A stretch of DNA of 46,860 nucleotides. It comes from a virus. The stretch is taken from the IMG/VR virus record IMGVR_UViG_3300044730_001128, positions 1-46,860 of that record; one strand, given 5' to 3'. The translations under genes were made by a program, and so were the position numbers. Positions within the stretch are counted from its first letter, which is position 1. Every line of letters starts with the position of its first letter. The notes under the pieces are model-generated. The model did no database searches and was not told the DNA's origin. It saw only the letters and a list, made by a program, of their open reading frames with translations. This document shows, piece by piece, positions 1-46,860 of this stretch.

Positions 1-1154
1 GATGTTTTCTACACCAAAGCGCTAGTACGCATCGCAACAGCTAGCTACGAAACAGTGTCCCAATGCCACATTGTTGACCTGGCGCTTAAAGCTGTTGTCT
101 ACAAGCGCATTAGTGGCCGCCAAATGGAGTACGGCAGCGGCAGGCGCGGCGGCTATCCAGCCAGTGACAATGGCATTAAACCTCGCGTATCACTATTCAA
201 ACTGCGGTATAAAGAAGTAGGCCAAACTCTGTATTCAACTGTTCCCGGCGTATTCGCAATCAGTCGTGCCGCCGATAATGAAAACTACGTCTACATCAAG
301 TTCAATAGCGGTCTAACCGACCCAGCGGCCGCAACGCAATGGGCATTTGAGCTGGAACCCATTAGCGATCCCCTTGCCGAACGCGATGCATCCGCAAACT
401 ATTTTTACCTCGAAAACACCGGAAACCCCGTTACTTACACACTCGATACATACAGACTAAACAGCGGCAACACTACAGTGCCGTCGGTTCAATTTACAGG
501 ATTATCCCTTCTTGGTACGAATCGCAATTTCCCGCCTCAAAACAACAATCCCGCAGACCTAAACGAGTGGGACTTGTTTAACTATGACTCCGATACTCAA
601 CTCCAGTTCTCTTTTGACGCAGGACCGGAAATAACTCTTACTGCAGCTACCGAACAAATTATCCAACCGTTCTCCGATTACACAAGCGTAAACGGCGGTG
701 TAACCCGCCAGCTGTACAACAACTTGGCCTTGTACGGCTTCAACGCCTACTCGGGCAAAACAATCCAAGACCTACGTTCATTTAGCGTTTTTGCTACCCA
801 AGGTCGCCGCGTCCGCAGAATCCGCACCAGCGGCACCGATGAGTTCGGCACCGCCTGGGGTGACGACGGTTACGCCTACTACCCCTCTACTCCCGACGGC
901 GCAAGCAGTTTGGCACCCGACATTTTCCTTGATACCGTCATCGACAGTGACGACGGCATTGGAAATTACGCCGAAGTCAATGCGATTGATCTGCGCCAGC
1001 TGGCACTAACCAAGCGTTTCTGTCAGACCAACAACTTGTTTATGGACTGCATGATTGCCAGTCCCCGCAGCTGGCGCGAGTTCTGGGTTGAAGTGGCCCC
1101 ATTTAATTTGCTGGAGTTTGCCCGCATCGGTGGTCGCGAAACCTTGGTGCCCGC
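1..1154. repeat. Left copy of the terminal overlap repeat
   Basis: This segment aligns without gaps to 45707-46860, with about 39 mismatches (about 3.4 percent), most at third codon positions. Both copies lie in the same reading frame of the tail-tip gene. The simplest reading is that the contig was cut from a circular or circularly permuted genome and overlaps itself, the two ends coming from slightly different members of a population. A true terminal duplication is less likely, because the gene reads through both junctions. Confidence 0.9.
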
Positions 1155-1920
1155 CGTGCCCTTCGACCCCAACACCGGTCAAATCATCCGCACAATCAAC
1201 GTAAGCGCCATCTTCAACCAAGGCAACATCATCGAAGACTCCTACAAAGAGGAGTACATGGACTTCGGATCCAACGTCCAAGATATTATCGCCACTGTCA
1301 TTTATACCGACATTCCAGAAGACGCAGTTTTCTCCAAGAAAAAGTCTTTAGAAGTCCAGCTTGCGGACACTTTAGAAGTGGATGCCATTCGCCAAACATT
1401 TGACCTGTCCTTGTATGTAACTAATCCGGAACAGGCCATTTTGTTTGGAAAACTGATCTGCAACCTGCGCCGCTACGTCCGCCAAGCCATCGAATTTAAG
1501 ACGTATCCGACCCTCGATCCGATCTCACCCGGTGCTTTTGTCTACGTCGACATCGGCCAAAACAGCTGGGACGCCATCCGCACCGGCACAATCGGCGTTG
1601 GTGGAGCACTTAACATTCCACTGGACAACGGCCTGCTGTCGGGCACCTATAACTTCCGCCTGTACCGCAGTGACCGTGGCCTGCTCGACGTCAACACAGT
1701 AACCGTCACCAACAACGTAGCACCCCAGCTAGCCGACTACGAAAACTTCCTGTTTGTGCTTGGCGTGGAGACCACCACCCGCCGCATATTCCGAGTCAGC
1801 GAAGTGCAGATGGACGAGGAAGGCGAGATTACTGTTCGGGCGACCATCTACCCCTGCACCACTGACGGTCAATCCCTTATTGCCGACTTCAGCGATAATC
1901 TGTTTACCATCCGCCGCTAA
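1..1920 (+). CDS. Tail tip / host-specificity protein (J-like), C-terminal part
   Basis: The frame is open from base 1, so the N-terminus lies outside; its continuation is the truncated gene at 44156-46860, since the first codons here match residues 518 onward of that gene. Joined, the protein would be about 1,156 residues. The family (lambda J-like tail tip) forms the distal end of siphovirus tails, contacts the host receptor and caps the central tail channel. The visible part is rich in beta-type sequence, as expected for the FNIII-like tail-tip domains. It is followed by tail-tube-like and fibre genes, fitting a tail-tip operon. Receptor specificity cannot be read from sequence. Confidence 0.8.
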   Translation, partial: DVFYTKALVRIATASYETVSQCHIVDLALKAVVYKRISGRQMEYGSGRRGGYPASDNGIKPRVSLFKLRYKEVGQTLYSTVPGVFAISRAADNENYVYIKFNSGLTDPAAATQWAFELEPISDPLAERDASANYFYLENTGNPVTYTLDTYRLNSGNTTVPSVQFTGLSLLGTNRNFPPQNNNPADLNEWDLFNYDSDTQLQFSFDAGPEITLTAATEQIIQPFSDYTSVNGGVTRQLYNNLALYGFNAYSGKTIQDLRSFSVFATQGRRVRRIRTSGTDEFGTAWGDDGYAYYPSTPDGASSLAPDIFLDTVIDSDDGIGNYAEVNAIDLRQLALTKRFCQTNNLFMDCMIASPRSWREFWVEVAPFNLLEFARIGGRETLVPAVPFDPNTGQIIRTINVSAIFNQGNIIEDSYKEEYMDFGSNVQDIIATVIYTDIPEDAVFSKKKSLEVQLADTLEVDAIRQTFDLSLYVTNPEQAILFGKLICNLRRYVRQAIEFKTYPTLDPISPGAFVYVDIGQNSWDAIRTGTIGVGGALNIPLDNGLLSGTYNFRLYRSDRGLLDVNTVTVTNNVAPQLADYENFLFVLGVETTTRRIFRVSEVQMDEEGEITVRATIYPCTTDGQSLIADFSDNLFTIRR

Positions 1921-1948
1921 AGTGGCATAAGAAAACGGGATTGCCGCA

Positions 1949-2443
1949 ATGGCCTTTTACACCGGACGCACCGGGGCTCTGTACCTGACCAGCACCGGCA
2001 CTGGCGATGTAACGCCCGCCGCTTCCGAGCAAGCCCTCAAACTCCGCGATTGGAGCCTGGAAACCACCGTCGAACTGCTGGAAACCACCACCGTCGACAC
2101 CGCCGTCAAAAGTTACACACCTGGATCTAGCAGCGCTTCCGGCAGCGCCACGCTGCTGTATTACCGCCGCGAAGGCACCGTTAGCACCGAACCTGGCACG
2201 CAATTCGACCAGTTCCTAAACAAGATCATGAAGACGTCCACCACGGGCGTCACCGAAAGTGATCGCGTCGGCATGGTCCTGCGCGTGGGCCAAACTGCCG
2301 GAAGCGGCAACGACATCAAGGACGACATCGCTTTTAACGCTTATATCACCAACGCATCGCTGCAGGTCAGCACCGGCGAACTGTCTTCGGTGGCGCTTCA
2401 ATTTACGGTTGACGGACCGTTCCGTGAGACCGTTGACGCATGA
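1949..2443 (+). CDS. Tail-tube-fold structural protein (164 aa)
   Basis: This small virion protein lies directly after the tail-tip gene and overlaps the next gene by ATGA. Its start MAFYTGRTGALYL and the segment RDWSLETTVELLETTTV resemble the major tail protein at 38574 (SGALYYKPAG and RDWTFEISRAEIDVTTI), and the order of strands looks the same. I infer a tail-tube-type fold, here used as an extra ring or adaptor near the tail tip or fibres, because the main tube gene is elsewhere. There is no membrane segment. The exact role is unknown. Confidence 0.65.
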   Translation: MAFYTGRTGALYLTSTGTGDVTPAASEQALKLRDWSLETTVELLETTTVDTAVKSYTPGSSSASGSATLLYYRREGTVSTEPGTQFDQFLNKIMKTSTTGVTESDRVGMVLRVGQTAGSGNDIKDDIAFNAYITNASLQVSTGELSSVALQFTVDGPFRETVDA

Positions 2444-3312
2444 CCTACTTCCTAGGGCATTACGGCAAAATTAAACTGCGCCGTAAATCTCCGGGCAGTT
2501 TTACATCAACAATTAGTCCCGCAGACGTCAACACTATCCTCAACCGTTTTGGCCTGGAGGGCTCAGTTGAAAACCTGCTGACTGGTGACCAACTGATCAT
2601 CAGCACCGAAGACGCCCGCGGCCTCGACTTTTTACCGACGTCCACATGGCCCGACGGTGGTGGCGCGACGCAAAAGATGGTCGTGGCCTACGCAAACGTC
2701 AACGCCATCGGCGGTGTCCGCCTATTTGAAACTTTTAGCGAAGCCATCAACAACGACCGTTCAAACGAATACCCACTCGAATCTTTCACTGGTGCTGCTT
2801 TACCAGTAGACGTAAAAATTTACGGTTCCGTGGAGCGCGTCTTGGGTGACGTGACCGGCTACACGTTTAATACCGACCGCGAAGCAATGGACACCACCAC
2901 AATGTCCGATCGCTTCCGGCAAATGTACTCCGCCGGGCTTATTTCCGGCAGTGGATCAATCGACTGTTTGTTTAATACCGAAAACAGTGGACTGACGGAA
3001 AATTCTCTGTTGATGCTCCAGCTGATTAACCGCACAGACATCGGCAGCGAATTTTCTTGTGCTTTGCAGCTTGTAGAAGATTCTGTGTACACAAAATCAA
3101 GCGACATTTACTACGAGTTTGATGCCATGGTGACCAAAACCGGCATTGAAGTCCGCAGTGACCAAACCATCAACTGCGTCATCGACTTTGTGACCACCGG
3201 CGACATCCGCCTGCTGATTGGCGAACCATCGGGTTACATCCTTAAGGAAGACACCGACCGAATCCGCCTGCAGCAGAACCTCGACTTCTTGCTGACAGAA
3301 GTAACCGACTAA
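2440..3312 (+). CDS. Putative virion tail protein, tail-tube-like (290 aa)
   Basis: Translation is probably coupled to the previous gene through an ATGA overlap. The middle (about residues 145-175, TDREAMDTTTMSDRFRQMY followed by a GSGSIDC strand) has the same layout as the central part of the tail-tube proteins at 1949 and 38574. The C-terminus (GEPSGYILKEDTDRIRLQQ) resembles endings I have seen in cyanophage structural proteins. A tail or baseplate component that links the tip to fibres is likely; the family is not firmly recognised. Confidence 0.55.
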   Translation: MTYFLGHYGKIKLRRKSPGSFTSTISPADVNTILNRFGLEGSVENLLTGDQLIISTEDARGLDFLPTSTWPDGGGATQKMVVAYANVNAIGGVRLFETFSEAINNDRSNEYPLESFTGAALPVDVKIYGSVERVLGDVTGYTFNTDREAMDTTTMSDRFRQMYSAGLISGSGSIDCLFNTENSGLTENSLLMLQLINRTDIGSEFSCALQLVEDSVYTKSSDIYYEFDAMVTKTGIEVRSDQTINCVIDFVTTGDIRLLIGEPSGYILKEDTDRIRLQQNLDFLLTEVTD

Positions 3313-3347
3313 ACTAGCAACAGACTTCCCAGACCTGGAGCGGGTGC

Positions 3348-5519
3348 GTGGCCGACCAGCGAATTACACAGCTGACCCAACTGAACGAGGTAGACGTCGC
3401 AGCCACGGACGTTCTGCCCATCGTTGATATTTCGGCTAGCGAGACCAAAAAAGTCACCGCCAAAGACCTGTTTGAAGCTGGCGCAACCCTCGCCGACAGT
3501 TCCAGCATCGACCTGGCAAAACTCAACCAGAGCAGCGTCACCAAACTCGGTACCACGGCACTGGATAACAGCGCCGTCACCTACGCCAAGATCCAAAACG
3601 TCAGCGCCACCGACAAACTGCTGGGTCGTAGCAGTGCTGGTGCGGGTGTTGTTGAAGAAATTTCGCTGACTGCAGCCGGCCGCGCTCTGCTTGACGACGC
3701 GGACGCCGCCGCCCAACGCACCACGCTGGGTCTTGGCACGATCGCCACCCAAGATGCCAGCACCGTTGCAATAACTGGCGGCACGATCACCGGCGGCACG
3801 ATCACCGGCATCACCGACCTCGCCGTTGCCGACGGCGGCACTGGCGCATCTGACGCCGGCACCGCCCGCACCAATCTTGGCGTGGCGATCGGCACCGACG
3901 TCCAGGCATACGACGCCGGCCTGCAAAGCATTTCCGGGCTGACCACCAGCGCCGACCAAACCGTTTACACCACGGCCAGCGACACCTACGCGACCACAAG
4001 CCTGACCAGCTTTGGCCGCAGCCTGATTGACGACGCCGACGCCGCCACCGCCCGCACCACCCTCGGCCTTGGCACCCTCGCCACTCAATCTGGCACGTTC
4101 AGCGGCACCCATTCCGGCACCACTTCCGGCACCAATACCGGCGACCAAACGATCACACTGACCGGCGATGTCACCGGCTCGGGCACTGGCTCATTCGCCA
4201 CCACCATCGCCACTGACGCCGTTACGGCCACCAAGATCGCCAGCAACGCCGTCACCACCGCCAAAATCAATGCGGCGGCTGTGACAGCTGCAAAATTGGC
4301 CGCTGACTCCAGCACCATCATCTCCGGCAACACGCCCAGCGGCAGCGGCGCTTTTGTAGGTCAACAGTGGTTTAACACCAACACCGGACTGGCCTACGCC
4401 TGGGATGGAACCGCGTGGATCCAACAAGCCGGCGTCCAGAGCTTTGTTTTCTCGGACTCCACCCCGCTTACGTTTAGCGCATCGGTCAATGCAGCTGGTG
4501 TTGCCACAATCACCACCGGCCTTGATACCCAAGCAGCCAACCGCATTTTTGCCGGTCCGACCACCGGCTCAAGCGCCACCCCCACCTTCCGCGCTCTTGT
4601 CCCTGCCGATCTACCAGTCGCCACTGCTGGTGCAACCGGCGCAATTCAACCAGGCACTGGTCTGACCGTAACCGCTGGTGGTGTCCTCAACCACAGCAAC
4701 GCCACCACTGCCGGCATCTATACCAAGGTTTCGATTGACGCCCAGGGTCACATCGTCACCGGCGACATCTTGGCCGCAACCGATATTCCCAATCTTGACG
4801 CCAGCAAGATTACGACTGGCACTTTTACTAGTGCGTTCCTCGCTAACAACAGCGTTACTGCTGCCCAGTTGGCTGACTACGGCATTGCCCAGGTCAGCGA
4901 AAGTGCCCCAACACCTGAATTTGCTGGTCAGTGGTGGATTAACCCGTCCGACCGCTCGGCCTACATCTGGGTCGGCACAGTTAGCCCAACTCCCAACGGT
5001 TACTGGCTGCTTGTCGGCTATGGCAGCCCCACCCAACTCAACATCCGTTTTGGCGGTACTTACAACGCCAGCACCAACACCGTTGCCACGCTCAACCAGT
5101 ACGGCACCGAAGCCGGCCTGACTGTGGGTCAAGCGCTTGGCGCACCAAACCCCCAAAACAACGGTATTTACCTGATTACAACAGTGGCCGGCACCGGCAC
5201 CACGCCGGCTCCTATTGCATCCCTGGCAGTCGGCGACTGGGTTCTCAGCCAAGGCACCACAGCCAACTGGACCAAGATTGCTGTGGTCTCTGGCGCGACC
5301 GGCACCTTCAACGACTACGATATTCTGTCGGACGGCACCTACTTCACTCCGGACATGACCGGTGTGACGGACGTCCGAGACGCACTTGTCTTGCTGTGGG
5401 GCCGCACTCAAATAGCCACCACCTCGCAAATCGGCGTGGTACTCGAATCTGCCGAAGTGCTGGTTAATAACAGCACGGGTGAAATGACAATCGGTGTGGT
5501 TGACGATGGCACCTTCTGA
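3348..5519 (+). CDS. Long tail fibre protein with repeats (723 aa)
   Basis: The start is GTG, chosen because GGAG lies seven bases upstream and MADQRITQLTQLNEVD is a typical fibre N-terminus. The body is low-complexity, rich in T, A, G and S. It holds two near-identical fibre repeats, RALLDDADAAAQRTTLGLGT (about residue 108) and RSLIDDADAATARTTLGLGT (about 226), and a related VADGGTGASDAGTARTNLG. Such repeats form trimeric beta-helical shafts. Two WxxxxTGxxYxWxGTxW-type modules (about 345 and 525) look like small folded knobs. The protein ends in VVDDGTF, a motif shared with two other proteins of this phage. It probably attaches at the tail tip and takes part in adsorption. Confidence 0.8.
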   Translation: MADQRITQLTQLNEVDVAATDVLPIVDISASETKKVTAKDLFEAGATLADSSSIDLAKLNQSSVTKLGTTALDNSAVTYAKIQNVSATDKLLGRSSAGAGVVEEISLTAAGRALLDDADAAAQRTTLGLGTIATQDASTVAITGGTITGGTITGITDLAVADGGTGASDAGTARTNLGVAIGTDVQAYDAGLQSISGLTTSADQTVYTTASDTYATTSLTSFGRSLIDDADAATARTTLGLGTLATQSGTFSGTHSGTTSGTNTGDQTITLTGDVTGSGTGSFATTIATDAVTATKIASNAVTTAKINAAAVTAAKLAADSSTIISGNTPSGSGAFVGQQWFNTNTGLAYAWDGTAWIQQAGVQSFVFSDSTPLTFSASVNAAGVATITTGLDTQAANRIFAGPTTGSSATPTFRALVPADLPVATAGATGAIQPGTGLTVTAGGVLNHSNATTAGIYTKVSIDAQGHIVTGDILAATDIPNLDASKITTGTFTSAFLANNSVTAAQLADYGIAQVSESAPTPEFAGQWWINPSDRSAYIWVGTVSPTPNGYWLLVGYGSPTQLNIRFGGTYNASTNTVATLNQYGTEAGLTVGQALGAPNPQNNGIYLITTVAGTGTTPAPIASLAVGDWVLSQGTTANWTKIAVVSGATGTFNDYDILSDGTYFTPDMTGVTDVRDALVLLWGRTQIATTSQIGVVLESAEVLVNNSTGEMTIGVVDDGTF

Positions 5520-5689
5520 TGTCATACCGCACAGAAAATTTTGTCTATAGCGCCGAAAACGTCCCCATCGGCGGGCAACCCGGCGACGTCCTGATAAAAC
5601 TGCAAAACGCCAACTACTACACCGCTTGGCGCGACTTCACGCACGTTTTTGAGACCTACGACGTGGTACTTGACGACGGCGAATACTAG
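5519..5689 (+). CDS. Small fibre-associated protein (56 aa)
   Basis: The ATG shares bases with the stop of the fibre gene (TGATG), so the two are translationally coupled. The sequence (MSYRTENFVYSAENVP... ending VVLDDGEY) has no membrane segment or cysteine. Its last residues match the C-terminal DDGT[FY] of the preceding fibre and of the collagen-like protein at 33297. It sits between two fibre genes, so a fibre cap, adaptor or assembly factor is plausible, but I do not recognise a family. Confidence 0.6.
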   Translation: MSYRTENFVYSAENVPIGGQPGDVLIKLQNANYYTAWRDFTHVFETYDVVLDDGEY

Positions 5690-5726
5690 ACTGCTCCAGT
5701 AATCCCGTCCTACCGGAGTTAAGGGA

Positions 5727-8700
5727 ATGGCCTCGACGCATAAGTCTCTTCGCAGCGGCACTGCAAATAAGCGCCCGACGACTTCGATTGCCGACGGCCA
5801 GATTGCCCTTAACACCAATACCACCAGCCCCGGCCTGTTCTTCAAGGACAGCACTGGTGCCACCATCATCAAAGTCGGCCCGGTTCACGTTGGCACGACT
5901 GCACCTAACGCCAGCCCGGCAGCCGGCGGCAGTGCCGGCAACAGCGTTGGCGAGATCTGGCTTGACACCAGTCTGACCCCCGTCGGCGTCAAGATCTGGA
6001 ACGGCAGCGCCTTTGTCAACGCCACCCCCATCGGCAGCACCACCGTTCAGGGTCTGCTGGAACTTGCCACCAGCGCCGAAACTCAGACTGGTACTGATAC
6101 CGACCGCGCTGTAACTCCCGCTGGTCTGCAGTCCAAAGTCAGCGATAGCACCAGCACCACCAGCTCGACCACGATTGCTTCGAGCACGGCAGTCAAGTCG
6201 GCCTACGACCTCGCCAATGCTGCTCTGCCCAAATCCGGCGGCACCGTTACCGGCAACCTGGAGATCGGCACCACCGGCAGCCTGAGTTTCGAAGGCGCCA
6301 CCGCCGACGCTTTTGAAACCACGATTGCGGTCACCGACCCAACTGCTGACCGCACCATCACCCTGCCGGATACCACTGGCACAGTGGTCACGACTGGTGA
6401 CACCGGCACCGTGACCAGCGCGATGATCGCCGACGGCACCATCGTCAACGCTGATATTTCCGCATCAGCCGAAATTGCCGTCAGCAAACTGGCCGACGGT
6501 ACTGCCCGCCAACTCCTGCAGACTGATGCTGCTGGCACTGGCGTGGAATGGGCCAGCAACATTGATGTTCCAGGCACACTTGATGTAACCAGCACCGCCA
6601 CCTTCGACAGCATCGCCAGTCATCCCCTGGGATCTGCCGCTGCCCCAACTTTGACCTTCACCGGGGACACCAACACTGGCATCTACTCCCCTGGCGCCGA
6701 CCAAGTAGCCATCTCAACTGCTGGGTTTGGGAGATTACACATCACGTCTGGAGGAAGCGTAGGAATCAATACATCTTCCGTTGTCAGCATTGGCACAAGC
6801 ATTGTTCCGCTTGAAATCAAAGGAGCTGCGACTGACAGGAGTGGGGCACTTGTTTTAAGTACCTCTGACAACAGTCAGCAAGCTTGGCAGTATTTTGCTG
6901 GCAACGTCTATTACACCGGAACCAGTACCAACCACCCCGTTATCTTTTTGCAAAACGCTACCGAGCGGATGCGCCTGGACTCCAGTGGCCGCTTGGGGGT
7001 GGGGACTTCGAGTGCTGGCGACATTCTTCACGTCAAAGGGGGTAGTACCTATGCAGGCGTGATCGCTGATAACTCTGCTGCTACCGGCGGCGGGGCGTTC
7101 CGCGCTTACCGCAACGGTGTTCAAAAAGCTATTTTCTGTGCAGATAGTTGGGTCGCCGGAACATCGTCTGACGACGCAGCAATTTACGCAGACGCAGGTG
7201 GTGGGATCAAGTTCTACACGAATAACTCTTCAACCGCTAAAGCCTATTTGACTTCGGGAGGGTCGCTAGGTCTGGGGTCTTCTACGCCTAATGCTCAGCT
7301 TGACGTTTATTCGTCATCTGGAGTATCAACGTGGATTAGGAAATCAGTAAATCCTGCATCCCTTGGTTTTGCCACAGATACAACACCCACCACACTTTTT
7401 GAAGGCGTTGCCGGTGGCGGACTGAATATTTATACAGCAACTGGAACAATAGCCTCTCCTAGCTATACATCTAGGTTTTATATAGATTCCTCAGGAAGAT
7501 GTGGGATTGGCACTCAGACACCAGGCTTTGCATTAGATATCTCCGGAAATACTGGGATCCGAATGGAGGATGGCTCTTCTGGCTCTGTTCTTGGTTTCAG
7601 TAAATCAGGATCAAACACTGCATTTATTGCGAATAGGTCTTACGGTTTTCATGACGGCACAGGTTTAGGAATTGCCACTCAAACCGCAGCGCCTATTCGC
7701 TTTGCAATCAATAACTCCGAAGCGGCAAGGATTGACAGCTCTTCACGCCTTTTGGTTGGCACGTCTACGGCGGTTGGTTCAGGAGACGGTCAATACGCAA
7801 AAACGCAACTTTTAGGAAATACTTCATCCAGCAACTCTGGCGCTCTTGTTGTTATTGGACGTTCTGGTGCAGCCTCTACTCTTAACGCTGGTGATTTTGT
7901 CGGAGGAGTTGAGTTTACTGATAATACTGGCGGGACATTTGGGCACATTAGGTGTTGGACAGATGCGGCTAGTGGAAGCAATGACTACCCAGGGAGATTA
8001 ACGTTCTCCACTACCGCCGATGGTGCGAGCAGCCCGACGGAGCGGATGAGAATTTCACAAGCGGGATTTGTTGGAATTGGCGAAACAGCACCAGACCGTC
8101 TATTAACAGTTAAAACAACTGAAAATGGGCGCTGGGTAATTTCTGGACAACAGACTCAAGCAAGCGGACAGCTACTGCATCTCAATGCCAGTAGCAGCTC
8201 TTATGCCGATGTAATGAGCCAACTGAGATGTGATCGCGCTGCAAATAGTGCTTATTCATTTTTCATAATGGACTCTAACTATGCGGCTACCCCCGACCGA
8301 GAGTTCACGATACGTGGCGACGGTAACGCCTTCGCAGACGGCACTTGGTCCGGCGGTGGTGCTGACTACGCCGAATACTTTGAGTGGAGCGACGGCAACC
8401 CTGACAAAGAAGACCGCCGTGGCATCAGCGTTGTTCTGGATGGCAACCAAATCCGCTCTGCTGCTGATGGCGAAGATCCCATTGGCGTCATCTCTGGTAA
8501 CCCCAGCGTGGTCGGTGATGCTGCTTGGAACAAGTGGGTCGGCAAGTATTTGCGCGACGACTACGGCACCTACATCCTTGATGAAAACGGTGACCGACAG
8601 CTCAACCCCGCCTACGACCCCGATCAGGAATACGTTCCCCGCGAACAACGCCCAGAGTGGGATTGCGTTGGTCTGATGGGCAAACTCCGCATCCGCAAGG

Positions 8701-8774
8701 GTCAACGTACCGGCAGCCGTTGGATCAAAATGCGCGACATCAGCGATTCCGTTGAGGAATGGTTGGTCCGCTAA
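5727..8774 (+). CDS. Tail fibre / appendage with C-terminal Peptidase_G2 domain (1015 aa)
   Basis: The ATG follows GGAGTTAAGGG. The N-terminus (about 1-110) ends in a small module with GEIWLDTSLTPVGVKIWNGS. Then comes a repetitive shaft with TLTFTGDTNTGIYSPG and many GIYS/VGI(N/G)T units seen in phage appendages. The last ~140 residues begin at ADYAEYFEWSDGNP and include VISGNPSVVGDAAWNKW and YVPREQRPEWDCVGLMGKL, the signature of Peptidase_G2, the intramolecular chaperone of phi29 gp12/GA-1 type appendages. In that family it drives trimerisation of the beta-helix and is then cut off autocatalytically. Base use changes to AT-rich between about 6720 and 8290, pointing to an exchanged middle segment. 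Confidence 0.85.
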   Translation: MASTHKSLRSGTANKRPTTSIADGQIALNTNTTSPGLFFKDSTGATIIKVGPVHVGTTAPNASPAAGGSAGNSVGEIWLDTSLTPVGVKIWNGSAFVNATPIGSTTVQGLLELATSAETQTGTDTDRAVTPAGLQSKVSDSTSTTSSTTIASSTAVKSAYDLANAALPKSGGTVTGNLEIGTTGSLSFEGATADAFETTIAVTDPTADRTITLPDTTGTVVTTGDTGTVTSAMIADGTIVNADISASAEIAVSKLADGTARQLLQTDAAGTGVEWASNIDVPGTLDVTSTATFDSIASHPLGSAAAPTLTFTGDTNTGIYSPGADQVAISTAGFGRLHITSGGSVGINTSSVVSIGTSIVPLEIKGAATDRSGALVLSTSDNSQQAWQYFAGNVYYTGTSTNHPVIFLQNATERMRLDSSGRLGVGTSSAGDILHVKGGSTYAGVIADNSAATGGGAFRAYRNGVQKAIFCADSWVAGTSSDDAAIYADAGGGIKFYTNNSSTAKAYLTSGGSLGLGSSTPNAQLDVYSSSGVSTWIRKSVNPASLGFATDTTPTTLFEGVAGGGLNIYTATGTIASPSYTSRFYIDSSGRCGIGTQTPGFALDISGNTGIRMEDGSSGSVLGFSKSGSNTAFIANRSYGFHDGTGLGIATQTAAPIRFAINNSEAARIDSSSRLLVGTSTAVGSGDGQYAKTQLLGNTSSSNSGALVVIGRSGAASTLNAGDFVGGVEFTDNTGGTFGHIRCWTDAASGSNDYPGRLTFSTTADGASSPTERMRISQAGFVGIGETAPDRLLTVKTTENGRWVISGQQTQASGQLLHLNASSSSYADVMSQLRCDRAANSAYSFFIMDSNYAATPDREFTIRGDGNAFADGTWSGGGADYAEYFEWSDGNPDKEDRRGISVVLDGNQIRSAADGEDPIGVISGNPSVVGDAAWNKWVGKYLRDDYGTYILDENGDRQLNPAYDPDQEYVPREQRPEWDCVGLMGKLRIRKGQRTGSRWIKMRDISDSVEEWLVR

Positions 8775-8874
8775 GCCTCGTAGTCCTACTCTCTAATCAC
8801 CTTCAAAAGGCGGGCAACCGGCCATTCCCAACAGGTTGCACCACCATTAAACTCCAACAGAACTAGCTTTCACC

Positions 8875-9213
8875 ATGGCCAAAGCTGCTGCACCCGAAGC
8901 ACCCACCACGGTCTTCACCTGGCACATTGCCAACCTGGAACGCGAGACCGCTGATGGTTTCGTCTTCACTGCCCACTACACCATCGACGCTAACGACGGC
9001 ACCTACAACGCGGGTGCTTACGGTTCCGTCGGCTTTGAGCGCCCCGAAAACCTCATCCCATTTGCGGATCTCCAAGAGGATGTAGTCATCGCTTGGGTCC
9101 AAGAAGCCATCGGCGGCGAGGAAAAAGTCAACGAAATCCAAGCCGCCCTCCAGGCTCAGCTGGACGAGCAGCGCCACCCCAGTAAGGCCGCCGGCGTCCC
9201 CTGGAACAACTAA
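8875..9213 (+). CDS. Conserved small phage protein after the fibre genes (112 aa)
   Basis: I recognise the pattern, not the function: similar proteins with a FTWxIxNLER(E)T start, a central ENLIPFADL and a C-terminus EIQAALQAQLDEQ...VPWNN occur near tail genes of marine phages. It is soluble and has no cysteine. The last third is a predicted amphipathic helix. It is the last gene of the tail block before the integrase, so a fibre chaperone or minor tail component is possible. No clear Shine-Dalgarno precedes the ATG. Confidence 0.6.
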   Translation: MAKAAAPEAPTTVFTWHIANLERETADGFVFTAHYTIDANDGTYNAGAYGSVGFERPENLIPFADLQEDVVIAWVQEAIGGEEKVNEIQAALQAQLDEQRHPSKAAGVPWNN

Positions 9214-9237
9214 GCACCTTAGTGTGCTAGAAAAGAA

Positions 9238-9268
9238 GGGATCAGCGGTGCGCCAACACCCTGATCCC
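9238..9268. other. Strong stem-loop before the integrase gene
   Basis: GGGATCAG (9238-9245) and CTGATCCC (9261-9268) pair perfectly, and GGTG/CACC extends the stem inside, with loop CGCCAA. Read on the minus strand the stem is followed by TTCTTTTC, so it could stop minus-strand transcripts; on the plus strand there is no T-run. A smaller hairpin (AGCAC...GTGCT, 9213-9228) lies just upstream. It could separate late tail transcription from the integrase, or belong to an attachment site; the sequence does not decide. Confidence 0.55.
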
Positions 9269-9293
9269 TGACCGACCCACCTCTACTGGACCG

Positions 9294-10175
9294 ATGGAAG
9301 CATCCTATCGCGCAGATACCGCTGCGCCCACTCTTTCCGAAGCCTGGAAACTTTTTGTTGACGAGCGCAGTGTCGCGCTGTGTCCAACGAGTCTTACCAG
9401 CGACTACCGCCAAGTCACAAAGTGGCTGGCGCGGTGTCCCATCCAAAACTTTTCCGAAGGCCGCAAGATCTTGACCTGGCTCCTCCAGCAGGAACCAGTG
9501 CCGTCCTCCCGTCGAGTCTGCATGTACGTCCGCAGCCTCTACAAGTGGGCTGCAGCCGAAGACGTCGCCATCTTGCCGCGAAACCCAGTGGCAAATTTCC
9601 GGATGCCTAAGGCACCTCAACGCGACCACGAAATCGTCGTCATTCCACGCAACGAGATCTCACTGGTGCTCGTCGCCCTAGAAAGCAAGCTGGCCTACAA
9701 AAAGGTCAACTGGTCATTTTTCGCCGAGTTCATGCTCCAAACGGCCATGCGTACCGGCGAAGTCCGCGCCATGAAATGGAAAGACATCCAGGACGACCGT
9801 GTACTGGTGCACAGCAACTTCACACTCACTCACGGCCACAAGGACAGCACCAAAACAAACAAGAAACGCTGGGTACCCCTAAACGCACGAACCAAGGAAA
9901 TCCTGTTTGTCCTCCCGCGAGACTCCGAATACGTATTCCCCTGGAACCGCCTGGCTTTCCAGAGCTTCTTCACCAAGCGTATGCGCCAGTTGCATGACGC
10001 CGGCTTCATCCAAAAACGCTACCGCCCCTACGATCTCCGCCACGTCGCCATCAGTCGCTGGCTCGAAGCTGGTATTCCCGTAACCCAAGCCGCCGCATGG
10101 GCCGGTAACACAGCTCAAGTCATCTGGAAACACTATGCCGCCAACACAACCGAATACGAAATTCCTGTGCTCTGA
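9294..10175 (+). CDS. int: Tyrosine recombinase / phage integrase (293 aa)
   Basis: The catalytic C-terminal half carries the tyrosine recombinase signature: Arg153 in TAMRTGEVR, a lysine in the beta-hairpin TKTNKKRWVPL, Arg249-His250 in PYDLRH, a basic/aromatic position in VIWKHYA, and nucleophile Tyr281. The first box-II histidine is Tyr, as in many phage integrases. Residues 1-110 resemble the SAM-like core-binding domain. Length is near normal for the family, with a reduced N-terminus that lacks an obvious arm-binding domain. It would insert the phage into the host chromosome at att sites. No excisionase or repressor is recognisable next to it. No strong ribosome-binding site precedes the ATG. 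Confidence 0.9.
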   Translation: MEASYRADTAAPTLSEAWKLFVDERSVALCPTSLTSDYRQVTKWLARCPIQNFSEGRKILTWLLQQEPVPSSRRVCMYVRSLYKWAAAEDVAILPRNPVANFRMPKAPQRDHEIVVIPRNEISLVLVALESKLAYKKVNWSFFAEFMLQTAMRTGEVRAMKWKDIQDDRVLVHSNFTLTHGHKDSTKTNKKRWVPLNARTKEILFVLPRDSEYVFPWNRLAFQSFFTKRMRQLHDAGFIQKRYRPYDLRHVAISRWLEAGIPVTQAAAWAGNTAQVIWKHYAANTTEYEIPVL

Positions 10176-10207
10176 CCTTAAAGTAATTACGCATCACAGC
10201 CACGACC

Positions 10208-10345
10208 TTGGCCGTAAAGTCGAAAACTGGTACTGCCCGCGTACAACACGTTCCTGGCAAGCCCAAACGCACCCGCCAAGGCCAAGGGCAACACAGCCTC
10301 CCTAACCACGGCCGCAAAAAGATGCGCGGCCAAGGTAAGGGTTAA
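10208..10345 (+). CDS. Small basic protein with RGQGKG ending (45 aa)
   Basis: This short frame starts with TTG and encodes a Lys/Arg/Gly/Gln-rich peptide with PGKPKRTRQGQGQHS and a C-terminal KKMRGQGKG. I recognise this layout from very small proteins widespread in cyanophages. Its stop overlaps the ATG of the next gene (TAATG), and an in-frame stop at 10184-10186 limits other starts. The high charge suggests binding to nucleic acid or the virion; the function is unknown. No Shine-Dalgarno is seen, so the start is uncertain. Confidence 0.6.
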   Translation: MAVKSKTGTARVQHVPGKPKRTRQGQGQHSLPNHGRKKMRGQGKG

Positions 10346-10494
10346 TGGACGACCGCACGCGGCAGAACTGGGAGAAAGTTCGCCTGGCGCTTGAAGCCAC
10401 CGGCAAAACCGACTCCTTTTTCTACCGTCGTGCGGTCGCAATACTAAAAACCGGGCGCGACCCGGAAGACTTTCCAACGCCGAATAAGATATAA
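10345..10494 (+). CDS. Small hypothetical protein (49 aa)
   Basis: Coupled to the preceding basic protein by TAATG. The peptide MDDRTRQNWEKVRLALEATG... FPTPNKI is predicted to be two helices joined at TGKTDSFFYRRA, with no cysteine or membrane segment. Similar NWxKVRxALExxGKTxSxFYxRA peptides occur in cyanophages, which supports a real gene. The function is not known. Confidence 0.6.
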   Translation: MDDRTRQNWEKVRLALEATGKTDSFFYRRAVAILKTGRDPEDFPTPNKI

Positions 10495-10512
10495 GTAGAT
10501 CCGTTGGGACCC

Positions 10513-10755
10513 GTGGCCGAAACCCCGTCTGACACTGGTTTTTGGCGGGGCGTCAAACAAGAAGCCGCAGCTGGTCTCCTGGTACTTCTCGCCGGCGGCG
10601 GCATCACCGGCATCGGCTACTTGGTGTACACAGTTCCATCCCAACTGGAGCGTGTCATCCAAAATCAAGAACAGTTCAAAACTCGCGTTGGTCAACTAGA
10701 AGACACCGTTAAAGATCACGACGTTCGTATCATCAAACTAGAGTTACGCCGCTAA
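10513..10755 (+). CDS. Membrane protein with coiled coil, holin-like (80 aa)
   Basis: The GTG at 10513 (GTGGCC, as in other genes here) gives MAETPSDTGFW; a TTG nine bases upstream is the alternative. Residues ~20-41 form one membrane helix rich in L, G and V, followed by a charged helix with heptad-like spacing (QLERVIQNQEQFKTRVGQLE...). This topology matches small phage holin-like or superinfection-exclusion membrane proteins. It lies three genes upstream of the endolysin, so I infer a holin or accessory lysis protein. The ATG of the next gene overlaps its stop (TAATG). Confidence 0.6.
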   Translation: MAETPSDTGFWRGVKQEAAAGLLVLLAGGGITGIGYLVYTVPSQLERVIQNQEQFKTRVGQLEDTVKDHDVRIIKLELRR

Positions 10756-10940
10756 TGGCCGTCGTACATACCACTGACCACGGCGACGGCTACCGCCTGG
10801 AACAGTTGATGAACGAACGCGGCGACATCTACTACCGCGCCTGCAAAGACAGCGTGTGCCGTTACGCCGAAGACCACTACATCGCCATGATGTATCTCGA
10901 AGGCATGGGCTGGGATCCTAAGCAACAAGACCTCCAGTAA
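10755..10940 (+). CDS. Small hypothetical protein (61 aa)
   Basis: Overlaps the upstream stop by TAATG, implying coupled translation. The sequence MAVVHTTDHGDGYRLEQLM... YLEGMGWDPKQQDLQ is acidic, with two cysteines and no membrane segment. Its 3' end runs 23 bases into the HNH nuclease gene on the opposite strand. No family is recognised. Confidence 0.55.
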   Translation: MAVVHTTDHGDGYRLEQLMNERGDIYYRACKDSVCRYAEDHYIAMMYLEGMGWDPKQQDLQ

Positions 10941-11238
10941 TCCAAAAAATAATCTGATCTTCCCGCTCAGCTGTCCAAAACGACTGGCGCCTGTACCACT
11001 CAATCCAATCTTCCGACGACTTAGCAATGTTGCAGGCAAAACAGCACGCCACCAAATTCTGCTGGTGCGTCAAACCACCCTTCATTTTTGGGTGAACATG
11101 ATCCAGCGTTGCAGCACGCCCCAGGTCATCCCCGCAATACGCGCAGCAGTTATCCCAATCGCTCAGGATTGATTGCCTAAACCTTAACTTTGCCTCTTTT
11201 TTGTTTAAGTATTCGCCATCTTCGATGCGATGGTCCAT
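10918..11238 (-). CDS. HNH endonuclease (106 aa)
   Basis: Small free-standing HNH nuclease. Zinc-binding pairs C32-x2-C35 (CAYC) and C66-x2-C69 (CFAC) frame the catalytic LDHVHPKMKGG (D46, H47, H49) and the conserved Asn61 of HQQNLVACC. It is the only minus-strand gene in the integrase-lysis block, and its end overlaps the neighbouring plus-strand gene, which suggests a later insertion. Such enzymes in phages act as homing nucleases, in packaging, or in host DNA attack; its distance from the terminase argues against a cos-cleavage partner. N-terminal residues 1-25 are helical and basic. Confidence 0.85.
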   Translation of the reverse strand: MDHRIEDGEYLNKKEAKLRFRQSILSDWDNCCAYCGDDLGRAATLDHVHPKMKGGLTHQQNLVACCFACNIAKSSEDWIEWYRRQSFWTAEREDQIIFWITGGLVA

Positions 11239-11248
11239 ACCCGGCAGT

Positions 11249-11267
11249 GGCTACCCGAACGGTAGCC
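11249..11267. other. Perfect 7-bp stem-loop upstream of the HNH gene
   Basis: GGCTACC and GGTAGCC pair around loop CGAAC, between the start of the minus-strand HNH gene (11238) and the plus-strand gene at 11338. No T-run follows on either strand, so it is not a classic terminator. It could be an operator or a 5' leader structure of the HNH transcript. Confidence 0.5.
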
Positions 11268-11337
11268 GTAGAAACTATTACGTGCTCTGGCGCTCTTGTC
11301 TACTACAGCTAAACTTCATTGGAACTACTGATTTCTT

Positions 11338-11478
11338 ATGGACGACAAGACCATTGCTGTCGCCGCCATCATCGTTGCCGCCGGCAGCGAGATCATCGGC
11401 ATGAGCAAGCTCAAATCCAATAGCTGGATCCAGTTGGGGCTCCAGGCACTTCGCCTGATGTTCCCCAAGCGCCGCTGA
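11338..11478 (+). CDS. Small membrane protein next to endolysin (46 aa)
   Basis: ATG start; the N-terminal half (TIAVAAIIVAAGSEIIGMS) is one hydrophobic helix, followed by KLKSNSWIQLGLQALRLMF and a basic end. I recognise SEIIGxSxLKSNSxxQLxLQ from small cyanophage proteins of unknown function. Lying 19 bases upstream of the endolysin, it is the best positioned holin candidate together with the gene at 10513, but one helix and short length leave this open. Confidence 0.65.
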   Translation: MDDKTIAVAAIIVAAGSEIIGMSKLKSNSWIQLGLQALRLMFPKRR

Positions 11479-11497
11479 CACTGAAGAGGGCCTTGTC

Positions 11498-12625
11498 ATG
11501 GCAACCAACAAGATCCGCCTCGGCGATTTGTTCCGGTACTACAAGGCCCTCCCTCACCAGATGGCGGCCATCACCGAACTGGAACAACTCATCAACAAGG
11601 CCAACCCCCACATTCTTGGCCGCGACCAAGGCTGGTTCAAGACCTGGAGTGTGGCCGGCAAACAAAGCAGCTTCCCCAATACCTGGGAAGGCATCCTCGA
11701 AGCCGCCCGCGTCGCCGGCGCCAAATTCCCCGAACTTGTTGCCGCCCAATGGGCACTGGAATCCGCCTACGGCAAACTCGTTTCCGGCCGCAACAATTTC
11801 TTCGGCCTCAAGGGCTCGGGCAGCGACACCAAAACCCAAGAATTCATCAACAACCAGTGGGTCACGATCACCGACAGCTTCATCGACTTCCCCGATTTAC
11901 TGTCCTGCGTCATCTACCTCGTTGACCACTGGTACAAAGACTTCAAAAACTACAAAGGCTGCAACAACGCCAGCACCCGCGAAGAAGCCGCCCAATGGCT
12001 GGTGAAAGAAGGTTACGCAACCGACCCCAACTATGCCGGCAAGTTGATTGAGCTGATGACCCAGCACGCGGGAGCTAAACCTCTCGTCAAGCCAAAAGAA
12101 AAAATCCTAAAGGTTGCATACGAGTATCAGCTGGGACCCGACGACGGCGCCACCGGCTACCGCCAGTGTTTCAGCTCCAGCTGCGCGATGGTGGCCCGCT
12201 ACTACGGCAAGATCTCGGGCGACTACGAGTACAACAAACTCCGCGCCCGTTTCGGTGACACCACCGACCCCAAAGCCCAAATCGCTGCCTTCAAAGCACT
12301 GGGACTAACCGCCACCTTCGAGATGGATGGCACGGTCGAAGAGCTGGAGAACGAGATTAACAATGGCTATCCCACTCCAGTCGGCTGGCTTCACAAAGGC
12401 CCCGTGAGCAACCCATCCGGCACCGGCCACTGGAGCGTGGTGGTCGGCTTCACGCCTACCCACTTCATCCACAATGACCCCTACGGCGAGGCCAACCTCG
12501 TCAACGGTGGCTACGTCAGCCACAAGGGCGGCGCGGGCGTCGCCTACTCCCGCAAAAACTGGCTGCCTCGTTGGCTGATTGAGGGTGACGATACCGGCTG
12601 GTTCCTTAAAGTTCGCCCTAGGTGA
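11498..12625 (+). CDS. Bifunctional endolysin: glucosaminidase plus C39-like peptidase (375 aa)
   Basis: The ATG follows GAAGAGGG. Residues ~60-190 are a GH73-type glucosaminidase domain: catalytic Glu88 in AQWALESAYGK, then SGRNNFFGLKG, FIDFPDLLSCVIYLVDHWY and YATDPNYAGKL. Residues ~210-370 are a C39-like cysteine peptidase: Cys224 in RQCFSSSCAMVARYY, His311 in GTGHWSVVVGF, Asp327 in HNDPYGE. The N-terminal ~50 residues (IRLGDLFRYYKALPHQ) form a helix seen in other cyanophage lysins. Together it would cut both glycan strands and peptide bridges of peptidoglycan. Flanking small membrane proteins complete a lysis module. No signal peptide is seen, so release should depend on a holin. Confidence 0.88.
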   Translation: MATNKIRLGDLFRYYKALPHQMAAITELEQLINKANPHILGRDQGWFKTWSVAGKQSSFPNTWEGILEAARVAGAKFPELVAAQWALESAYGKLVSGRNNFFGLKGSGSDTKTQEFINNQWVTITDSFIDFPDLLSCVIYLVDHWYKDFKNYKGCNNASTREEAAQWLVKEGYATDPNYAGKLIELMTQHAGAKPLVKPKEKILKVAYEYQLGPDDGATGYRQCFSSSCAMVARYYGKISGDYEYNKLRARFGDTTDPKAQIAAFKALGLTATFEMDGTVEELENEINNGYPTPVGWLHKGPVSNPSGTGHWSVVVGFTPTHFIHNDPYGEANLVNGGYVSHKGGAGVAYSRKNWLPRWLIEGDDTGWFLKVRPR

Positions 12626-12627
12626 CC

Positions 12628-12849
12628 ATGCGCCCCATCGAACACACCACCGAGTCCTGCTTCCACAAGGCCGCCACCGACCAGTGGCTGATCGACCGCT
12701 TCAACTCCGGCGATTACCGTGGCCTCCTCGAAGCCGCCCTCATCCTGAACACGCTCCACCAGCTGGAGCAAACAAAAGCCCGGTGGGCTATCCGCGAAGC
12801 CGCAGAAAACCTCACCGAGCAATTTGGCCTAGACCGCGACTCGGCCTAG
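12628..12849 (+). CDS. Hypothetical helical protein (73 aa)
   Basis: Begins right after the endolysin stop; a GTG overlapping that stop (12622) is an alternative start. The product is largely alpha-helical (LLEAALILNTLHQLEQ, ARWAIREAAENLTEQF), without membrane segment. It ends tail to tail with the minus-strand gene at 12846, sharing the stop bases. No function is recognised; position suggests a late, lysis-linked accessory gene. Confidence 0.55.
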   Translation: MRPIEHTTESCFHKAATDQWLIDRFNSGDYRGLLEAALILNTLHQLEQTKARWAIREAAENLTEQFGLDRDSA

Positions 12850-13028
12850 TCGCCCTTCTCCAACTGCTCGATGTACTGCTGGTACAAGCCGGTGTACAGC
12901 GAATGTAGCGGATGATCGGAACTGTCCCGGCCATCTTGTACATATAACCTGTCCAAGAAACGAGTCCGCGCATCATCCACGCAAACCCGCGCCCAGGCTT
13001 CCGTCGCCCAATCAGCTGGTGTGCTCAT
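12846..13028 (-). CDS. Hypothetical protein (60 aa)
   Basis: The start MSTPADWATEAW at 13028 is preferred because it overlaps the end of the upstream gene by only 17 bases; the longer frame would overlap more. The product has helix-forming sequence with DDARTRFLDRLYVQDGRDSSDH and TGLYQQYIEQLE. It is the last gene of a three-gene minus-strand unit (13487 to 12846). Function unknown. Confidence 0.5.
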   Translation of the reverse strand: MSTPADWATEAWARVCVDDARTRFLDRLYVQDGRDSSDHPLHSLYTGLYQQYIEQLEKGD

Positions 13029-13281
13029 CCTGCTTTTTCTCCACGAGTTTGAGTCGCCGGTTCCGTCCTTCCTTGGGACCAGCATGTGACCGCGCCAGCC
13101 TAGGCTTCGGCGCCGCCTCAGGCGGCACCTCCACCATGCAATTCGGGTAAAGATTCCTTGCCACCTGAATCGCGTGATTCAGCGACAACCCCTTTACCAG
13201 ATCCCGTTTGGCACCCTTACCGGGCAACCAAATCGTTAGCTCGTACTGCCGAAGTTTTCCCTGCGCCGGCACTATTTCCAT
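13012..13281 (-). CDS. Hypothetical basic protein (89 aa)
   Basis: Middle gene of the unit 13487-12846, overlapping both neighbours. The N-terminal ~50 residues (LRQYELTIWLPGKGAKRDLV, then NHAIQVARNLYPNCMVEV) look like a small alpha/beta domain; the C-terminal tail is strongly basic and probably disordered. Similar YELTIWLPGKG proteins occur in cyanophages as far as I recall. The tail may bind nucleic acid, but no function is established. Confidence 0.55.
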   Translation of the reverse strand: MEIVPAQGKLRQYELTIWLPGKGAKRDLVKGLSLNHAIQVARNLYPNCMVEVPPEAAPKPRLARSHAGPKEGRNRRLKLVEKKQDEHTS

Positions 13282-13487
13282 GACTTGGGATAGTTGGGTT
13301 CTTCAATGCTATGAACAGCAACAAAGCTGTTAGTGCGGTCAGCAACAACTCGCGCCGCCTCGACAGCACGCTCGTACGTGACCCAGCTGGAGGCATCCTC
13401 CTTAGTCGCCGTAAAACCGATTCCATTCCCTGGTCCGTAGACCGCCGTGACCCAGCGATCCCCGGCCATCACCACATAACGAGTCAT
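13272..13487 (-). CDS. Hypothetical protein (71 aa)
   Basis: First gene of a minus-strand unit of three. MTRYVVMAGDRWVTAVYGPG and the following TATKEDASSWVTYERAVEAA suggest a compact beta-beta-alpha fold of the kind that reads out in small phage proteins. Its stop overlaps the next start by ten bases. A 13-base palindrome lies six bases upstream of the start codon. Function unknown. Confidence 0.55.
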   Translation of the reverse strand: MTRYVVMAGDRWVTAVYGPGNGIGFTATKEDASSWVTYERAVEAARVVADRTNSFVAVHSIEEPNYPKSWK

Positions 13488-13492
13488 CTGTT

Positions 13493-13505
13493 GTAATTGA
13501 ATTAC
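13493..13505. promoter_or_regulatory. AT-rich palindrome, candidate operator
   Basis: GTAATT G AATTAC is a perfect inverted repeat of six bases around one centre base. It sits 6-18 bases upstream of the minus-strand gene starting at 13487 and downstream of the ribbon-helix-helix gene. A regulator bound here would block that unit. No matching half-sites were seen at the other candidate operator (13858-13872), so a different protein may bind. Confidence 0.45.
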
Positions 13506-13565
13506 TGTGTAAGTCTAGTAGATCCTGCACCATCGGACCAGACTATGAAGACATCTAACTGAGTC

Positions 13566-13841
13566 TTATGCGTCCGGTCCTGCTTTCGGTTGTTCTTGCC
13601 TGGAGCGCATTCTGCCCTCCACCCGCTTTTTCACCGACTCACGCCACAAGGCTTCATCCGCAGCCTCCGCCGCCTTGTATTCCGAGGCCGGCAGAGCTTT
13701 TTCAAGCGCGGTATAAACCATATCCCGCAGCAACGCCGTCACCTTTTTACCTTCCCCAGCCGCAAGATTTTCCGCCAGCTTGTACCGATGCGGGTCCAGC
13801 AGCAACTGGCAATACAGCTTCGATCCGTGCTTCAGCGGCAT
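13566..13841 (-). CDS. Ribbon-helix-helix DNA-binding regulator (91 aa)
   Basis: The start MPLKHGSKLYCQLLL at 13841 is preferred over a GTG at 13892, which would place the inverted repeat at 13858-13872 inside the gene. Residues ~6-46 fit the Arc/CopG ribbon-helix-helix fold: a strand (KLYCQLLLDP), helix A (HRYKLAENLAAGEG) and helix B (KVTALLRDMVYTALEKAL). The C-terminal half is a charged helix (about residues 50-91), perhaps for oligomerisation. Such proteins bind short inverted repeats as dimers of dimers and usually repress their own promoter. It is transcribed away from the small Cys protein at 13898. With no CI-like repressor visible, it is a candidate for lysogeny or early-gene control. 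Confidence 0.7.
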   Translation of the reverse strand: MPLKHGSKLYCQLLLDPHRYKLAENLAAGEGKKVTALLRDMVYTALEKALPASEYKAAEAADEALWRESVKKRVEGRMRSRQEQPKAGPDA

Positions 13842-13857
13842 GGTACGTGGTCTAGTC

Positions 13858-13872
13858 TGATACATAGTATCA
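13858..13872. promoter_or_regulatory. Inverted repeat, probable operator of the RHH regulator
   Basis: TGATAC ATA GTATCA is a perfect six-base inverted repeat with a three-base spacer. It lies 17 bases upstream of the preferred start of the ribbon-helix-helix gene and 26 bases before the divergent gene at 13898, so one site could control both. The size and spacing fit operators of Arc/CopG-type proteins. Confidence 0.6.
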
Positions 13873-13897
13873 TACTGAGAAACACTAGACACGCGCC

Positions 13898-14068
13898 ATG
13901 TCCGAGTATTCCACCCCCTGCTGCAAAGCTGAATACGGCATCGGCGGCGAAGGCTCGACCCACTGGTATCTCTGCACCGCCTGCGGTAAACCTGTCGCCG
14001 TCATTGAATCACCGACAGAAGAAGAGGCCGAGGCTTTGTTGCTCCAATGTGGGCATGGCGTCGGGTAA
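13898..14068 (+). CDS. Small zinc-ribbon-like protein (56 aa)
   Basis: Divergent from the ribbon-helix-helix gene. Cysteines are arranged as PCC near residue 8, LCTAC in the middle and QCGH near the end, which could form one zinc site. The middle (STHWYLCTACGKPV) resembles rubredoxin-type knuckles. It is the only plus-strand gene in this minus-strand block, and its stop lies one base before the stop of the convergent gene at 14069. Function unknown; possible transcription or host-interaction factor. Confidence 0.6.
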   Translation: MSEYSTPCCKAEYGIGGEGSTHWYLCTACGKPVAVIESPTEEEAEALLLQCGHGVG

Positions 14069-14278
14069 TTACCACCGAATATCGTCGTCCACTTTTTTCC
14101 GCCACGCATTGGACTGCGCCCGTCTCGCCCCACCCCTCTGCTTGGCACAGCCCTGCCGAATTTGCCGCGCCCACTCCAAAAACGCAGCCATTCTGTGCAA
14201 GTCCGCCGTCTTCGCCAGGCGAATCTCCCGCTGGAGCCACTCCATCACAAGTTCCCTTCCCGTGCGGGCTGGACTCAT
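14069..14278 (-). CDS. Hypothetical helical, basic protein (69 aa)
   Basis: Its ATG overlaps the stop of the preceding 56-residue gene (ATGA), making it the third gene of the DNA polymerase unit. The product is predicted all-helical (LVMEWLQREIRLAKTADLHR, MAAFLEWARQIRQG) with a basic C-terminus (ARRAQSNAWRKKVDDD). No domain is recognised; coupling to polA suggests a replication accessory. Confidence 0.55.
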   Translation of the reverse strand: MSPARTGRELVMEWLQREIRLAKTADLHRMAAFLEWARQIRQGCAKQRGGARRAQSNAWRKKVDDDIRW

Positions 14279-14445
14279 GCGTCTAACTCTGAGACTCGCT
14301 TGATGGACTGGACCAGTCTGCCGGGATATTGCTGCCTGACCTGCATGTGCGCCTGGAACGCATCCGGCGCCACCACATAAACATCGTGCATCGGGCCATG
14401 AAGTGCGTACAACCTGACCCGATACTCGAAGTCCTCCCGGATCAC
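14275..14445 (-). CDS. Small hypothetical protein coupled to polA (56 aa)
   Basis: A GTG start overlaps the polymerase stop (GTGA), and its own stop overlaps the next ATG, so it is bracketed by two couplings, strong evidence for translation. The sequence (M)IREDFEYRVRLYALHG... VYVVAPDAFQAHMQVRQQYPG... resembles a single alpha/beta unit with a strand-helix-strand order. Function unknown. Confidence 0.6.
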   Translation of the reverse strand: MIREDFEYRVRLYALHGPMHDVYVVAPDAFQAHMQVRQQYPGRLVQSIKRVSELDA

Positions 14446-16274
14446 TTTGCCTGGTCCCAGCTCAACCCGACCTTAGCCTCTGCGAGCGGCGGAATATCTC
14501 CGAGCCAGCGGGCTTCGGATTCCTCCATGATTGCCTGGAGCTGAGCGGCCCAGGCGTCGGCGTATTCCTCTTTTACGAGCAAAATGATTTCGTCATGCAC
14601 CACGCCGGCCAAGCGCACCCGCTCTTCCCCGTCTGCTTTAAGGAACGGCCACAGTTTGCCGAGCGTAAGTTTGAGGACGGCGGCACCAGCTCCCTGGATT
14701 GGGGTGTTGCAACGGGTCGTAAGTTTATTGTTCTCGCCCGGTAGAAACCGCCGCAAGCCCGACATGCGTATGCGGATAGATGGATTGTCCGGAGCCGCAT
14801 CAGCAGCGCGAGCATTGTTGCGCTGCCATTTGGAGATGCCTTTATATGCAGCGTGGAACTTTTCCCGCACCGTCGCAGCCTCATCAAGATCCATCTGGAT
14901 TCCCATCGCTGCTGCATAATTTCTGAGCCCTTTTGCACCACTTCCGTATAACAAACCGAAGTTGGCTGATTTACTAACTTGCCGCTGTTCTTTTGTAACA
15001 TCTTCTTCCTTGACCCCATAAATCTGCGTCGCTGTAATCGTATGCAGGTCTTTCCCCTGCTGGAACACCTGAGTCATAAGAGGATCTTGAGCTTCTGCCG
15101 CCGCCAGCCGCAACTCCATCTGTCCGTAGTCCGCTACAACCAGTTGCCAACCAGTTGGTGCCTGCACGCAAGCCCGAAAACGCACGTCCCGCGGCACTTG
15201 TTGCAGGTTGGGACTCATGCAACTCATCCTGCCGGTGTCAGCCCCCATCTGCAGATAACTGGCACGAATAAAACCATCATCCGACAAATTCTTTAACAAA
15301 GTCTCCGCCATTTGCCGCCGCTTCTCTACACGTTTCCACCGCAAATAATCCGCAATAAGTTTGTGCTCCCCAATGTATTCCTGGAGCGCAGACTTACTCG
15401 CACTTTTCTTACCGGTCTTCATATCGACCGGAGCTTCACCCAACAACGCGGTGAACTTCGCCAGCAACTGCACCGGACTATTTAGGTTAAAAACATCAGG
15501 ATCAGTTTTCTTACCTTTCGCCCCAGGCTTTGTCTGGTACAGCAGGTTCCCGTCGAGCCCGCGGTGCAGCTTGGCGTGCTCCGGCAGCGCCACATCAAAA
15601 TCTTCGATGAACTTGGCGCCAACCTCGTTGTGCTCAATGTCGAGGTCCTCGATCAGCTGCTGTAAGGAGTCCTTGTCGAAAGGAAGTCCGGTGCGCCAAA
15701 GCTGCGCCATCGCCGGCAACGCCTTGCACTCCAGGTGCCAAGCCGGCAACAACGGCGGCGACGCAGCCGCCATCCGCTGCATGATCGGCTCCCACAACTC
15801 CGTCAACACCACTACATCCTTCGCCGCATACTCCAGCTGGCTCGCCGACACATCCGCCGACCAGTCACTGCGCTGTTCCTCCTTGGAAATTTCGTAGCCC
15901 AGATACCGCCGGACCACGTGCTGGAGCCCGTTCTTCACGTTGGCCAAGCCATTGGTCAGGATCCGGCTAGCCAGCATCGAACAGAGCACCTGCCCTTCCG
16001 GGTAAATCTCATGCTCTTGGAGCCAGCCCAGATCAAACACGGCATTGTGCGCCAGCCAGGTCCGTTTTTTGGTGAAGAAGTTTTCCAGCGTGATCCAGTC
16101 CTCATCGCTGAACTGCCAGCAGTCCAGTACGACGGGCGATTGATCCACGGTGGCCAGCTGCAGCAGCCGCAGACCACCAAATTTTGGTTGGAGCCCAGTG
16201 GTCTCCACGTCAAACGCCACGAAGCTGGCGCCGTCGAGCGTGGGCAGGTGCTCGATCCCCTGAAGAATGTTCAT
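14442..16274 (-). CDS. polA: DNA polymerase I, family A (610 aa)
   Basis: Replicative phage polymerase without a 5'-3' nuclease domain. Residues ~1-180 are a DEDD 3'-5' proofreading exonuclease: FDVETTG (D22, E24), HNAVFDLGWL and YAAKDVVVL. The polymerase part has motif A VVADYGQMELRLA (D382), motif B QVSKSANFGLLYGSG (K435, F439) and motif C VVHDEI (D561). F439 corresponds to E. coli Phe762, the position used to sort viral PolA types; Phe favours the E. coli-like, fast replicative form. It heads a unit with two small genes, and the primase-helicase and SSB lie a few kilobases away. Length is normal for phage family A enzymes. Confidence 0.95.
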   Translation of the reverse strand: MNILQGIEHLPTLDGASFVAFDVETTGLQPKFGGLRLLQLATVDQSPVVLDCWQFSDEDWITLENFFTKKRTWLAHNAVFDLGWLQEHEIYPEGQVLCSMLASRILTNGLANVKNGLQHVVRRYLGYEISKEEQRSDWSADVSASQLEYAAKDVVVLTELWEPIMQRMAAASPPLLPAWHLECKALPAMAQLWRTGLPFDKDSLQQLIEDLDIEHNEVGAKFIEDFDVALPEHAKLHRGLDGNLLYQTKPGAKGKKTDPDVFNLNSPVQLLAKFTALLGEAPVDMKTGKKSASKSALQEYIGEHKLIADYLRWKRVEKRRQMAETLLKNLSDDGFIRASYLQMGADTGRMSCMSPNLQQVPRDVRFRACVQAPTGWQLVVADYGQMELRLAAAEAQDPLMTQVFQQGKDLHTITATQIYGVKEEDVTKEQRQVSKSANFGLLYGSGAKGLRNYAAAMGIQMDLDEAATVREKFHAAYKGISKWQRNNARAADAAPDNPSIRIRMSGLRRFLPGENNKLTTRCNTPIQGAGAAVLKLTLGKLWPFLKADGEERVRLAGVVHDEIILLVKEEYADAWAAQLQAIMEESEARWLGDIPPLAEAKVGLSWDQAK

Positions 16275-16296
16275 GCCGGGTAGGGCGTGTTCTGTA

Positions 16297-16569
16297 TTAC
16301 TCTAACACACCTGTCAGCTCTTTGGCCGCACACAACTCAGCCAGCACCGTCCCACCCTCGGGAATCCCTAGCGTGCAGCGGTGGTACCAGTGAACGCAGG
16401 TCCGGCACTCCCCGCCATCCGGCAACGGCTTGTGCTTTTTCAACAAATGCTGCAGCCGCAACTCCTCTTTCCCTGCATCGCTGGAGCGATAACACTTGAA
16501 GCAGTAGACGGCGTTGGTCGTAATGGCGCCGCACTGGATGCAGCGGCGGCTGTTGATTGGAACTTGCAT
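16297..16569 (-). CDS. Cys-rich zinc-binding protein (90 aa)
   Basis: Two CxxC knuckles at the N-terminus (CIQCG, YCFKC, residues ~10-26) and a second Cys/His cluster (CRTCVHWYHRC, about 55-65) suggest two zinc sites. Its ATG overlaps the stop of the upstream zinc-ribbon gene (TGATG). It lies 22 bases before polA. A nucleic-acid-binding or adaptor role is likely, but I do not know the family. Confidence 0.65.
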   Translation of the reverse strand: MQVPINSRRCIQCGAITTNAVYCFKCYRSSDAGKEELRLQHLLKKHKPLPDGGECRTCVHWYHRCTLGIPEGGTVLAELCAAKELTGVLE

Positions 16570-16778
16570 CAGAAAAAACGAACACGTAAAAATCCTGAAA
16601 GGCGCTTCATCACGCCAGTTTTGGTGTGCTGAGCTGCGCCATCGGGCAACTCAACCTCGACCGTAAAAACCTTGTGCCCACATTGCGGGCATTTCCGCTG
16701 ACGCAGAATCGACTCCGCCGTATCCCGGCAAGTGCGATCCACGTCCATCCGCTTGAAATCACACCTGGCGCATCGCAT
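16569..16778 (-). CDS. NrdR-like zinc ribbon, stand-alone (69 aa)
   Basis: The sequence MRCARCDF..., then RQRKCPQCGHKVFTVE, has the four cysteines and spacing of the N-terminal zinc ribbon of NrdR, the repressor of ribonucleotide reductase genes (typical form MxCPxC ... RRRxCxxCxxRFTT). The ATP-cone that follows in NrdR is absent; instead there is a basic tail (VMKRLSGFLRVRFF). It could bind NrdR boxes or compete with the host regulator, which would fit the nucleotide-metabolism genes beside it. This is inference; other zinc ribbons share the CxxC pairs. It overlaps the next gene by TGATG. Confidence 0.65.
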   Translation of the reverse strand: MRCARCDFKRMDVDRTCRDTAESILRQRKCPQCGHKVFTVEVELPDGAAQHTKTGVMKRLSGFLRVRFF

Positions 16779-16977
16779 TACGCCACTTCCTGTTTTTCAC
16801 AATGCACCAAGCGTGCTGGTACGAAATCCCGTACACCCTGGCCAACTCCGAAATCGACGTGCCAGAGGCATAAAGATGCCTCAAATCCAGCGCGTTCTGC
16901 GGCGTCAACACTGCCGTCCCCGGAATCGAACCTTCCTGGAACGACGTCTTAGTCGGCGGTCTCTTCGCCTCACTCAT
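16759..16977 (-). CDS. Small helix-turn-helix protein (72 aa)
   Basis: Residues ~24-68 (LTPQNALDLRHLYASGTSIS, then ELARVYGISYQHAWCIVKNR) form a helix-turn-helix of the type found in Hin/NUMOD-like modules, with the recognition helix ending in KNRKW. The N-terminus is disordered. A paralogous module ends the protein at 17744-18133. It may be a transcription regulator. The last 20 bases overlap the zinc-ribbon gene. Confidence 0.65.
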   Translation of the reverse strand: MSEAKRPPTKTSFQEGSIPGTAVLTPQNALDLRHLYASGTSISELARVYGISYQHAWCIVKNRKWRNAMRQV

Positions 16978-17233
16978 TCCGATAAGCCTCGGTCGCCAAC
17001 GTGTTAATCAGCCGGTTCAAATACCACCGGCACTTTTCGGCATCCTCTAACGGATCCTTCTTTAGCCACATCCGGCTGAGATACTTCAGGCACTGCCACT
17101 GGAGCGAACCCACCACAGCGTCCGGCGCGTGCTGGACCCAATCCTCCAAGATGTCAATGACTTCTATCTTGCCGGCGGTGTAATGGCTGGGATGATGCAC
17201 CGCGTCGCTTACCTGGAACTGAAAGTCGCTCAT
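16970..17233 (-). CDS. DUF3310 protein, T7 gp1.7-like (87 aa)
   Basis: The start MSDFQFQVSDAVHHPSHYTA at 17233 overlaps the stop of the dCTP deaminase-like gene (ATGA). HPSHYTAGKIEVIDILEDWV and LKYLSRMWLKKDPLEDAEKC are the two conserved blocks of DUF3310, the domain that makes up part of T7 gp1.7, reported as a nucleotide kinase. Neighbouring a deoxynucleotide enzyme, a nucleotide-metabolism role is plausible; the activity has not been shown for short versions like this one. Confidence 0.8.
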   Translation of the reverse strand: MSDFQFQVSDAVHHPSHYTAGKIEVIDILEDWVQHAPDAVVGSLQWQCLKYLSRMWLKKDPLEDAEKCRWYLNRLINTLATEAYRNE

Positions 17234-17742
17234 CCTTTGGATTCCTGAACGGTGGTATCGCCGTGGTAACGGCCAGTCATCGAATAGTCTTTGCCGGGCA
17301 ACATCGACATGCGGTGGAACACAATCTGTGCAATCCGCATCCCAGGCCACAATGAAACCGGATGCAAAGCGCGTGCATTTTGCAACTCCAGCGTCAACCG
17401 CCCTTTGTAACCGGGGTCGATATACCCAGCGAGCAAATGCTCAATCCCCTCCCTAGCCCGGCTGGATTTGAGCGCCAGCTGCCCAGCAATACAGTCAGGC
17501 AGCTGGAACTCCTCCAACGTCTCCGCGAGTATGAACTCATGCGGCTGGAGCAAGAAAGGTTCCTCCTGCGTGTGCCCCACGATGGAGCGATGCACCATGT
17601 GGCGCGTCAGCGGTGACTCCACCAACACGTTCTCGCCAAGTCTCACATCGAGACTCGCGGGATTCAGCAACTCCTGATCGTAGGGGCTTACCAGATTCCG
17701 CCGCACCAGCGACACAATCTGATGGTCACACAGGATCGACAC
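17230..17742 (-). CDS. dcd: dCTP deaminase / dUTPase family enzyme (170 aa)
   Basis: Starts with GTG. NPASLDVRLGENVLVE, ALKSSRAREGIEHLLAG, YIDPGYKGRLTLELQN and PGMRIAQIVFH are the conserved blocks of the trimeric dCTP deaminase/dUTPase superfamily. The Glu in LTLELQN corresponds to the catalytic Glu of dCTP deaminase, which converts dCTP to dUTP for the dTTP route. The end (MTGRYHGDTTVQESKG) resembles the flexible C-terminal lid. Length is slightly below E. coli Dcd (193). Whether it is mono- or bifunctional (with dUTPase) is not decided. It would raise dTTP supply during replication. Confidence 0.88.
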   Translation of the reverse strand: MSILCDHQIVSLVRRNLVSPYDQELLNPASLDVRLGENVLVESPLTRHMVHRSIVGHTQEEPFLLQPHEFILAETLEEFQLPDCIAGQLALKSSRAREGIEHLLAGYIDPGYKGRLTLELQNARALHPVSLWPGMRIAQIVFHRMSMLPGKDYSMTGRYHGDTTVQESKG

Positions 17743-17743
17743 C

Positions 17744-18133
17744 TCAGATCACCACCGTGGTGGGCTGATCCTGCTGGAGCGTCACGTGTTTCCACGTCTT
17801 GTTCCACTTGATGCAGTTGATCGTGGTGCTGTGGACGCCAAATTCCTTAGCGATCTTGGCGACCGACTTGCCACCAGCCTGCAGCTGGCGCTTAATTTCC
17901 AGCACCTTCTTCTCCGTCAACGCCGCCCTCGCCTTGCGGCGCGACACACGAGTCTTACTTTGAGACTTCGGAGTTTGTACGGCGGTTGTACGTACAGCCT
18001 TGGCTGCTGGTGCGACTGCCGGCTTGGTCACGTCCAGTTCGACGTGCTGGCAGGCGTTGATGGCCACGAAGGCGTGCTCCAGGGCAGTGGTGATCTGCTG
18101 GAACTGTTCGTCAGAAAGGATGTGCATGTTCAT
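17744..18133 (-). CDS. Helix-turn-helix DNA-binding protein (129 aa)
   Basis: The C-terminal ~50 residues (LTEKKVLEIKRQLQAGGKSV, then AKIAKEFGVHSTTINCIK) make a helix-turn-helix that aligns with the module of the 72-residue protein at 16759: LT....L, AG.S, .A...G, I..N..W. The N-terminal ~40 residues are a helix (QFQQITTALEHAFVAINACQ); a basic, Ala/Lys/Thr-rich linker joins them. It may regulate the minus-strand unit or bind the origin. A second ATG lies two codons in. Confidence 0.7.
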   Translation of the reverse strand: MNMHILSDEQFQQITTALEHAFVAINACQHVELDVTKPAVAPAAKAVRTTAVQTPKSQSKTRVSRRKARAALTEKKVLEIKRQLQAGGKSVAKIAKEFGVHSTTINCIKWNKTWKHVTLQQDQPTTVVI

Positions 18134-18162
18134 CAGTAGAACGGTGAGAGTGTAGTACAGGA

Positions 18163-18420
18163 TCAGCGAGAAGAAAGCTCAATCTGGAGCGCAGCCTGGA
18201 AGTAGCCGGCGATTTTCATGCGCCGGAATTCTGAGCTGGCATCGTCGCTGTGCTTGTCCTCGATAAAGGAGTAGTTGTGCCGCGACTCGTTGAGGGCCGC
18301 CAACGTCTCGACGTTGAGCAGCTCCAGGTCTCGAAGCGGCATGTCCTTGATCTTGTCCAAATAGACGGTTTGGCTCAACAGGAAAGACCTGTAGAACGGA
18401 ACCACGTTGGTTTCAGTCAT
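18163..18420 (-). CDS. Hypothetical protein (85 aa)
   Basis: The start MTETNVVPFYRSFLLSQ at 18420 overlaps the stop of the upstream gene (ATGA). The sequence looks helical throughout (VYLDKIKDMPLRDLELLNVE, EFRRMKIAGYFQAALQIEL), with no cysteines or membrane segment. It belongs to a run of small coupled unknown genes between the primase-helicase and the nucleotide genes. Function unknown. Confidence 0.55.
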   Translation of the reverse strand: MTETNVVPFYRSFLLSQTVYLDKIKDMPLRDLELLNVETLAALNESRHNYSFIEDKHSDDASSEFRRMKIAGYFQAALQIELSSR

Positions 18421-18743
18421 GCGAAATAGCGTGGGTCTTGATGCCTCAAGCGGGTGAGATCCGTGAGACGCAACTTGAGAATCTCGTGGATGGCCAGCTT
18501 GGCGAGTCTGCTGGAGCAGATCGTGTCGCTGGTGGCAAACACGTAGATCAGGTGACGATACAGCTGGGTCAAAGTTTTCGCCTTGACCCAGTGCGTGTCG
18601 CCGGGGATTGGCTCGGTGCCGTACTCCCAATCGTCGTAGTCCTCGGAGTTCCGAAGCTCGCGGGCTTCAGTCGTCCCAATCAGACGTGTCGATTGGGGCC
18701 CAGTCGTCGATTCTGTTGGTGAGGAGTTGGCGGAGTCCGTCAT
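18417..18743 (-). CDS. Hypothetical protein, start uncertain (108 aa)
   Basis: The only ATG (18743) makes the gene overlap its upstream neighbour by 77 bases, more than usual here, and the first ~20 residues are Ser/Thr-rich and coding antisense-like. Translation may instead start at a rare codon near 18683. From residue ~28 on it looks real: DYDDWEYGTEPIPGDTHWVK, LTQLYRHLIYVFATSDTI and a helical end. Function unknown. Confidence 0.5.
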   Translation of the reverse strand: MTDSANSSPTESTTGPQSTRLIGTTEARELRNSEDYDDWEYGTEPIPGDTHWVKAKTLTQLYRHLIYVFATSDTICSSRLAKLAIHEILKLRLTDLTRLRHQDPRYFA

Positions 18744-18930
18744 CGCTGGCGGGGATCAGATCCTCTTCGTGAAGGTCGAAGGAGCCTCTGCACAAGGCAG
18801 GCCCCCACTCTGCCGGATAAAGGTGGCTTTGCGGAATGACCACAACCATGTCGTCAACAACGGCATTGACACAGAGGCGAGTACCACCATCTTCAAACCA
18901 CAGATCCTCAATTTCCAGTACCTGGCTCAT
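18667..18930 (-). CDS. Hypothetical acidic protein (87 aa)
   Basis: Coupled to the preceding gene by ATGA. MSQVLEIEDLWFEDGGTRLC and VVDDMVVVIPQSHLYPAEWG suggest a small beta-sheet fold; the C-terminus (DDWAPIDTSDWDD) is strongly acidic. Similar layouts occur in small phage proteins that mimic or bind DNA-binding partners, but this is only a hint. Function unknown. Confidence 0.55.
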   Translation of the reverse strand: MSQVLEIEDLWFEDGGTRLCVNAVVDDMVVVIPQSHLYPAEWGPALCRGSFDLHEEDLIPASDDGLRQLLTNRIDDWAPIDTSDWDD

Positions 18931-19169
18931 TTGACCTCCCGTGCAGTTTGGCGGGCTTCGATGCCGTCCATCCAGGCATCCCAGCTCATCTTCAAGAACT
19001 GTTCCAAGTCCTGCAGCTGCTGGAGCTGGAGCATGTCGTAGGTCGGGTCTACACCGAGACGCTCGCTATCGACGATTTTTTCTTGGAGCTGAATCGCAGA
19101 CCAGTGGACGGCGAAGTACCACGGGCTGAGCTTGGTGTTCTCGAATTTTGTGTGCAGAAAGTCGTCCAT
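18927..19169 (-). CDS. Hypothetical helical protein (80 aa)
   Basis: Start MDDFLHTKFENTKLSPWYFA at 19169; a longer frame from 19223 would run through the terminator and is rejected. It is mainly helical, with a Gln/Leu-rich stretch (MLQLQQLQDLEQFLKMSWDA). It is the first gene after the terminator at 19183-19208, so it opens a new transcription unit of minus-strand genes. Function unknown. Confidence 0.55.
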   Translation of the reverse strand: MDDFLHTKFENTKLSPWYFAVHWSAIQLQEKIVDSERLGVDPTYDMLQLQQLQDLEQFLKMSWDAWMDGIEARQTAREVK

Positions 19170-19182
19170 GTCAATCAGTAAT

Positions 19183-19208
19183 AAAAGGCACGCCGTTGCG
19201 GGCGTGCC
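19183..19208 (-). terminator. Rho-independent terminator (minus strand)
   Basis: On the minus strand an eight-base stem GGCACGCC/GGCGTGCC with a six-base loop is followed by TTTTATTA. It ends the unit coming from 21125-19260 before the next minus-strand genes. A larger imperfect inverted repeat (TTGCA...TGCAA with ACAGCC/GGCTGT, 19216-19255) lies just before it. Confidence 0.8.
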
Positions 19209-19259
19209 CTTACTGTTGCACACAGCCAGCTAGGCGTCCAGCCGGGCTGTTGCAATTCT

Positions 19260-19346
19260 TCATGTGGCCCATTGGGTGAGGTAGACAGTGACTACCAGCA
19301 TCCCCAGCAGCCACGTCAGCCCAAAGACCACCACCGGCGGAATCAC
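19260..19346 (-). CDS. Tiny single-span membrane peptide (28 aa)
   Basis: A GTG start overlaps the stop of the upstream gene (GTGA). The peptide is almost wholly one membrane helix: IPPVVVFGLTWLLGMLVVTV followed by a short polar end. The coupling and clean hydrophobic profile support translation. It could be a membrane anchor or toxin-like peptide that alters the host membrane; it is far from the lysis genes, so I do not call it a holin. Confidence 0.5.
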   Translation of the reverse strand: MIPPVVVFGLTWLLGMLVVTVYLTQWAT

Positions 19347-19648
19347 GTCGGCACCCCCAGTTCCTCCGGCTGGTACTGGGTCAGCACGCAGACGTCGGCA
19401 CCTTGCTTGAGGGCTTGTCCAACAAGATAATGAAATTGCTTGTAGGCATCGTCTGACTCGACGATCTGATACTCCTCAACCTCGTAGGTGCGGCCCCGGC
19501 GATACCACTGGACCCGGACCACGGCCATCAACTCAAACGGAATATCGCCGGTGGTAAAACCGAGCGTGGGCTTCCTGGGACGCTTCGGCTGGGGCGGTTC
19601 AGGTTTGGCCACGGGTTCCTTCCAAAAAAGCCAAGCGGCAATCCGCAT
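19343..19648 (-). CDS. Hypothetical protein with Pro/Lys-rich linker (101 aa)
   Basis: The start MRIAAWLFWKEPVAKPEPPQ at 19648 follows TAGGGGTC; the longer frame upstream has no such site. A short hydrophobic N-terminus is followed by a Pro/Lys/Arg linker and an alpha/beta domain (PFELMAVVRVQWYRRGRTYE, YKQFHYLVGQALKQGADVCV). The last domain may be a small enzyme or binding module. No family recognised. Confidence 0.55.
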   Translation of the reverse strand: MRIAAWLFWKEPVAKPEPPQPKRPRKPTLGFTTGDIPFELMAVVRVQWYRRGRTYEVEEYQIVESDDAYKQFHYLVGQALKQGADVCVLTQYQPEELGVPT

Positions 19649-19724
19649 GACCCCTAGGAAAAAGTTAGGCCGTCCCACAGACTTTTGAAGCAGTCGGTCA
19701 AATACTAAAGAAGAGGTGCCGGTT

Positions 19725-19937
19725 TTAATCGTTACCGGCGGACGATTGCATGACGCAACGAGACGCTGAGGCGATGTACGCAACGGTATAGAACAACGAG
19801 TAGTTGTACGATGTAAAGACCCGAGCTTCACCACGTAGGGCTGCCCAGGATGAAAGCTGGTTCTTAATCGTGGAACCAGCAAGCGATTGCTTTGCGTAAC
19901 GCTGAGCAGCGTAACAATACCAAGCGGAACGGAGCAT
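19725..19937 (-). CDS. Possible small protein (70 aa)
   Basis: An ATG frame of 70 residues (MLRSAWYCYAAQRYAKQSLA... VMQSSAGND) fills most of the otherwise empty stretch 19649-19974. It is rich in Ser, Ala and Tyr with a weakly hydrophobic middle (FYTVAYIASASRCV). No Shine-Dalgarno is visible and I recognise no family. The stop lies inside an inverted repeat (GCCGGT...ACCGGC, 19718-19739), which could act as a weak terminator. Base use is more AT-rich than the flanks on the left side. Confidence 0.4.
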   Translation of the reverse strand: MLRSAWYCYAAQRYAKQSLAGSTIKNQLSSWAALRGEARVFTSYNYSLFYTVAYIASASRCVMQSSAGND

Positions 19938-19974
19938 CTATTTCTGGGACTTACACTTAAAGATGCCCAGATAA

Positions 19975-20487
19975 CTACAAATCAGGCGGCATTAAAGTAG
20001 GAAGTTGCCCTCCTTGCTTCAAAATTTTTACCGCTTGTCTGCGTGCTCCATCAGCAGCAGAGGCAATAAGTGCGTGCCGCGACTGGTTCACTTGCAGTTG
20101 ATCTCGATCATGCTGAGCGAGATTTTCTGTATCAATTTGAGTAAACATGCGCCGCGTAGATCGACGGTGTTTATTCAAACCCTGATACGCCTGACCGTTT
20201 AAATAAATAATCGCTTGAGCATCTGTCAGCGCAACAAGACTGCCCTGTTGTTGCTTAAAAACAATCGGGTGGTCGATCGCATCCCTTGCTCTTTCCAGCC
20301 AGTCTTTTACACGAACACTGTGAAAATTTTGCTGAGATTGCTCTTCAGCAGTTAATACAGCGTTTTTACTAAATAAAACATGAAACATTTCAACTACTTT
20401 GTGCGCTGGAATAACTTCACCTTTGCGTAAGTTACGCCAGTCAATTCCCGCTACAGATGCAGGCAGTTCTTCCGCGTGGAACTTCAC
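19975..20487 (-). CDS. Hypothetical protein paired with the 213-aa gene (170 aa)
   Basis: Overlaps the upstream gene by four bases (ATGA) and appears co-expressed with it. The N-terminal part (GIDWRNLRKGEVIPAHKVVE, then FHVLFSKNAVLTAEEQ) and the middle (VRVKDWLERARDAI) look helical; the C-terminal half is basic and Gln-rich (HRRSTRRMFTQIDTENLAQH). It might be a DNA- or RNA-binding partner of the 213-residue protein. Both genes are more AT-rich than their neighbours. Function unknown. Confidence 0.6.
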   Translation of the reverse strand: MKFHAEELPASVAGIDWRNLRKGEVIPAHKVVEMFHVLFSKNAVLTAEEQSQQNFHSVRVKDWLERARDAIDHPIVFKQQQGSLVALTDAQAIIYLNGQAYQGLNKHRRSTRRMFTQIDTENLAQHDRDQLQVNQSRHALIASAADGARRQAVKILKQGGQLPTLMPPDL

Positions 20488-21125
20488 TCGGACACCTCCT
20501 CAATAGCAGCAACACGAAAACGACCGTAACGGGGACGCCAAGTACCAAGCCCCTCCGCTTTACCGGCCATATTTGCTATTCGTCGAAGTTGGTCAATACC
20601 CATAATTTCATCGTCCAAGGTCAACTCAAATGTTGCTGACCACTCTGGAAGATGAAGGCGATTTACCCAAACACCACGACCTGTAAATGCCGCTAGTTGG
20701 AGTTTAGGTATGCGATGGTTAAACATATCGACGGCATTTTTAGGTCCATCGAAGTTGAGCAAAGGGTTGTTAGTAACAACAACAGAACGCAGAACGTCTT
20801 TACCGAGTTTCCACTTTGTTGCCGCATTACGCAGACAACGTTGGAAGTTAGCGCCTGGCATATAAGGATTAGCAAAACCTTCAAAGCCCACAGCGTTGTT
20901 GGCTTCGTCAATTTCAACTACACCTTCAGTTTCCCAGTAACCGGAAAACAGCCAGTCAAGTGTGCGTACAGCACGGTGAACACCATCAGTTTTAGCTTTT
21001 CCTTTTTTGTCAGTGAAATACTGCTTTTGTTTGCAGTAATCACCCAAAGGATCGCTGTACTGAACGTTGGAACACAGAAGAGGAGCAGTGCTCTCAACTG
21101 TTACTTCGAAGTTGCGAAGAGACAT
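20484..21125 (-). CDS. Conserved phage protein with GLG..RPRYGRF motif (213 aa)
   Basis: I recognise a widespread phage family of unknown function: an early strand ending in APLLCSNVQYSDPLG (usual form PLLMHN..LADPL), a Lys-rich loop with KTDG, PYMPGANFQRCLRNAATKWK, LLNFDGP, and the C-terminal GLGTWRPRYGRFRV. The Gly-rich loop near the C-terminus recalls the G-loop of RAMP/Cas-type ferredoxin-like proteins, but that link is my inference. It opens a minus-strand unit with the 170-residue gene and is preceded by a region with three inverted repeats. Confidence 0.65.
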   Translation of the reverse strand: MSLRNFEVTVESTAPLLCSNVQYSDPLGDYCKQKQYFTDKKGKAKTDGVHRAVRTLDWLFSGYWETEGVVEIDEANNAVGFEGFANPYMPGANFQRCLRNAATKWKLGKDVLRSVVVTNNPLLNFDGPKNAVDMFNHRIPKLQLAAFTGRGVWVNRLHLPEWSATFELTLDDEIMGIDQLRRIANMAGKAEGLGTWRPRYGRFRVAAIEEVSE

Positions 21126-21145
21126 GAGTCAAAAAGAAGTTGGGA

Positions 21146-21166
21146 TCGGTTTTATTCGTAAACCGA
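21146..21166. promoter_or_regulatory. Inverted repeat in the leader of the 213-aa gene
   Basis: TCGGTTT and AAACCGA pair perfectly around the loop TATTCGT, 21 bases before the minus-strand start codon at 21125. It could be a leader hairpin that shields the ribosome-binding region or an operator. Confidence 0.45.
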
Positions 21167-21200
21167 AAACGATTGCAGTAAGGGATTGGACAAGACAATG

Positions 21201-21210
21201 CACTGCAGTG
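21201..21210. promoter_or_regulatory. Perfect 10-base palindrome CACTGCAGTG
   Basis: A spacer-free palindrome in the 183-base intergenic stretch between the primase-helicase and the 213-residue gene. It is a candidate dimer-binding site. No strong -35/-10 pair was found around it. Confidence 0.35.
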
Positions 21211-21261
21211 AGGTGAGCAGAGCAACGGCACTAAGCGAAGCATCGCCATCAGCGGAATTCC

Positions 21262-21293
21262 GCCGACTCATGCAGTGTAATACACGAGTCGGC
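21262..21293. terminator. Stem-loop downstream of the primase-helicase gene
   Basis: GCCGACTC (21262-21269) and GAGTCGGC (21286-21293) form a perfect eight-base stem; inside the loop GTGT/ACAC adds four more pairs. It lies 16 bases past the stop of the minus-strand gene. There is no T-run, so termination would be rho-dependent or the structure may protect or process the transcript. Confidence 0.5.
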
Positions 21294-21308
21294 AGGTCTG
21301 TCAACCCC

Positions 21309-23717
21309 CTAGTCCCACATCCGTGCCGCCTCGTCCATCAGCTGCTCCAGTTCGCCGGCGGAGCGTTCTTCCTTTGGGGAGTCCTCCAAAAGCTGTCCCA
21401 CCTGGGCAGATCCATTGGCATGACTGGTTTTAGGGGTGGGACAGGTAGGTGAGGTGTCCCAGCTTGTCCCATCTCTCTCCACCGAAGGTGGGACAAGGTG
21501 GGACACGCCATCAGGTTGTCCCACCCCTCTTTCCAGTCCCTGACTGGGTTTTTCCAAGGTGGGACAACTATTTACACACATATCACGCGAGGCAGAAACA
21601 GCCTGGAACAACTTGGCCTGCCCGCCAACTCCAGCAGCACTACCCACCGCCTCGATCAACCCCCGCGAGACAAGCCTCTGGAGCGCCTTGCGGATTGCGG
21701 TGACGCTGCCGCCGCACAGCGGATCCGCAGCCAGGTCAGAGCGGCTCAGAGCGCGGGGATACGCAGCCCTCAGGCGCTGGAGCACCCGATCCACAATCGA
21801 GGCCGGGCTGGCGCTGTCGGTATCGACCTCCACGTAGTCCGCCAGGGAGAAGGTGAGGTCGCTCTCCAGCTTCATCAGCAGCTTGCTGCCGTCGCGGCCA
21901 GCCCTGGACTTCTCCACGGTGATGAGGCGAGCGTTGTAGCCGGTCTGCTCCACCTGTTTCTTGTCAGGCCGCCGCAGGCCCCACACCTCGTCCACAGCGT
22001 CCCGGATGGCGGTAGAGCCCCGGAACCCCCCGGTTTTATTAGCGTGATGAATCAAAACGATCGAGCAGGCGGGGAAAAGCCGCCCATTGTTGTTGGCCAG
22101 CCAGTAGATCGGGCTCGCAAACTCTTTTTTGTTCTCGTCGAACGCCGAACCCCTGGAGCAGCCGGTGATCGAGTCGATGATGACCAGCTTGGGCCGGTGC
22201 TTTTCAATCAACTTGACGAAGCGGTAGTACCAGTTCAGGTCCCACCCCATCACCACGGTCACCGGATCGGTGCGTAGAAACTCCAGATCCCGCATCTGCT
22301 GCTGGACCTGCACCTCGCTCTGGTCGCCGTTGAGGATCAGCACCGGTCCAGCCTGCACCGGCACAAGATCACCCCGTACCGAGAACGGAATACCGCGTGC
22401 AACGTGCTTGGCGATGGTCCAGGCCGACATGGATTTGCCATCACCACCAGCACCATGAACCATCACGGTCCCAGGGCATGGCAGCAGATCCGGGATCAGG
22501 TATTCAAACTTGAGATCTTTATCCAGCAAGCTGTCGAGGCCCATCTCGTCATCCTGCTGCTCGAACTGCATCTGGGCAATCAGCAGCCGCTCCAGCGCCC
22601 CAGCGTCCCGATAACCGGCCTCCAGCGCCAACACGTTCATGGCGTGGGCCGCCTCAGCCGGGTTTTGAATCTGCTGGATCTCCTTCGCCCGCCGAATCAC
22701 CTCGGCGTAAGTGATGACGACCTGGCGAATCCGGGTGACGTTATCGGCCTCAACATCGGCCACCACCTTCCGCAGATCCTCCGACAGCCACAGTCGGCCC
22801 GGCATCTGCTGGTCCGCCATCCAGAACAGCGTCCCCAGGCTCACCGGCCCCTTCCGAAAGCTCTTCCAGACCTCCTCACAGGGATTGCCGTCGGACCATT
22901 CCTGTGAAAATTCGGGATCTTCGGCAGACCACGCCGACCACAGCGTCAGCCCTAGGTCAGTCGGCAACTCCGAGTGGATCGCCATCCCCACCTTCACCCA
23001 GTGGTCCCGGCTGCCAGCCCCCTGCCCTGGAATTACTTTCAGCGCCGACTGGATGATCTCAGCTACCTCAGCCGGATCCCGATCCGAAAAATCCAGTGCC
23101 TTCCGGTTCTTGATGAAGCCACCATCAGCCACCTCTTTACCGGAGTGATCGCGCATCTCCGCCAGCAACCACCCTGGAGCCTCTGGGATGGCCTCCAGAT
23201 CGCCCTCAAAGCCGTATTCACCCGCCGGCGCCTTCCCATCACTGGAGCCCGGGTAAGCCCCGTAGAGGAGCCCCTGACGGCCCCAGAGCACCTCATAACC
23301 CGCGCCGGTATCCGACAGCCCAAAGCCCTTCACATCGCCCCACAGAGCCTCTGGGACGCGAAACAGGTACTTCGCCGCGTTGGCCTTGGTGCTGGTGACC
23401 TTCGGCGCCCCCTCCAGCGTCTCGCCCCACTTCTTCAGTAGCCGCGAAAGGTTGCGATCCACGTCGAGAATCACGAGTCCCGCGCTGCGAGCCCCGGTAA
23501 AAACCCCCACCGCCTGGAACACATCAGGCCGCCGCTCAATCTGCAGAGCAACGTCAGCCGGATTCAACACCTGATGGTGGCTGCGCTCCAACGGCGCCTT
23601 CCCCTTTGACTCCTTACCGGACTGGAGCTTGCTGCCAGCACAGTAAATCGGGGCATACGCCATGCCTTCCGGCAACTGGCGCACAAAATTCAACAGCTCT
23701 TGCGTCGCACGAGACAC
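21309..23717 (-). CDS. Primase-helicase: AEP prim-pol plus RecA-like helicase (802 aa)
   Basis: N-terminal ~200 residues fit the archaeo-eukaryotic primase fold (bifunctional primase/polymerase): the acidic pair D85/D87 in GLVILDVDRN and a motif-II region STKANAAKYLFRVPEA, where the usual His seems to be Lys. A primase C-terminal helical part follows (RDHWVKVGMAIHSE, WSAWS). Residues ~410-610 are a RepA/RecA-like ATPase: Walker A GAGGDGKS (422-429), Walker B LVIIDSITG, and a motif with VLIHHANKTGG. Residues ~640-700 are a winged-helix DNA-binding domain. The last ~100 residues are low-complexity and overlie the TGGGACA array. Primer synthesis and unwinding at the fork are expected. Confidence 0.88.
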   Translation of the reverse strand: MSRATQELLNFVRQLPEGMAYAPIYCAGSKLQSGKESKGKAPLERSHHQVLNPADVALQIERRPDVFQAVGVFTGARSAGLVILDVDRNLSRLLKKWGETLEGAPKVTSTKANAAKYLFRVPEALWGDVKGFGLSDTGAGYEVLWGRQGLLYGAYPGSSDGKAPAGEYGFEGDLEAIPEAPGWLLAEMRDHSGKEVADGGFIKNRKALDFSDRDPAEVAEIIQSALKVIPGQGAGSRDHWVKVGMAIHSELPTDLGLTLWSAWSAEDPEFSQEWSDGNPCEEVWKSFRKGPVSLGTLFWMADQQMPGRLWLSEDLRKVVADVEADNVTRIRQVVITYAEVIRRAKEIQQIQNPAEAAHAMNVLALEAGYRDAGALERLLIAQMQFEQQDDEMGLDSLLDKDLKFEYLIPDLLPCPGTVMVHGAGGDGKSMSAWTIAKHVARGIPFSVRGDLVPVQAGPVLILNGDQSEVQVQQQMRDLEFLRTDPVTVVMGWDLNWYYRFVKLIEKHRPKLVIIDSITGCSRGSAFDENKKEFASPIYWLANNNGRLFPACSIVLIHHANKTGGFRGSTAIRDAVDEVWGLRRPDKKQVEQTGYNARLITVEKSRAGRDGSKLLMKLESDLTFSLADYVEVDTDSASPASIVDRVLQRLRAAYPRALSRSDLAADPLCGGSVTAIRKALQRLVSRGLIEAVGSAAGVGGQAKLFQAVSASRDMCVNSCPTLEKPSQGLERGVGQPDGVSHLVPPSVERDGTSWDTSPTCPTPKTSHANGSAQVGQLLEDSPKEERSAGELEQLMDEAARMWD
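21394..21566. repeat. Iteron-like array of TGGGACA/TGTCCCA heptamers
   Basis: Eight exact copies in 173 bases: TGGGACA at 21437, 21489, 21499 and 21560, and TGTCCCA at 21394, 21455, 21465 and 21517. They lie inside the 3' end of the primase-helicase gene but fall in different reading frames (giving CPT, VSH, LVP, SWDT), so selection seems to act on DNA, not protein. Dense repeats beside a replication initiator gene are typical of plasmid and phage origins. Confidence 0.7.
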
Positions 23718-23749
23718 AGTGTTAGACTCCTACAGGAATGTTTGACTTG

Positions 23750-23782
23750 CGCCCTGGCCGCCTTCCGCGGCTGGGGCGTTTT
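23750..23782 (+). terminator. Strong stem-loop with T-run before the SSB gene
   Basis: CGCCCTGGCCGC and GCGGCTGGGGCG pair over twelve positions (two G-T wobbles) around loop CTTCC, followed by TTTTA. It reads on the plus strand although the neighbouring gene upstream is on the minus strand, so it would stop a short leader RNA. It may be an attenuator for the SSB gene or a guard against antisense transcription of the primase-helicase gene. Confidence 0.7.
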
Positions 23783-23863
23783 ACTAGGCTAGCCGTCCCG
23801 TCAATCCCGTGTTACTGTCATAGACGTTGCCCTCGGGCGACCACCAAAACACCGGAAACCACA

Positions 23864-24445
23864 ATGCCTTTCCTTTCCAAGCAAGCCTCTGCTGCTGTTA
23901 CGTCCAACAGCACCGGCGGCGGCTACCTCAGCCTCAGCAAGCTCCCCGACGGCGGCTCCGTCCGCTTCGCGCTGCTGACCGACGAACCCCTGGAGTTCTA
24001 CGAGTGCTGGGGCCAAGCCAACGGCGCCTCCAAGCCCTTCCGCTTCGACTACGAGCCCACCCACGAGGACGTGGTGACTGAGATGGGCGAGTTCGAGCCC
24101 CGCGAAGGCCGCGGCGGCCCTGGCACCGCCGACGTGAAGTTCGCCATCGCCTGCCCGGTCTACAACTACGAGTCCGGCAAAGTCCAAGTCCTGCAGATCA
24201 CCCAGAAGTCCATCCTCAAGGAAATCGACCAGATCTCCCAAATGGAGGACTACGAGAACCTGCTGGAGTGGGACTTCACGATCAGCAAGAAGGGCAGCGG
24301 CCTGCTCACCGAGTACACCGTCCGCCCCGTCCCCCGCAAGAAGGGCAGCCAAGAACACGTCGATGCTGCCTGGCTCGAAGCCAAGGCCGAAGGCTTTGAC
24401 ATCAGCCGACTTCTCAGTGGTGGCAATCCTTTTAAGGCAGCCTGA
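23864..24445 (+). CDS. ssb: Single-stranded DNA-binding protein, phage type (193 aa)
   Basis: The start MPFLSKQASAAVTSNSTGGG at 23864 matches the usual N-terminus of this cyanophage-type family; an upstream frame from 23738 would run across the terminator. LPDGGSVRFALLTDEPLEFY, FAIACPVYNYESGKVQVLQI and LLEWDFTISKKG are consistent with an OB fold that holds the exposed strand and contacts polymerase. The C-terminus (GFDISRLLSGGNPFKAA) replaces the acidic tail of classic SSBs. A terminator follows at once, so it is a single-gene unit suited to high expression. Confidence 0.75.
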   Translation: MPFLSKQASAAVTSNSTGGGYLSLSKLPDGGSVRFALLTDEPLEFYECWGQANGASKPFRFDYEPTHEDVVTEMGEFEPREGRGGPGTADVKFAIACPVYNYESGKVQVLQITQKSILKEIDQISQMEDYENLLEWDFTISKKGSGLLTEYTVRPVPRKKGSQEHVDAAWLEAKAEGFDISRLLSGGNPFKAA

Positions 24446-24475
24446 TCCACAACTTAAAAACAATTAAGTAACACC

Positions 24476-24501
24476 GCCCCCTCTAGCCCAGGGGGCTTTT
24501 T
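24476..24501 (+). terminator. Rho-independent terminator after the SSB gene
   Basis: GCCCCCT and AGGGGGC form a perfect seven-base stem with loop CTAGCCC, followed by TTTTTA. Confidence 0.85.
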
Positions 24502-24506
24502 ACTGG

Positions 24507-24512
24507 TATTAT
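24507..24512 (+). promoter_or_regulatory. Extended -10 promoter element (TGGTATTAT)
   Basis: TATTAT preceded by TGG lies just after the terminator and 22 bases before the ATG at 24535. No -35 box fits, since the terminator occupies that space. The same terminator-to-minus-10 arrangement recurs at 27088, 39414 and 39997. Confidence 0.5.
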
Positions 24513-24534
24513 CAGATTGGGAAAGAATAACTTC

Positions 24535-25377
24535 ATGGCCTCCAACACCCAAGACACGCTGGCAGGACTGCGTAAGTGGCGGTTGGAGCAAGATAACTCA
24601 GGCCCCTTCCGGGTCTACAGGGACATCAAAGGTAATGTATACCATAGTGTTACACACATCCTGAAGGAGACGAGCGACAAAACCGGGCTGGAGCGTTGGG
24701 AAGCCCGCCTGGGACCAGTCGAGGCAAGCTGCCAGCGCAACGTTGCCGCCACCCGAGGCAACATGGCCCACAGTCAGGCTGAATATTTGCTTAAGACTTC
24801 GATGCAGCTGGCACGATCCACTGCAAACAAGCGCAACGCCATCCGCTGGGACGATCAGGGACTAGCCCGGATTCCCTCGCCAATCACACAATGGGCCCTG
24901 AAAAGGGTCCGCCCCAACGTTCCCCGTGTTGGCTGGAGCGCCTCCGGCTACGCCCGCAGCTTGTCCGACTGGATCGCCGAGAACGTCACCGAAATTTTCG
25001 CCAGTGAATTTTCCATTCACCACCCCGCCGGCTTTGCTGGAACCTGCGACGCCCTGATCGGCATGAAGAATAACGAGCTGGTACTAGCGGACTGGAAAAC
25101 CAGCGTGGGCCGCAAGACTAAAAAGGACGAAGACGGCCTGGAGCGCCTACCACCCGGCCATTCATACATCGACCAGTGCGGCGCCTACAGCCTGGGGCTT
25201 AGCCACCTAACCGGACTAAGGCCAACTGGTGCAGCTATCGTGCTAGCACGCCGCTGCGGCAGCCCAAACATTCATTACATGTCGGCTCATGACCTCGCCG
25301 ACGCAGAAGAATCATTCATGGCTCGGGTGGAGCAATACTTCGCAGCTCTCCAAAATCCCATTCAAGTCTCAGGCTGA
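24535..25377 (+). CDS. PD-(D/E)XK exonuclease, RecB/Cas4-like (280 aa)
   Basis: The ATG at 24535 is chosen over a TTG at 24517. Conserved residues: His79 in RGNMAHSQAEYLL, Asp172 in GFAGTCDALIG, Asp186-x-Lys188 in LVLADWKTS, and Gln214/Tyr218 in YIDQCGAYSLGL. This is the catalytic core of the RecB-like nuclease superfamily, with two-metal cleavage of DNA. In phages it usually acts in recombination together with SSB or annealing proteins, or degrades host DNA. The SSB gene upstream fits the first role. No annealase is recognised. Confidence 0.85.
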   Translation: MASNTQDTLAGLRKWRLEQDNSGPFRVYRDIKGNVYHSVTHILKETSDKTGLERWEARLGPVEASCQRNVAATRGNMAHSQAEYLLKTSMQLARSTANKRNAIRWDDQGLARIPSPITQWALKRVRPNVPRVGWSASGYARSLSDWIAENVTEIFASEFSIHHPAGFAGTCDALIGMKNNELVLADWKTSVGRKTKKDEDGLERLPPGHSYIDQCGAYSLGLSHLTGLRPTGAAIVLARRCGSPNIHYMSAHDLADAEESFMARVEQYFAALQNPIQVSG

Positions 25378-25527
25378 GACGCCATTCATGGTGTCTTACT
25401 GCGTGTCTCATGAGTCTCACTGCTGAGACGGTGCTGCTGGCGCCATTGGCTGGGATCCTGCTGGGGCTGGCGTGGGGCTTGCTGCTGGGGCGTCTCAGGG
25501 TGATTCTCGTGAGTCTCACGGCGAGAC
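25366..25527. repeat. Cluster of GTCTCA/TGAGAC repeats
   Basis: A perfect 15-base palindrome GTCTCAG G CTGAGAC (25366-25380) at the end of the exonuclease gene is followed by GTCTCA at 25405, 25414, 25492 and 25513, TGAGAC at 25424 and a near copy CGAGAC near 25522. The blocks at 25412-25432 and 25511-25531 are imperfect direct repeats of each other. It may be a protein-binding array or secondary origin element in the gap between convergent genes. Confidence 0.55.
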
Positions 25528-25571
25528 GGTGAGAAGCCCCCACCGGATGGCAGGGGCTGGGACGTGCTCAC
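25386..25571 (-). CDS. Possible Gln/Pro-rich protein, coupled (61 aa)
   Basis: A GTG overlaps the stop of the 142-residue gene (GTGA), giving a low-complexity peptide rich in Gln, Pro, Ser and Thr with two ETHE(N/T) units produced by the GTCTCA repeats. The coupling supports translation, but the composition is also what the antisense of a hydrophobic frame would give: the plus-strand frame at 25410-25532 overlaps it fully. Only one may be real. Confidence 0.35.
   Translation of the reverse strand: MSTSQPLPSGGGFSPSRRETHENHPETPQQQAPRQPQQDPSQWRQQHRLSSETHETRSKTP
25410..25532 (+). CDS. Possible tiny membrane protein (40 aa)
   Basis: ATG frame coding MSLTAETVLLAPLAGILLGL, then AWGLLLGRLRVILVSLTARR: one strong membrane helix and a basic end. 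It follows the exonuclease gene by 32 bases on the same strand. It lies antisense to the 61-residue frame, so the two exclude or regulate each other. There is no clear ribosome-binding site. It could be a small membrane effector, or a chance frame in GC-rich DNA. Confidence 0.35.
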   Translation: MSLTAETVLLAPLAGILLGLAWGLLLGRLRVILVSLTARR

Positions 25572-25996
25572 CCCTGCGGGGCTCGCACCTTGCGGGGCTT
25601 GCTGACGCCAGCATCGGATCGAACTTTGCGGGCTGCACCCTTGCTGGAGCGGGTCCGATTAGCTGGGGCCTTGGCTGGCTGATCGTTGCGCGGAAAAATA
25701 CCCGTAGCCTGTGGAAAAAGATCTGGGGGGATGTCAGCGCCGCCGTTGCAGCGCTGACAGGCCCGCCAGTAGGGCACCAGTTCCCGCCAGAGCTGGAGCG
25801 GCCCTTCCTTGCCGTGGGCGGCCTGCAGGGCCAGCAGATCAGCCCAATCGGAAGCCGCCAGGCTGGAGCGTTCTACTGCCCACCGCAGATCCCGCAGCTG
25901 GCGCTTCTCCAGCCGCAACTGCTCGCGCTCCAGTTCCCGGGCATCCAGGGCCAGCTGTTTACGCTCGCGCGTAGTATTCCAATCTCCGCCGCTCAT
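25568..25996 (-). CDS. Hypothetical coiled-coil protein (142 aa)
   Basis: Coupled to the 72-residue gene by ATGA. Residues ~10-45 form a highly charged helix (RERKQLALDARELEREQLRL, then EKRQLRDLRWAVER), then LWRELVPYWRACQRCNGGAD with one CxxC, and a basic, disordered tail (TRSSKGAARKVRSDAGVSKP). It may bind DNA. Middle gene of a minus-strand unit that interrupts the plus-strand block. Function unknown. Confidence 0.5.
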   Translation of the reverse strand: MSGGDWNTTRERKQLALDARELEREQLRLEKRQLRDLRWAVERSSLAASDWADLLALQAAHGKEGPLQLWRELVPYWRACQRCNGGADIPPDLFPQATGIFPRNDQPAKAPANRTRSSKGAARKVRSDAGVSKPRKVRAPQG

Positions 25997-26211
25997 TGCT
26001 GGGGCTCCATCGCTTCAACGATGAACACGGGGAGCCCCTTGGGGTCGGCGACTGGTGCTGGGGCCATTGTGATCAGCCCGCGGGCCTGCAGTGATTCCGC
26101 GATTCGGTGATCACGCTGGGGCATCGCCACGTAATGCGGGCCGGGATTGCGGCGGAGGAAGTTGAGCCAGTTCCGCTGCAGTGGTCCTAATGGTCTGTTG
26201 CCGTAGTGCAT
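25993..26211 (-). CDS. Possible winged-helix DNA-binding protein (72 aa)
   Basis: The ATG follows AAGGGGG, and a -10-like TGGTAGTAT lies 31 bases upstream. RNWLNFLRRNPGPHYVAMPQ, RDHRIAESLQARGLI and the following two strands (TMAPAPV...LPVFIVEAME) fit a small winged helix. The unit is transcribed away from the plus-strand gene at 26365, with an eight-base inverted repeat between them. This is the arrangement of a repressor controlling divergent promoters, so it is a candidate switch gene, though the fold assignment is tentative. Confidence 0.5.
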   Translation of the reverse strand: MHYGNRPLGPLQRNWLNFLRRNPGPHYVAMPQRDHRIAESLQARGLITMAPAPVADPKGLPVFIVEAMEPQQ

Positions 26212-26241
26212 GGCCCCCTTGGTTTGTGGGTTTGCTGTTAC

Positions 26242-26247
26242 ATACTA
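26242..26247 (-). promoter_or_regulatory. Extended -10 element for the 26211-25386 unit
   Basis: Minus-strand TAGTAT preceded by TGG, with the start codon 30 bases further on. No clear -35 box is seen. Position and sequence match the other -10-like elements of this phage. Confidence 0.45.
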
Positions 26248-26292
26248 CCAGACCACCGCCAGCCCCTAGCCAATCTGTTAAGTTACACAACA

Positions 26293-26320
26293 CCAGCTAG
26301 GAAACGACCGGGCTAGCTGG
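26293..26320. promoter_or_regulatory. Inverted repeat in a divergent promoter region
   Basis: CCAGCTAG (26293-26300) and CTAGCTGG (26313-26320) are perfect inverted half-sites, 12 bases apart, between the minus-strand unit starting at 26211 and the plus-strand gene at 26365. The half-site spacing (about two helical turns centre to centre) suits a dimeric regulator. Confidence 0.5.
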
Positions 26321-26364
26321 CACACTATGGGGAGTGACGCACCCACCGACCAGTGGGCCACCCC

Positions 26365-27030
26365 ATGCACAACTACACCCCCGAACAGCTGGCACAGTTC
26401 CCCTGGATCGCCAGCTGCGACACCCTTAAGGCTGAAGATCTGCTGCCGAAGTTCTGGCAGGTTGCTGAGATGGTGGCAGTGCTGACAGATCGTCCCCAGC
26501 TGCTAAACGCCGAGACCCTCGCCAGCCTGACCAAGTTGGTTGGCGAAGACTCCAAGGAGTCGGACTGGAACGACGAGGAAGCCAACCTGACCCTAGAGGA
26601 TCTCAGCCTGGCACTTGATGACGCCGCCCCGGCTGGCTTCTACTTTGGGGCCAGCGAAGGAGATGGTGCCGCGTTCGGCTTCTGGCTCGACGAAGCCTGG
26701 GGCGATGCGCTCGACTCCTGCAGCGTTGATACGGACTGCGGCCCCGAGCGACTGGCGCTGTTGGTCGCTGAGCTTTCCGATCTTGGCTACGACGCCGACA
26801 ACCTGGCCGAAGCCTACTGCGGAGAAGCCGAAGGATACAGCGAGGTCGAGGCTGGCGCTGATGCTGCTGCCATGCTGGCCGAGGCTATCGGCGAGGGTGC
26901 CGCCGACTCGATGCGCTGGCCCTATTGCTGCATCGATTGGGCCGAAGCCTGGGAGTACCTGCAGCAGTCCGACGGCTACAGCCTGGCGCGAGTGTCTCCC
27001 GCTCGCTGGCTGGTACTTTCCCCAGCTTGA
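26365..27030 (+). CDS. Acidic protein, possible DNA-mimic/antirestriction type (221 aa)
   Basis: The ATG at 26365 is used; a GTG at 26353 is possible. The product is very rich in Asp and Glu with few Lys/Arg, notably EDSKESDWNDEEANLTLEDL, FWLDEAWGDALDSCSVDTDC and NLAEAYCGEAEGYSEVEAGA. The last block (CIDWAEAWEYLQQSDGYSLARV) recalls the end of ArdA-type antirestriction proteins, which mimic DNA. The family is not firmly recognised; the acidic charge is the evidence, the function is inference. A terminator follows, so it is expressed as a single-gene unit from the divergent promoter region. Confidence 0.55.
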   Translation: MHNYTPEQLAQFPWIASCDTLKAEDLLPKFWQVAEMVAVLTDRPQLLNAETLASLTKLVGEDSKESDWNDEEANLTLEDLSLALDDAAPAGFYFGASEGDGAAFGFWLDEAWGDALDSCSVDTDCGPERLALLVAELSDLGYDADNLAEAYCGEAEGYSEVEAGADAAAMLAEAIGEGAADSMRWPYCCIDWAEAWEYLQQSDGYSLARVSPARWLVLSPA

Positions 27031-27052
27031 GGCCAACGCCTACCGATCAACG

Positions 27053-27077
27053 GCCCGGCCACTGTGCCGGGCTTTTT
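27053..27077 (+). terminator. Rho-independent terminator after the acidic protein gene
   Basis: GCCCGGC and GCCGGGC (seven-base perfect stem, loop CACTGT) followed by TTTTT. Confidence 0.85.
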
Positions 27078-27087
27078 ACTGCGCGGC

Positions 27088-27093
27088 TAGTAT
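27088..27093 (+). promoter_or_regulatory. -10-like element TAGTAT
   Basis: Found eleven bases past the terminator T-run and 28 bases before the ATG of the small terminase candidate. It is one of a series of similar elements; no -35 box. Confidence 0.4.
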
Positions 27094-27121
27094 TGAACCA
27101 AACGGCCAGGGATTCTAAACA

Positions 27122-27610
27122 ATGTCCGACAATCCGGAAGCTATCAACGAAGCGCCGGAAGTTGCGGCGGAAAGTGTAACCGAGAACGGTTACCCATACG
27201 ACAGCGCCGAGCGTGTGCGTCAGATCTACGGAAAGCGGAATCCTTACGCACTGATCGAGCAGCGGCAGCAGCGGTTATACAAACGGCAACTCGACGGGCT
27301 CACAACTCGCCAACTGGTGCTAGAGCACGCAGAACGCGAGAGCGTAGCCGTAAGCACAGCCTGGAAGGACTGGGACGCTGTGCAACAGTGGGTCGCACAG
27401 GATTTTGAGCGAGAACGCCCGCGGTTGGTCTCTCGTATTGCACAGATGAGAGAACGCTTGTTCTCTGCTGCATTGAAAAAAGGACAGCTACAAACTGCCG
27501 CAATGCTCCTAAAGGACATGGGCGCAGTTGTCGGCGAGGTGGCGCCAGAGGCTGCAGCTGCTGCGGCGCCCACGCTGAACATCACCATCGACGACAAGCG
27601 CAACGCGTGA
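27122..27610 (+). CDS. terS: Putative small terminase subunit (162 aa)
   Basis: It opens the packaging-head block and precedes the large terminase, with two small genes between. The sequence is mostly helical: RNPYALIEQRQQRLYKRQLD, TRQLVLEHAERESVAVSTAW (a helix-turn-helix-like stretch) and a long helix with RERPRLVSRIAQMRERLFSA, then an Ala-rich linker and a C-terminal strand (LNITIDDKRN). This order, DNA-binding N-terminus, oligomerisation helix and C-terminal segment for contact with the large subunit, is usual for TerS. Sequence identity among TerS is low, so the call depends on position and layout. Confidence 0.6.
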   Translation: MSDNPEAINEAPEVAAESVTENGYPYDSAERVRQIYGKRNPYALIEQRQQRLYKRQLDGLTTRQLVLEHAERESVAVSTAWKDWDAVQQWVAQDFERERPRLVSRIAQMRERLFSAALKKGQLQTAAMLLKDMGAVVGEVAPEAAAAAAPTLNITIDDKRNA

Positions 27611-27690
27611 GACCCAAGAGACTCTCCGCCTGGGGCTAGCAATCCGGCCGATCCTGTGCAACAATAGGGGCAAGCTCACCACGCTCCCCC

Positions 27691-27837
27691 ATGACTTCCC
27701 GCACCCTCACCCTTGCCGCCGTGCTGCTAACCGCTGCAGTGGTGGCGATGGGCTACGACAATTCTCGCCAGCTGGCACGCTGCGAGGCCACCGGCCGCGG
27801 CCCAGCGGAGTGCCGGCTGCTGGTGCTCGGGCGCTAG
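27691..27837 (+). CDS. Small secreted or membrane-anchored protein (48 aa)
   Basis: ATG frame with an N-terminal hydrophobic segment (TLAAVLLTAAVVAMG) after SR, then a short domain with two cysteines (RCEATGRGPAECRLLVLGR). It could be a single-span protein or a cleaved exported peptide with one disulfide. I recall closely similar RCEATGRGPAECRLL peptides in cyanophages. Not a usual packaging protein; perhaps a host-envelope modifier inserted between the terminase genes. Confidence 0.55.
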   Translation: MTSRTLTLAAVLLTAAVVAMGYDNSRQLARCEATGRGPAECRLLVLGR

Positions 27838-27856
27838 CGGCTGTTGCAGTTTGTGA

Positions 27857-27901
27857 CAGAATCGGCCCTCCCCCTTGACGGGGGGTGGGGTTCGGATTCT
27901 G
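27857..27901. other. Long GC-rich stem-loop between terminase genes
   Basis: CAGAATC (27857-27863) and GATTCTG (27895-27901) pair perfectly at the base; inside, a C-run (CCCTCCCCC) faces a G-run (GGGGGGTGGGG) around TTGAC. No T-run follows. Terminator, RNA-stability element, or part of a packaging site (terminase genes often lie beside pac or cos) are all possible. Confidence 0.5.
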
Positions 27902-27958
27902 GCGGGGTGGGAGCGGGTCCCAGGGAACCTACTGATATAACTGAGTTTCCTTCTACTG

Positions 27959-27967
27959 TGCTAAACT
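27959..27967 (+). promoter_or_regulatory. Extended -10 element (TGCTAAACT)
   Basis: TG-C-TAAACT lies 23 bases before the ATG at 27991. TAAACT also occurs before the genes at 34218 and 40029, and TACACT before 39443. Confidence 0.5.
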
Positions 27968-27990
27968 AAGCTCTTCTGTACTACATTCCC

Positions 27991-28200
27991 ATGCTTTCCC
28001 TTGCTCTGGTACTCGCCACCGCCTACCCAATCACGAAGGTTGGCTCGTCCTGCCCCTACGGCTACTACTCCCAAGGCAGTTACTGTCTCCCGAACGCCGC
28101 AATGCAAAGGCCGGTTCGCGCTGTCCCCCAAACCAGCAGCCCCTGCCCATACGGCACCTACAGCGCCGGCAATTACTGCACCTGGACCCCAAAACGCTGA
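27991..28200 (+). CDS. Secreted Cys-rich repeat protein (69 aa)
   Basis: An N-terminal signal-like segment (MLSLALVLATAYP) is followed by two copies of a motif: SCPYGYYSQGSYC and PCPYGTYSAGNYC (form CPYGxYSxGxYC). Each repeat has two cysteines likely to form a disulfide. Such CPxGxYxxGxYC peptides occur in marine bacteria and phages, where the role is unknown. It has its own -10 element and sits between small and large terminase, a position typical of a moron (accessory gene expressed on its own). It may alter the cell envelope or act outside the cell. Confidence 0.65.
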   Translation: MLSLALVLATAYPITKVGSSCPYGYYSQGSYCLPNAAMQRPVRAVPQTSSPCPYGTYSAGNYCTWTPKR

Positions 28201-28255
28201 AGGGGGCAGGGGTTCAATTCCTGTAATACCCTAGAAGGTACCCGTACCCGAAAAA

Positions 28256-29506
28256 GTGACCGACACGGCTGGAACCCTCTCGCTCCGCTACGCCCAGGGG
28301 CAAGTGTTCTCCAGCCGTAAACGCTTCCGTGTCTTGGTCGCCGGCCGCCGTTTCGGCAAGAGCTACCTCTCCTGCATCGAACTCTTGCGTGGGGCAATCG
28401 AACGCCCCGGCGAAACCTTTTTCTACGCTGCCCCCACCTACCGCATGGCGAAGGACATCGCCTGGAAGGTACTAAAAAAGCTAGTCCCAAAAGCCTGGAT
28501 CAAATCCAAGAACGAGACCGACCTGAAAATCGAGCTGGTGAACGGCTCCACCATCGAACTGAAGGGCACTGAAAACGCCATGGCCCTGCGAGGCCGCAGT
28601 CTTGCTGGCGTGGTGCTCGACGAAGCCGCGTTCATGTCCAGCGACGTCTGGTTCGAGGTCATCCGCCCCGCCCTCGCCGACAAACAAGGCTGGGCCCTCT
28701 TCATCTCCACCCCCGACGGCACCGCCAGCTGGTTCTACGACCTCTGGTGCTACTGCGACCAAGACGACCCGGACTGGCACCGGTGGCAATTCACCACGAT
28801 CGATGGCGATAACGTCCCACCGGAGGAGATTGAGGCTGCCCGCGCCCAGCTTGACGCCCGCACCTTCCGCCAAGAATTCGAGGCCAGCTTCGAGAATCTC
28901 AGCGGTCTCGTCGCCGTCTCATTTAGCGACGAAAACATCGACAGCGTGGTGCAAGACCTACCGGTCCTACCGCTACTGCTGGGCGTGGACTTCAACGTGG
29001 ACCCCATGTCCGCCGTATGTGCGGTCAAAAAAGGCGACGTGCTCTGGGTTTTCGACGAAATTATCATGACCGGTGGTGCCACCACCTGGGACCTCTGCGA
29101 AGAAATCCAATCCCGCTACGGCGTGGAGCGCCGAATCATCGCCTGCCCGGACCCCACCGGCGGCGCCCGCAAAACCTCCGGCGTTGGCGCCACCGACCAC
29201 AACATCCTCCGCAAGAGCGGATTTACCGTATCCAGCCCCCGAAATCCCTGGAAAATCCGCGACAAAATCACCTGCGTCAACACCGCCCTCCTCGATGCCT
29301 CTGGAACGCGCCGCCTCTTCATCCACCCCAAGTGCAAAGAGCTAATCAAATCCCTCCGCACATTGACTTATGCCCCTGGAACCGGCCTCCCCAACAAAAA
29401 TCTCGGCGTAGACCACGCATTTGACGCCCTGGGCTACCTCTGCCTGCAAACTTTCAACCTCGCCAAGCCAGAGAACCTCGGAAAGACCTCCTATCGTGTG
29501 TGGTAA
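28256..29506 (+). CDS. terL: Large terminase subunit (416 aa)
   Basis: GTG start. ATPase domain: Walker A-like GRRFGKS (30-36), Walker B with VVLDEAAF (D122, E123) and coupling motif FISTPDG. Nuclease domain (RNase H-like): D245 in LLGVDFNVDP, and D386/D390 in GVDHAFDALGY, which hold the two metals for headful or site-specific DNA cutting. Length fits a compact TerL. The motor pushes DNA through the portal (31819) and cuts the concatemer. No strong Shine-Dalgarno is visible just upstream. Confidence 0.93.
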   Translation: MTDTAGTLSLRYAQGQVFSSRKRFRVLVAGRRFGKSYLSCIELLRGAIERPGETFFYAAPTYRMAKDIAWKVLKKLVPKAWIKSKNETDLKIELVNGSTIELKGTENAMALRGRSLAGVVLDEAAFMSSDVWFEVIRPALADKQGWALFISTPDGTASWFYDLWCYCDQDDPDWHRWQFTTIDGDNVPPEEIEAARAQLDARTFRQEFEASFENLSGLVAVSFSDENIDSVVQDLPVLPLLLGVDFNVDPMSAVCAVKKGDVLWVFDEIIMTGGATTWDLCEEIQSRYGVERRIIACPDPTGGARKTSGVGATDHNILRKSGFTVSSPRNPWKIRDKITCVNTALLDASGTRRLFIHPKCKELIKSLRTLTYAPGTGLPNKNLGVDHAFDALGYLCLQTFNLAKPENLGKTSYRVW

Positions 29507-29519
29507 CAGCGTAAAAACC

Positions 29520-29708
29520 ATGGCCAAAAAACCAACTAAGGCCCAGAAAAAGGTCGCCAAGGTCATGCGTGAGTACGGCAAAGGCGAACTGCACTCGGGC
29601 AGCAAGAAAGGCCCCGTGGTGAAGTCCCGCAAACAGGCAATCGCCATCGCCATGAGCGAAGCCGGTATGGCAAAACCCAAAAAATCCACCAAAAAAGGTA
29701 AGAAGTGA
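29520..29708 (+). CDS. Small Lys-rich protein, DUF6496-like (62 aa)
   Basis: Start MAKKPTKAQKKVAKVMREYG at 29520; the longer frame upstream lies within terL. GELHSGSKKGPVVKSRKQAI followed by AIAMSEAG is the conserved core I know as the DUF6496 type. Very basic ends suggest binding to DNA, possibly a capsid- or DNA-associated minor protein. Its stop overlaps the next ATG (TGATG). Confidence 0.7.
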   Translation: MAKKPTKAQKKVAKVMREYGKGELHSGSKKGPVVKSRKQAIAIAMSEAGMAKPKKSTKKGKK

Positions 29709-29863
29709 TGGCCAAACGCGGTCTTTACGCCAATATCGCGGCCAAACGCAAGCGCATCGCCGCCGGCAGCGGCGAAAAAATGCGTAAGCCTGGAACCAAG
29801 GGCGCCCCAACCGCCGCTGCCTTCAAAGCATCCGCCAAAACCGCCAAAAAAGGCAAGAAATAG
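29708..29863 (+). CDS. Small basic protein (51 aa)
   Basis: MAKRGLYANIAAKRKRIAAG, then SGEKMRKPGTKGAPTAAAFK with a Lys-rich end, a layout known from many phages (MAKRGLYxNIxAKRxRIAAGSGEKMRKPGxKGAP). Its role is unknown; it lies in the head block and is coupled to the previous basic protein by TGATG, so a DNA-packaging or virion role is likely. Confidence 0.7.
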   Translation: MAKRGLYANIAAKRKRIAAGSGEKMRKPGTKGAPTAAAFKASAKTAKKGKK

Positions 29864-29866
29864 GCC

Positions 29867-31114
29867 ATGTCCTTATTCGTCCAGACTTCCTCCTACACCA
29901 ACCCCTTTGTAACCACGGCTCTACCCGTTGGTGTCGGAGATGCTTTTGGACGTCTACGCACATCTAACCCACTTACTCTTTTCGATTCCAGTCACCGGTA
30001 CCACGACAACGGCCTCTGGGCCACCTCCACCGCCACCGGTGGAACGTCCACGTTCGACGTTAACGCCGGCCTCGTCAACCTCGCCGTAACCACCAGCTCT
30101 GGCTCCGAGGTCATCCGCGAAACCACCAAATGCTGCTCATACCAGCCGGGCAAATCCCTGCTGGTGATGTCCACTTTTACACTGAACCCCGCCAAAACCG
30201 GCCTCCGCCAGCGCGTCGGCTACTACGGCGCTGCCAACGGCATGTACCTAGAACTTGCCAATAACACCCTCTCCTTCGTCGAACGCAGCTCCTCCACCGG
30301 CTCCCTCGTCGAAACCCGCGTCTCCCAATCCGACTGGAACACCGACCCCCTAAACGGCGACGGCCCCTCCAACCTCGAACTGGACATCACAAAGTCCCAA
30401 ATCCTGTGGATGGACATCGAGTGGCTGGGCCTCGGCACCGTCCGCATGGGTTTCGTCATCAACGGCAAATTCATCCACTGCCACTCCTTCCACCACGCCA
30501 ACATCATTACTTCAACTTATATCACCACCGCCTCACTCCCCCTCCGCTACGAAATCACAAACACCGCCGCCACAGCAAGCGCCAGCACCCTCAAGCAGGT
30601 CTGCTCGACTGTACTTTCTGAAGGCGGCTACGAACTCCGCGGCCTCCAACAAGCCATCGGAACCACCATCACAGCTCCACACGCACTTACCACCGCCGGC
30701 ACTTACTACCCGGTTATTTCTTTACGTCTTAAAGCAGCTGCACTAGACGCAATCGTCATTCTCACCGCTCTATCCATCCTGGGCGCCAGCGCCAACGCCA
30801 ACTACAACTGGCGCGTCGTAGCTGCCGCCACAACCACCGGCGGCACTTGGACAAGCGCCGGTAGCGAATCCAGCGTCGAATACAACCTCACCGGCACCGC
30901 CACAACCGGCGGCCGCATCCTGGCCCAGGGCTACTTCAGCTCCACCAACCAAAGCACAGCATCCGTAGACATCCTTAAAGAAGCCCTATTCAAATTTCAG
31001 CTGGAACGCAATGGCCTCACCTCCACCCCTTACGAACTAAGCCTTGTTGTTACAGCCAGCGCGGCGACGTCTAATGTGCACGCATCCATGGACTGGGAGG
31101 AAATCAGCCGCTGA
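29867..31114 (+). CDS. Virion structural protein with FGRLRTSNPLTLFD motif (415 aa)
   Basis: The N-terminal GDAFGRLRTSNPLTLFDSSH is a motif I recall from phage structural proteins that lie near head genes; the rest is beta-rich, with no catalytic motif. Length and repeats of alternating hydrophobic/polar residues are consistent with a surface decoration or receptor-contact protein. It follows terL and precedes the portal, an unusual place for a tail fibre. Whether it sits on the head or tail cannot be told. Confidence 0.65.
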   Translation: MSLFVQTSSYTNPFVTTALPVGVGDAFGRLRTSNPLTLFDSSHRYHDNGLWATSTATGGTSTFDVNAGLVNLAVTTSSGSEVIRETTKCCSYQPGKSLLVMSTFTLNPAKTGLRQRVGYYGAANGMYLELANNTLSFVERSSSTGSLVETRVSQSDWNTDPLNGDGPSNLELDITKSQILWMDIEWLGLGTVRMGFVINGKFIHCHSFHHANIITSTYITTASLPLRYEITNTAATASASTLKQVCSTVLSEGGYELRGLQQAIGTTITAPHALTTAGTYYPVISLRLKAAALDAIVILTALSILGASANANYNWRVVAAATTTGGTWTSAGSESSVEYNLTGTATTGGRILAQGYFSSTNQSTASVDILKEALFKFQLERNGLTSTPYELSLVVTASAATSNVHASMDWEEISR

Positions 31115-31311
31115 TGACCATCCAGACAATCACCGGCAGCTGCCTCCACATCGAAATTGACGGCGAGGAAGGCACCACGCACGCCACGTTTGTATTCAAA
31201 ACCCCCTCAATCCCCGACACCTTGGGCAACTTCATCAAGATGCTCGCCCTCGGCATCGAAGTGCTGGTGCCCATCGAAAACCCCGAAGACGAGGAGGAAG
31301 ACGATGATTGA
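31114..31311 (+). CDS. Small acidic-tailed protein (65 aa)
   Basis: TGATG overlap with the structural gene upstream. Two short strands (TITGSCLHIEIDGEEGTTHA, FVFKTPSIPDTL) are followed by a helix and a Glu/Asp tail (PENPEDEEEDDD-type end). It may be a chaperone or a partner that shields the 415-residue protein. Unknown family. Confidence 0.5.
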   Translation: MTIQTITGSCLHIEIDGEEGTTHATFVFKTPSIPDTLGNFIKMLALGIEVLVPIENPEDEEEDDD

Positions 31312-31576
31312 GTATCGCGGCGAAAAATTCGAGGGCTACAACAAGCCCAAGCGCACCCCCAACCACCCGAAAAAATCCCACGTGGTCCTCGCCAAGGAAG
31401 GCGACACGGTAAAACTCATCCGTTTCGGCCAGCAGGGCGTATCTGGCTCACCAGCACAAAAAGGAGAGTCAGCAGCAGACAAGGCCAGAAGGGCATCGTT
31501 CAAGGCGCGTCACGCCCAAAATATCTCCAAGGGCAAAATGAGTGCGGCCTACTGGGCAAATAAGGTGAAATGGTGA
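31304..31576 (+). CDS. Conserved small basic protein, DUF5872-like (90 aa)
   Basis: Start MIEYRGEKFEGYNKPKRTPN at 31304 overlaps the previous gene by eight bases. The blocks YNKPKRTPNHPKKSHVVLAK, KLIRFGQQGVSGS and FKARHAQNISKGKMSAAYWA, then NKVKW, match a conserved phage and environmental family (DUF5872-like) of unknown role, commonly beside structural or packaging genes. Highly basic, so DNA binding is likely. Confidence 0.75.
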   Translation: MIEYRGEKFEGYNKPKRTPNHPKKSHVVLAKEGDTVKLIRFGQQGVSGSPAQKGESAADKARRASFKARHAQNISKGKMSAAYWANKVKW

Positions 31577-31774
31577 CTATCTCCCCTCAACTTTATGAAT
31601 CCACATCTTCAACTCCAACACATAATTTCTCAACGTATCTGCCTTCTCTAAATGCCAAACATTCCCAGTCTCCATGTACTGGTGCATGTGATTATCAACG
31701 CCCCTCAAACACTGGTGAATGAGCGCGTTCCACGGCTCCCGCACGGGCGTGTTCCACTCACGCACGAGACACAC
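31577..31774 (-). CDS. Small hypothetical protein (65 aa)
   Basis: GTG start; the GTG four codons in is an alternative. The sequence REWNTPVREPWNALIHQCLR... HQYMETGNVWHLEKADTLRN, then YVLELKMWIHKVEGR is helical with an His/Trp-rich centre and looks like a conserved cyanophage protein. It is transcribed against the head genes, its stop touching the stop of the upstream plus-strand gene with no gap. Confidence 0.6.
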   Translation of the reverse strand: MCLVREWNTPVREPWNALIHQCLRGVDNHMHQYMETGNVWHLEKADTLRNYVLELKMWIHKVEGR

Positions 31775-31818
31775 CTAGATCTCTAGTGCCAAAATAGGTA
31801 CAAAGTAGGAGTCAAGCC

Positions 31819-33297
31819 GTGGTCTACAGCGCCAATATCCCACCAACTGGTGCTGTAGTCAGCGAATCCCCGTTTGTCCGCAGCCTGGACGTCATCGCCA
31901 TGATGCCGGACTGGAGCGTGATGGCCGCCGTCACCAACGGTACCAACTACCTGCGGGACATGAGTGAAACTTATCTCCCGCAAGAACCCCGCGAAGACGA
32001 CGACGCCTACCAAACCCGCGTCGACCGCAGCGTCCTGAGCCCGTACACCAGCCGCCTCATCGAAACCGCCGCCGGCGCCATCCTCCGCAAACCCATCCAC
32101 GTCGAAGGCGACCCCTACTGGCTGGACCTGATCCAAAACATCGACGGCCTGGGCTCCAACATCAACGAATACGCCCGCCGCGCCTTGGTCAGCAGCCTGA
32201 CCTACGGCCACAGCGCCATCCTCGTCGACTACCCGGCCGCCGCTGGGGCGATGAATTTGGCGGAAGAGCGTGCGATGGGCCGCCGCCCCTACTTCGTCCA
32301 CGTTGATGCCCCCCAGATCTGGGGCTGGCGCAAAGAACCCGGCACCAACCGCCTGCTGCAGGTCCGCATCCACGACTACGACGTCCGCCCCCTCAACGAG
32401 TTCGGCGAAGAACAGGTCGAGGAAATGCGCGTCATCTACCCCGGCCGCTACGACCTCTATACGCTGGGCCAAGAAATCGTCGAATTCACCTCCACCGGCG
32501 GCTACAGCCTCGACGAAATCCCCCTGGTCCCGATCTACAGCAACCGCCGCGGCCTGCTGATCTCCCAGCCCCCACTGCTGGACATCGCCAACCTCAACAT
32601 CACCCACTACCAGCGCCAAGCCGACCTCATCCACGCCCTCCACATCGCCGCAATGCCCACCCTCGTCCTAGAGGGCTGGGACGACACGACTGGCTCCGCA
32701 ACGATGGGCGTCAACTACGCCATCGCCATGCAACCGGGCAACAAGGCGTACTACGTCCAGGCCGACGCCACCAGCTTCGACGCCCAAATGGCCGAGCTGG
32801 AGTCGTTGGCATCTCAAATGTCCACGCTGGGCGTGACCAAGCTCTTCGGCCAAAAGTTTGTGGCCGAGTCTGCCGAGGCCAAGCGCATCGACCAAGCCCA
32901 GTCCAACAGCGTGCTGTCGATCATCAGCCAAGAGCTGGAGAGCGCCCTCAACCAAGCCTTCGAGTTTGCCGCCCAGTACGTCGGCATCGAAGCCCCCGAA
33001 ATCACAATCGACCGCGACTTCGACTACTACCGCCTAATCGGCCAAGACGTCGCCGTCCTGACCCAACTCAACCAACTCGGCAAGATCAGCGACTCCATGC
33101 TTCTGGAGATCCTGCGCCGCGGCGAAGTCCTCCCTGACAACATCAATGTCGAAGACGAAGCCTACGAGGCCCGCGAAAGCATGGAAGCCCCTGAGCTAAT
33201 CGAGGCCAACGAAAACACCGGCGAGGACGACATGAACGAACGCGCCGAAATGACGCCCGACCGCATGGATCAGCTGATTGAGCTGCTGACCCGCTGA
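31819..33297 (+). CDS. Portal protein, DUF4055-like (492 aa)
   Basis: GTG start. The sequence matches the layout of DUF4055 siphovirus portals: [20 protein letters not shown], an [18 protein letters not shown] block, [12 protein letters not shown], and [20 protein letters not shown], then [13 protein letters not shown]. The region [20 protein letters not shown] is the portal stem/helix part. The C-terminus is acidic. Twelve copies would form the DNA channel at the head vertex, the docking site for TerL. It starts a head block with the collagen-like gene, scaffold and capsid. Confidence 0.85.
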
Positions 33298-34175
33298 TGG
33301 CCACCCAAATCGAGCAACTAACGCTCGCCCAAATCACCTCCTTGGTGCGCCTCACCAAGCGCGTCAACCAACTCCGCAGCATCCTTTCCGGCAGCAACGA
33401 CCCCTCCACCAGCACCGGCAAAACCGGCGACTGGTACATCAACACCACTGACTACACCCTGTTCGGCCCCAAAACCGACGACTGGGGCGACGGCTTCCCC
33501 CTTGGCACGGGCTCCAAGATTCGCACCACGGAACTAACGGTTGCCGGCTTCCCCGGCACCAACAGTGGCGGAGGCGGCGGTGGCACTGCCGGCACCATCA
33601 CCATCGGCACGGTCACGACTGGCGCCCCAGGCAGCAGCGCGACGATCACAAACGTCGGCACCGCCGAAAACGCAATCCTCGATTTCGTCATCCCCCGCGG
33701 TGACGTCGGCGCGACAGGCGCCACCGGCCCTACAGGAGCCACCGGCGCAACAGGCGCAGCCGGCCCCACTGGAGCCACCGGTCCCCAAGGCGCCACGGGT
33801 CCTGCTGGCCCGCAAGGCGAAACAGGTCCTGCCGGCCCTCAAGGGGTTCAAGGCGACCCCGGCGAAGAGGGCCCACAGGGCGAAACCGGCCCTACCGGCG
33901 CCACGGGCCCTACCGGCCCCGCAGGCGCCACCGGAGCAACCGGCGCTACCGGCCCGGCTGGCACCATCACAGTCGGCGCCGTCAACACCGGCTCCGCTGG
34001 CACCGGAGTCATCGTCACCAACAGCGGCACCAGCACCGCCGCCATCCTCAACTTCACCATCCCCCGCGGCGACGCCGGCACCAACGCAACGGTCACCGCC
34101 GGCACAAACATCACTGTTGTAGACGGGCAAGTCTCGGTATCGGCTACCGCTGAATTTGACGATGGAACTTATTGA
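33297..34175 (+). CDS. Collagen-like structural protein (292 aa)
   Basis: Overlaps the portal stop (TGATG). The N-terminus (about 1-95) has a helix [20 protein letters not shown] and a small domain with [16 protein letters not shown]. Residues ~138-222 are Gly-X-Y repeats ([20 protein letters not shown] and so on), a collagen-type triple helix. On either side are two related modules of the type GTITxGxVxTGxxG...TNxGT...AILxFxIPRGD (about 98-135 and 222-262). It ends in EFDDGTY. It probably forms trimeric fibres on the head, or a head-tail joint, given its location. Confidence 0.8.
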
Positions 34176-34186
34176 TACTGGTGAAG

Positions 34187-34192
34187 TAAACT
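34187..34192 (+). promoter_or_regulatory. -10-like element TAAACT before scaffold gene
   Basis: TAAACT lies 25 bases before the GTG at 34218 in the short gap after the collagen-like gene. It could drive the scaffold and capsid genes. No -35 box at the usual spacing. Confidence 0.4.
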
Positions 34193-34217
34193 AGAACCGT
34201 CCAAGTAACACACAACC

Positions 34218-34925
34218 GTGCCCGAAGAACAGCAAGCAACAGCCACTCCCGTGGAGCCTGTTGCCCCTCAGCCTGTGGCTGAAAGCTCCGATCTGGCCGC
34301 CCAACTCGAAGCACTTCGTGCGAAAAACCAAGAGTTGATCGCCGAACGCCGCAAAGACCGCGAAAACCGCGAATCCCTCCAATCCCAGCTGGAAGAATTG
34401 CGCCAAGCGCAAGAATCCGCCAAAACCGCCAAATTGGCCGAATCCGGCGAGTTTAAAACCCTCTGGGAAGAGGCCCAACAAACTGTTGCTGACCTCAAGC
34501 AACAAATGGCGGCAAAAGAAGCGGAAGTCGAGCAAATCCGCCAGGGTTACTCAAAAGAGCAACTCCGCGCTGGCGCCATCGCCCAACTCTCTTCTGCTGG
34601 TGCGCTTGCACCCGATCAGCTGTATCGTTTGGTGCAGGAGAACTTACGCGCCAAAGAAGGACAGCCTGTGGCTTATGTCGGCGGCGTGGAAGTTCCGATT
34701 GGCGAGTATATCGCCAACTTAAAAAACCCCGGCAGCGGTTACGAGCACCACTTTGCGGCTACGAACCGCGCCGGTATGGGTGTCACGGGTAGTGCCCGCG
34801 CCACCGCCCTCCCCGGCCAATCCAACCCCTGGTCCAAGGACGCCTGGAACGTCACTCAGCAAATGATGATGCTCGCCAGCGACCCCGACAAAGCCAGGTT
34901 GTTGAAAACAGAAGCCGGTTTCTAG
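34218..34925 (+). CDS. Scaffold protein (235 aa)
   Basis: GTG start, directly upstream of the capsid gene. After a Pro/Glu-rich N-terminus it has a long coiled coil (about 25-115: QLEALRAKNQELIAERRKDR, SLQSQLEELRQAQES, QTVADLKQQMAAKEAEVEQI) and a C-terminal helical patch (NVTQQMMMLASDPDKARLLK) of the type that contacts the coat. Capsid scaffolds guide procapsid assembly and are then lost. No protease gene was found nearby. Confidence 0.8.
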   Translation: MPEEQQATATPVEPVAPQPVAESSDLAAQLEALRAKNQELIAERRKDRENRESLQSQLEELRQAQESAKTAKLAESGEFKTLWEEAQQTVADLKQQMAAKEAEVEQIRQGYSKEQLRAGAIAQLSSAGALAPDQLYRLVQENLRAKEGQPVAYVGGVEVPIGEYIANLKNPGSGYEHHFAATNRAGMGVTGSARATALPGQSNPWSKDAWNVTQQMMMLASDPDKARLLKTEAGF

Positions 34926-34971
34926 CCCCTGTGGGGCACCTCCCCAACCTTGACTCCACTGGAGCTAACCC

Positions 34972-36078
34972 ATGTCTGCTTCTAACAGCAACTTCGGGGG
35001 AACTTTTCTCTCGAACCTTGTTACCCGTCCTGAATTCCTTCAGTACACCGCTGAAGGCATCTTCGAGCAATCGAAGTGGATCCAGAGCGGCATTGTGCAG
35101 CGCAACGCTGCCCTCGATGCCCGTGCTGGCGGCACCCGCGTGCGCGTGCCCTTCTTCGACCCCATCGCCCCGACCGAAACCCAAATCCTGTCCACCTCCA
35201 GCTGGAACGGTGGCTTGGGTTATCTGACCGCCCAGAACGTCACTGCCGACGAGCAGATCATGACGATTCTGCACCGTGGTTTCGCTTATGCGGCCGACGA
35301 CCTCAGCAAACTCGGCTCTGGAGCTGACCCCCTCAGCCACGTCCGCAACCAGCTGTCTGCAGCCATCAACAAGCTGAAGACCGCCACCCTGGCAGCCCAA
35401 CTGCTGGGTCTGTTCGGTGGCATCTCCGGCGCTGGCGTGCTCGGCCCCAACCAGAACGACAAGTCGTTCGCTGGTGTCCCCGGTTCCATGACCGAGGCCA
35501 ACTTCCTGAACGTCGCCAACGTCGTTGGCACCAAAGCCAAGCTGGGTGAGCGCGGCGACGAGCTGGACTCGATCGCCATGCACTCCAACGTGGCTTACTA
35601 CCTGCAACAGGTGGGGATGCTGACCTTCAGCACCTCGGCTCTGTCCACCGGCGGCGCCATCACCTGGGGTGGCGGCGGCGTGGGCGTTACCGCTGCTGAA
35701 GTGGCTACGTTCGCTGGCCTCCGCGTCGTTATCGACGACCAACTGACTGCCCTGACCGGCGGCACCTCCACCCACGCCAAGAAGTACCCCGTGTACCTCT
35801 TCAAGTCGGGTGTGGTTTCCGAGGGCATCCAGCAGGACCTGCGCCTCGGTGCAGACCGCAACATCCTGTCGATGCAGGACATCCTGGCCGTTGACTACCA
35901 CTACGGTTACCACATCACTGGCACCAAGTGGGCCGACGCCGGCGACAACCCGACCAACGCCTCCACCTCCGGCAACCTGGCCAACACCAGCAGCTGGAGC
36001 CTGGTGTACAGCACCACCAAGCAAGTGCCCATCGCTCGCCTGCTGGTCAACACCCCGTTCGACACCACCGCTTACTGA
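34972..36078 (+). CDS. Major capsid protein (368 aa)
   Basis: ATG after GGAGC. The sequence has the order of HK97-fold coat proteins: an N-terminal arm with EFLQYTAEGIFEQSKWIQSG, a beta-rich E-loop region (RVRVPFFDPIAPTETQ), a helical spine (SHVRNQLSAAINKLKTATLA), and an A-domain end with VPIARLLVNTPFDTTAY. Codon use is strongly biased to C/G ends, as expected for the most abundant protein. A strong terminator follows. Scaffold and portal lie upstream. The assignment rests on gene order and layout. Confidence 0.88.
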   Translation: MSASNSNFGGTFLSNLVTRPEFLQYTAEGIFEQSKWIQSGIVQRNAALDARAGGTRVRVPFFDPIAPTETQILSTSSWNGGLGYLTAQNVTADEQIMTILHRGFAYAADDLSKLGSGADPLSHVRNQLSAAINKLKTATLAAQLLGLFGGISGAGVLGPNQNDKSFAGVPGSMTEANFLNVANVVGTKAKLGERGDELDSIAMHSNVAYYLQQVGMLTFSTSALSTGGAITWGGGGVGVTAAEVATFAGLRVVIDDQLTALTGGTSTHAKKYPVYLFKSGVVSEGIQQDLRLGADRNILSMQDILAVDYHYGYHITGTKWADAGDNPTNASTSGNLANTSSWSLVYSTTKQVPIARLLVNTPFDTTAY

Positions 36079-36101
36079 TCTTCAGTACGCGCCAAAACAA
36101 A

Positions 36102-36129
36102 GGCCCCCAAACCGGGGGCCTTTTCTTTT
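36102..36129. terminator. Bidirectional terminator after the capsid gene
   Basis: GGCCCCC and GGGGGCC form a perfect seven-base stem with loop AAACC. On the plus strand it is followed by TTTTCTTTT, and on the minus strand by TTTGTTTT, so it can end both the capsid unit and the convergent minus-strand gene (36142-36426). Confidence 0.88.
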
Positions 36130-36141
36130 GCCAAAAACTAC

Positions 36142-36426
36142 TCAGCCTTCAATCTCCCCAATCCGCACCCTCTCCTGATACTCAAAGATCGCTGGAGCCC
36201 GCCCCACCAAACGGTACGACTGGGTAAGCAGCTCCTTAAACACATGCTCACTCACCTGCAAATCCTGCAGGATCGTCTCAGCAGATTCCCCACTGGAGAA
36301 CCGTTCCCGAATAGCGTTAGCCACCACTTCCAGCGACCGCACGGTTTTTCCGGGGGCCGCCGATGGAACAGAAGCCACCTTTGTTTCTACGCTGGCATCA
36401 GCGTCCACAAGTTTGCGAGCAGGCAT
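36142..36426 (-). CDS. Hypothetical helical protein (94 aa)
   Basis: The start codon is shared, as CATG, with the divergent gene at 36425. Residues ~28-70 form helices (SLEVVANAIRERFSSGESAE, TILQDLQVSEHVFKELLTQS), perhaps a small helix-turn-helix. It is an isolated minus-strand gene inside the head block, ending at the bidirectional terminator. It may be a regulator of late genes. Function unknown. Confidence 0.55.
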   Translation of the reverse strand: MPARKLVDADASVETKVASVPSAAPGKTVRSLEVVANAIRERFSSGESAETILQDLQVSEHVFKELLTQSYRLVGRAPAIFEYQERVRIGEIEG

Positions 36427-36619
36427 GAGTACAGTCCGGCTTTTCGTACTACAGGATAACCTCCGCAGCTTTATTGACGTCCCCTACGACCAACACGCCG
36501 AAATCCAAGCTGATATTGAAATGACCGGTGGCAAGGTTTACCACGCCGTCATCTTGAGTCCACCCCCTAAAACAAGAAGATCTACTTCTGGAGCTAAACT
36601 CAAGAAAAGACTGTATTGA
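36425..36619 (+). CDS. Small hypothetical protein (64 aa)
   Basis: MSTVRLFVLQDNLRSFIDVP... GGKVYHAVILSPPPK with a basic C-terminus (TRRSTSGAKLKKRLY). It has no signal peptide and looks like a small beta-barrel or strand pair. Its ATG is one base past the divergent start codon of the minus-strand gene. It is the first gene of the connector operon. Function unknown. Confidence 0.55.
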   Translation: MSTVRLFVLQDNLRSFIDVPYDQHAEIQADIEMTGGKVYHAVILSPPPKTRRSTSGAKLKKRLY

Positions 36620-36622
36620 GCC

Positions 36623-37153
36623 GTGCCCGCCGCCATTGACGCCACAGTGGGTGGAGCTTCGGCCAACAGCTATGTGACGCTGGCGGCTGCTGACACCTAC
36701 TTTGAAACGGTGCCTGATTCCAGCACCTGGACCACCAAGACGACCGACCAAAAAAACCGCGCCCTAATCTCCGCCACCCGCTGGATCGACGCGCTGAGCT
36801 TCTACGGCGACCGCTGCACGGACACCCAAGCCCTGAAGTGGCCCCGCGATAGCTACACGGTGGATGGCGTTGACCTCGCCTGCACCCTGATTCCCGACGG
36901 CATCAAAACCGCCACCTACGAGCTGGCACGCGCCTTCGCCAACGACACCGACGCCATCACCGGCAGCACTGGCACCACCGGCATCTACGACCAAGTGGAA
37001 CTGGGCGAACTCAAGGTCAAGTACAACAAATCCAGCCAAACCAGCGGCGTCATCAACAACGTCTTCGACGTTTACCCCTGGCTCCAGACCTACCTAGGCC
37101 CCTATTGCATGGGCGGTGCCGCCAACTACGCCGTCCGCCTCTTCCGAGGGTGA
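36623..37153 (+). CDS. Head-tail connector, DnaT-like family (176 aa)
   Basis: GTG start, three bases after the previous stop. ATVGGASANSYVTLAAADTY, RALISATRWIDALSFYGDR and LKWPRD are the conserved blocks of the phage family named after DnaT-like ssDNA-binding proteins, which in fact acts as head-tail adaptor (a ring below the portal). C-terminal half helical with LGPYCMGGAANYAVRLF. It is followed by two more connector-type genes, as usual. Confidence 0.75.
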   Translation: MPAAIDATVGGASANSYVTLAAADTYFETVPDSSTWTTKTTDQKNRALISATRWIDALSFYGDRCTDTQALKWPRDSYTVDGVDLACTLIPDGIKTATYELARAFANDTDAITGSTGTTGIYDQVELGELKVKYNKSSQTSGVINNVFDVYPWLQTYLGPYCMGGAANYAVRLFRG

Positions 37154-37154
37154 C

Positions 37155-37532
37155 ATGGGCCTAATCGACGACACTTTTGCCCCAATCCCGACCTCACTCC
37201 TAGCGGACTGGGGCCAGAACATCACGTACATCAAAACAGTTACACCCCGCACCTACGACCCCACTACCGGTAACGTAACTGGCGCCGATACCACGGTCAC
37301 AGTCAAAGCCGTCATCACCCGCGTCACACCCCGCGAATCCGAAGGTCTGTACCAAGCCACCGACGTCAAATTCATCTTCGGCAGCAGCGAGCTTGGAACG
37401 TACTACCCCACCGAAGCTGACCGCATCCAGTACACCCAAGCCGGCGTCACCCGCGAAGCCAAAATCCTCAACATCAACACCTACCGCGGCGACGCCCCAG
37501 TCCTGCACATCGTTATAGCGAGGCCCCAATAA
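37155..37532 (+). CDS. Putative head closure / neck protein (125 aa)
   Basis: The start MGLIDDTFAPIPTSLLADWG at 37155 follows the connector by one base. The sequence is beta-rich (ITYIKTVTPRTYDPTTGNVT, KAVITRVTPRESE, DVKFIFGSSELGTY), in keeping with the head-closure or stopper fold. Position between adaptor and tail-completion genes supports the call. Confidence 0.65.
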   Translation: MGLIDDTFAPIPTSLLADWGQNITYIKTVTPRTYDPTTGNVTGADTTVTVKAVITRVTPRESEGLYQATDVKFIFGSSELGTYYPTEADRIQYTQAGVTREAKILNINTYRGDAPVLHIVIARPQ

Positions 37533-38071
37533 TGGCACGCCGCCGCAACGACTTTATGCGCTTGGCAAAAAATATCGAAGCCGGCTTTCTTGCCCCCTTC
37601 ATTATCGGCGTGGCACGCAGCGCCGAAAACATCGTCCTCCAACTACAAGAACAGGGACCAGCTTGGTCGGGCCAATTCTCAAACTCTTGGGAAATAGCAA
37701 CCCCCAGCAAAGTATCCACTGGGACTGGCGCATCTGGCGAAGCCCAGCGACTTAAAGCGCCAATTCTTACGGTTGACGAATTTAAATTCAAACCAGAAAT
37801 TAAATACTACATTGCAAACAAGGCCCCTCACGCAGATGTAGCTCTTGATTTAGTTGAAAGTACATACCGTTATCCGGGATACGAACCGATCAAAAAAGCA
37901 GAAAGAGGCCAACGAGTTAGCGGCCTGCGCGGCGATCTAGCTGTAAATCCCACCGGCCCCAACAGACGCACCGCCCCACTGGACTGGTACACCACCTATT
38001 TGCGCGGCGGAGCAATCGACAAGACCATCAGCTTGTACATGGACCAGTCCCTCCGTAATGTGAAGTTATGA
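37532..38071 (+). CDS. Tail completion protein, HK97 gp10-like (179 aa)
   Basis: Coupled by TAATG. The N-terminal helix pair (NDFMRLAKNIEAGFLAPFII, GVARSAENIVLQLQEQGPAW) and WSGQFSNSWEI, followed by PHADVALDLV and YPGYEPIKKAERG, fit the HK97 gp10-type neck/tail-completion family. It would join the tail to the head closure ring. It overlaps the next gene by four bases. Confidence 0.65.
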   Translation: MARRRNDFMRLAKNIEAGFLAPFIIGVARSAENIVLQLQEQGPAWSGQFSNSWEIATPSKVSTGTGASGEAQRLKAPILTVDEFKFKPEIKYYIANKAPHADVALDLVESTYRYPGYEPIKKAERGQRVSGLRGDLAVNPTGPNRRTAPLDWYTTYLRGGAIDKTISLYMDQSLRNVKL

Positions 38072-38499
38072 ACTACCAAGCCATCCGCGCCGCCGTCGAA
38101 AATCCGCTACTAACAGCGTTTGGCGCCCTCGTTCCAGCGGTGCCGGTCTATTTCGACAACATCACCGCCGTCCCACCCAACACAACTACTGAATACGTCC
38201 GCGTCAACGTCACCTTCGGCATCACCAACGAACCCACCTTGACCTCCAGCGTCGACAACGCCCGCGGAGCAATAATCATTCGCATTTTCACCGAAAAAGG
38301 CCGTGGTCCCGCCCGCAACCAAACCCTGCTAACCACCGCAGTCAACGTGCTGGAAACCCTCAACAACTCAACGAAGAGCACAACCGGCGTTTATTTCAAG
38401 GTGGGTGAAATCAACGGCCCTACATTTTCAGCTACAGAAGATGCGCCCCATTTCGTGGGGCGAATTGACACTTCCTACGTCGCTACCGTGCTGTCGTAG
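38068..38499 (+). CDS. Tail terminator protein (143 aa)
   Basis: ATGA overlap with the previous gene. MNYQAIRAAVENPLLTAFGA, then PVYFDNITAVPPNTTTEYVR and RGAIIIRIFTEKGRGPARNQ are the layout of phage tail terminators (DUF4128-like), with the N-terminal helix and central sheet. In siphoviruses it caps the tail tube at the head side and fixes tail length with the tape measure. Confidence 0.75.
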   Translation: MNYQAIRAAVENPLLTAFGALVPAVPVYFDNITAVPPNTTTEYVRVNVTFGITNEPTLTSSVDNARGAIIIRIFTEKGRGPARNQTLLTTAVNVLETLNNSTKSTTGVYFKVGEINGPTFSATEDAPHFVGRIDTSYVATVLS

Positions 38500-38509
38500 G
38501 AAGAAACTA

Positions 38510-38555
38510 TTACAGGCGCTAACCTGTGATAAGCCGGGCAGTGCCCGCCCTGTAA
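38510..38555 (+). promoter_or_regulatory. Structured leader before the major tail gene
   Basis: ACAGG at 38512-38516 can pair with CCTGT at 38523-38527 (short hairpin), or, extended as TTACAGG (38510-38516), with CCTGTAA at 38549-38555; the two are mutually exclusive. A GGGC-AGT-GCCC hairpin (38536-38546) lies between. The start codon is 19 bases further on and has no clear Shine-Dalgarno. This could control how much tail protein is made. Confidence 0.45.
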
Positions 38556-38573
38556 CAACCTCCTGGTACGCCA

Positions 38574-39347
38574 ATGGCCACCACCGTTCTGTCCGGCACG
38601 TCCGGCGCTCTTTACTACAAGCCCGCTGGCACCACCGGCTCGTTCGGTGAGTCTGGCGTCAACATCGCCACCGACACCATCACGGTCGAGACCTACCTGA
38701 ATTTCAAGGTAGGCGATCCCGTGAAGTTCCGCGTAATCAACAGCCAGACCGGTGGCTCCGGTTCCGGCACGTTGCCTGCCCCTATCTCGGCAGCCACCAC
38801 CTACTACGTGCTTAGTTACACCGCTGCCACCGGTGAACTGACCGTCTCTACCAGCGCCGGCGGCACCATTCTTGCCATCACCGACGACGGCACCGCCGTT
38901 GCCCCCAACGAATTCGAGGTTTACTACGCCGATTTCGTGGCAGTGGGCCAAGTCCGCGACTGGACCTTTGAGATCAGCCGCGCCGAAATCGACGTCACCA
39001 CCATCGGTCAAACCCAAGGTCAGTACGTCCCCTTCCGTAACTACATCGCCGGTTTCGGCGACGGCACTGGCACCGCCACGGTCTACATGACCAACGAGAA
39101 CGCTTCGATGTCCAACCGGATGATCGAGGACGTGCTCCAGCGCCAGCAGACCGGCGCCGCCTTCAAGCTGTACATCGACCGCGTGTACAGCGGTGGCAAC
39201 GTGAGCGAAAGCCTCAGCCGCTCGATCAGCTTCGACGCCACGCTGACCTCGGCCAGCATGAACGTCAACCCTGACGACGCCCAGTCTGTGACGGTGAACT
39301 TCCGCCCGGCTGCCACCCCGACCTTCGACTTCAGCACTTCCGCCTGA
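38574..39347 (+). CDS. Major tail (tube) protein (257 aa)
   Basis: The conserved N-terminus SGTSGALYYKPAGTTGSFGE and the central VGQVRDWTFEISRAEIDVTT are typical of siphovirus tail-tube proteins. Residues ~40-115 appear to be an inserted immunoglobulin-like or beta domain (YLNFKVGDPVKFRVINSQTG). Position between tail terminator and chaperones fits. Codons are strongly biased, as for an abundant protein, and a terminator follows. Two related proteins are at 1949 and 2440. Confidence 0.85.
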   Translation: MATTVLSGTSGALYYKPAGTTGSFGESGVNIATDTITVETYLNFKVGDPVKFRVINSQTGGSGSGTLPAPISAATTYYVLSYTAATGELTVSTSAGGTILAITDDGTAVAPNEFEVYYADFVAVGQVRDWTFEISRAEIDVTTIGQTQGQYVPFRNYIAGFGDGTGTATVYMTNENASMSNRMIEDVLQRQQTGAAFKLYIDRVYSGGNVSESLSRSISFDATLTSASMNVNPDDAQSVTVNFRPAATPTFDFSTSA

Positions 39348-39374
39348 TAGTCTGCAAAACGGACGAAACCCGGA

Positions 39375-39400
39375 CCCCGGCCTCACCGCCGGGGTTTTTT
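39375..39400 (+). terminator. Rho-independent terminator after the major tail gene
   Basis: CCCCGGC and GCCGGGG (seven-base stem, loop CTCACC) followed by TTTTTT. It probably sets tail-tube expression apart from the chaperones. Confidence 0.88.
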
Positions 39401-39413
39401 GTCTCTACTCCGC

Positions 39414-39419
39414 TACACT
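39414..39419 (+). promoter_or_regulatory. -10-like element TACACT
   Basis: TACACT, 13 bases after the terminator T-run and 23 bases before the ATG of the tail chaperone gene. Confidence 0.45.
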
Positions 39420-39442
39420 AATCCGAGACCATCAGGATTTTT

Positions 39443-39790
39443 ATGCCTGCTCCCAGCTCATTGCGTGCCATTGATCGCCTCCGCAAGGCCGCCAACCTGG
39501 AGCCCATCAAAAAGATCGTCGAACTTTCCGACGACACCAAATTTGAAATGTGGGTGGCGCCCCTGACAATGGCCGAGCGCGAACGCGCCCAAAAACAAGC
39601 CAAGTCCGACGACGCCAACGCCTTCGCCCTCCAACTGCTGATCGCCAAGGCTCTCGACGAAAATGGCGCCAAGTTGTTTAGCACCGGCGAGATCGACGTG
39701 CTCAAGAACGAAGTCAAGGACAAGGATCTGCAAGCCCTGATGCTGGCGATCCTGACCGACGACGCGGAGCCCATCGACCCAAAATCCTGA
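39443..39790 (+). CDS. Tail assembly chaperone, short form (115 aa)
   Basis: Analogue of lambda gpG. The protein has a beta part (KKIVELSDDTKFEMWVAPLT) and a helical part (AERERAQKQAKSDDANAFAL, DKDLQALMLAILTDDAE), as in tail assembly chaperones that coat the tape measure. Its frame closes at TGA 39788-39790, right after the slippery heptamer CCCAAAA (39778-39784), where a -1 shift gives the long form. Located between tube and tape measure genes, as in nearly all long-tailed phages. Confidence 0.85.
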   Translation: MPAPSSLRAIDRLRKAANLEPIKKIVELSDDTKFEMWVAPLTMAERERAQKQAKSDDANAFALQLLIAKALDENGAKLFSTGEIDVLKNEVKDKDLQALMLAILTDDAEPIDPKS

Positions 39791-39975
39791 GTGCCGAACT
39801 TCGGAAAGACAACTGGCTCATGCTCCAATTCGGAGTCGCCAAAGAGTTAGGCAAGACTCTTTCCGAAGTCAGCACCACCATGACCGCCGAAGAACTGATC
39901 GGCTGGAGCGCCTACTTCAGCATCCTCAACGAGGACCAGCAGAAGGAGATCGACAAAGCCCGACGCCGCCGCTAA
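39443..39975 (+). CDS. Tail assembly chaperone, -1 frameshift product (about 177 aa)
   Basis: A -1 slip on C-CCA-AAA at 39778-39784 joins the first 114 residues to a 63-residue open frame (39784-39975) that reads ILSAELRKDNWLMLQFGVAK, then ELGKTLSEVSTTMTAEELIG, WSAYFSILNEDQQKEIDKAR. The second part has no start codon of its own near its beginning and looks like lambda gpT (WSAYF, NED). The heptamer matches the X XXY YYZ rule exactly. The amount of shifting cannot be read from sequence. It should recruit the major tail protein onto the chaperone-tape complex. Confidence 0.85.
39778..39784 (+). promoter_or_regulatory. Programmed -1 frameshift site CCCAAAA
   Basis: Slippery heptamer in phase C CCA AAA, four bases before the zero-frame stop. 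A short inverted repeat (CCGAACTTCGG) follows eleven bases downstream and may help pausing. Confidence 0.85.
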
Positions 39976-39990
39976 CCCCGGCGGCTTTTT
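39965..39990 (+). terminator. Rho-independent terminator at the end of the chaperone frame
   Basis: GCCGCC and GGCGGC form the stem around GCTAACCCC, followed by TTTTT. The stop codon of the frameshift product lies in the loop. Confidence 0.75.
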
Positions 39991-39996
39991 ACGGCG

Positions 39997-40002
39997 TAAA
40001 CT
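39997..40002 (+). promoter_or_regulatory. -10-like element TAAACT before the tape measure gene
   Basis: TAAACT starts six bases after the T-run and ends 26 bases before the GTG at 40029. Confidence 0.45.
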
Positions 40003-40028
40003 GAAGTACCAGAGTGTGACGCGGCGCC

Positions 40029-42890
40029 GTGGCCTACAGAGCCGATATTGAAATTGCGGTTCGCGGCGCACAAGAACTAAAGCGTCTGCAAAGTGAAATT
40101 TCCGCAACGTCTAAATTAGTTGACGGATTAAACAACTATCTAGAAAACATAGGCACAGGAGGTATAGTAAGAAGCGTAAATAATTTAAAATCTGCAGTAG
40201 CAGACGCCGCAGAAGCATTTAATAAAGTTGCTTTAGGTACAGATGAAGCTACCGTTGCAGCCAGAAAATATGCTCAAGCTACGGATAGTTTAAATGCTGG
40301 TTTACGAGAACGCGCAGCTTTACTAGACAAAATAAACAGGCAAGAACGAGCAGCGGCTTTAGTGCGTGTAGGTGTGAGCCTGCCTGCTTCTCAGCGCTTG
40401 CTTCCAGCAGCTGCCCCCGGAACCCCGGCTATGAGTGGTGGCGCTCGTCGCCGAATTACCGGTCCTGTAGAACGCCTTGGCGGCGCACGCACCGAAGACC
40501 AGGCCGCGATGGCTCTGCGCTTCGCGCAAGCCTTGCAGGAACAGGTACGCCCACTCAGTCAAATAGATGCTCTGTACGCTGGAATTGCCGGTCAAGCCGC
40601 AAAACTGCAGCAAATAAAAGCATTGCCCGATGCTGCAATGCTTAACGCTTCCGCACGAGGTATTAAACAACTAGAGACTGCAGAAGATCGGCTAAATAAC
40701 GAGCGCCTGGAAAGCGTTACTCGCCTAAGAGAAATAGATCGCCTTGAAGCCTCAAGACAAAGAAGAGCCGGAAAACTACGTGAAAGAGCGGCCTATGAAG
40801 CAGGAACTGCTCCAGCTGCGGCGGAAACAGGTATTGGAGGCGGATTACGAAATAGAGCTGGTGGCGCAATAAGTAGCGCACTTATTGGTGGCGGTTTTCC
40901 GCTGCTGTTTGGGCAAGGTCCGGCAGCTGCAGCTGGCGGTGCTGTCGGCGGCTTAGCTGGTGGTCTTGTAGGAGGAGGCTTTGGCTTTGCTCTTTCTATC
41001 GTTGGTACAGCTCTTGGTGATGCTGCCGAAAAAGCTGACACGTTCAACAAGCAGTTAGCAGTTTTAAACTCCCAAGTTTCCGGCACTGGAAACGCCGCAA
41101 AAATAGTCAGTAAAGATGTAAGTAATCTTGCTAAAACTTTTGGTATAGCCAATGATGAAGCCTTAAAATTACTGCAAAGTTTTGCAGGTTTTGGCGATGC
41201 TAACGTAACTAAATCGTTGGCTTTCTTGTACGGTGATGACGCTTCTATCCTAAAAGGTCTAGCCGCAGCAAAAGATCAAGCGGATTTAGCGCAAGTAATT
41301 CTTGGAGCGTATGAAAAGATCGGAATTGAAAGAGCTACTCAGCTAATAAATCAAATAAAACTGGGCGACTCGGCTGCTGTAGAACTTGCTTTCCAAAAAG
41401 CTCTGCTTGAAGCAAGAATAAAACAAACAGAAGAGGGGCTAAAACAAATAACGATCCAAGATCGTATTGTTGCCGGTCTTGCCACTGCTGCCAGCTTTAT
41501 GGGAGGCGGTCAAGGGCAAATTATTGACCCGGCTATTTTTGGTCAGCAACGCGTATTAGAAAACCGTAAAAATAATCCGCCGTCTTCAATATTTACTAAC
41601 GCTTTACAGGGACTTAGACAACTGCGTTCTGCCACGCAAGGCGTGGAATCTTTGCGTCCAGATAAAGGTGCTGATAAAGCTGCTAGGGATGCTGAGCGCG
41701 AACGCCAGCGGGTTGCTCAAGTGGTACGTGATCGCAATGCAGAAGCCTCGATACTGCGTATCCAGTCCGGGCTACAACAAAAAATTGCGGATGCTGAACT
41801 CAAGCGCGATCCTATCCTTGTAGCTCGTTTACAAGGTGAAGAAAGGATACTGGCTATTCAATACCAGTACGCTAAAGAACTAGCAAACGAAAAGAACCTA
41901 GAAGCCCAAATTGCGATTACACGCGAAGGGCGTGCCGCAATCAAAAAACAGCAAGTCGAAAATGAAATACGCCTCAACGCTATTTATGCAGAACGTAAAG
42001 AGTTTACCGAAGACACCATTAAGTCTCTGCAGTACGAACTTAACCTCAAAAATGCAACTACGGAAGCAGAACGTAATAGTTTGCGGATAGCGTATGAAAT
42101 GGAGGCATTAAAAAAAGGCGGGCAAGTTGACGCAAACGCGCTTCCGCAAATTGAGGCACTCAAAAAACAACTTGCTGCCCCAGAAACCGCCGGCGAAATC
42201 ATCCAAAAACGCATTGGCGCCCTGCAAGACGAGCTAACCAAGCTGACCAACATCGGCAACATCGCCGTATCGGTGGCAGACAGCATTGGCACGGCCTTCA
42301 GCCAAGCGTTCCAAGGCATCATCTCTGGCACAATGACCGCCCAAGAAGCCCTGGCCAGTTTCTTCCAATCTGTCGGGGATGCCTTTATTCAAATGGCATC
42401 CGAGATCATCGCCAAACAGCTAACGATGATCATTCTCCAAACCATCCTTAAAGCATTGGGTGGCGGCGGTGGGGCATCACCTTTTGCTGGCGGTCCAGCA
42501 ACCGGAGGAGAAACAAATACTTTTGCATATGCAGCAGGTGCACCCCAATTCAGGGCAGACGGCGGTTCAGTTAGAGCCTCCACGCCTTACCTCGTTGGCG
42601 AGCGCGGCCCCGAGCTGTTTGTGCCTGGCACCAGCGGCGGCGTGATGTCCAACAGCGACCTGCGTGCCTCGATGGGCGCAGCCCCTGGTGCCAGCGGCGG
42701 TCCTGTCCTTAACATGAGCTTTGAGACCAGCACGATCAACGGGGTGGAATACGTCAGCCGCGATCAACTGGAGGCTGCGATGGCTCAAACCCGCCGCCAA
42801 GCCGCCCGCGACGGCGCCCAACGTGGCATGTCCATGACGTTGGACAGACTCCAGCAGTCACCCTCCACACGTAAAAGGGTCGGCTTCTAA
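40029..42890 (+). CDS. Tape measure protein (953 aa)
   Basis: GTG start. Long helical protein with charged coiled coils (about 1-110, 210-260, 540-700), a Gly/Ala-rich hydrophobic stretch (about 265-330: GGFPLLFGQGPAAAAGGAVG, GLAGGLVGGGFGFALSIVG) that may enter the host membrane, and a C-terminal SFFQSVGDAFIQMASEIIAK. Near the end is YLVGERGPELFVPGTSGGVM, a widespread tape-measure motif. At about 0.15 nm per residue it predicts a tail near 140 nm. The part from about 40080 to 42180 is AT-rich in codon use, the last 700 bases C-rich, indicating a hybrid gene. Confidence 0.92.
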   Translation: MAYRADIEIAVRGAQELKRLQSEISATSKLVDGLNNYLENIGTGGIVRSVNNLKSAVADAAEAFNKVALGTDEATVAARKYAQATDSLNAGLRERAALLDKINRQERAAALVRVGVSLPASQRLLPAAAPGTPAMSGGARRRITGPVERLGGARTEDQAAMALRFAQALQEQVRPLSQIDALYAGIAGQAAKLQQIKALPDAAMLNASARGIKQLETAEDRLNNERLESVTRLREIDRLEASRQRRAGKLRERAAYEAGTAPAAAETGIGGGLRNRAGGAISSALIGGGFPLLFGQGPAAAAGGAVGGLAGGLVGGGFGFALSIVGTALGDAAEKADTFNKQLAVLNSQVSGTGNAAKIVSKDVSNLAKTFGIANDEALKLLQSFAGFGDANVTKSLAFLYGDDASILKGLAAAKDQADLAQVILGAYEKIGIERATQLINQIKLGDSAAVELAFQKALLEARIKQTEEGLKQITIQDRIVAGLATAASFMGGGQGQIIDPAIFGQQRVLENRKNNPPSSIFTNALQGLRQLRSATQGVESLRPDKGADKAARDAERERQRVAQVVRDRNAEASILRIQSGLQQKIADAELKRDPILVARLQGEERILAIQYQYAKELANEKNLEAQIAITREGRAAIKKQQVENEIRLNAIYAERKEFTEDTIKSLQYELNLKNATTEAERNSLRIAYEMEALKKGGQVDANALPQIEALKKQLAAPETAGEIIQKRIGALQDELTKLTNIGNIAVSVADSIGTAFSQAFQGIISGTMTAQEALASFFQSVGDAFIQMASEIIAKQLTMIILQTILKALGGGGGASPFAGGPATGGETNTFAYAAGAPQFRADGGSVRASTPYLVGERGPELFVPGTSGGVMSNSDLRASMGAAPGASGGPVLNMSFETSTINGVEYVSRDQLEAAMAQTRRQAARDGAQRGMSMTLDRLQQSPSTRKRVGF

Positions 42891-43306
42891 TGGCTAACTT
42901 CCCCTCCTTTACACCTACCGCACGCCGCTATACACCCGGCGTCTACCCCCAAAAAACATTCCGCACGCTGTCTGGAGTCACGGTCCGCCGTACCTTCGGC
43001 AACAGCCCCTACGGCGCCCAACTGGAACTGGAATACGGAAATATCCCCGACGCAACCGTCGACGCCTTTTTGAATCATTATCATTCTCAAACCGCCAGCA
43101 ACAGCCGTTTCCGCTTATCCGACAACGTGACTGCTGGTATGAGTTCCGCGCTCACCGCCGAAGTCACCAGCTACACGGCTGACCGCGGTAATTTGCGCTG
43201 GGAGTACGAAAAACCGCCCCAGGTCCAGTCTGTACGCCCCGGCATTTACACCGTTACCATCACGCTGCTTGGAGAAATCCGCAACACGACTACGGATGAC
43301 GCGTGA
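42890..43306 (+). CDS. Minor tail protein (138 aa)
   Basis: TAATG overlap with the tape measure gene. FTPTARRYTPGVYPQKTFRT, then GVTVRRTFGNSPYGAQLELE and AFLNHYHSQTASNSRFRL suggest the beta-type minor tail family found directly after tape measures in cyanophage-like siphoviruses (role akin to lambda M). It is coupled to the next gene by TGATG. Confidence 0.7.
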   Translation: MANFPSFTPTARRYTPGVYPQKTFRTLSGVTVRRTFGNSPYGAQLELEYGNIPDATVDAFLNHYHSQTASNSRFRLSDNVTAGMSSALTAEVTSYTADRGNLRWEYEKPPQVQSVRPGIYTVTITLLGEIRNTTTDDA

Positions 43307-43782
43307 TGGCTATTGACGTCCGCATCGCCCAATTTTTCAATCTGACCACAACCGACGGCACCACTCACCGCTATCAAAACTATTTTGTAAACGAAAGTTA
43401 CAGCTACCTAAGCCAGCGCTACGAGTTTGCCCCTTTTCGCGCCGAAGGTACCGTTTCCAACAACACGGGCGACAACACCCTTGTGCAGGTGCTGTTCCCC
43501 AACGTAGATTTTGCCATCCGTTTGTTGGACGCCGGCAACGGCAACCGCCTGGGACGCCTGGTGCTTTCCACTGTGTGGCTGACGAGCAACAACGAAATTG
43601 CCGTAAACGGCGCCACCCAAGTCGAGTATCTAGTTGGCATTGGCGCCAGTATCAGCGAGACTACTATTGAGCTGCGCTACCGCTCAGCCATCGACAGCGT
43701 GGTTTCCAACTTTCCGGCCCGCGTACTCACGCGCCAGCTGGTCGGCCCCCTTCCCGTCAGCGCCAACGTATCCCTCCAGTGA
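43306..43782 (+). CDS. Minor tail protein, lambda L-like position (158 aa)
   Basis: The ATG at 43306 is chosen; a GTG three bases earlier is possible. MAIDVRIAQFFNLTTTDGTT, RYEFAPFRAEGTVSNNTGDN and NRLGRLVLSTVWLTSN are beta-rich, like DUF1833/lambda L-type minor tail proteins. It lies between the other minor tail gene and the tail peptidase, the normal M-L-K-J order. Confidence 0.7.
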   Translation: MAIDVRIAQFFNLTTTDGTTHRYQNYFVNESYSYLSQRYEFAPFRAEGTVSNNTGDNTLVQVLFPNVDFAIRLLDAGNGNRLGRLVLSTVWLTSNNEIAVNGATQVEYLVGIGASISETTIELRYRSAIDSVVSNFPARVLTRQLVGPLPVSANVSLQ

Positions 43783-44159
43783 ACGACTTAATCGGGCTGC
43801 GCTACGGCTGGGGCCACGCACCTTGGGACGGCAGCGGCAAAACCGATTGTTTCCAGCTGGCGTGCGAGGTCCACAAACGCTTGGGGTTTGCCGACTACAC
43901 CGAGCAGTTCGAGTGGGTCTACCGCGACTACACCGACGAAACCTTCCCGCGCAAACTGATTTTTCGCTGGCTGCTGGACAACGGAACCCGGATTGACGCA
44001 CCCCGCTCTGGTGCAGTGGCCTTTTTACCCGGTGAAGCCGGAGCTGCGCTGGCCACTGTTTTGGAGGACGATGCTGTGCTTTTTATCGCCCCAAGTCAGA
44101 ATGTGGTGCGTAGCCAGATTCCCACTGGGATGGGCGCATATTTCTGGATGAACCGATGA
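43779..44159 (+). CDS. NlpC/P60-like tail peptidase (126 aa)
   Basis: GTG start overlapping the previous stop (GTGA). LRYGWGHAPWDGSGKTDCFQ and LACEVHKRLGFADY are the NlpC/P60 active-site block with the catalytic Cys in TDCFQLA; the second region (SGAVAFLPGEAGAA, then EDDAVLFIAPSQNVVRSQIP) lacks the usual H...H pair clearly, so the domain may be reduced. In lambda-like tails (gpK) it is at the tail tip and cuts peptidoglycan during DNA entry. It overlaps the tail-tip gene by ATGA. Confidence 0.75.
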   Translation: MNDLIGLRYGWGHAPWDGSGKTDCFQLACEVHKRLGFADYTEQFEWVYRDYTDETFPRKLIFRWLLDNGTRIDAPRSGAVAFLPGEAGAALATVLEDDAVLFIAPSQNVVRSQIPTGMGAYFWMNR

Positions 44160-46860
44160 CCCGCAAGCTGCTGCCCTTTGAGCACGAACTGATCGCAACG
44201 CTCGGCATCAGCAAGGACGAGTACCTGGAATTTGTCGCGCTATACGAAAAACCCGACTTTAAGGGCCAGCCAACAGCAGAAGTTGGCGTCGTGGCACTGG
44301 TTCTGACGATTGTTGGCATCATTGCTCAAGTTGTCTCAGCACTATTAACTCCTCAACCGCAGGTTCCTGAATTACCCGGAATCCAGAAACAAGAAGGAGG
44401 CGGTCAGCAGCAAACACGCGACGAACGCTTTTCGCCGCGATTCGGTTTTAACAGCGTCCAAGAACTGGCCACCTACGGGGAACCGGTAAACCTCGTATAC
44501 GCAAACCGCGGCACAGGCACTGGAGCAAACCCCAACGGCGGCGTCCGCATTACCAGCGCTTTGCTGTGGTCCGCCGTCCGCAGTTACGGTTCCAGTCAAT
44601 TTATTCAAATGTTGCTGCTGCTTGCCGGTGGCGCCATCACAGCAATCGACCCAGAAAAAAGCGCTTTCGGTCAAACCCCCATCCGCGATCTGATAACCAA
44701 CAACCTCTGGATGTATTTCAATCCTGGGGCTACGGGCTTCCTCGCCCAAAATAATGAACTGAACAGCCAATCGACATCAGACCCCACTAGCTACGGCCAG
44801 CTGACTGATAATCCTTATCGCATCCAGACGACAGCAGCCAATGTCCGCGTCGACGGTTTCAGCCAAGCGTACTCACCAACAACCTCCAATACTTGCGGCA
44901 TTTACGGGGTTGTACCTCTAAACATATTGCTATATCTGCGTAATTCCACCGGCGACAAAGAAAGCGTCAACCTAGGTGTCTACGCAGAAATGACGCCATG
45001 GGTAACCGGCTCGGGCATATCTATCCCTCTGAATACCACACTTACAGTTCGCATCACCAGAACCTCTGGAGCAGCACTTGCACCAGGTCAGGAAGCAGAA
45101 GATGCCCGCCGCAGTATTGTCAGCACGTTTGATGTTGCCAGCATTTTTAAACTTGGCACAGCACTATTTAAAGTCACACAACTGGTAAATCCTGATATTG
45201 AAACTACAGATGCAACAATCGCCCTTAGGTGCATTAAAGCTGGCAGAGTACCATCCGCTTCCTACACAAGCCTCGATCCAGCCTCTACAACGCCCACGGT
45301 ATCCGAAGAAGAGCGAGCTGAATATGACCGCCTACGCCCTGGCGCTTTGGCGCTGCTTAACGAAGATCAAAGACCAGACATTACTACAGCCGCGCAACTA
45401 GCCGATTCCGGTGAAATACGAGTTGCCTCGTATAGCTCTTACCGAGCCACGCGCACCGAAACAACCAACGCCAACACTTCCGGCAACAGAGGTACGACAC
45501 TTTGTCCACCAGGCTGGACATTCCAAAGTTCTGGTTCAAATGTTACCCGTAGTTATAGGGCATGGTGCCAACGGACAGTTACATATACAGCACAATCATT
45601 TAACGGTTATGTCATAAGCAGAACACTAACAGCAGACGAAATAGCTTTGCTTCGTCGCTATGAATATCTGGATAGTATTGTTCTTAATTTATCCGGTGCC
45701 GTAGACGATGTTTTCTACACCAAAGCGCTAGTACGCATCGCAACAGCTAGCTACGAAACAGTGTCCCAATGCCACATTGTTGACCTGGCACTTAAAGCTG
45801 TTGTCTACAAGCGTATTAGTGGCCGTCAAATGGAATATGGCAGTGGCAGGCGCAGCGGCTATCCAGCCAGTGACAACGGCATTAAACCCCGCGTATCACT
45901 GTTCAAACTGCGTTACAAAGAAGTAGGCCAAACTCTGTATTCAACTGTTCCCGGCGTATTTGCAATCAGTCGCGCCGCCGACAACGAAAACTACATCTAC
46001 ATCAAGTTCAATAGCGGTCTAACCGACCCAGCGGCCGCAACGCAATGGGCATTTGAGCTGGAACCGATTAGCGATCCCCTTGCCGAACGCGATGCATCTG
46101 CAAACTATTTTTACCTCGAAAACACCGGAAACCCCGTTACTTACACACTCGATACATACAGACTAAACAGCGGCAACACCACAGTGCCGTCGGTTCAATT
46201 TACAGGATTATCCCTTCTTGGTACGAACCGCAATTTCCCGCCTCAAAACAACAATCCCGCAGACCTAAACGAGTGGGACTTGTTTAACTACGACTCCGAT
46301 ACTCAACTCCAGTTTTCTTTTGACGCAGGACCGGAAATAACCCTTACTGCAGCTACCGAACAGATTATCCAACCGTTCTCCGATTACACGAGCGTAAACG
46401 GCGGTGTAACCCGCCAGCTGTACAACAACTTGGCCCTGTACGGCTTCAACGCCTACTCGGGCAAAACAATCCAAGACCTACGTTCATTTAGCGTTTTTGC
46501 TACCCAAGGTCGCCGCGTCCGCAAAATCCGCACTAGCGGCACCGATGAGTTCGGCACCGCCTGGGGTGACGACGGTTACGTCTACTACCCCTCTACTCCC
46601 GACGGCGCAAGCAGCCTGGCGCCCGACATTTTCTTGGATACCGTCATCGACAGTGACGACGGCATTGGAAATTATGCCGAAGTCAACGCGATTGATCTGC
46701 GCCAGCTGGCACTAACCAAGCGTTTCTGCCAGGCCAACAACTTGTTTATGGACTGCATGATTGCCAGTCCCCGCAGCTGGCGCGAGTTCTGGGTTGAAGT
46801 GGCCCCATTTAATTTGCTGGAGTTTGCCCGCATCGGTGGTCGCGAAACCTTGGTGCCCGC
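44156..46860 (+). CDS. Tail tip / host-specificity protein (J-like), N-terminal part
   Basis: Starts at the ATGA overlap with the tail peptidase gene and is open to the window end; its final portion is at 1-1920. N-terminal features: a polar ~40-residue start, a hydrophobic segment (VGVVALVLTIVGIIAQVVSA) and the J-type block FGFNSVQELATYGEPVNLVY with GGVRITSALLWSAVRSYG and LLLLAGGAITAIDPEKSAFG. This is the typical order of gpJ N-termini, with hub domains that follow. Cysteines at SNTCGIYG and LCPPGWTF may form a bridge. The codon use is AT-rich from about 44320 to 45700, C-rich at the start and again from about 45900. Confidence 0.85.
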   Translation, partial: MTRKLLPFEHELIATLGISKDEYLEFVALYEKPDFKGQPTAEVGVVALVLTIVGIIAQVVSALLTPQPQVPELPGIQKQEGGGQQQTRDERFSPRFGFNSVQELATYGEPVNLVYANRGTGTGANPNGGVRITSALLWSAVRSYGSSQFIQMLLLLAGGAITAIDPEKSAFGQTPIRDLITNNLWMYFNPGATGFLAQNNELNSQSTSDPTSYGQLTDNPYRIQTTAANVRVDGFSQAYSPTTSNTCGIYGVVPLNILLYLRNSTGDKESVNLGVYAEMTPWVTGSGISIPLNTTLTVRITRTSGAALAPGQEAEDARRSIVSTFDVASIFKLGTALFKVTQLVNPDIETTDATIALRCIKAGRVPSASYTSLDPASTTPTVSEEERAEYDRLRPGALALLNEDQRPDITTAAQLADSGEIRVASYSSYRATRTETTNANTSGNRGTTLCPPGWTFQSSGSNVTRSYRAWCQRTVTYTAQSFNGYVISRTLTADEIALLRRYEYLDSIVLNLSGAVDDVFYTKALVRIATASYETVSQCHIVDLALKAVVYKRISGRQMEYGSGRRSGYPASDNGIKPRVSLFKLRYKEVGQTLYSTVPGVFAISRAADNENYIYIKFNSGLTDPAAATQWAFELEPISDPLAERDASANYFYLENTGNPVTYTLDTYRLNSGNTTVPSVQFTGLSLLGTNRNFPPQNNNPADLNEWDLFNYDSDTQLQFSFDAGPEITLTAATEQIIQPFSDYTSVNGGVTRQLYNNLALYGFNAYSGKTIQDLRSFSVFATQGRRVRKIRTSGTDEFGTAWGDDGYVYYPSTPDGASSLAPDIFLDTVIDSDDGIGNYAEVNAIDLRQLALTKRFCQANNLFMDCMIASPRSWREFWVEVAPFNLLEFARIGGRETLVP
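45707..46860. repeat. Right copy of the terminal overlap repeat
   Basis: Aligns with 1-1154 without gaps. About 39 of 1154 bases differ and five differences change an amino acid (G to S, V to I, R to K, A to V, T to A). The pattern is that of two natural alleles. Confidence 0.9.

Follow-up and report, generated by a model that had tools for sequence, protein, structure and literature searches.

What does a small ribbon-helix-helix (RHH) protein control in a phage in which its gene lies next to a short palindrome and a divergent gene for a Cys-containing protein? The initial annotation of this locus proposed the pair as a good candidate for a lysogeny or early-gene switch of an unfamiliar type. 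The window, i.e. the whole stretch of DNA that was analysed, is an IMG/VR virus record of 46,860 bases, and it is probably close to a whole genome because its ends (positions 1-1154 and 45707-46860) are nearly alike, with 39 differing positions. This 1154-bp imperfect direct terminal repeat perhaps reflects a mixed population from which a circularly permuted genome was assembled. A replication cluster on the minus strand runs from a primase/helicase-like gene (21309-23717) through genes for a dCTP deaminase and a family A DNA polymerase (14442-16274, minus strand) to small genes that end near 12846, and the RHH locus is found near the end of this cluster. The SSB gene probably begins 126 bases downstream of its listed ATG (23738), where MPFLSK/MAFLSK is conserved. 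Given this later start, visual inspection of the gap between the primase and SSB genes (23718-23863) shows a terminator-like hairpin together with a conserved ACAGTAACACGG-like motif.

The phage likely infects cyanobacteria, a host assignment that we infer with caution because the capsid protein points to cyanophages (nearest named records Marine virus AG-345-A17, 49%, and cyanophage S-2L, 40%) but the terminase has its best named matches in Vibrio phages (45%) and the polymerase only 25-27% matches to mixed phages. None of the genes of S-2L, the nearest isolated phage by capsid, is annotated as RHH. Scanning genome contigs yielded a single RHH relative, from a Prochlorococcus single-cell genome, and among 386 genomes drawn from the phylum of the latter, clear RHH matches were found in two (that genome itself and G261) and weak ones in two more. 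Searches for named-phage DNA, near and distant (window positions 1-25000; 12500-14500), gave no match, and at gathering thresholds Rfam matched nothing in the window. Upstream of the terminase gene (28256), at about 27900-28255, a non-coding block (AGGGAACCTACTGAyAyA ... GGGGCAGGGGTTCAATTCCTGTAATACCCTAGAAGGTACCC) is strongly conserved in 11 aligned records, with an insert of roughly 230 nt in the window, G001 and G005. Rfam gave no match for this block, which is possibly a packaging or attachment site. Within 1 kb before the terminase gene, G033 harbours tandem repeats of about 32 bp that contain TACTATAGGTCTGGTGTACTAC, as identified by eye.

The RHH gene (13566-13841, minus strand, with its ATG at 13841 and its stop at 13566) codes for a 91-residue protein. 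None of the curated sequence models reached its cut-off with this protein, and no RHH model matched. The best Pfam match was CarD_C (E 0.0044, 17.4 bits for a cut-off of 23.1) and PADLOC proposed GajB (E 0.0039, 14.2 bits), both probably chance matches. The cut-off of RHH_1 was also missed by cut-short pieces (66 and 67 residues) of two ORFs of TrcR, a cyanobacterial RHH protein described below. A tblastn search found nothing at E values up to 1, and a profile sequence search of the PDB returned three weak matches, including the RHH proteins AvtR (E 0.24) and HP0222 (E 0.53), with a poly(A)-binding protein ranking higher (E 0.11). Among the titles listed from the open-licence PMC literature, none was on this phage RHH family.

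An AlphaFold2 model built with 36 sequences (pLDDT 82) comprises an N-terminal strand (expected at about residues 8-14, drawn as a short hairpin in the monomer), two helices (17-29 and 34-49) and a long C-terminal one (52-82). VIA-align superposed residues 7-54 on PutA (Z 5.2, 47 aligned residues, 2.6 Å), Arc (Z 4.8, 46 aligned, 1.6 Å), CopG (Z 4.3, 44 aligned, 2.2 Å) and other RHH proteins, and the model has the strand and two helices over ~45 residues that define the MetJ/Arc/CopG superfamily. Foldseek against the PDB gave no match at E <= 0.001 (best 0.59 for MazE-mt9, 0.74 for Arc); the titles retrieved, none with a good E value, were mostly Arc, PutA, CopG, ParG, ParD and antitoxins. Against BFVD, it found two viral proteins that are probable members of the same family, D6PIY0 (E 1.9e-5, 44% identity) and A0A1B1IPX6 (E 3.0e-5, 31% identity). 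The predicted structure thus agrees with the fold proposed by the initial annotation, and the 91-residue protein very probably adopts an RHH fold, presumably as a dimer.

Relatives of the RHH protein are encoded in 96 of 106 candidate stretches of viral contigs. We analysed the best 80 of these 96, which together with the window make up 81 loci. Two cellular RHH relatives have other surroundings: one (L091:10001-10360) has a C5 DNA methylase and a DUF4379 protein coded nearby and is preceded by GTGTCATA repeats, and the other (L157:1501-1782) is in an operon-like row with a PD-(D/E)XK protein, with two copies of CCACTAGTGG upstream.

Comparison of the upstream regions of the 81 loci (44 distinct 44-mers) defined a conserved element of ~40 bp, hereafter called O1, which in the window spans 13851-13890 on the minus strand, i.e. 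-49 to -10 from the RHH start. Its core is present in 78 of the 81 defining loci, the exceptions being L028, L055 and the distant L078. It was also found in six of seven further RHH loci, from records chosen through their terminase, that had no part in its definition; upstream, the seventh, L276, has the sequence of the endonuclease alleles described below. Mean column identity was calculated over 41 distinct long-type rows without Cys gene, excluding L028, L055 and L078 as well as the short and Cys types. It amounts to 0.92 in O1, 0.61 in the 9-bp spacer and, lowered by silent changes, 0.84 both in the coding DNA before O1 and in the initial 90 bases of the RHH gene. Another group (L064, L065, L067, L068, L071, L072, L074-L077 and L079) keeps only the right part of O1, TGCTAYTATGTAGCAGAGTAGAC. 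Because O1 is conserved across loci, we consider the operator-like site to be real; judging from sequence conservation, it is a putative operator and possibly a promoter element, located at the gene itself as expected for an RHH autorepressor.

The initial annotation had identified the operator with the palindrome TGATAC-ATA-GTATCA (13858-13872), located between two divergent starts. The layout is correct: the 56-bp gap between the ATG codons at 13841 (minus strand) and 13898 (plus strand) contains one copy, which forms the right-hand part of O1 and whose arms reach 10 bp if one mismatch is allowed (13854-13876). The palindrome alone is not compelling because similar ones are common, both in the window, with 19 perfect 6-3-6 palindromes and 151 when loops of 0-8 are considered, and in Markov versions of the gap, with a loop-3 palindrome in 2.7% of trials and one with any loop of 0-8 in 15.6%. 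Searching the relatives for the exact inverted repeat did not bear out its role, as perfect arms occur only together with the Cys gene. TGATACTATGTATCA is found in all six of the loci with a Cys gene and in none of the 75 loci in which no such gene was found; when all nine Cys-protein loci are taken into account, eight have TGATACTATGTATCA and one, L090, has TGATACTCTGTAGGA. Moreover, RHH proteins identical to that of the window accompany TGATACTATGTATCA in some loci and TGCTATTGTGTATGA in others, and hence the differing arm bases cannot be essential. What stands of the proposed operator is therefore a conserved element at the RHH gene, but not the exact palindrome. Covariation in the inner palindrome did not go beyond that of shuffles (78/500) among 23 distinct 41-mers, with one pair broken in 12 of the 23 rows. 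We also considered an outer inverted repeat, GTCTAGT/ACTAGAC, with 78.9% of cells paired and a covariation score reached by 6 of 500 shuffles, and rejected it, as the double changes come from a single pair.

The prominent feature of O1 is a 10-bp unit (consensus CTAnTGTGTA) that occurs twice in direct orientation at a distance of 18 bp. Among the 23 distinct 41-mers, the mean best 10-mer identity is 8.0/10 at offset 18, compared with 5.9 at the next best offset, and the direct repeat reads CTAnTGTGTC ... CTAYTGTGTA. In the window, these copies correspond to U1, CTAGTGTTTC (13879-13888, minus strand), and U2, ATACTATGTA (13861-13870, minus strand), the latter at the centre of the palindrome. 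A third, inverted copy, U3, TTACTGTGTA (13502-13511, plus strand), is located between the RHH gene and the next gene. It overlaps a module that we call O2, CTAGACTTACACAGTA (13503-13518, minus strand). O2 and the left half of O1 (13873-13888) have CTAnnnTnnCnCAGTA in common, in the same direction and with no other match in the window; in 13 records CTAnnnTnnCnCAGTA has 12 matches, all at the RHH gene, and five records have none. Short-type relatives have one unit and no O2.

Both elements are accompanied by a TAnnnT box at fixed spacing, found in each of the 32 long O1 elements. Of 58 distinct downstream regions, 48 have it as well, namely all those with CACAGT. The strict string associated with the box occurs in 25 of the 32 long O1 elements and 32 of the 48 downstream regions. 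In the seven later loci the box was found in four O1 and six downstream regions, and L272 has O1 and has lost the box at fixed spacing. The patterns for the unit, O2 and TAnnnT were defined after seeing the data, and their rarity is therefore only descriptive. A sigma-70 consensus scan of positions 12800-16500 found no promoter. TAC-N3-GTA, the centre of the putative binding units, occurs in its strict form within 70 bases upstream of the gene in 39 of 80 loci, and as TAY-N3-GTR in 77 of 80; the strict form has no occurrence in the first 70 coding bases and four in the -180 to -111 region.

The sequences found before O1 vary. In most relatives, O1 is immediately preceded by a 69-residue protein gene, located at 14069-14278 (minus strand) in the window. 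A divergent gene for a Cys protein was found inserted before the RHH gene in nine loci. In the window, this optional gene (13898-14068, plus strand) codes for a 56-residue protein with a CC-x16-C-x2-C pattern, zinc-ribbon-like by eye, for which no family scored above its cut-off. In L028 (4446-4961) and L055 (605-1105), an HNH_3 and AP2 homing-endonuclease-like gene, with AP2 below its cut-off in L055, is directly before the RHH gene, and a gene of this kind is probably present in L276, judging from its similar upstream sequence. In the endonuclease alleles of L028 and L055, O1 is replaced and TAC-N3-GTA is kept at -49. The 5' end of the RHH gene is recoded in L028. Contig 3300021963_000230 has both states, one at each end. 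In its second RHH copy, 20 differences fall within the first 74 bases and none within the following 112, a pattern that would arise if the endonuclease allele had come with a recoded RHH 5' end of its own. These three natural states before the RHH gene, i.e. nothing, a Cys gene or an endonuclease-like gene, make a neat case of inserts that coexist with a putative operator.

Is the site a local one or part of a regulon? The core site is present in 32 of 34 records, using patterns drawn from those same sites; it is single in 31, present twice in G027, the second time with three mismatches, and absent from G024 and G032. In 13 records, the strict unit was matched 26 times, 19 times within -60 to +420 of the RHH start and seven times elsewhere, compared with ~17 in all predicted from composition alone. 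The only strict unit match in the window is at O2, its own O1 copies missing the strict definition. Outside O1 and O2, TACTRTGTA accounts for four of 19 matches in the 13 records, with ~5 expected by a hand estimate from base composition. We tried and rejected a genome-wide regulon based on the O2 profile: its matches outside the RHH flanks reach at most 17.6 bits, for a best score of 22.9 in 30 shuffles (mean 9.6). In several relatives, look-alikes of weak CACAGTA type, motifs set post hoc, precede the terminase gene and are also found in the gap between the primase and SSB genes; they amount to hints. The RHH protein thus mostly does not appear to have a genome-wide regulon.

We consider it likely that the RHH protein is a repressor of probably cyanobacterial tailed phages that acts on its own gene through sites overlapping its promoter. 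An RHH dimer would bind the pseudo-palindromic units centred on TAC-N3-GTA before its own gene, of which the long type has two at a distance of 18 bp; most relatives would offer it one further, inverted unit before the next gene. Because these sites overlap TAnnnT boxes able to serve as -10 elements, binding would shut an internal promoter from which the RHH gene and the small genes that follow it, the last of the replication cluster, are transcribed, and the outcome would be a negative-feedback limit on this sub-operon. In the window lineage, the insertion of the Cys gene on the other side of O1 suggests that the site may control both directions. The fold prediction, the conserved and localised element, its repeat structure, the gene order and the lack of linkage to an integrase (see below) are results of computation; dimerization, binding, the -10 boxes and repression are what we infer in addition. 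The RHH locus is real, conserved and ordinary in kind, and with this proposal an uncharacterised, well-conserved phage protein family gains a testable function and a defined candidate DNA target.

The lysogeny or early-gene switch, in which the RHH protein would act as CI does and the Cys protein as its opponent, is a reasonable idea, since F55 of the archaeal virus SSV1 is an RHH protein able to maintain lysogeny (PMC5569661). The window does encode a tyrosine integrase (9294-10175, plus strand), as had been noted, and integrases are also present in G006, G008 (a piece), G021, G031, G421, G422 and G426. The absence of a CI-like repressor stands insofar as none of the 42 distinct ORFs scanned gave a CI-type match; there are, nevertheless, two weak helix-turn-helix (HTH) matches, a 129-residue HTH protein (17744-18133) and a 72-residue protein (16759-16977), with weak similarity to HTH, endonuclease, regulator and repressor families. 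The weak CACAGTA-like sites that some relatives have between the primase and SSB genes and ahead of the terminase gene would also fit a switch. Against these points, the integrase is not linked to the RHH gene across relatives. Among the 34 records reached through the RHH gene or, for one, the Cys gene, five encode an integrase like that of the window, and the 14 long records reached mainly via the RHH gene have a Phage_integrase domain in three cases, a piece at the contig edge in G008 and no serine recombinase. Because those records had been chosen through the RHH locus itself, we then took all 11 contigs longer than 30 kb among the best 80 terminase relatives, bearing in mind that records may lack pieces. 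Ten of them have the RHH gene and three an integrase domain: the RHH gene is present in all eight records without integrase and in two of the three with one, the exception, G422, carrying an integrase. Across the records examined, there is no sign of a link between the RHH and integrase genes, and the co-occurrence with integration functions typical of CI is not observed. G032 keeps the RHH gene at 61% identity though its terminase is only 23% identical. In addition, the core site occurs as a single copy and is not distributed over early promoters, and the units away from the RHH gene are fewer than composition predicts. The Cys protein fares no better as a switch partner, as its gene was not found in 75 of the 81 loci, where the RHH gene mostly follows the 69-residue protein gene, nor in the seven later loci. 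We thus regard the switch as unlikely, which removes this RHH family from the candidate lysogeny switches.

Alternatively, the RHH protein might be an antitoxin that forms an autoregulated toxin-antitoxin operon with the 71-residue protein coded behind it (13272-13487, minus strand), a reading we hold to be improbable. The gene order is suitable, the 71-residue protein gene was matched in 12 of 12 compared records and overlaps the RHH stop in short-type relatives, and the C-terminal helix of the RHH protein extends beyond the RHH fold. The Prochlorococcus relative also has a weak match to the RelB antitoxin (E 0.018, 15.3 bits for a cut-off of 50). The model of the 71-residue protein (pLDDT 88.5; strands 2-8, 11-16 and 23-26, helix 38-52, strand 56-62), however, gave no toxin among the matches listed (best Z 4.5); the protein is unmatched in PADLOC, and two of 27 members of its family match one PHROG of unknown function. 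In addition, a toxin-antitoxin pair would not usually have a separate conserved element such as O2 between its genes. Among its tied weak matches, the same model is similar to a chain of an RNA polymerase/Gp2 complex (Z 3.4, 45 aligned, 2.4 Å); Gp2 is an RNA polymerase inhibitor of phage T7.

Finally, O1 is most improbably a replication origin, a recombination site or an RNA leader at which the RHH protein would be an architectural factor: it is single-copy, strongly conserved and near the DNA polymerase gene, but there is no GC-skew turn at O1, the related module O2 precedes the next gene, O1 is replaced in the endonuclease alleles, and we rejected the leader as single sequences fold modestly (z -0.4 to -2.1) with no consensus RNA structure (-0.15 kcal/mol).

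The repressor reading has parallels among known RHH proteins. Arc of phage P22, PutA and CopG resemble the phage protein by the predicted strand-helix-helix arrangement, and autoregulation is usual in the RHH class (PMC5569661). Unlike them, the phage protein has an extra C-terminal helix of ~30 residues and a gene located among replication genes, and it has no sequence match to them. Two Sulfolobus virus proteins also resemble the phage protein in some respects, E73, with an RH3 fold, being a viral RHH protein with a third, C-terminal helix, and F55 one that binds tandem repeats (PMC5569661). This likeness is drawn from descriptions; both belong to archaeal viruses, and F55 controls lysogeny, which is unsupported for the phage protein.

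TrcR (All0854) of Anabaena PCC 7120 is an RHH autorepressor whose site, at -53 to -28 from the start, overlaps its own -10 box, TACACT (PMC10272220); it has a regulon, and two homologues are reported in Nodularia phages (PMC10272220). It shares with the phage protein the RHH fold class, a site at its own gene (-49 to -10 in our case) and a cyanobacterial context. The TrcR site, ATACTACACTTGTATTAC, holds by eye TAC-N4-GTA instead of the TAC-N3-GTA of the phage gene, and TrcR differs by its length of about 111 residues and by another C-terminus. Using the published motif, we identified TrcR loci in 55 of 386 genomes of the phylum, with an ORF in 29 of 30 loci examined. An hhalign comparison of 47 phage sequences with the TrcR ORFs of these 29 loci gave a probability of 1.5% (E 0.034, 28 columns) and has low power because both alignments are shallow (Neff about 1.8). 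At its most speculative, and with very little likelihood in our opinion, the phage RHH protein might read a TrcR-like TAC-N3/4-GTA site that covers the -10 box and so could, during infection, also occupy host promoters of the translation-stress regulon, the landing of the divergent gene having retuned the site into two-way control, with TGATAC arms only alongside the Cys gene; if so, two RHH lineages, one in the host and one in the phage, would have arrived at a single promoter code by convergence. TrcR is not significantly similar to the phage RHH protein in sequence, and by analogy of layout it appears to be its closest characterised analogue, a protein that may work in much the same manner.
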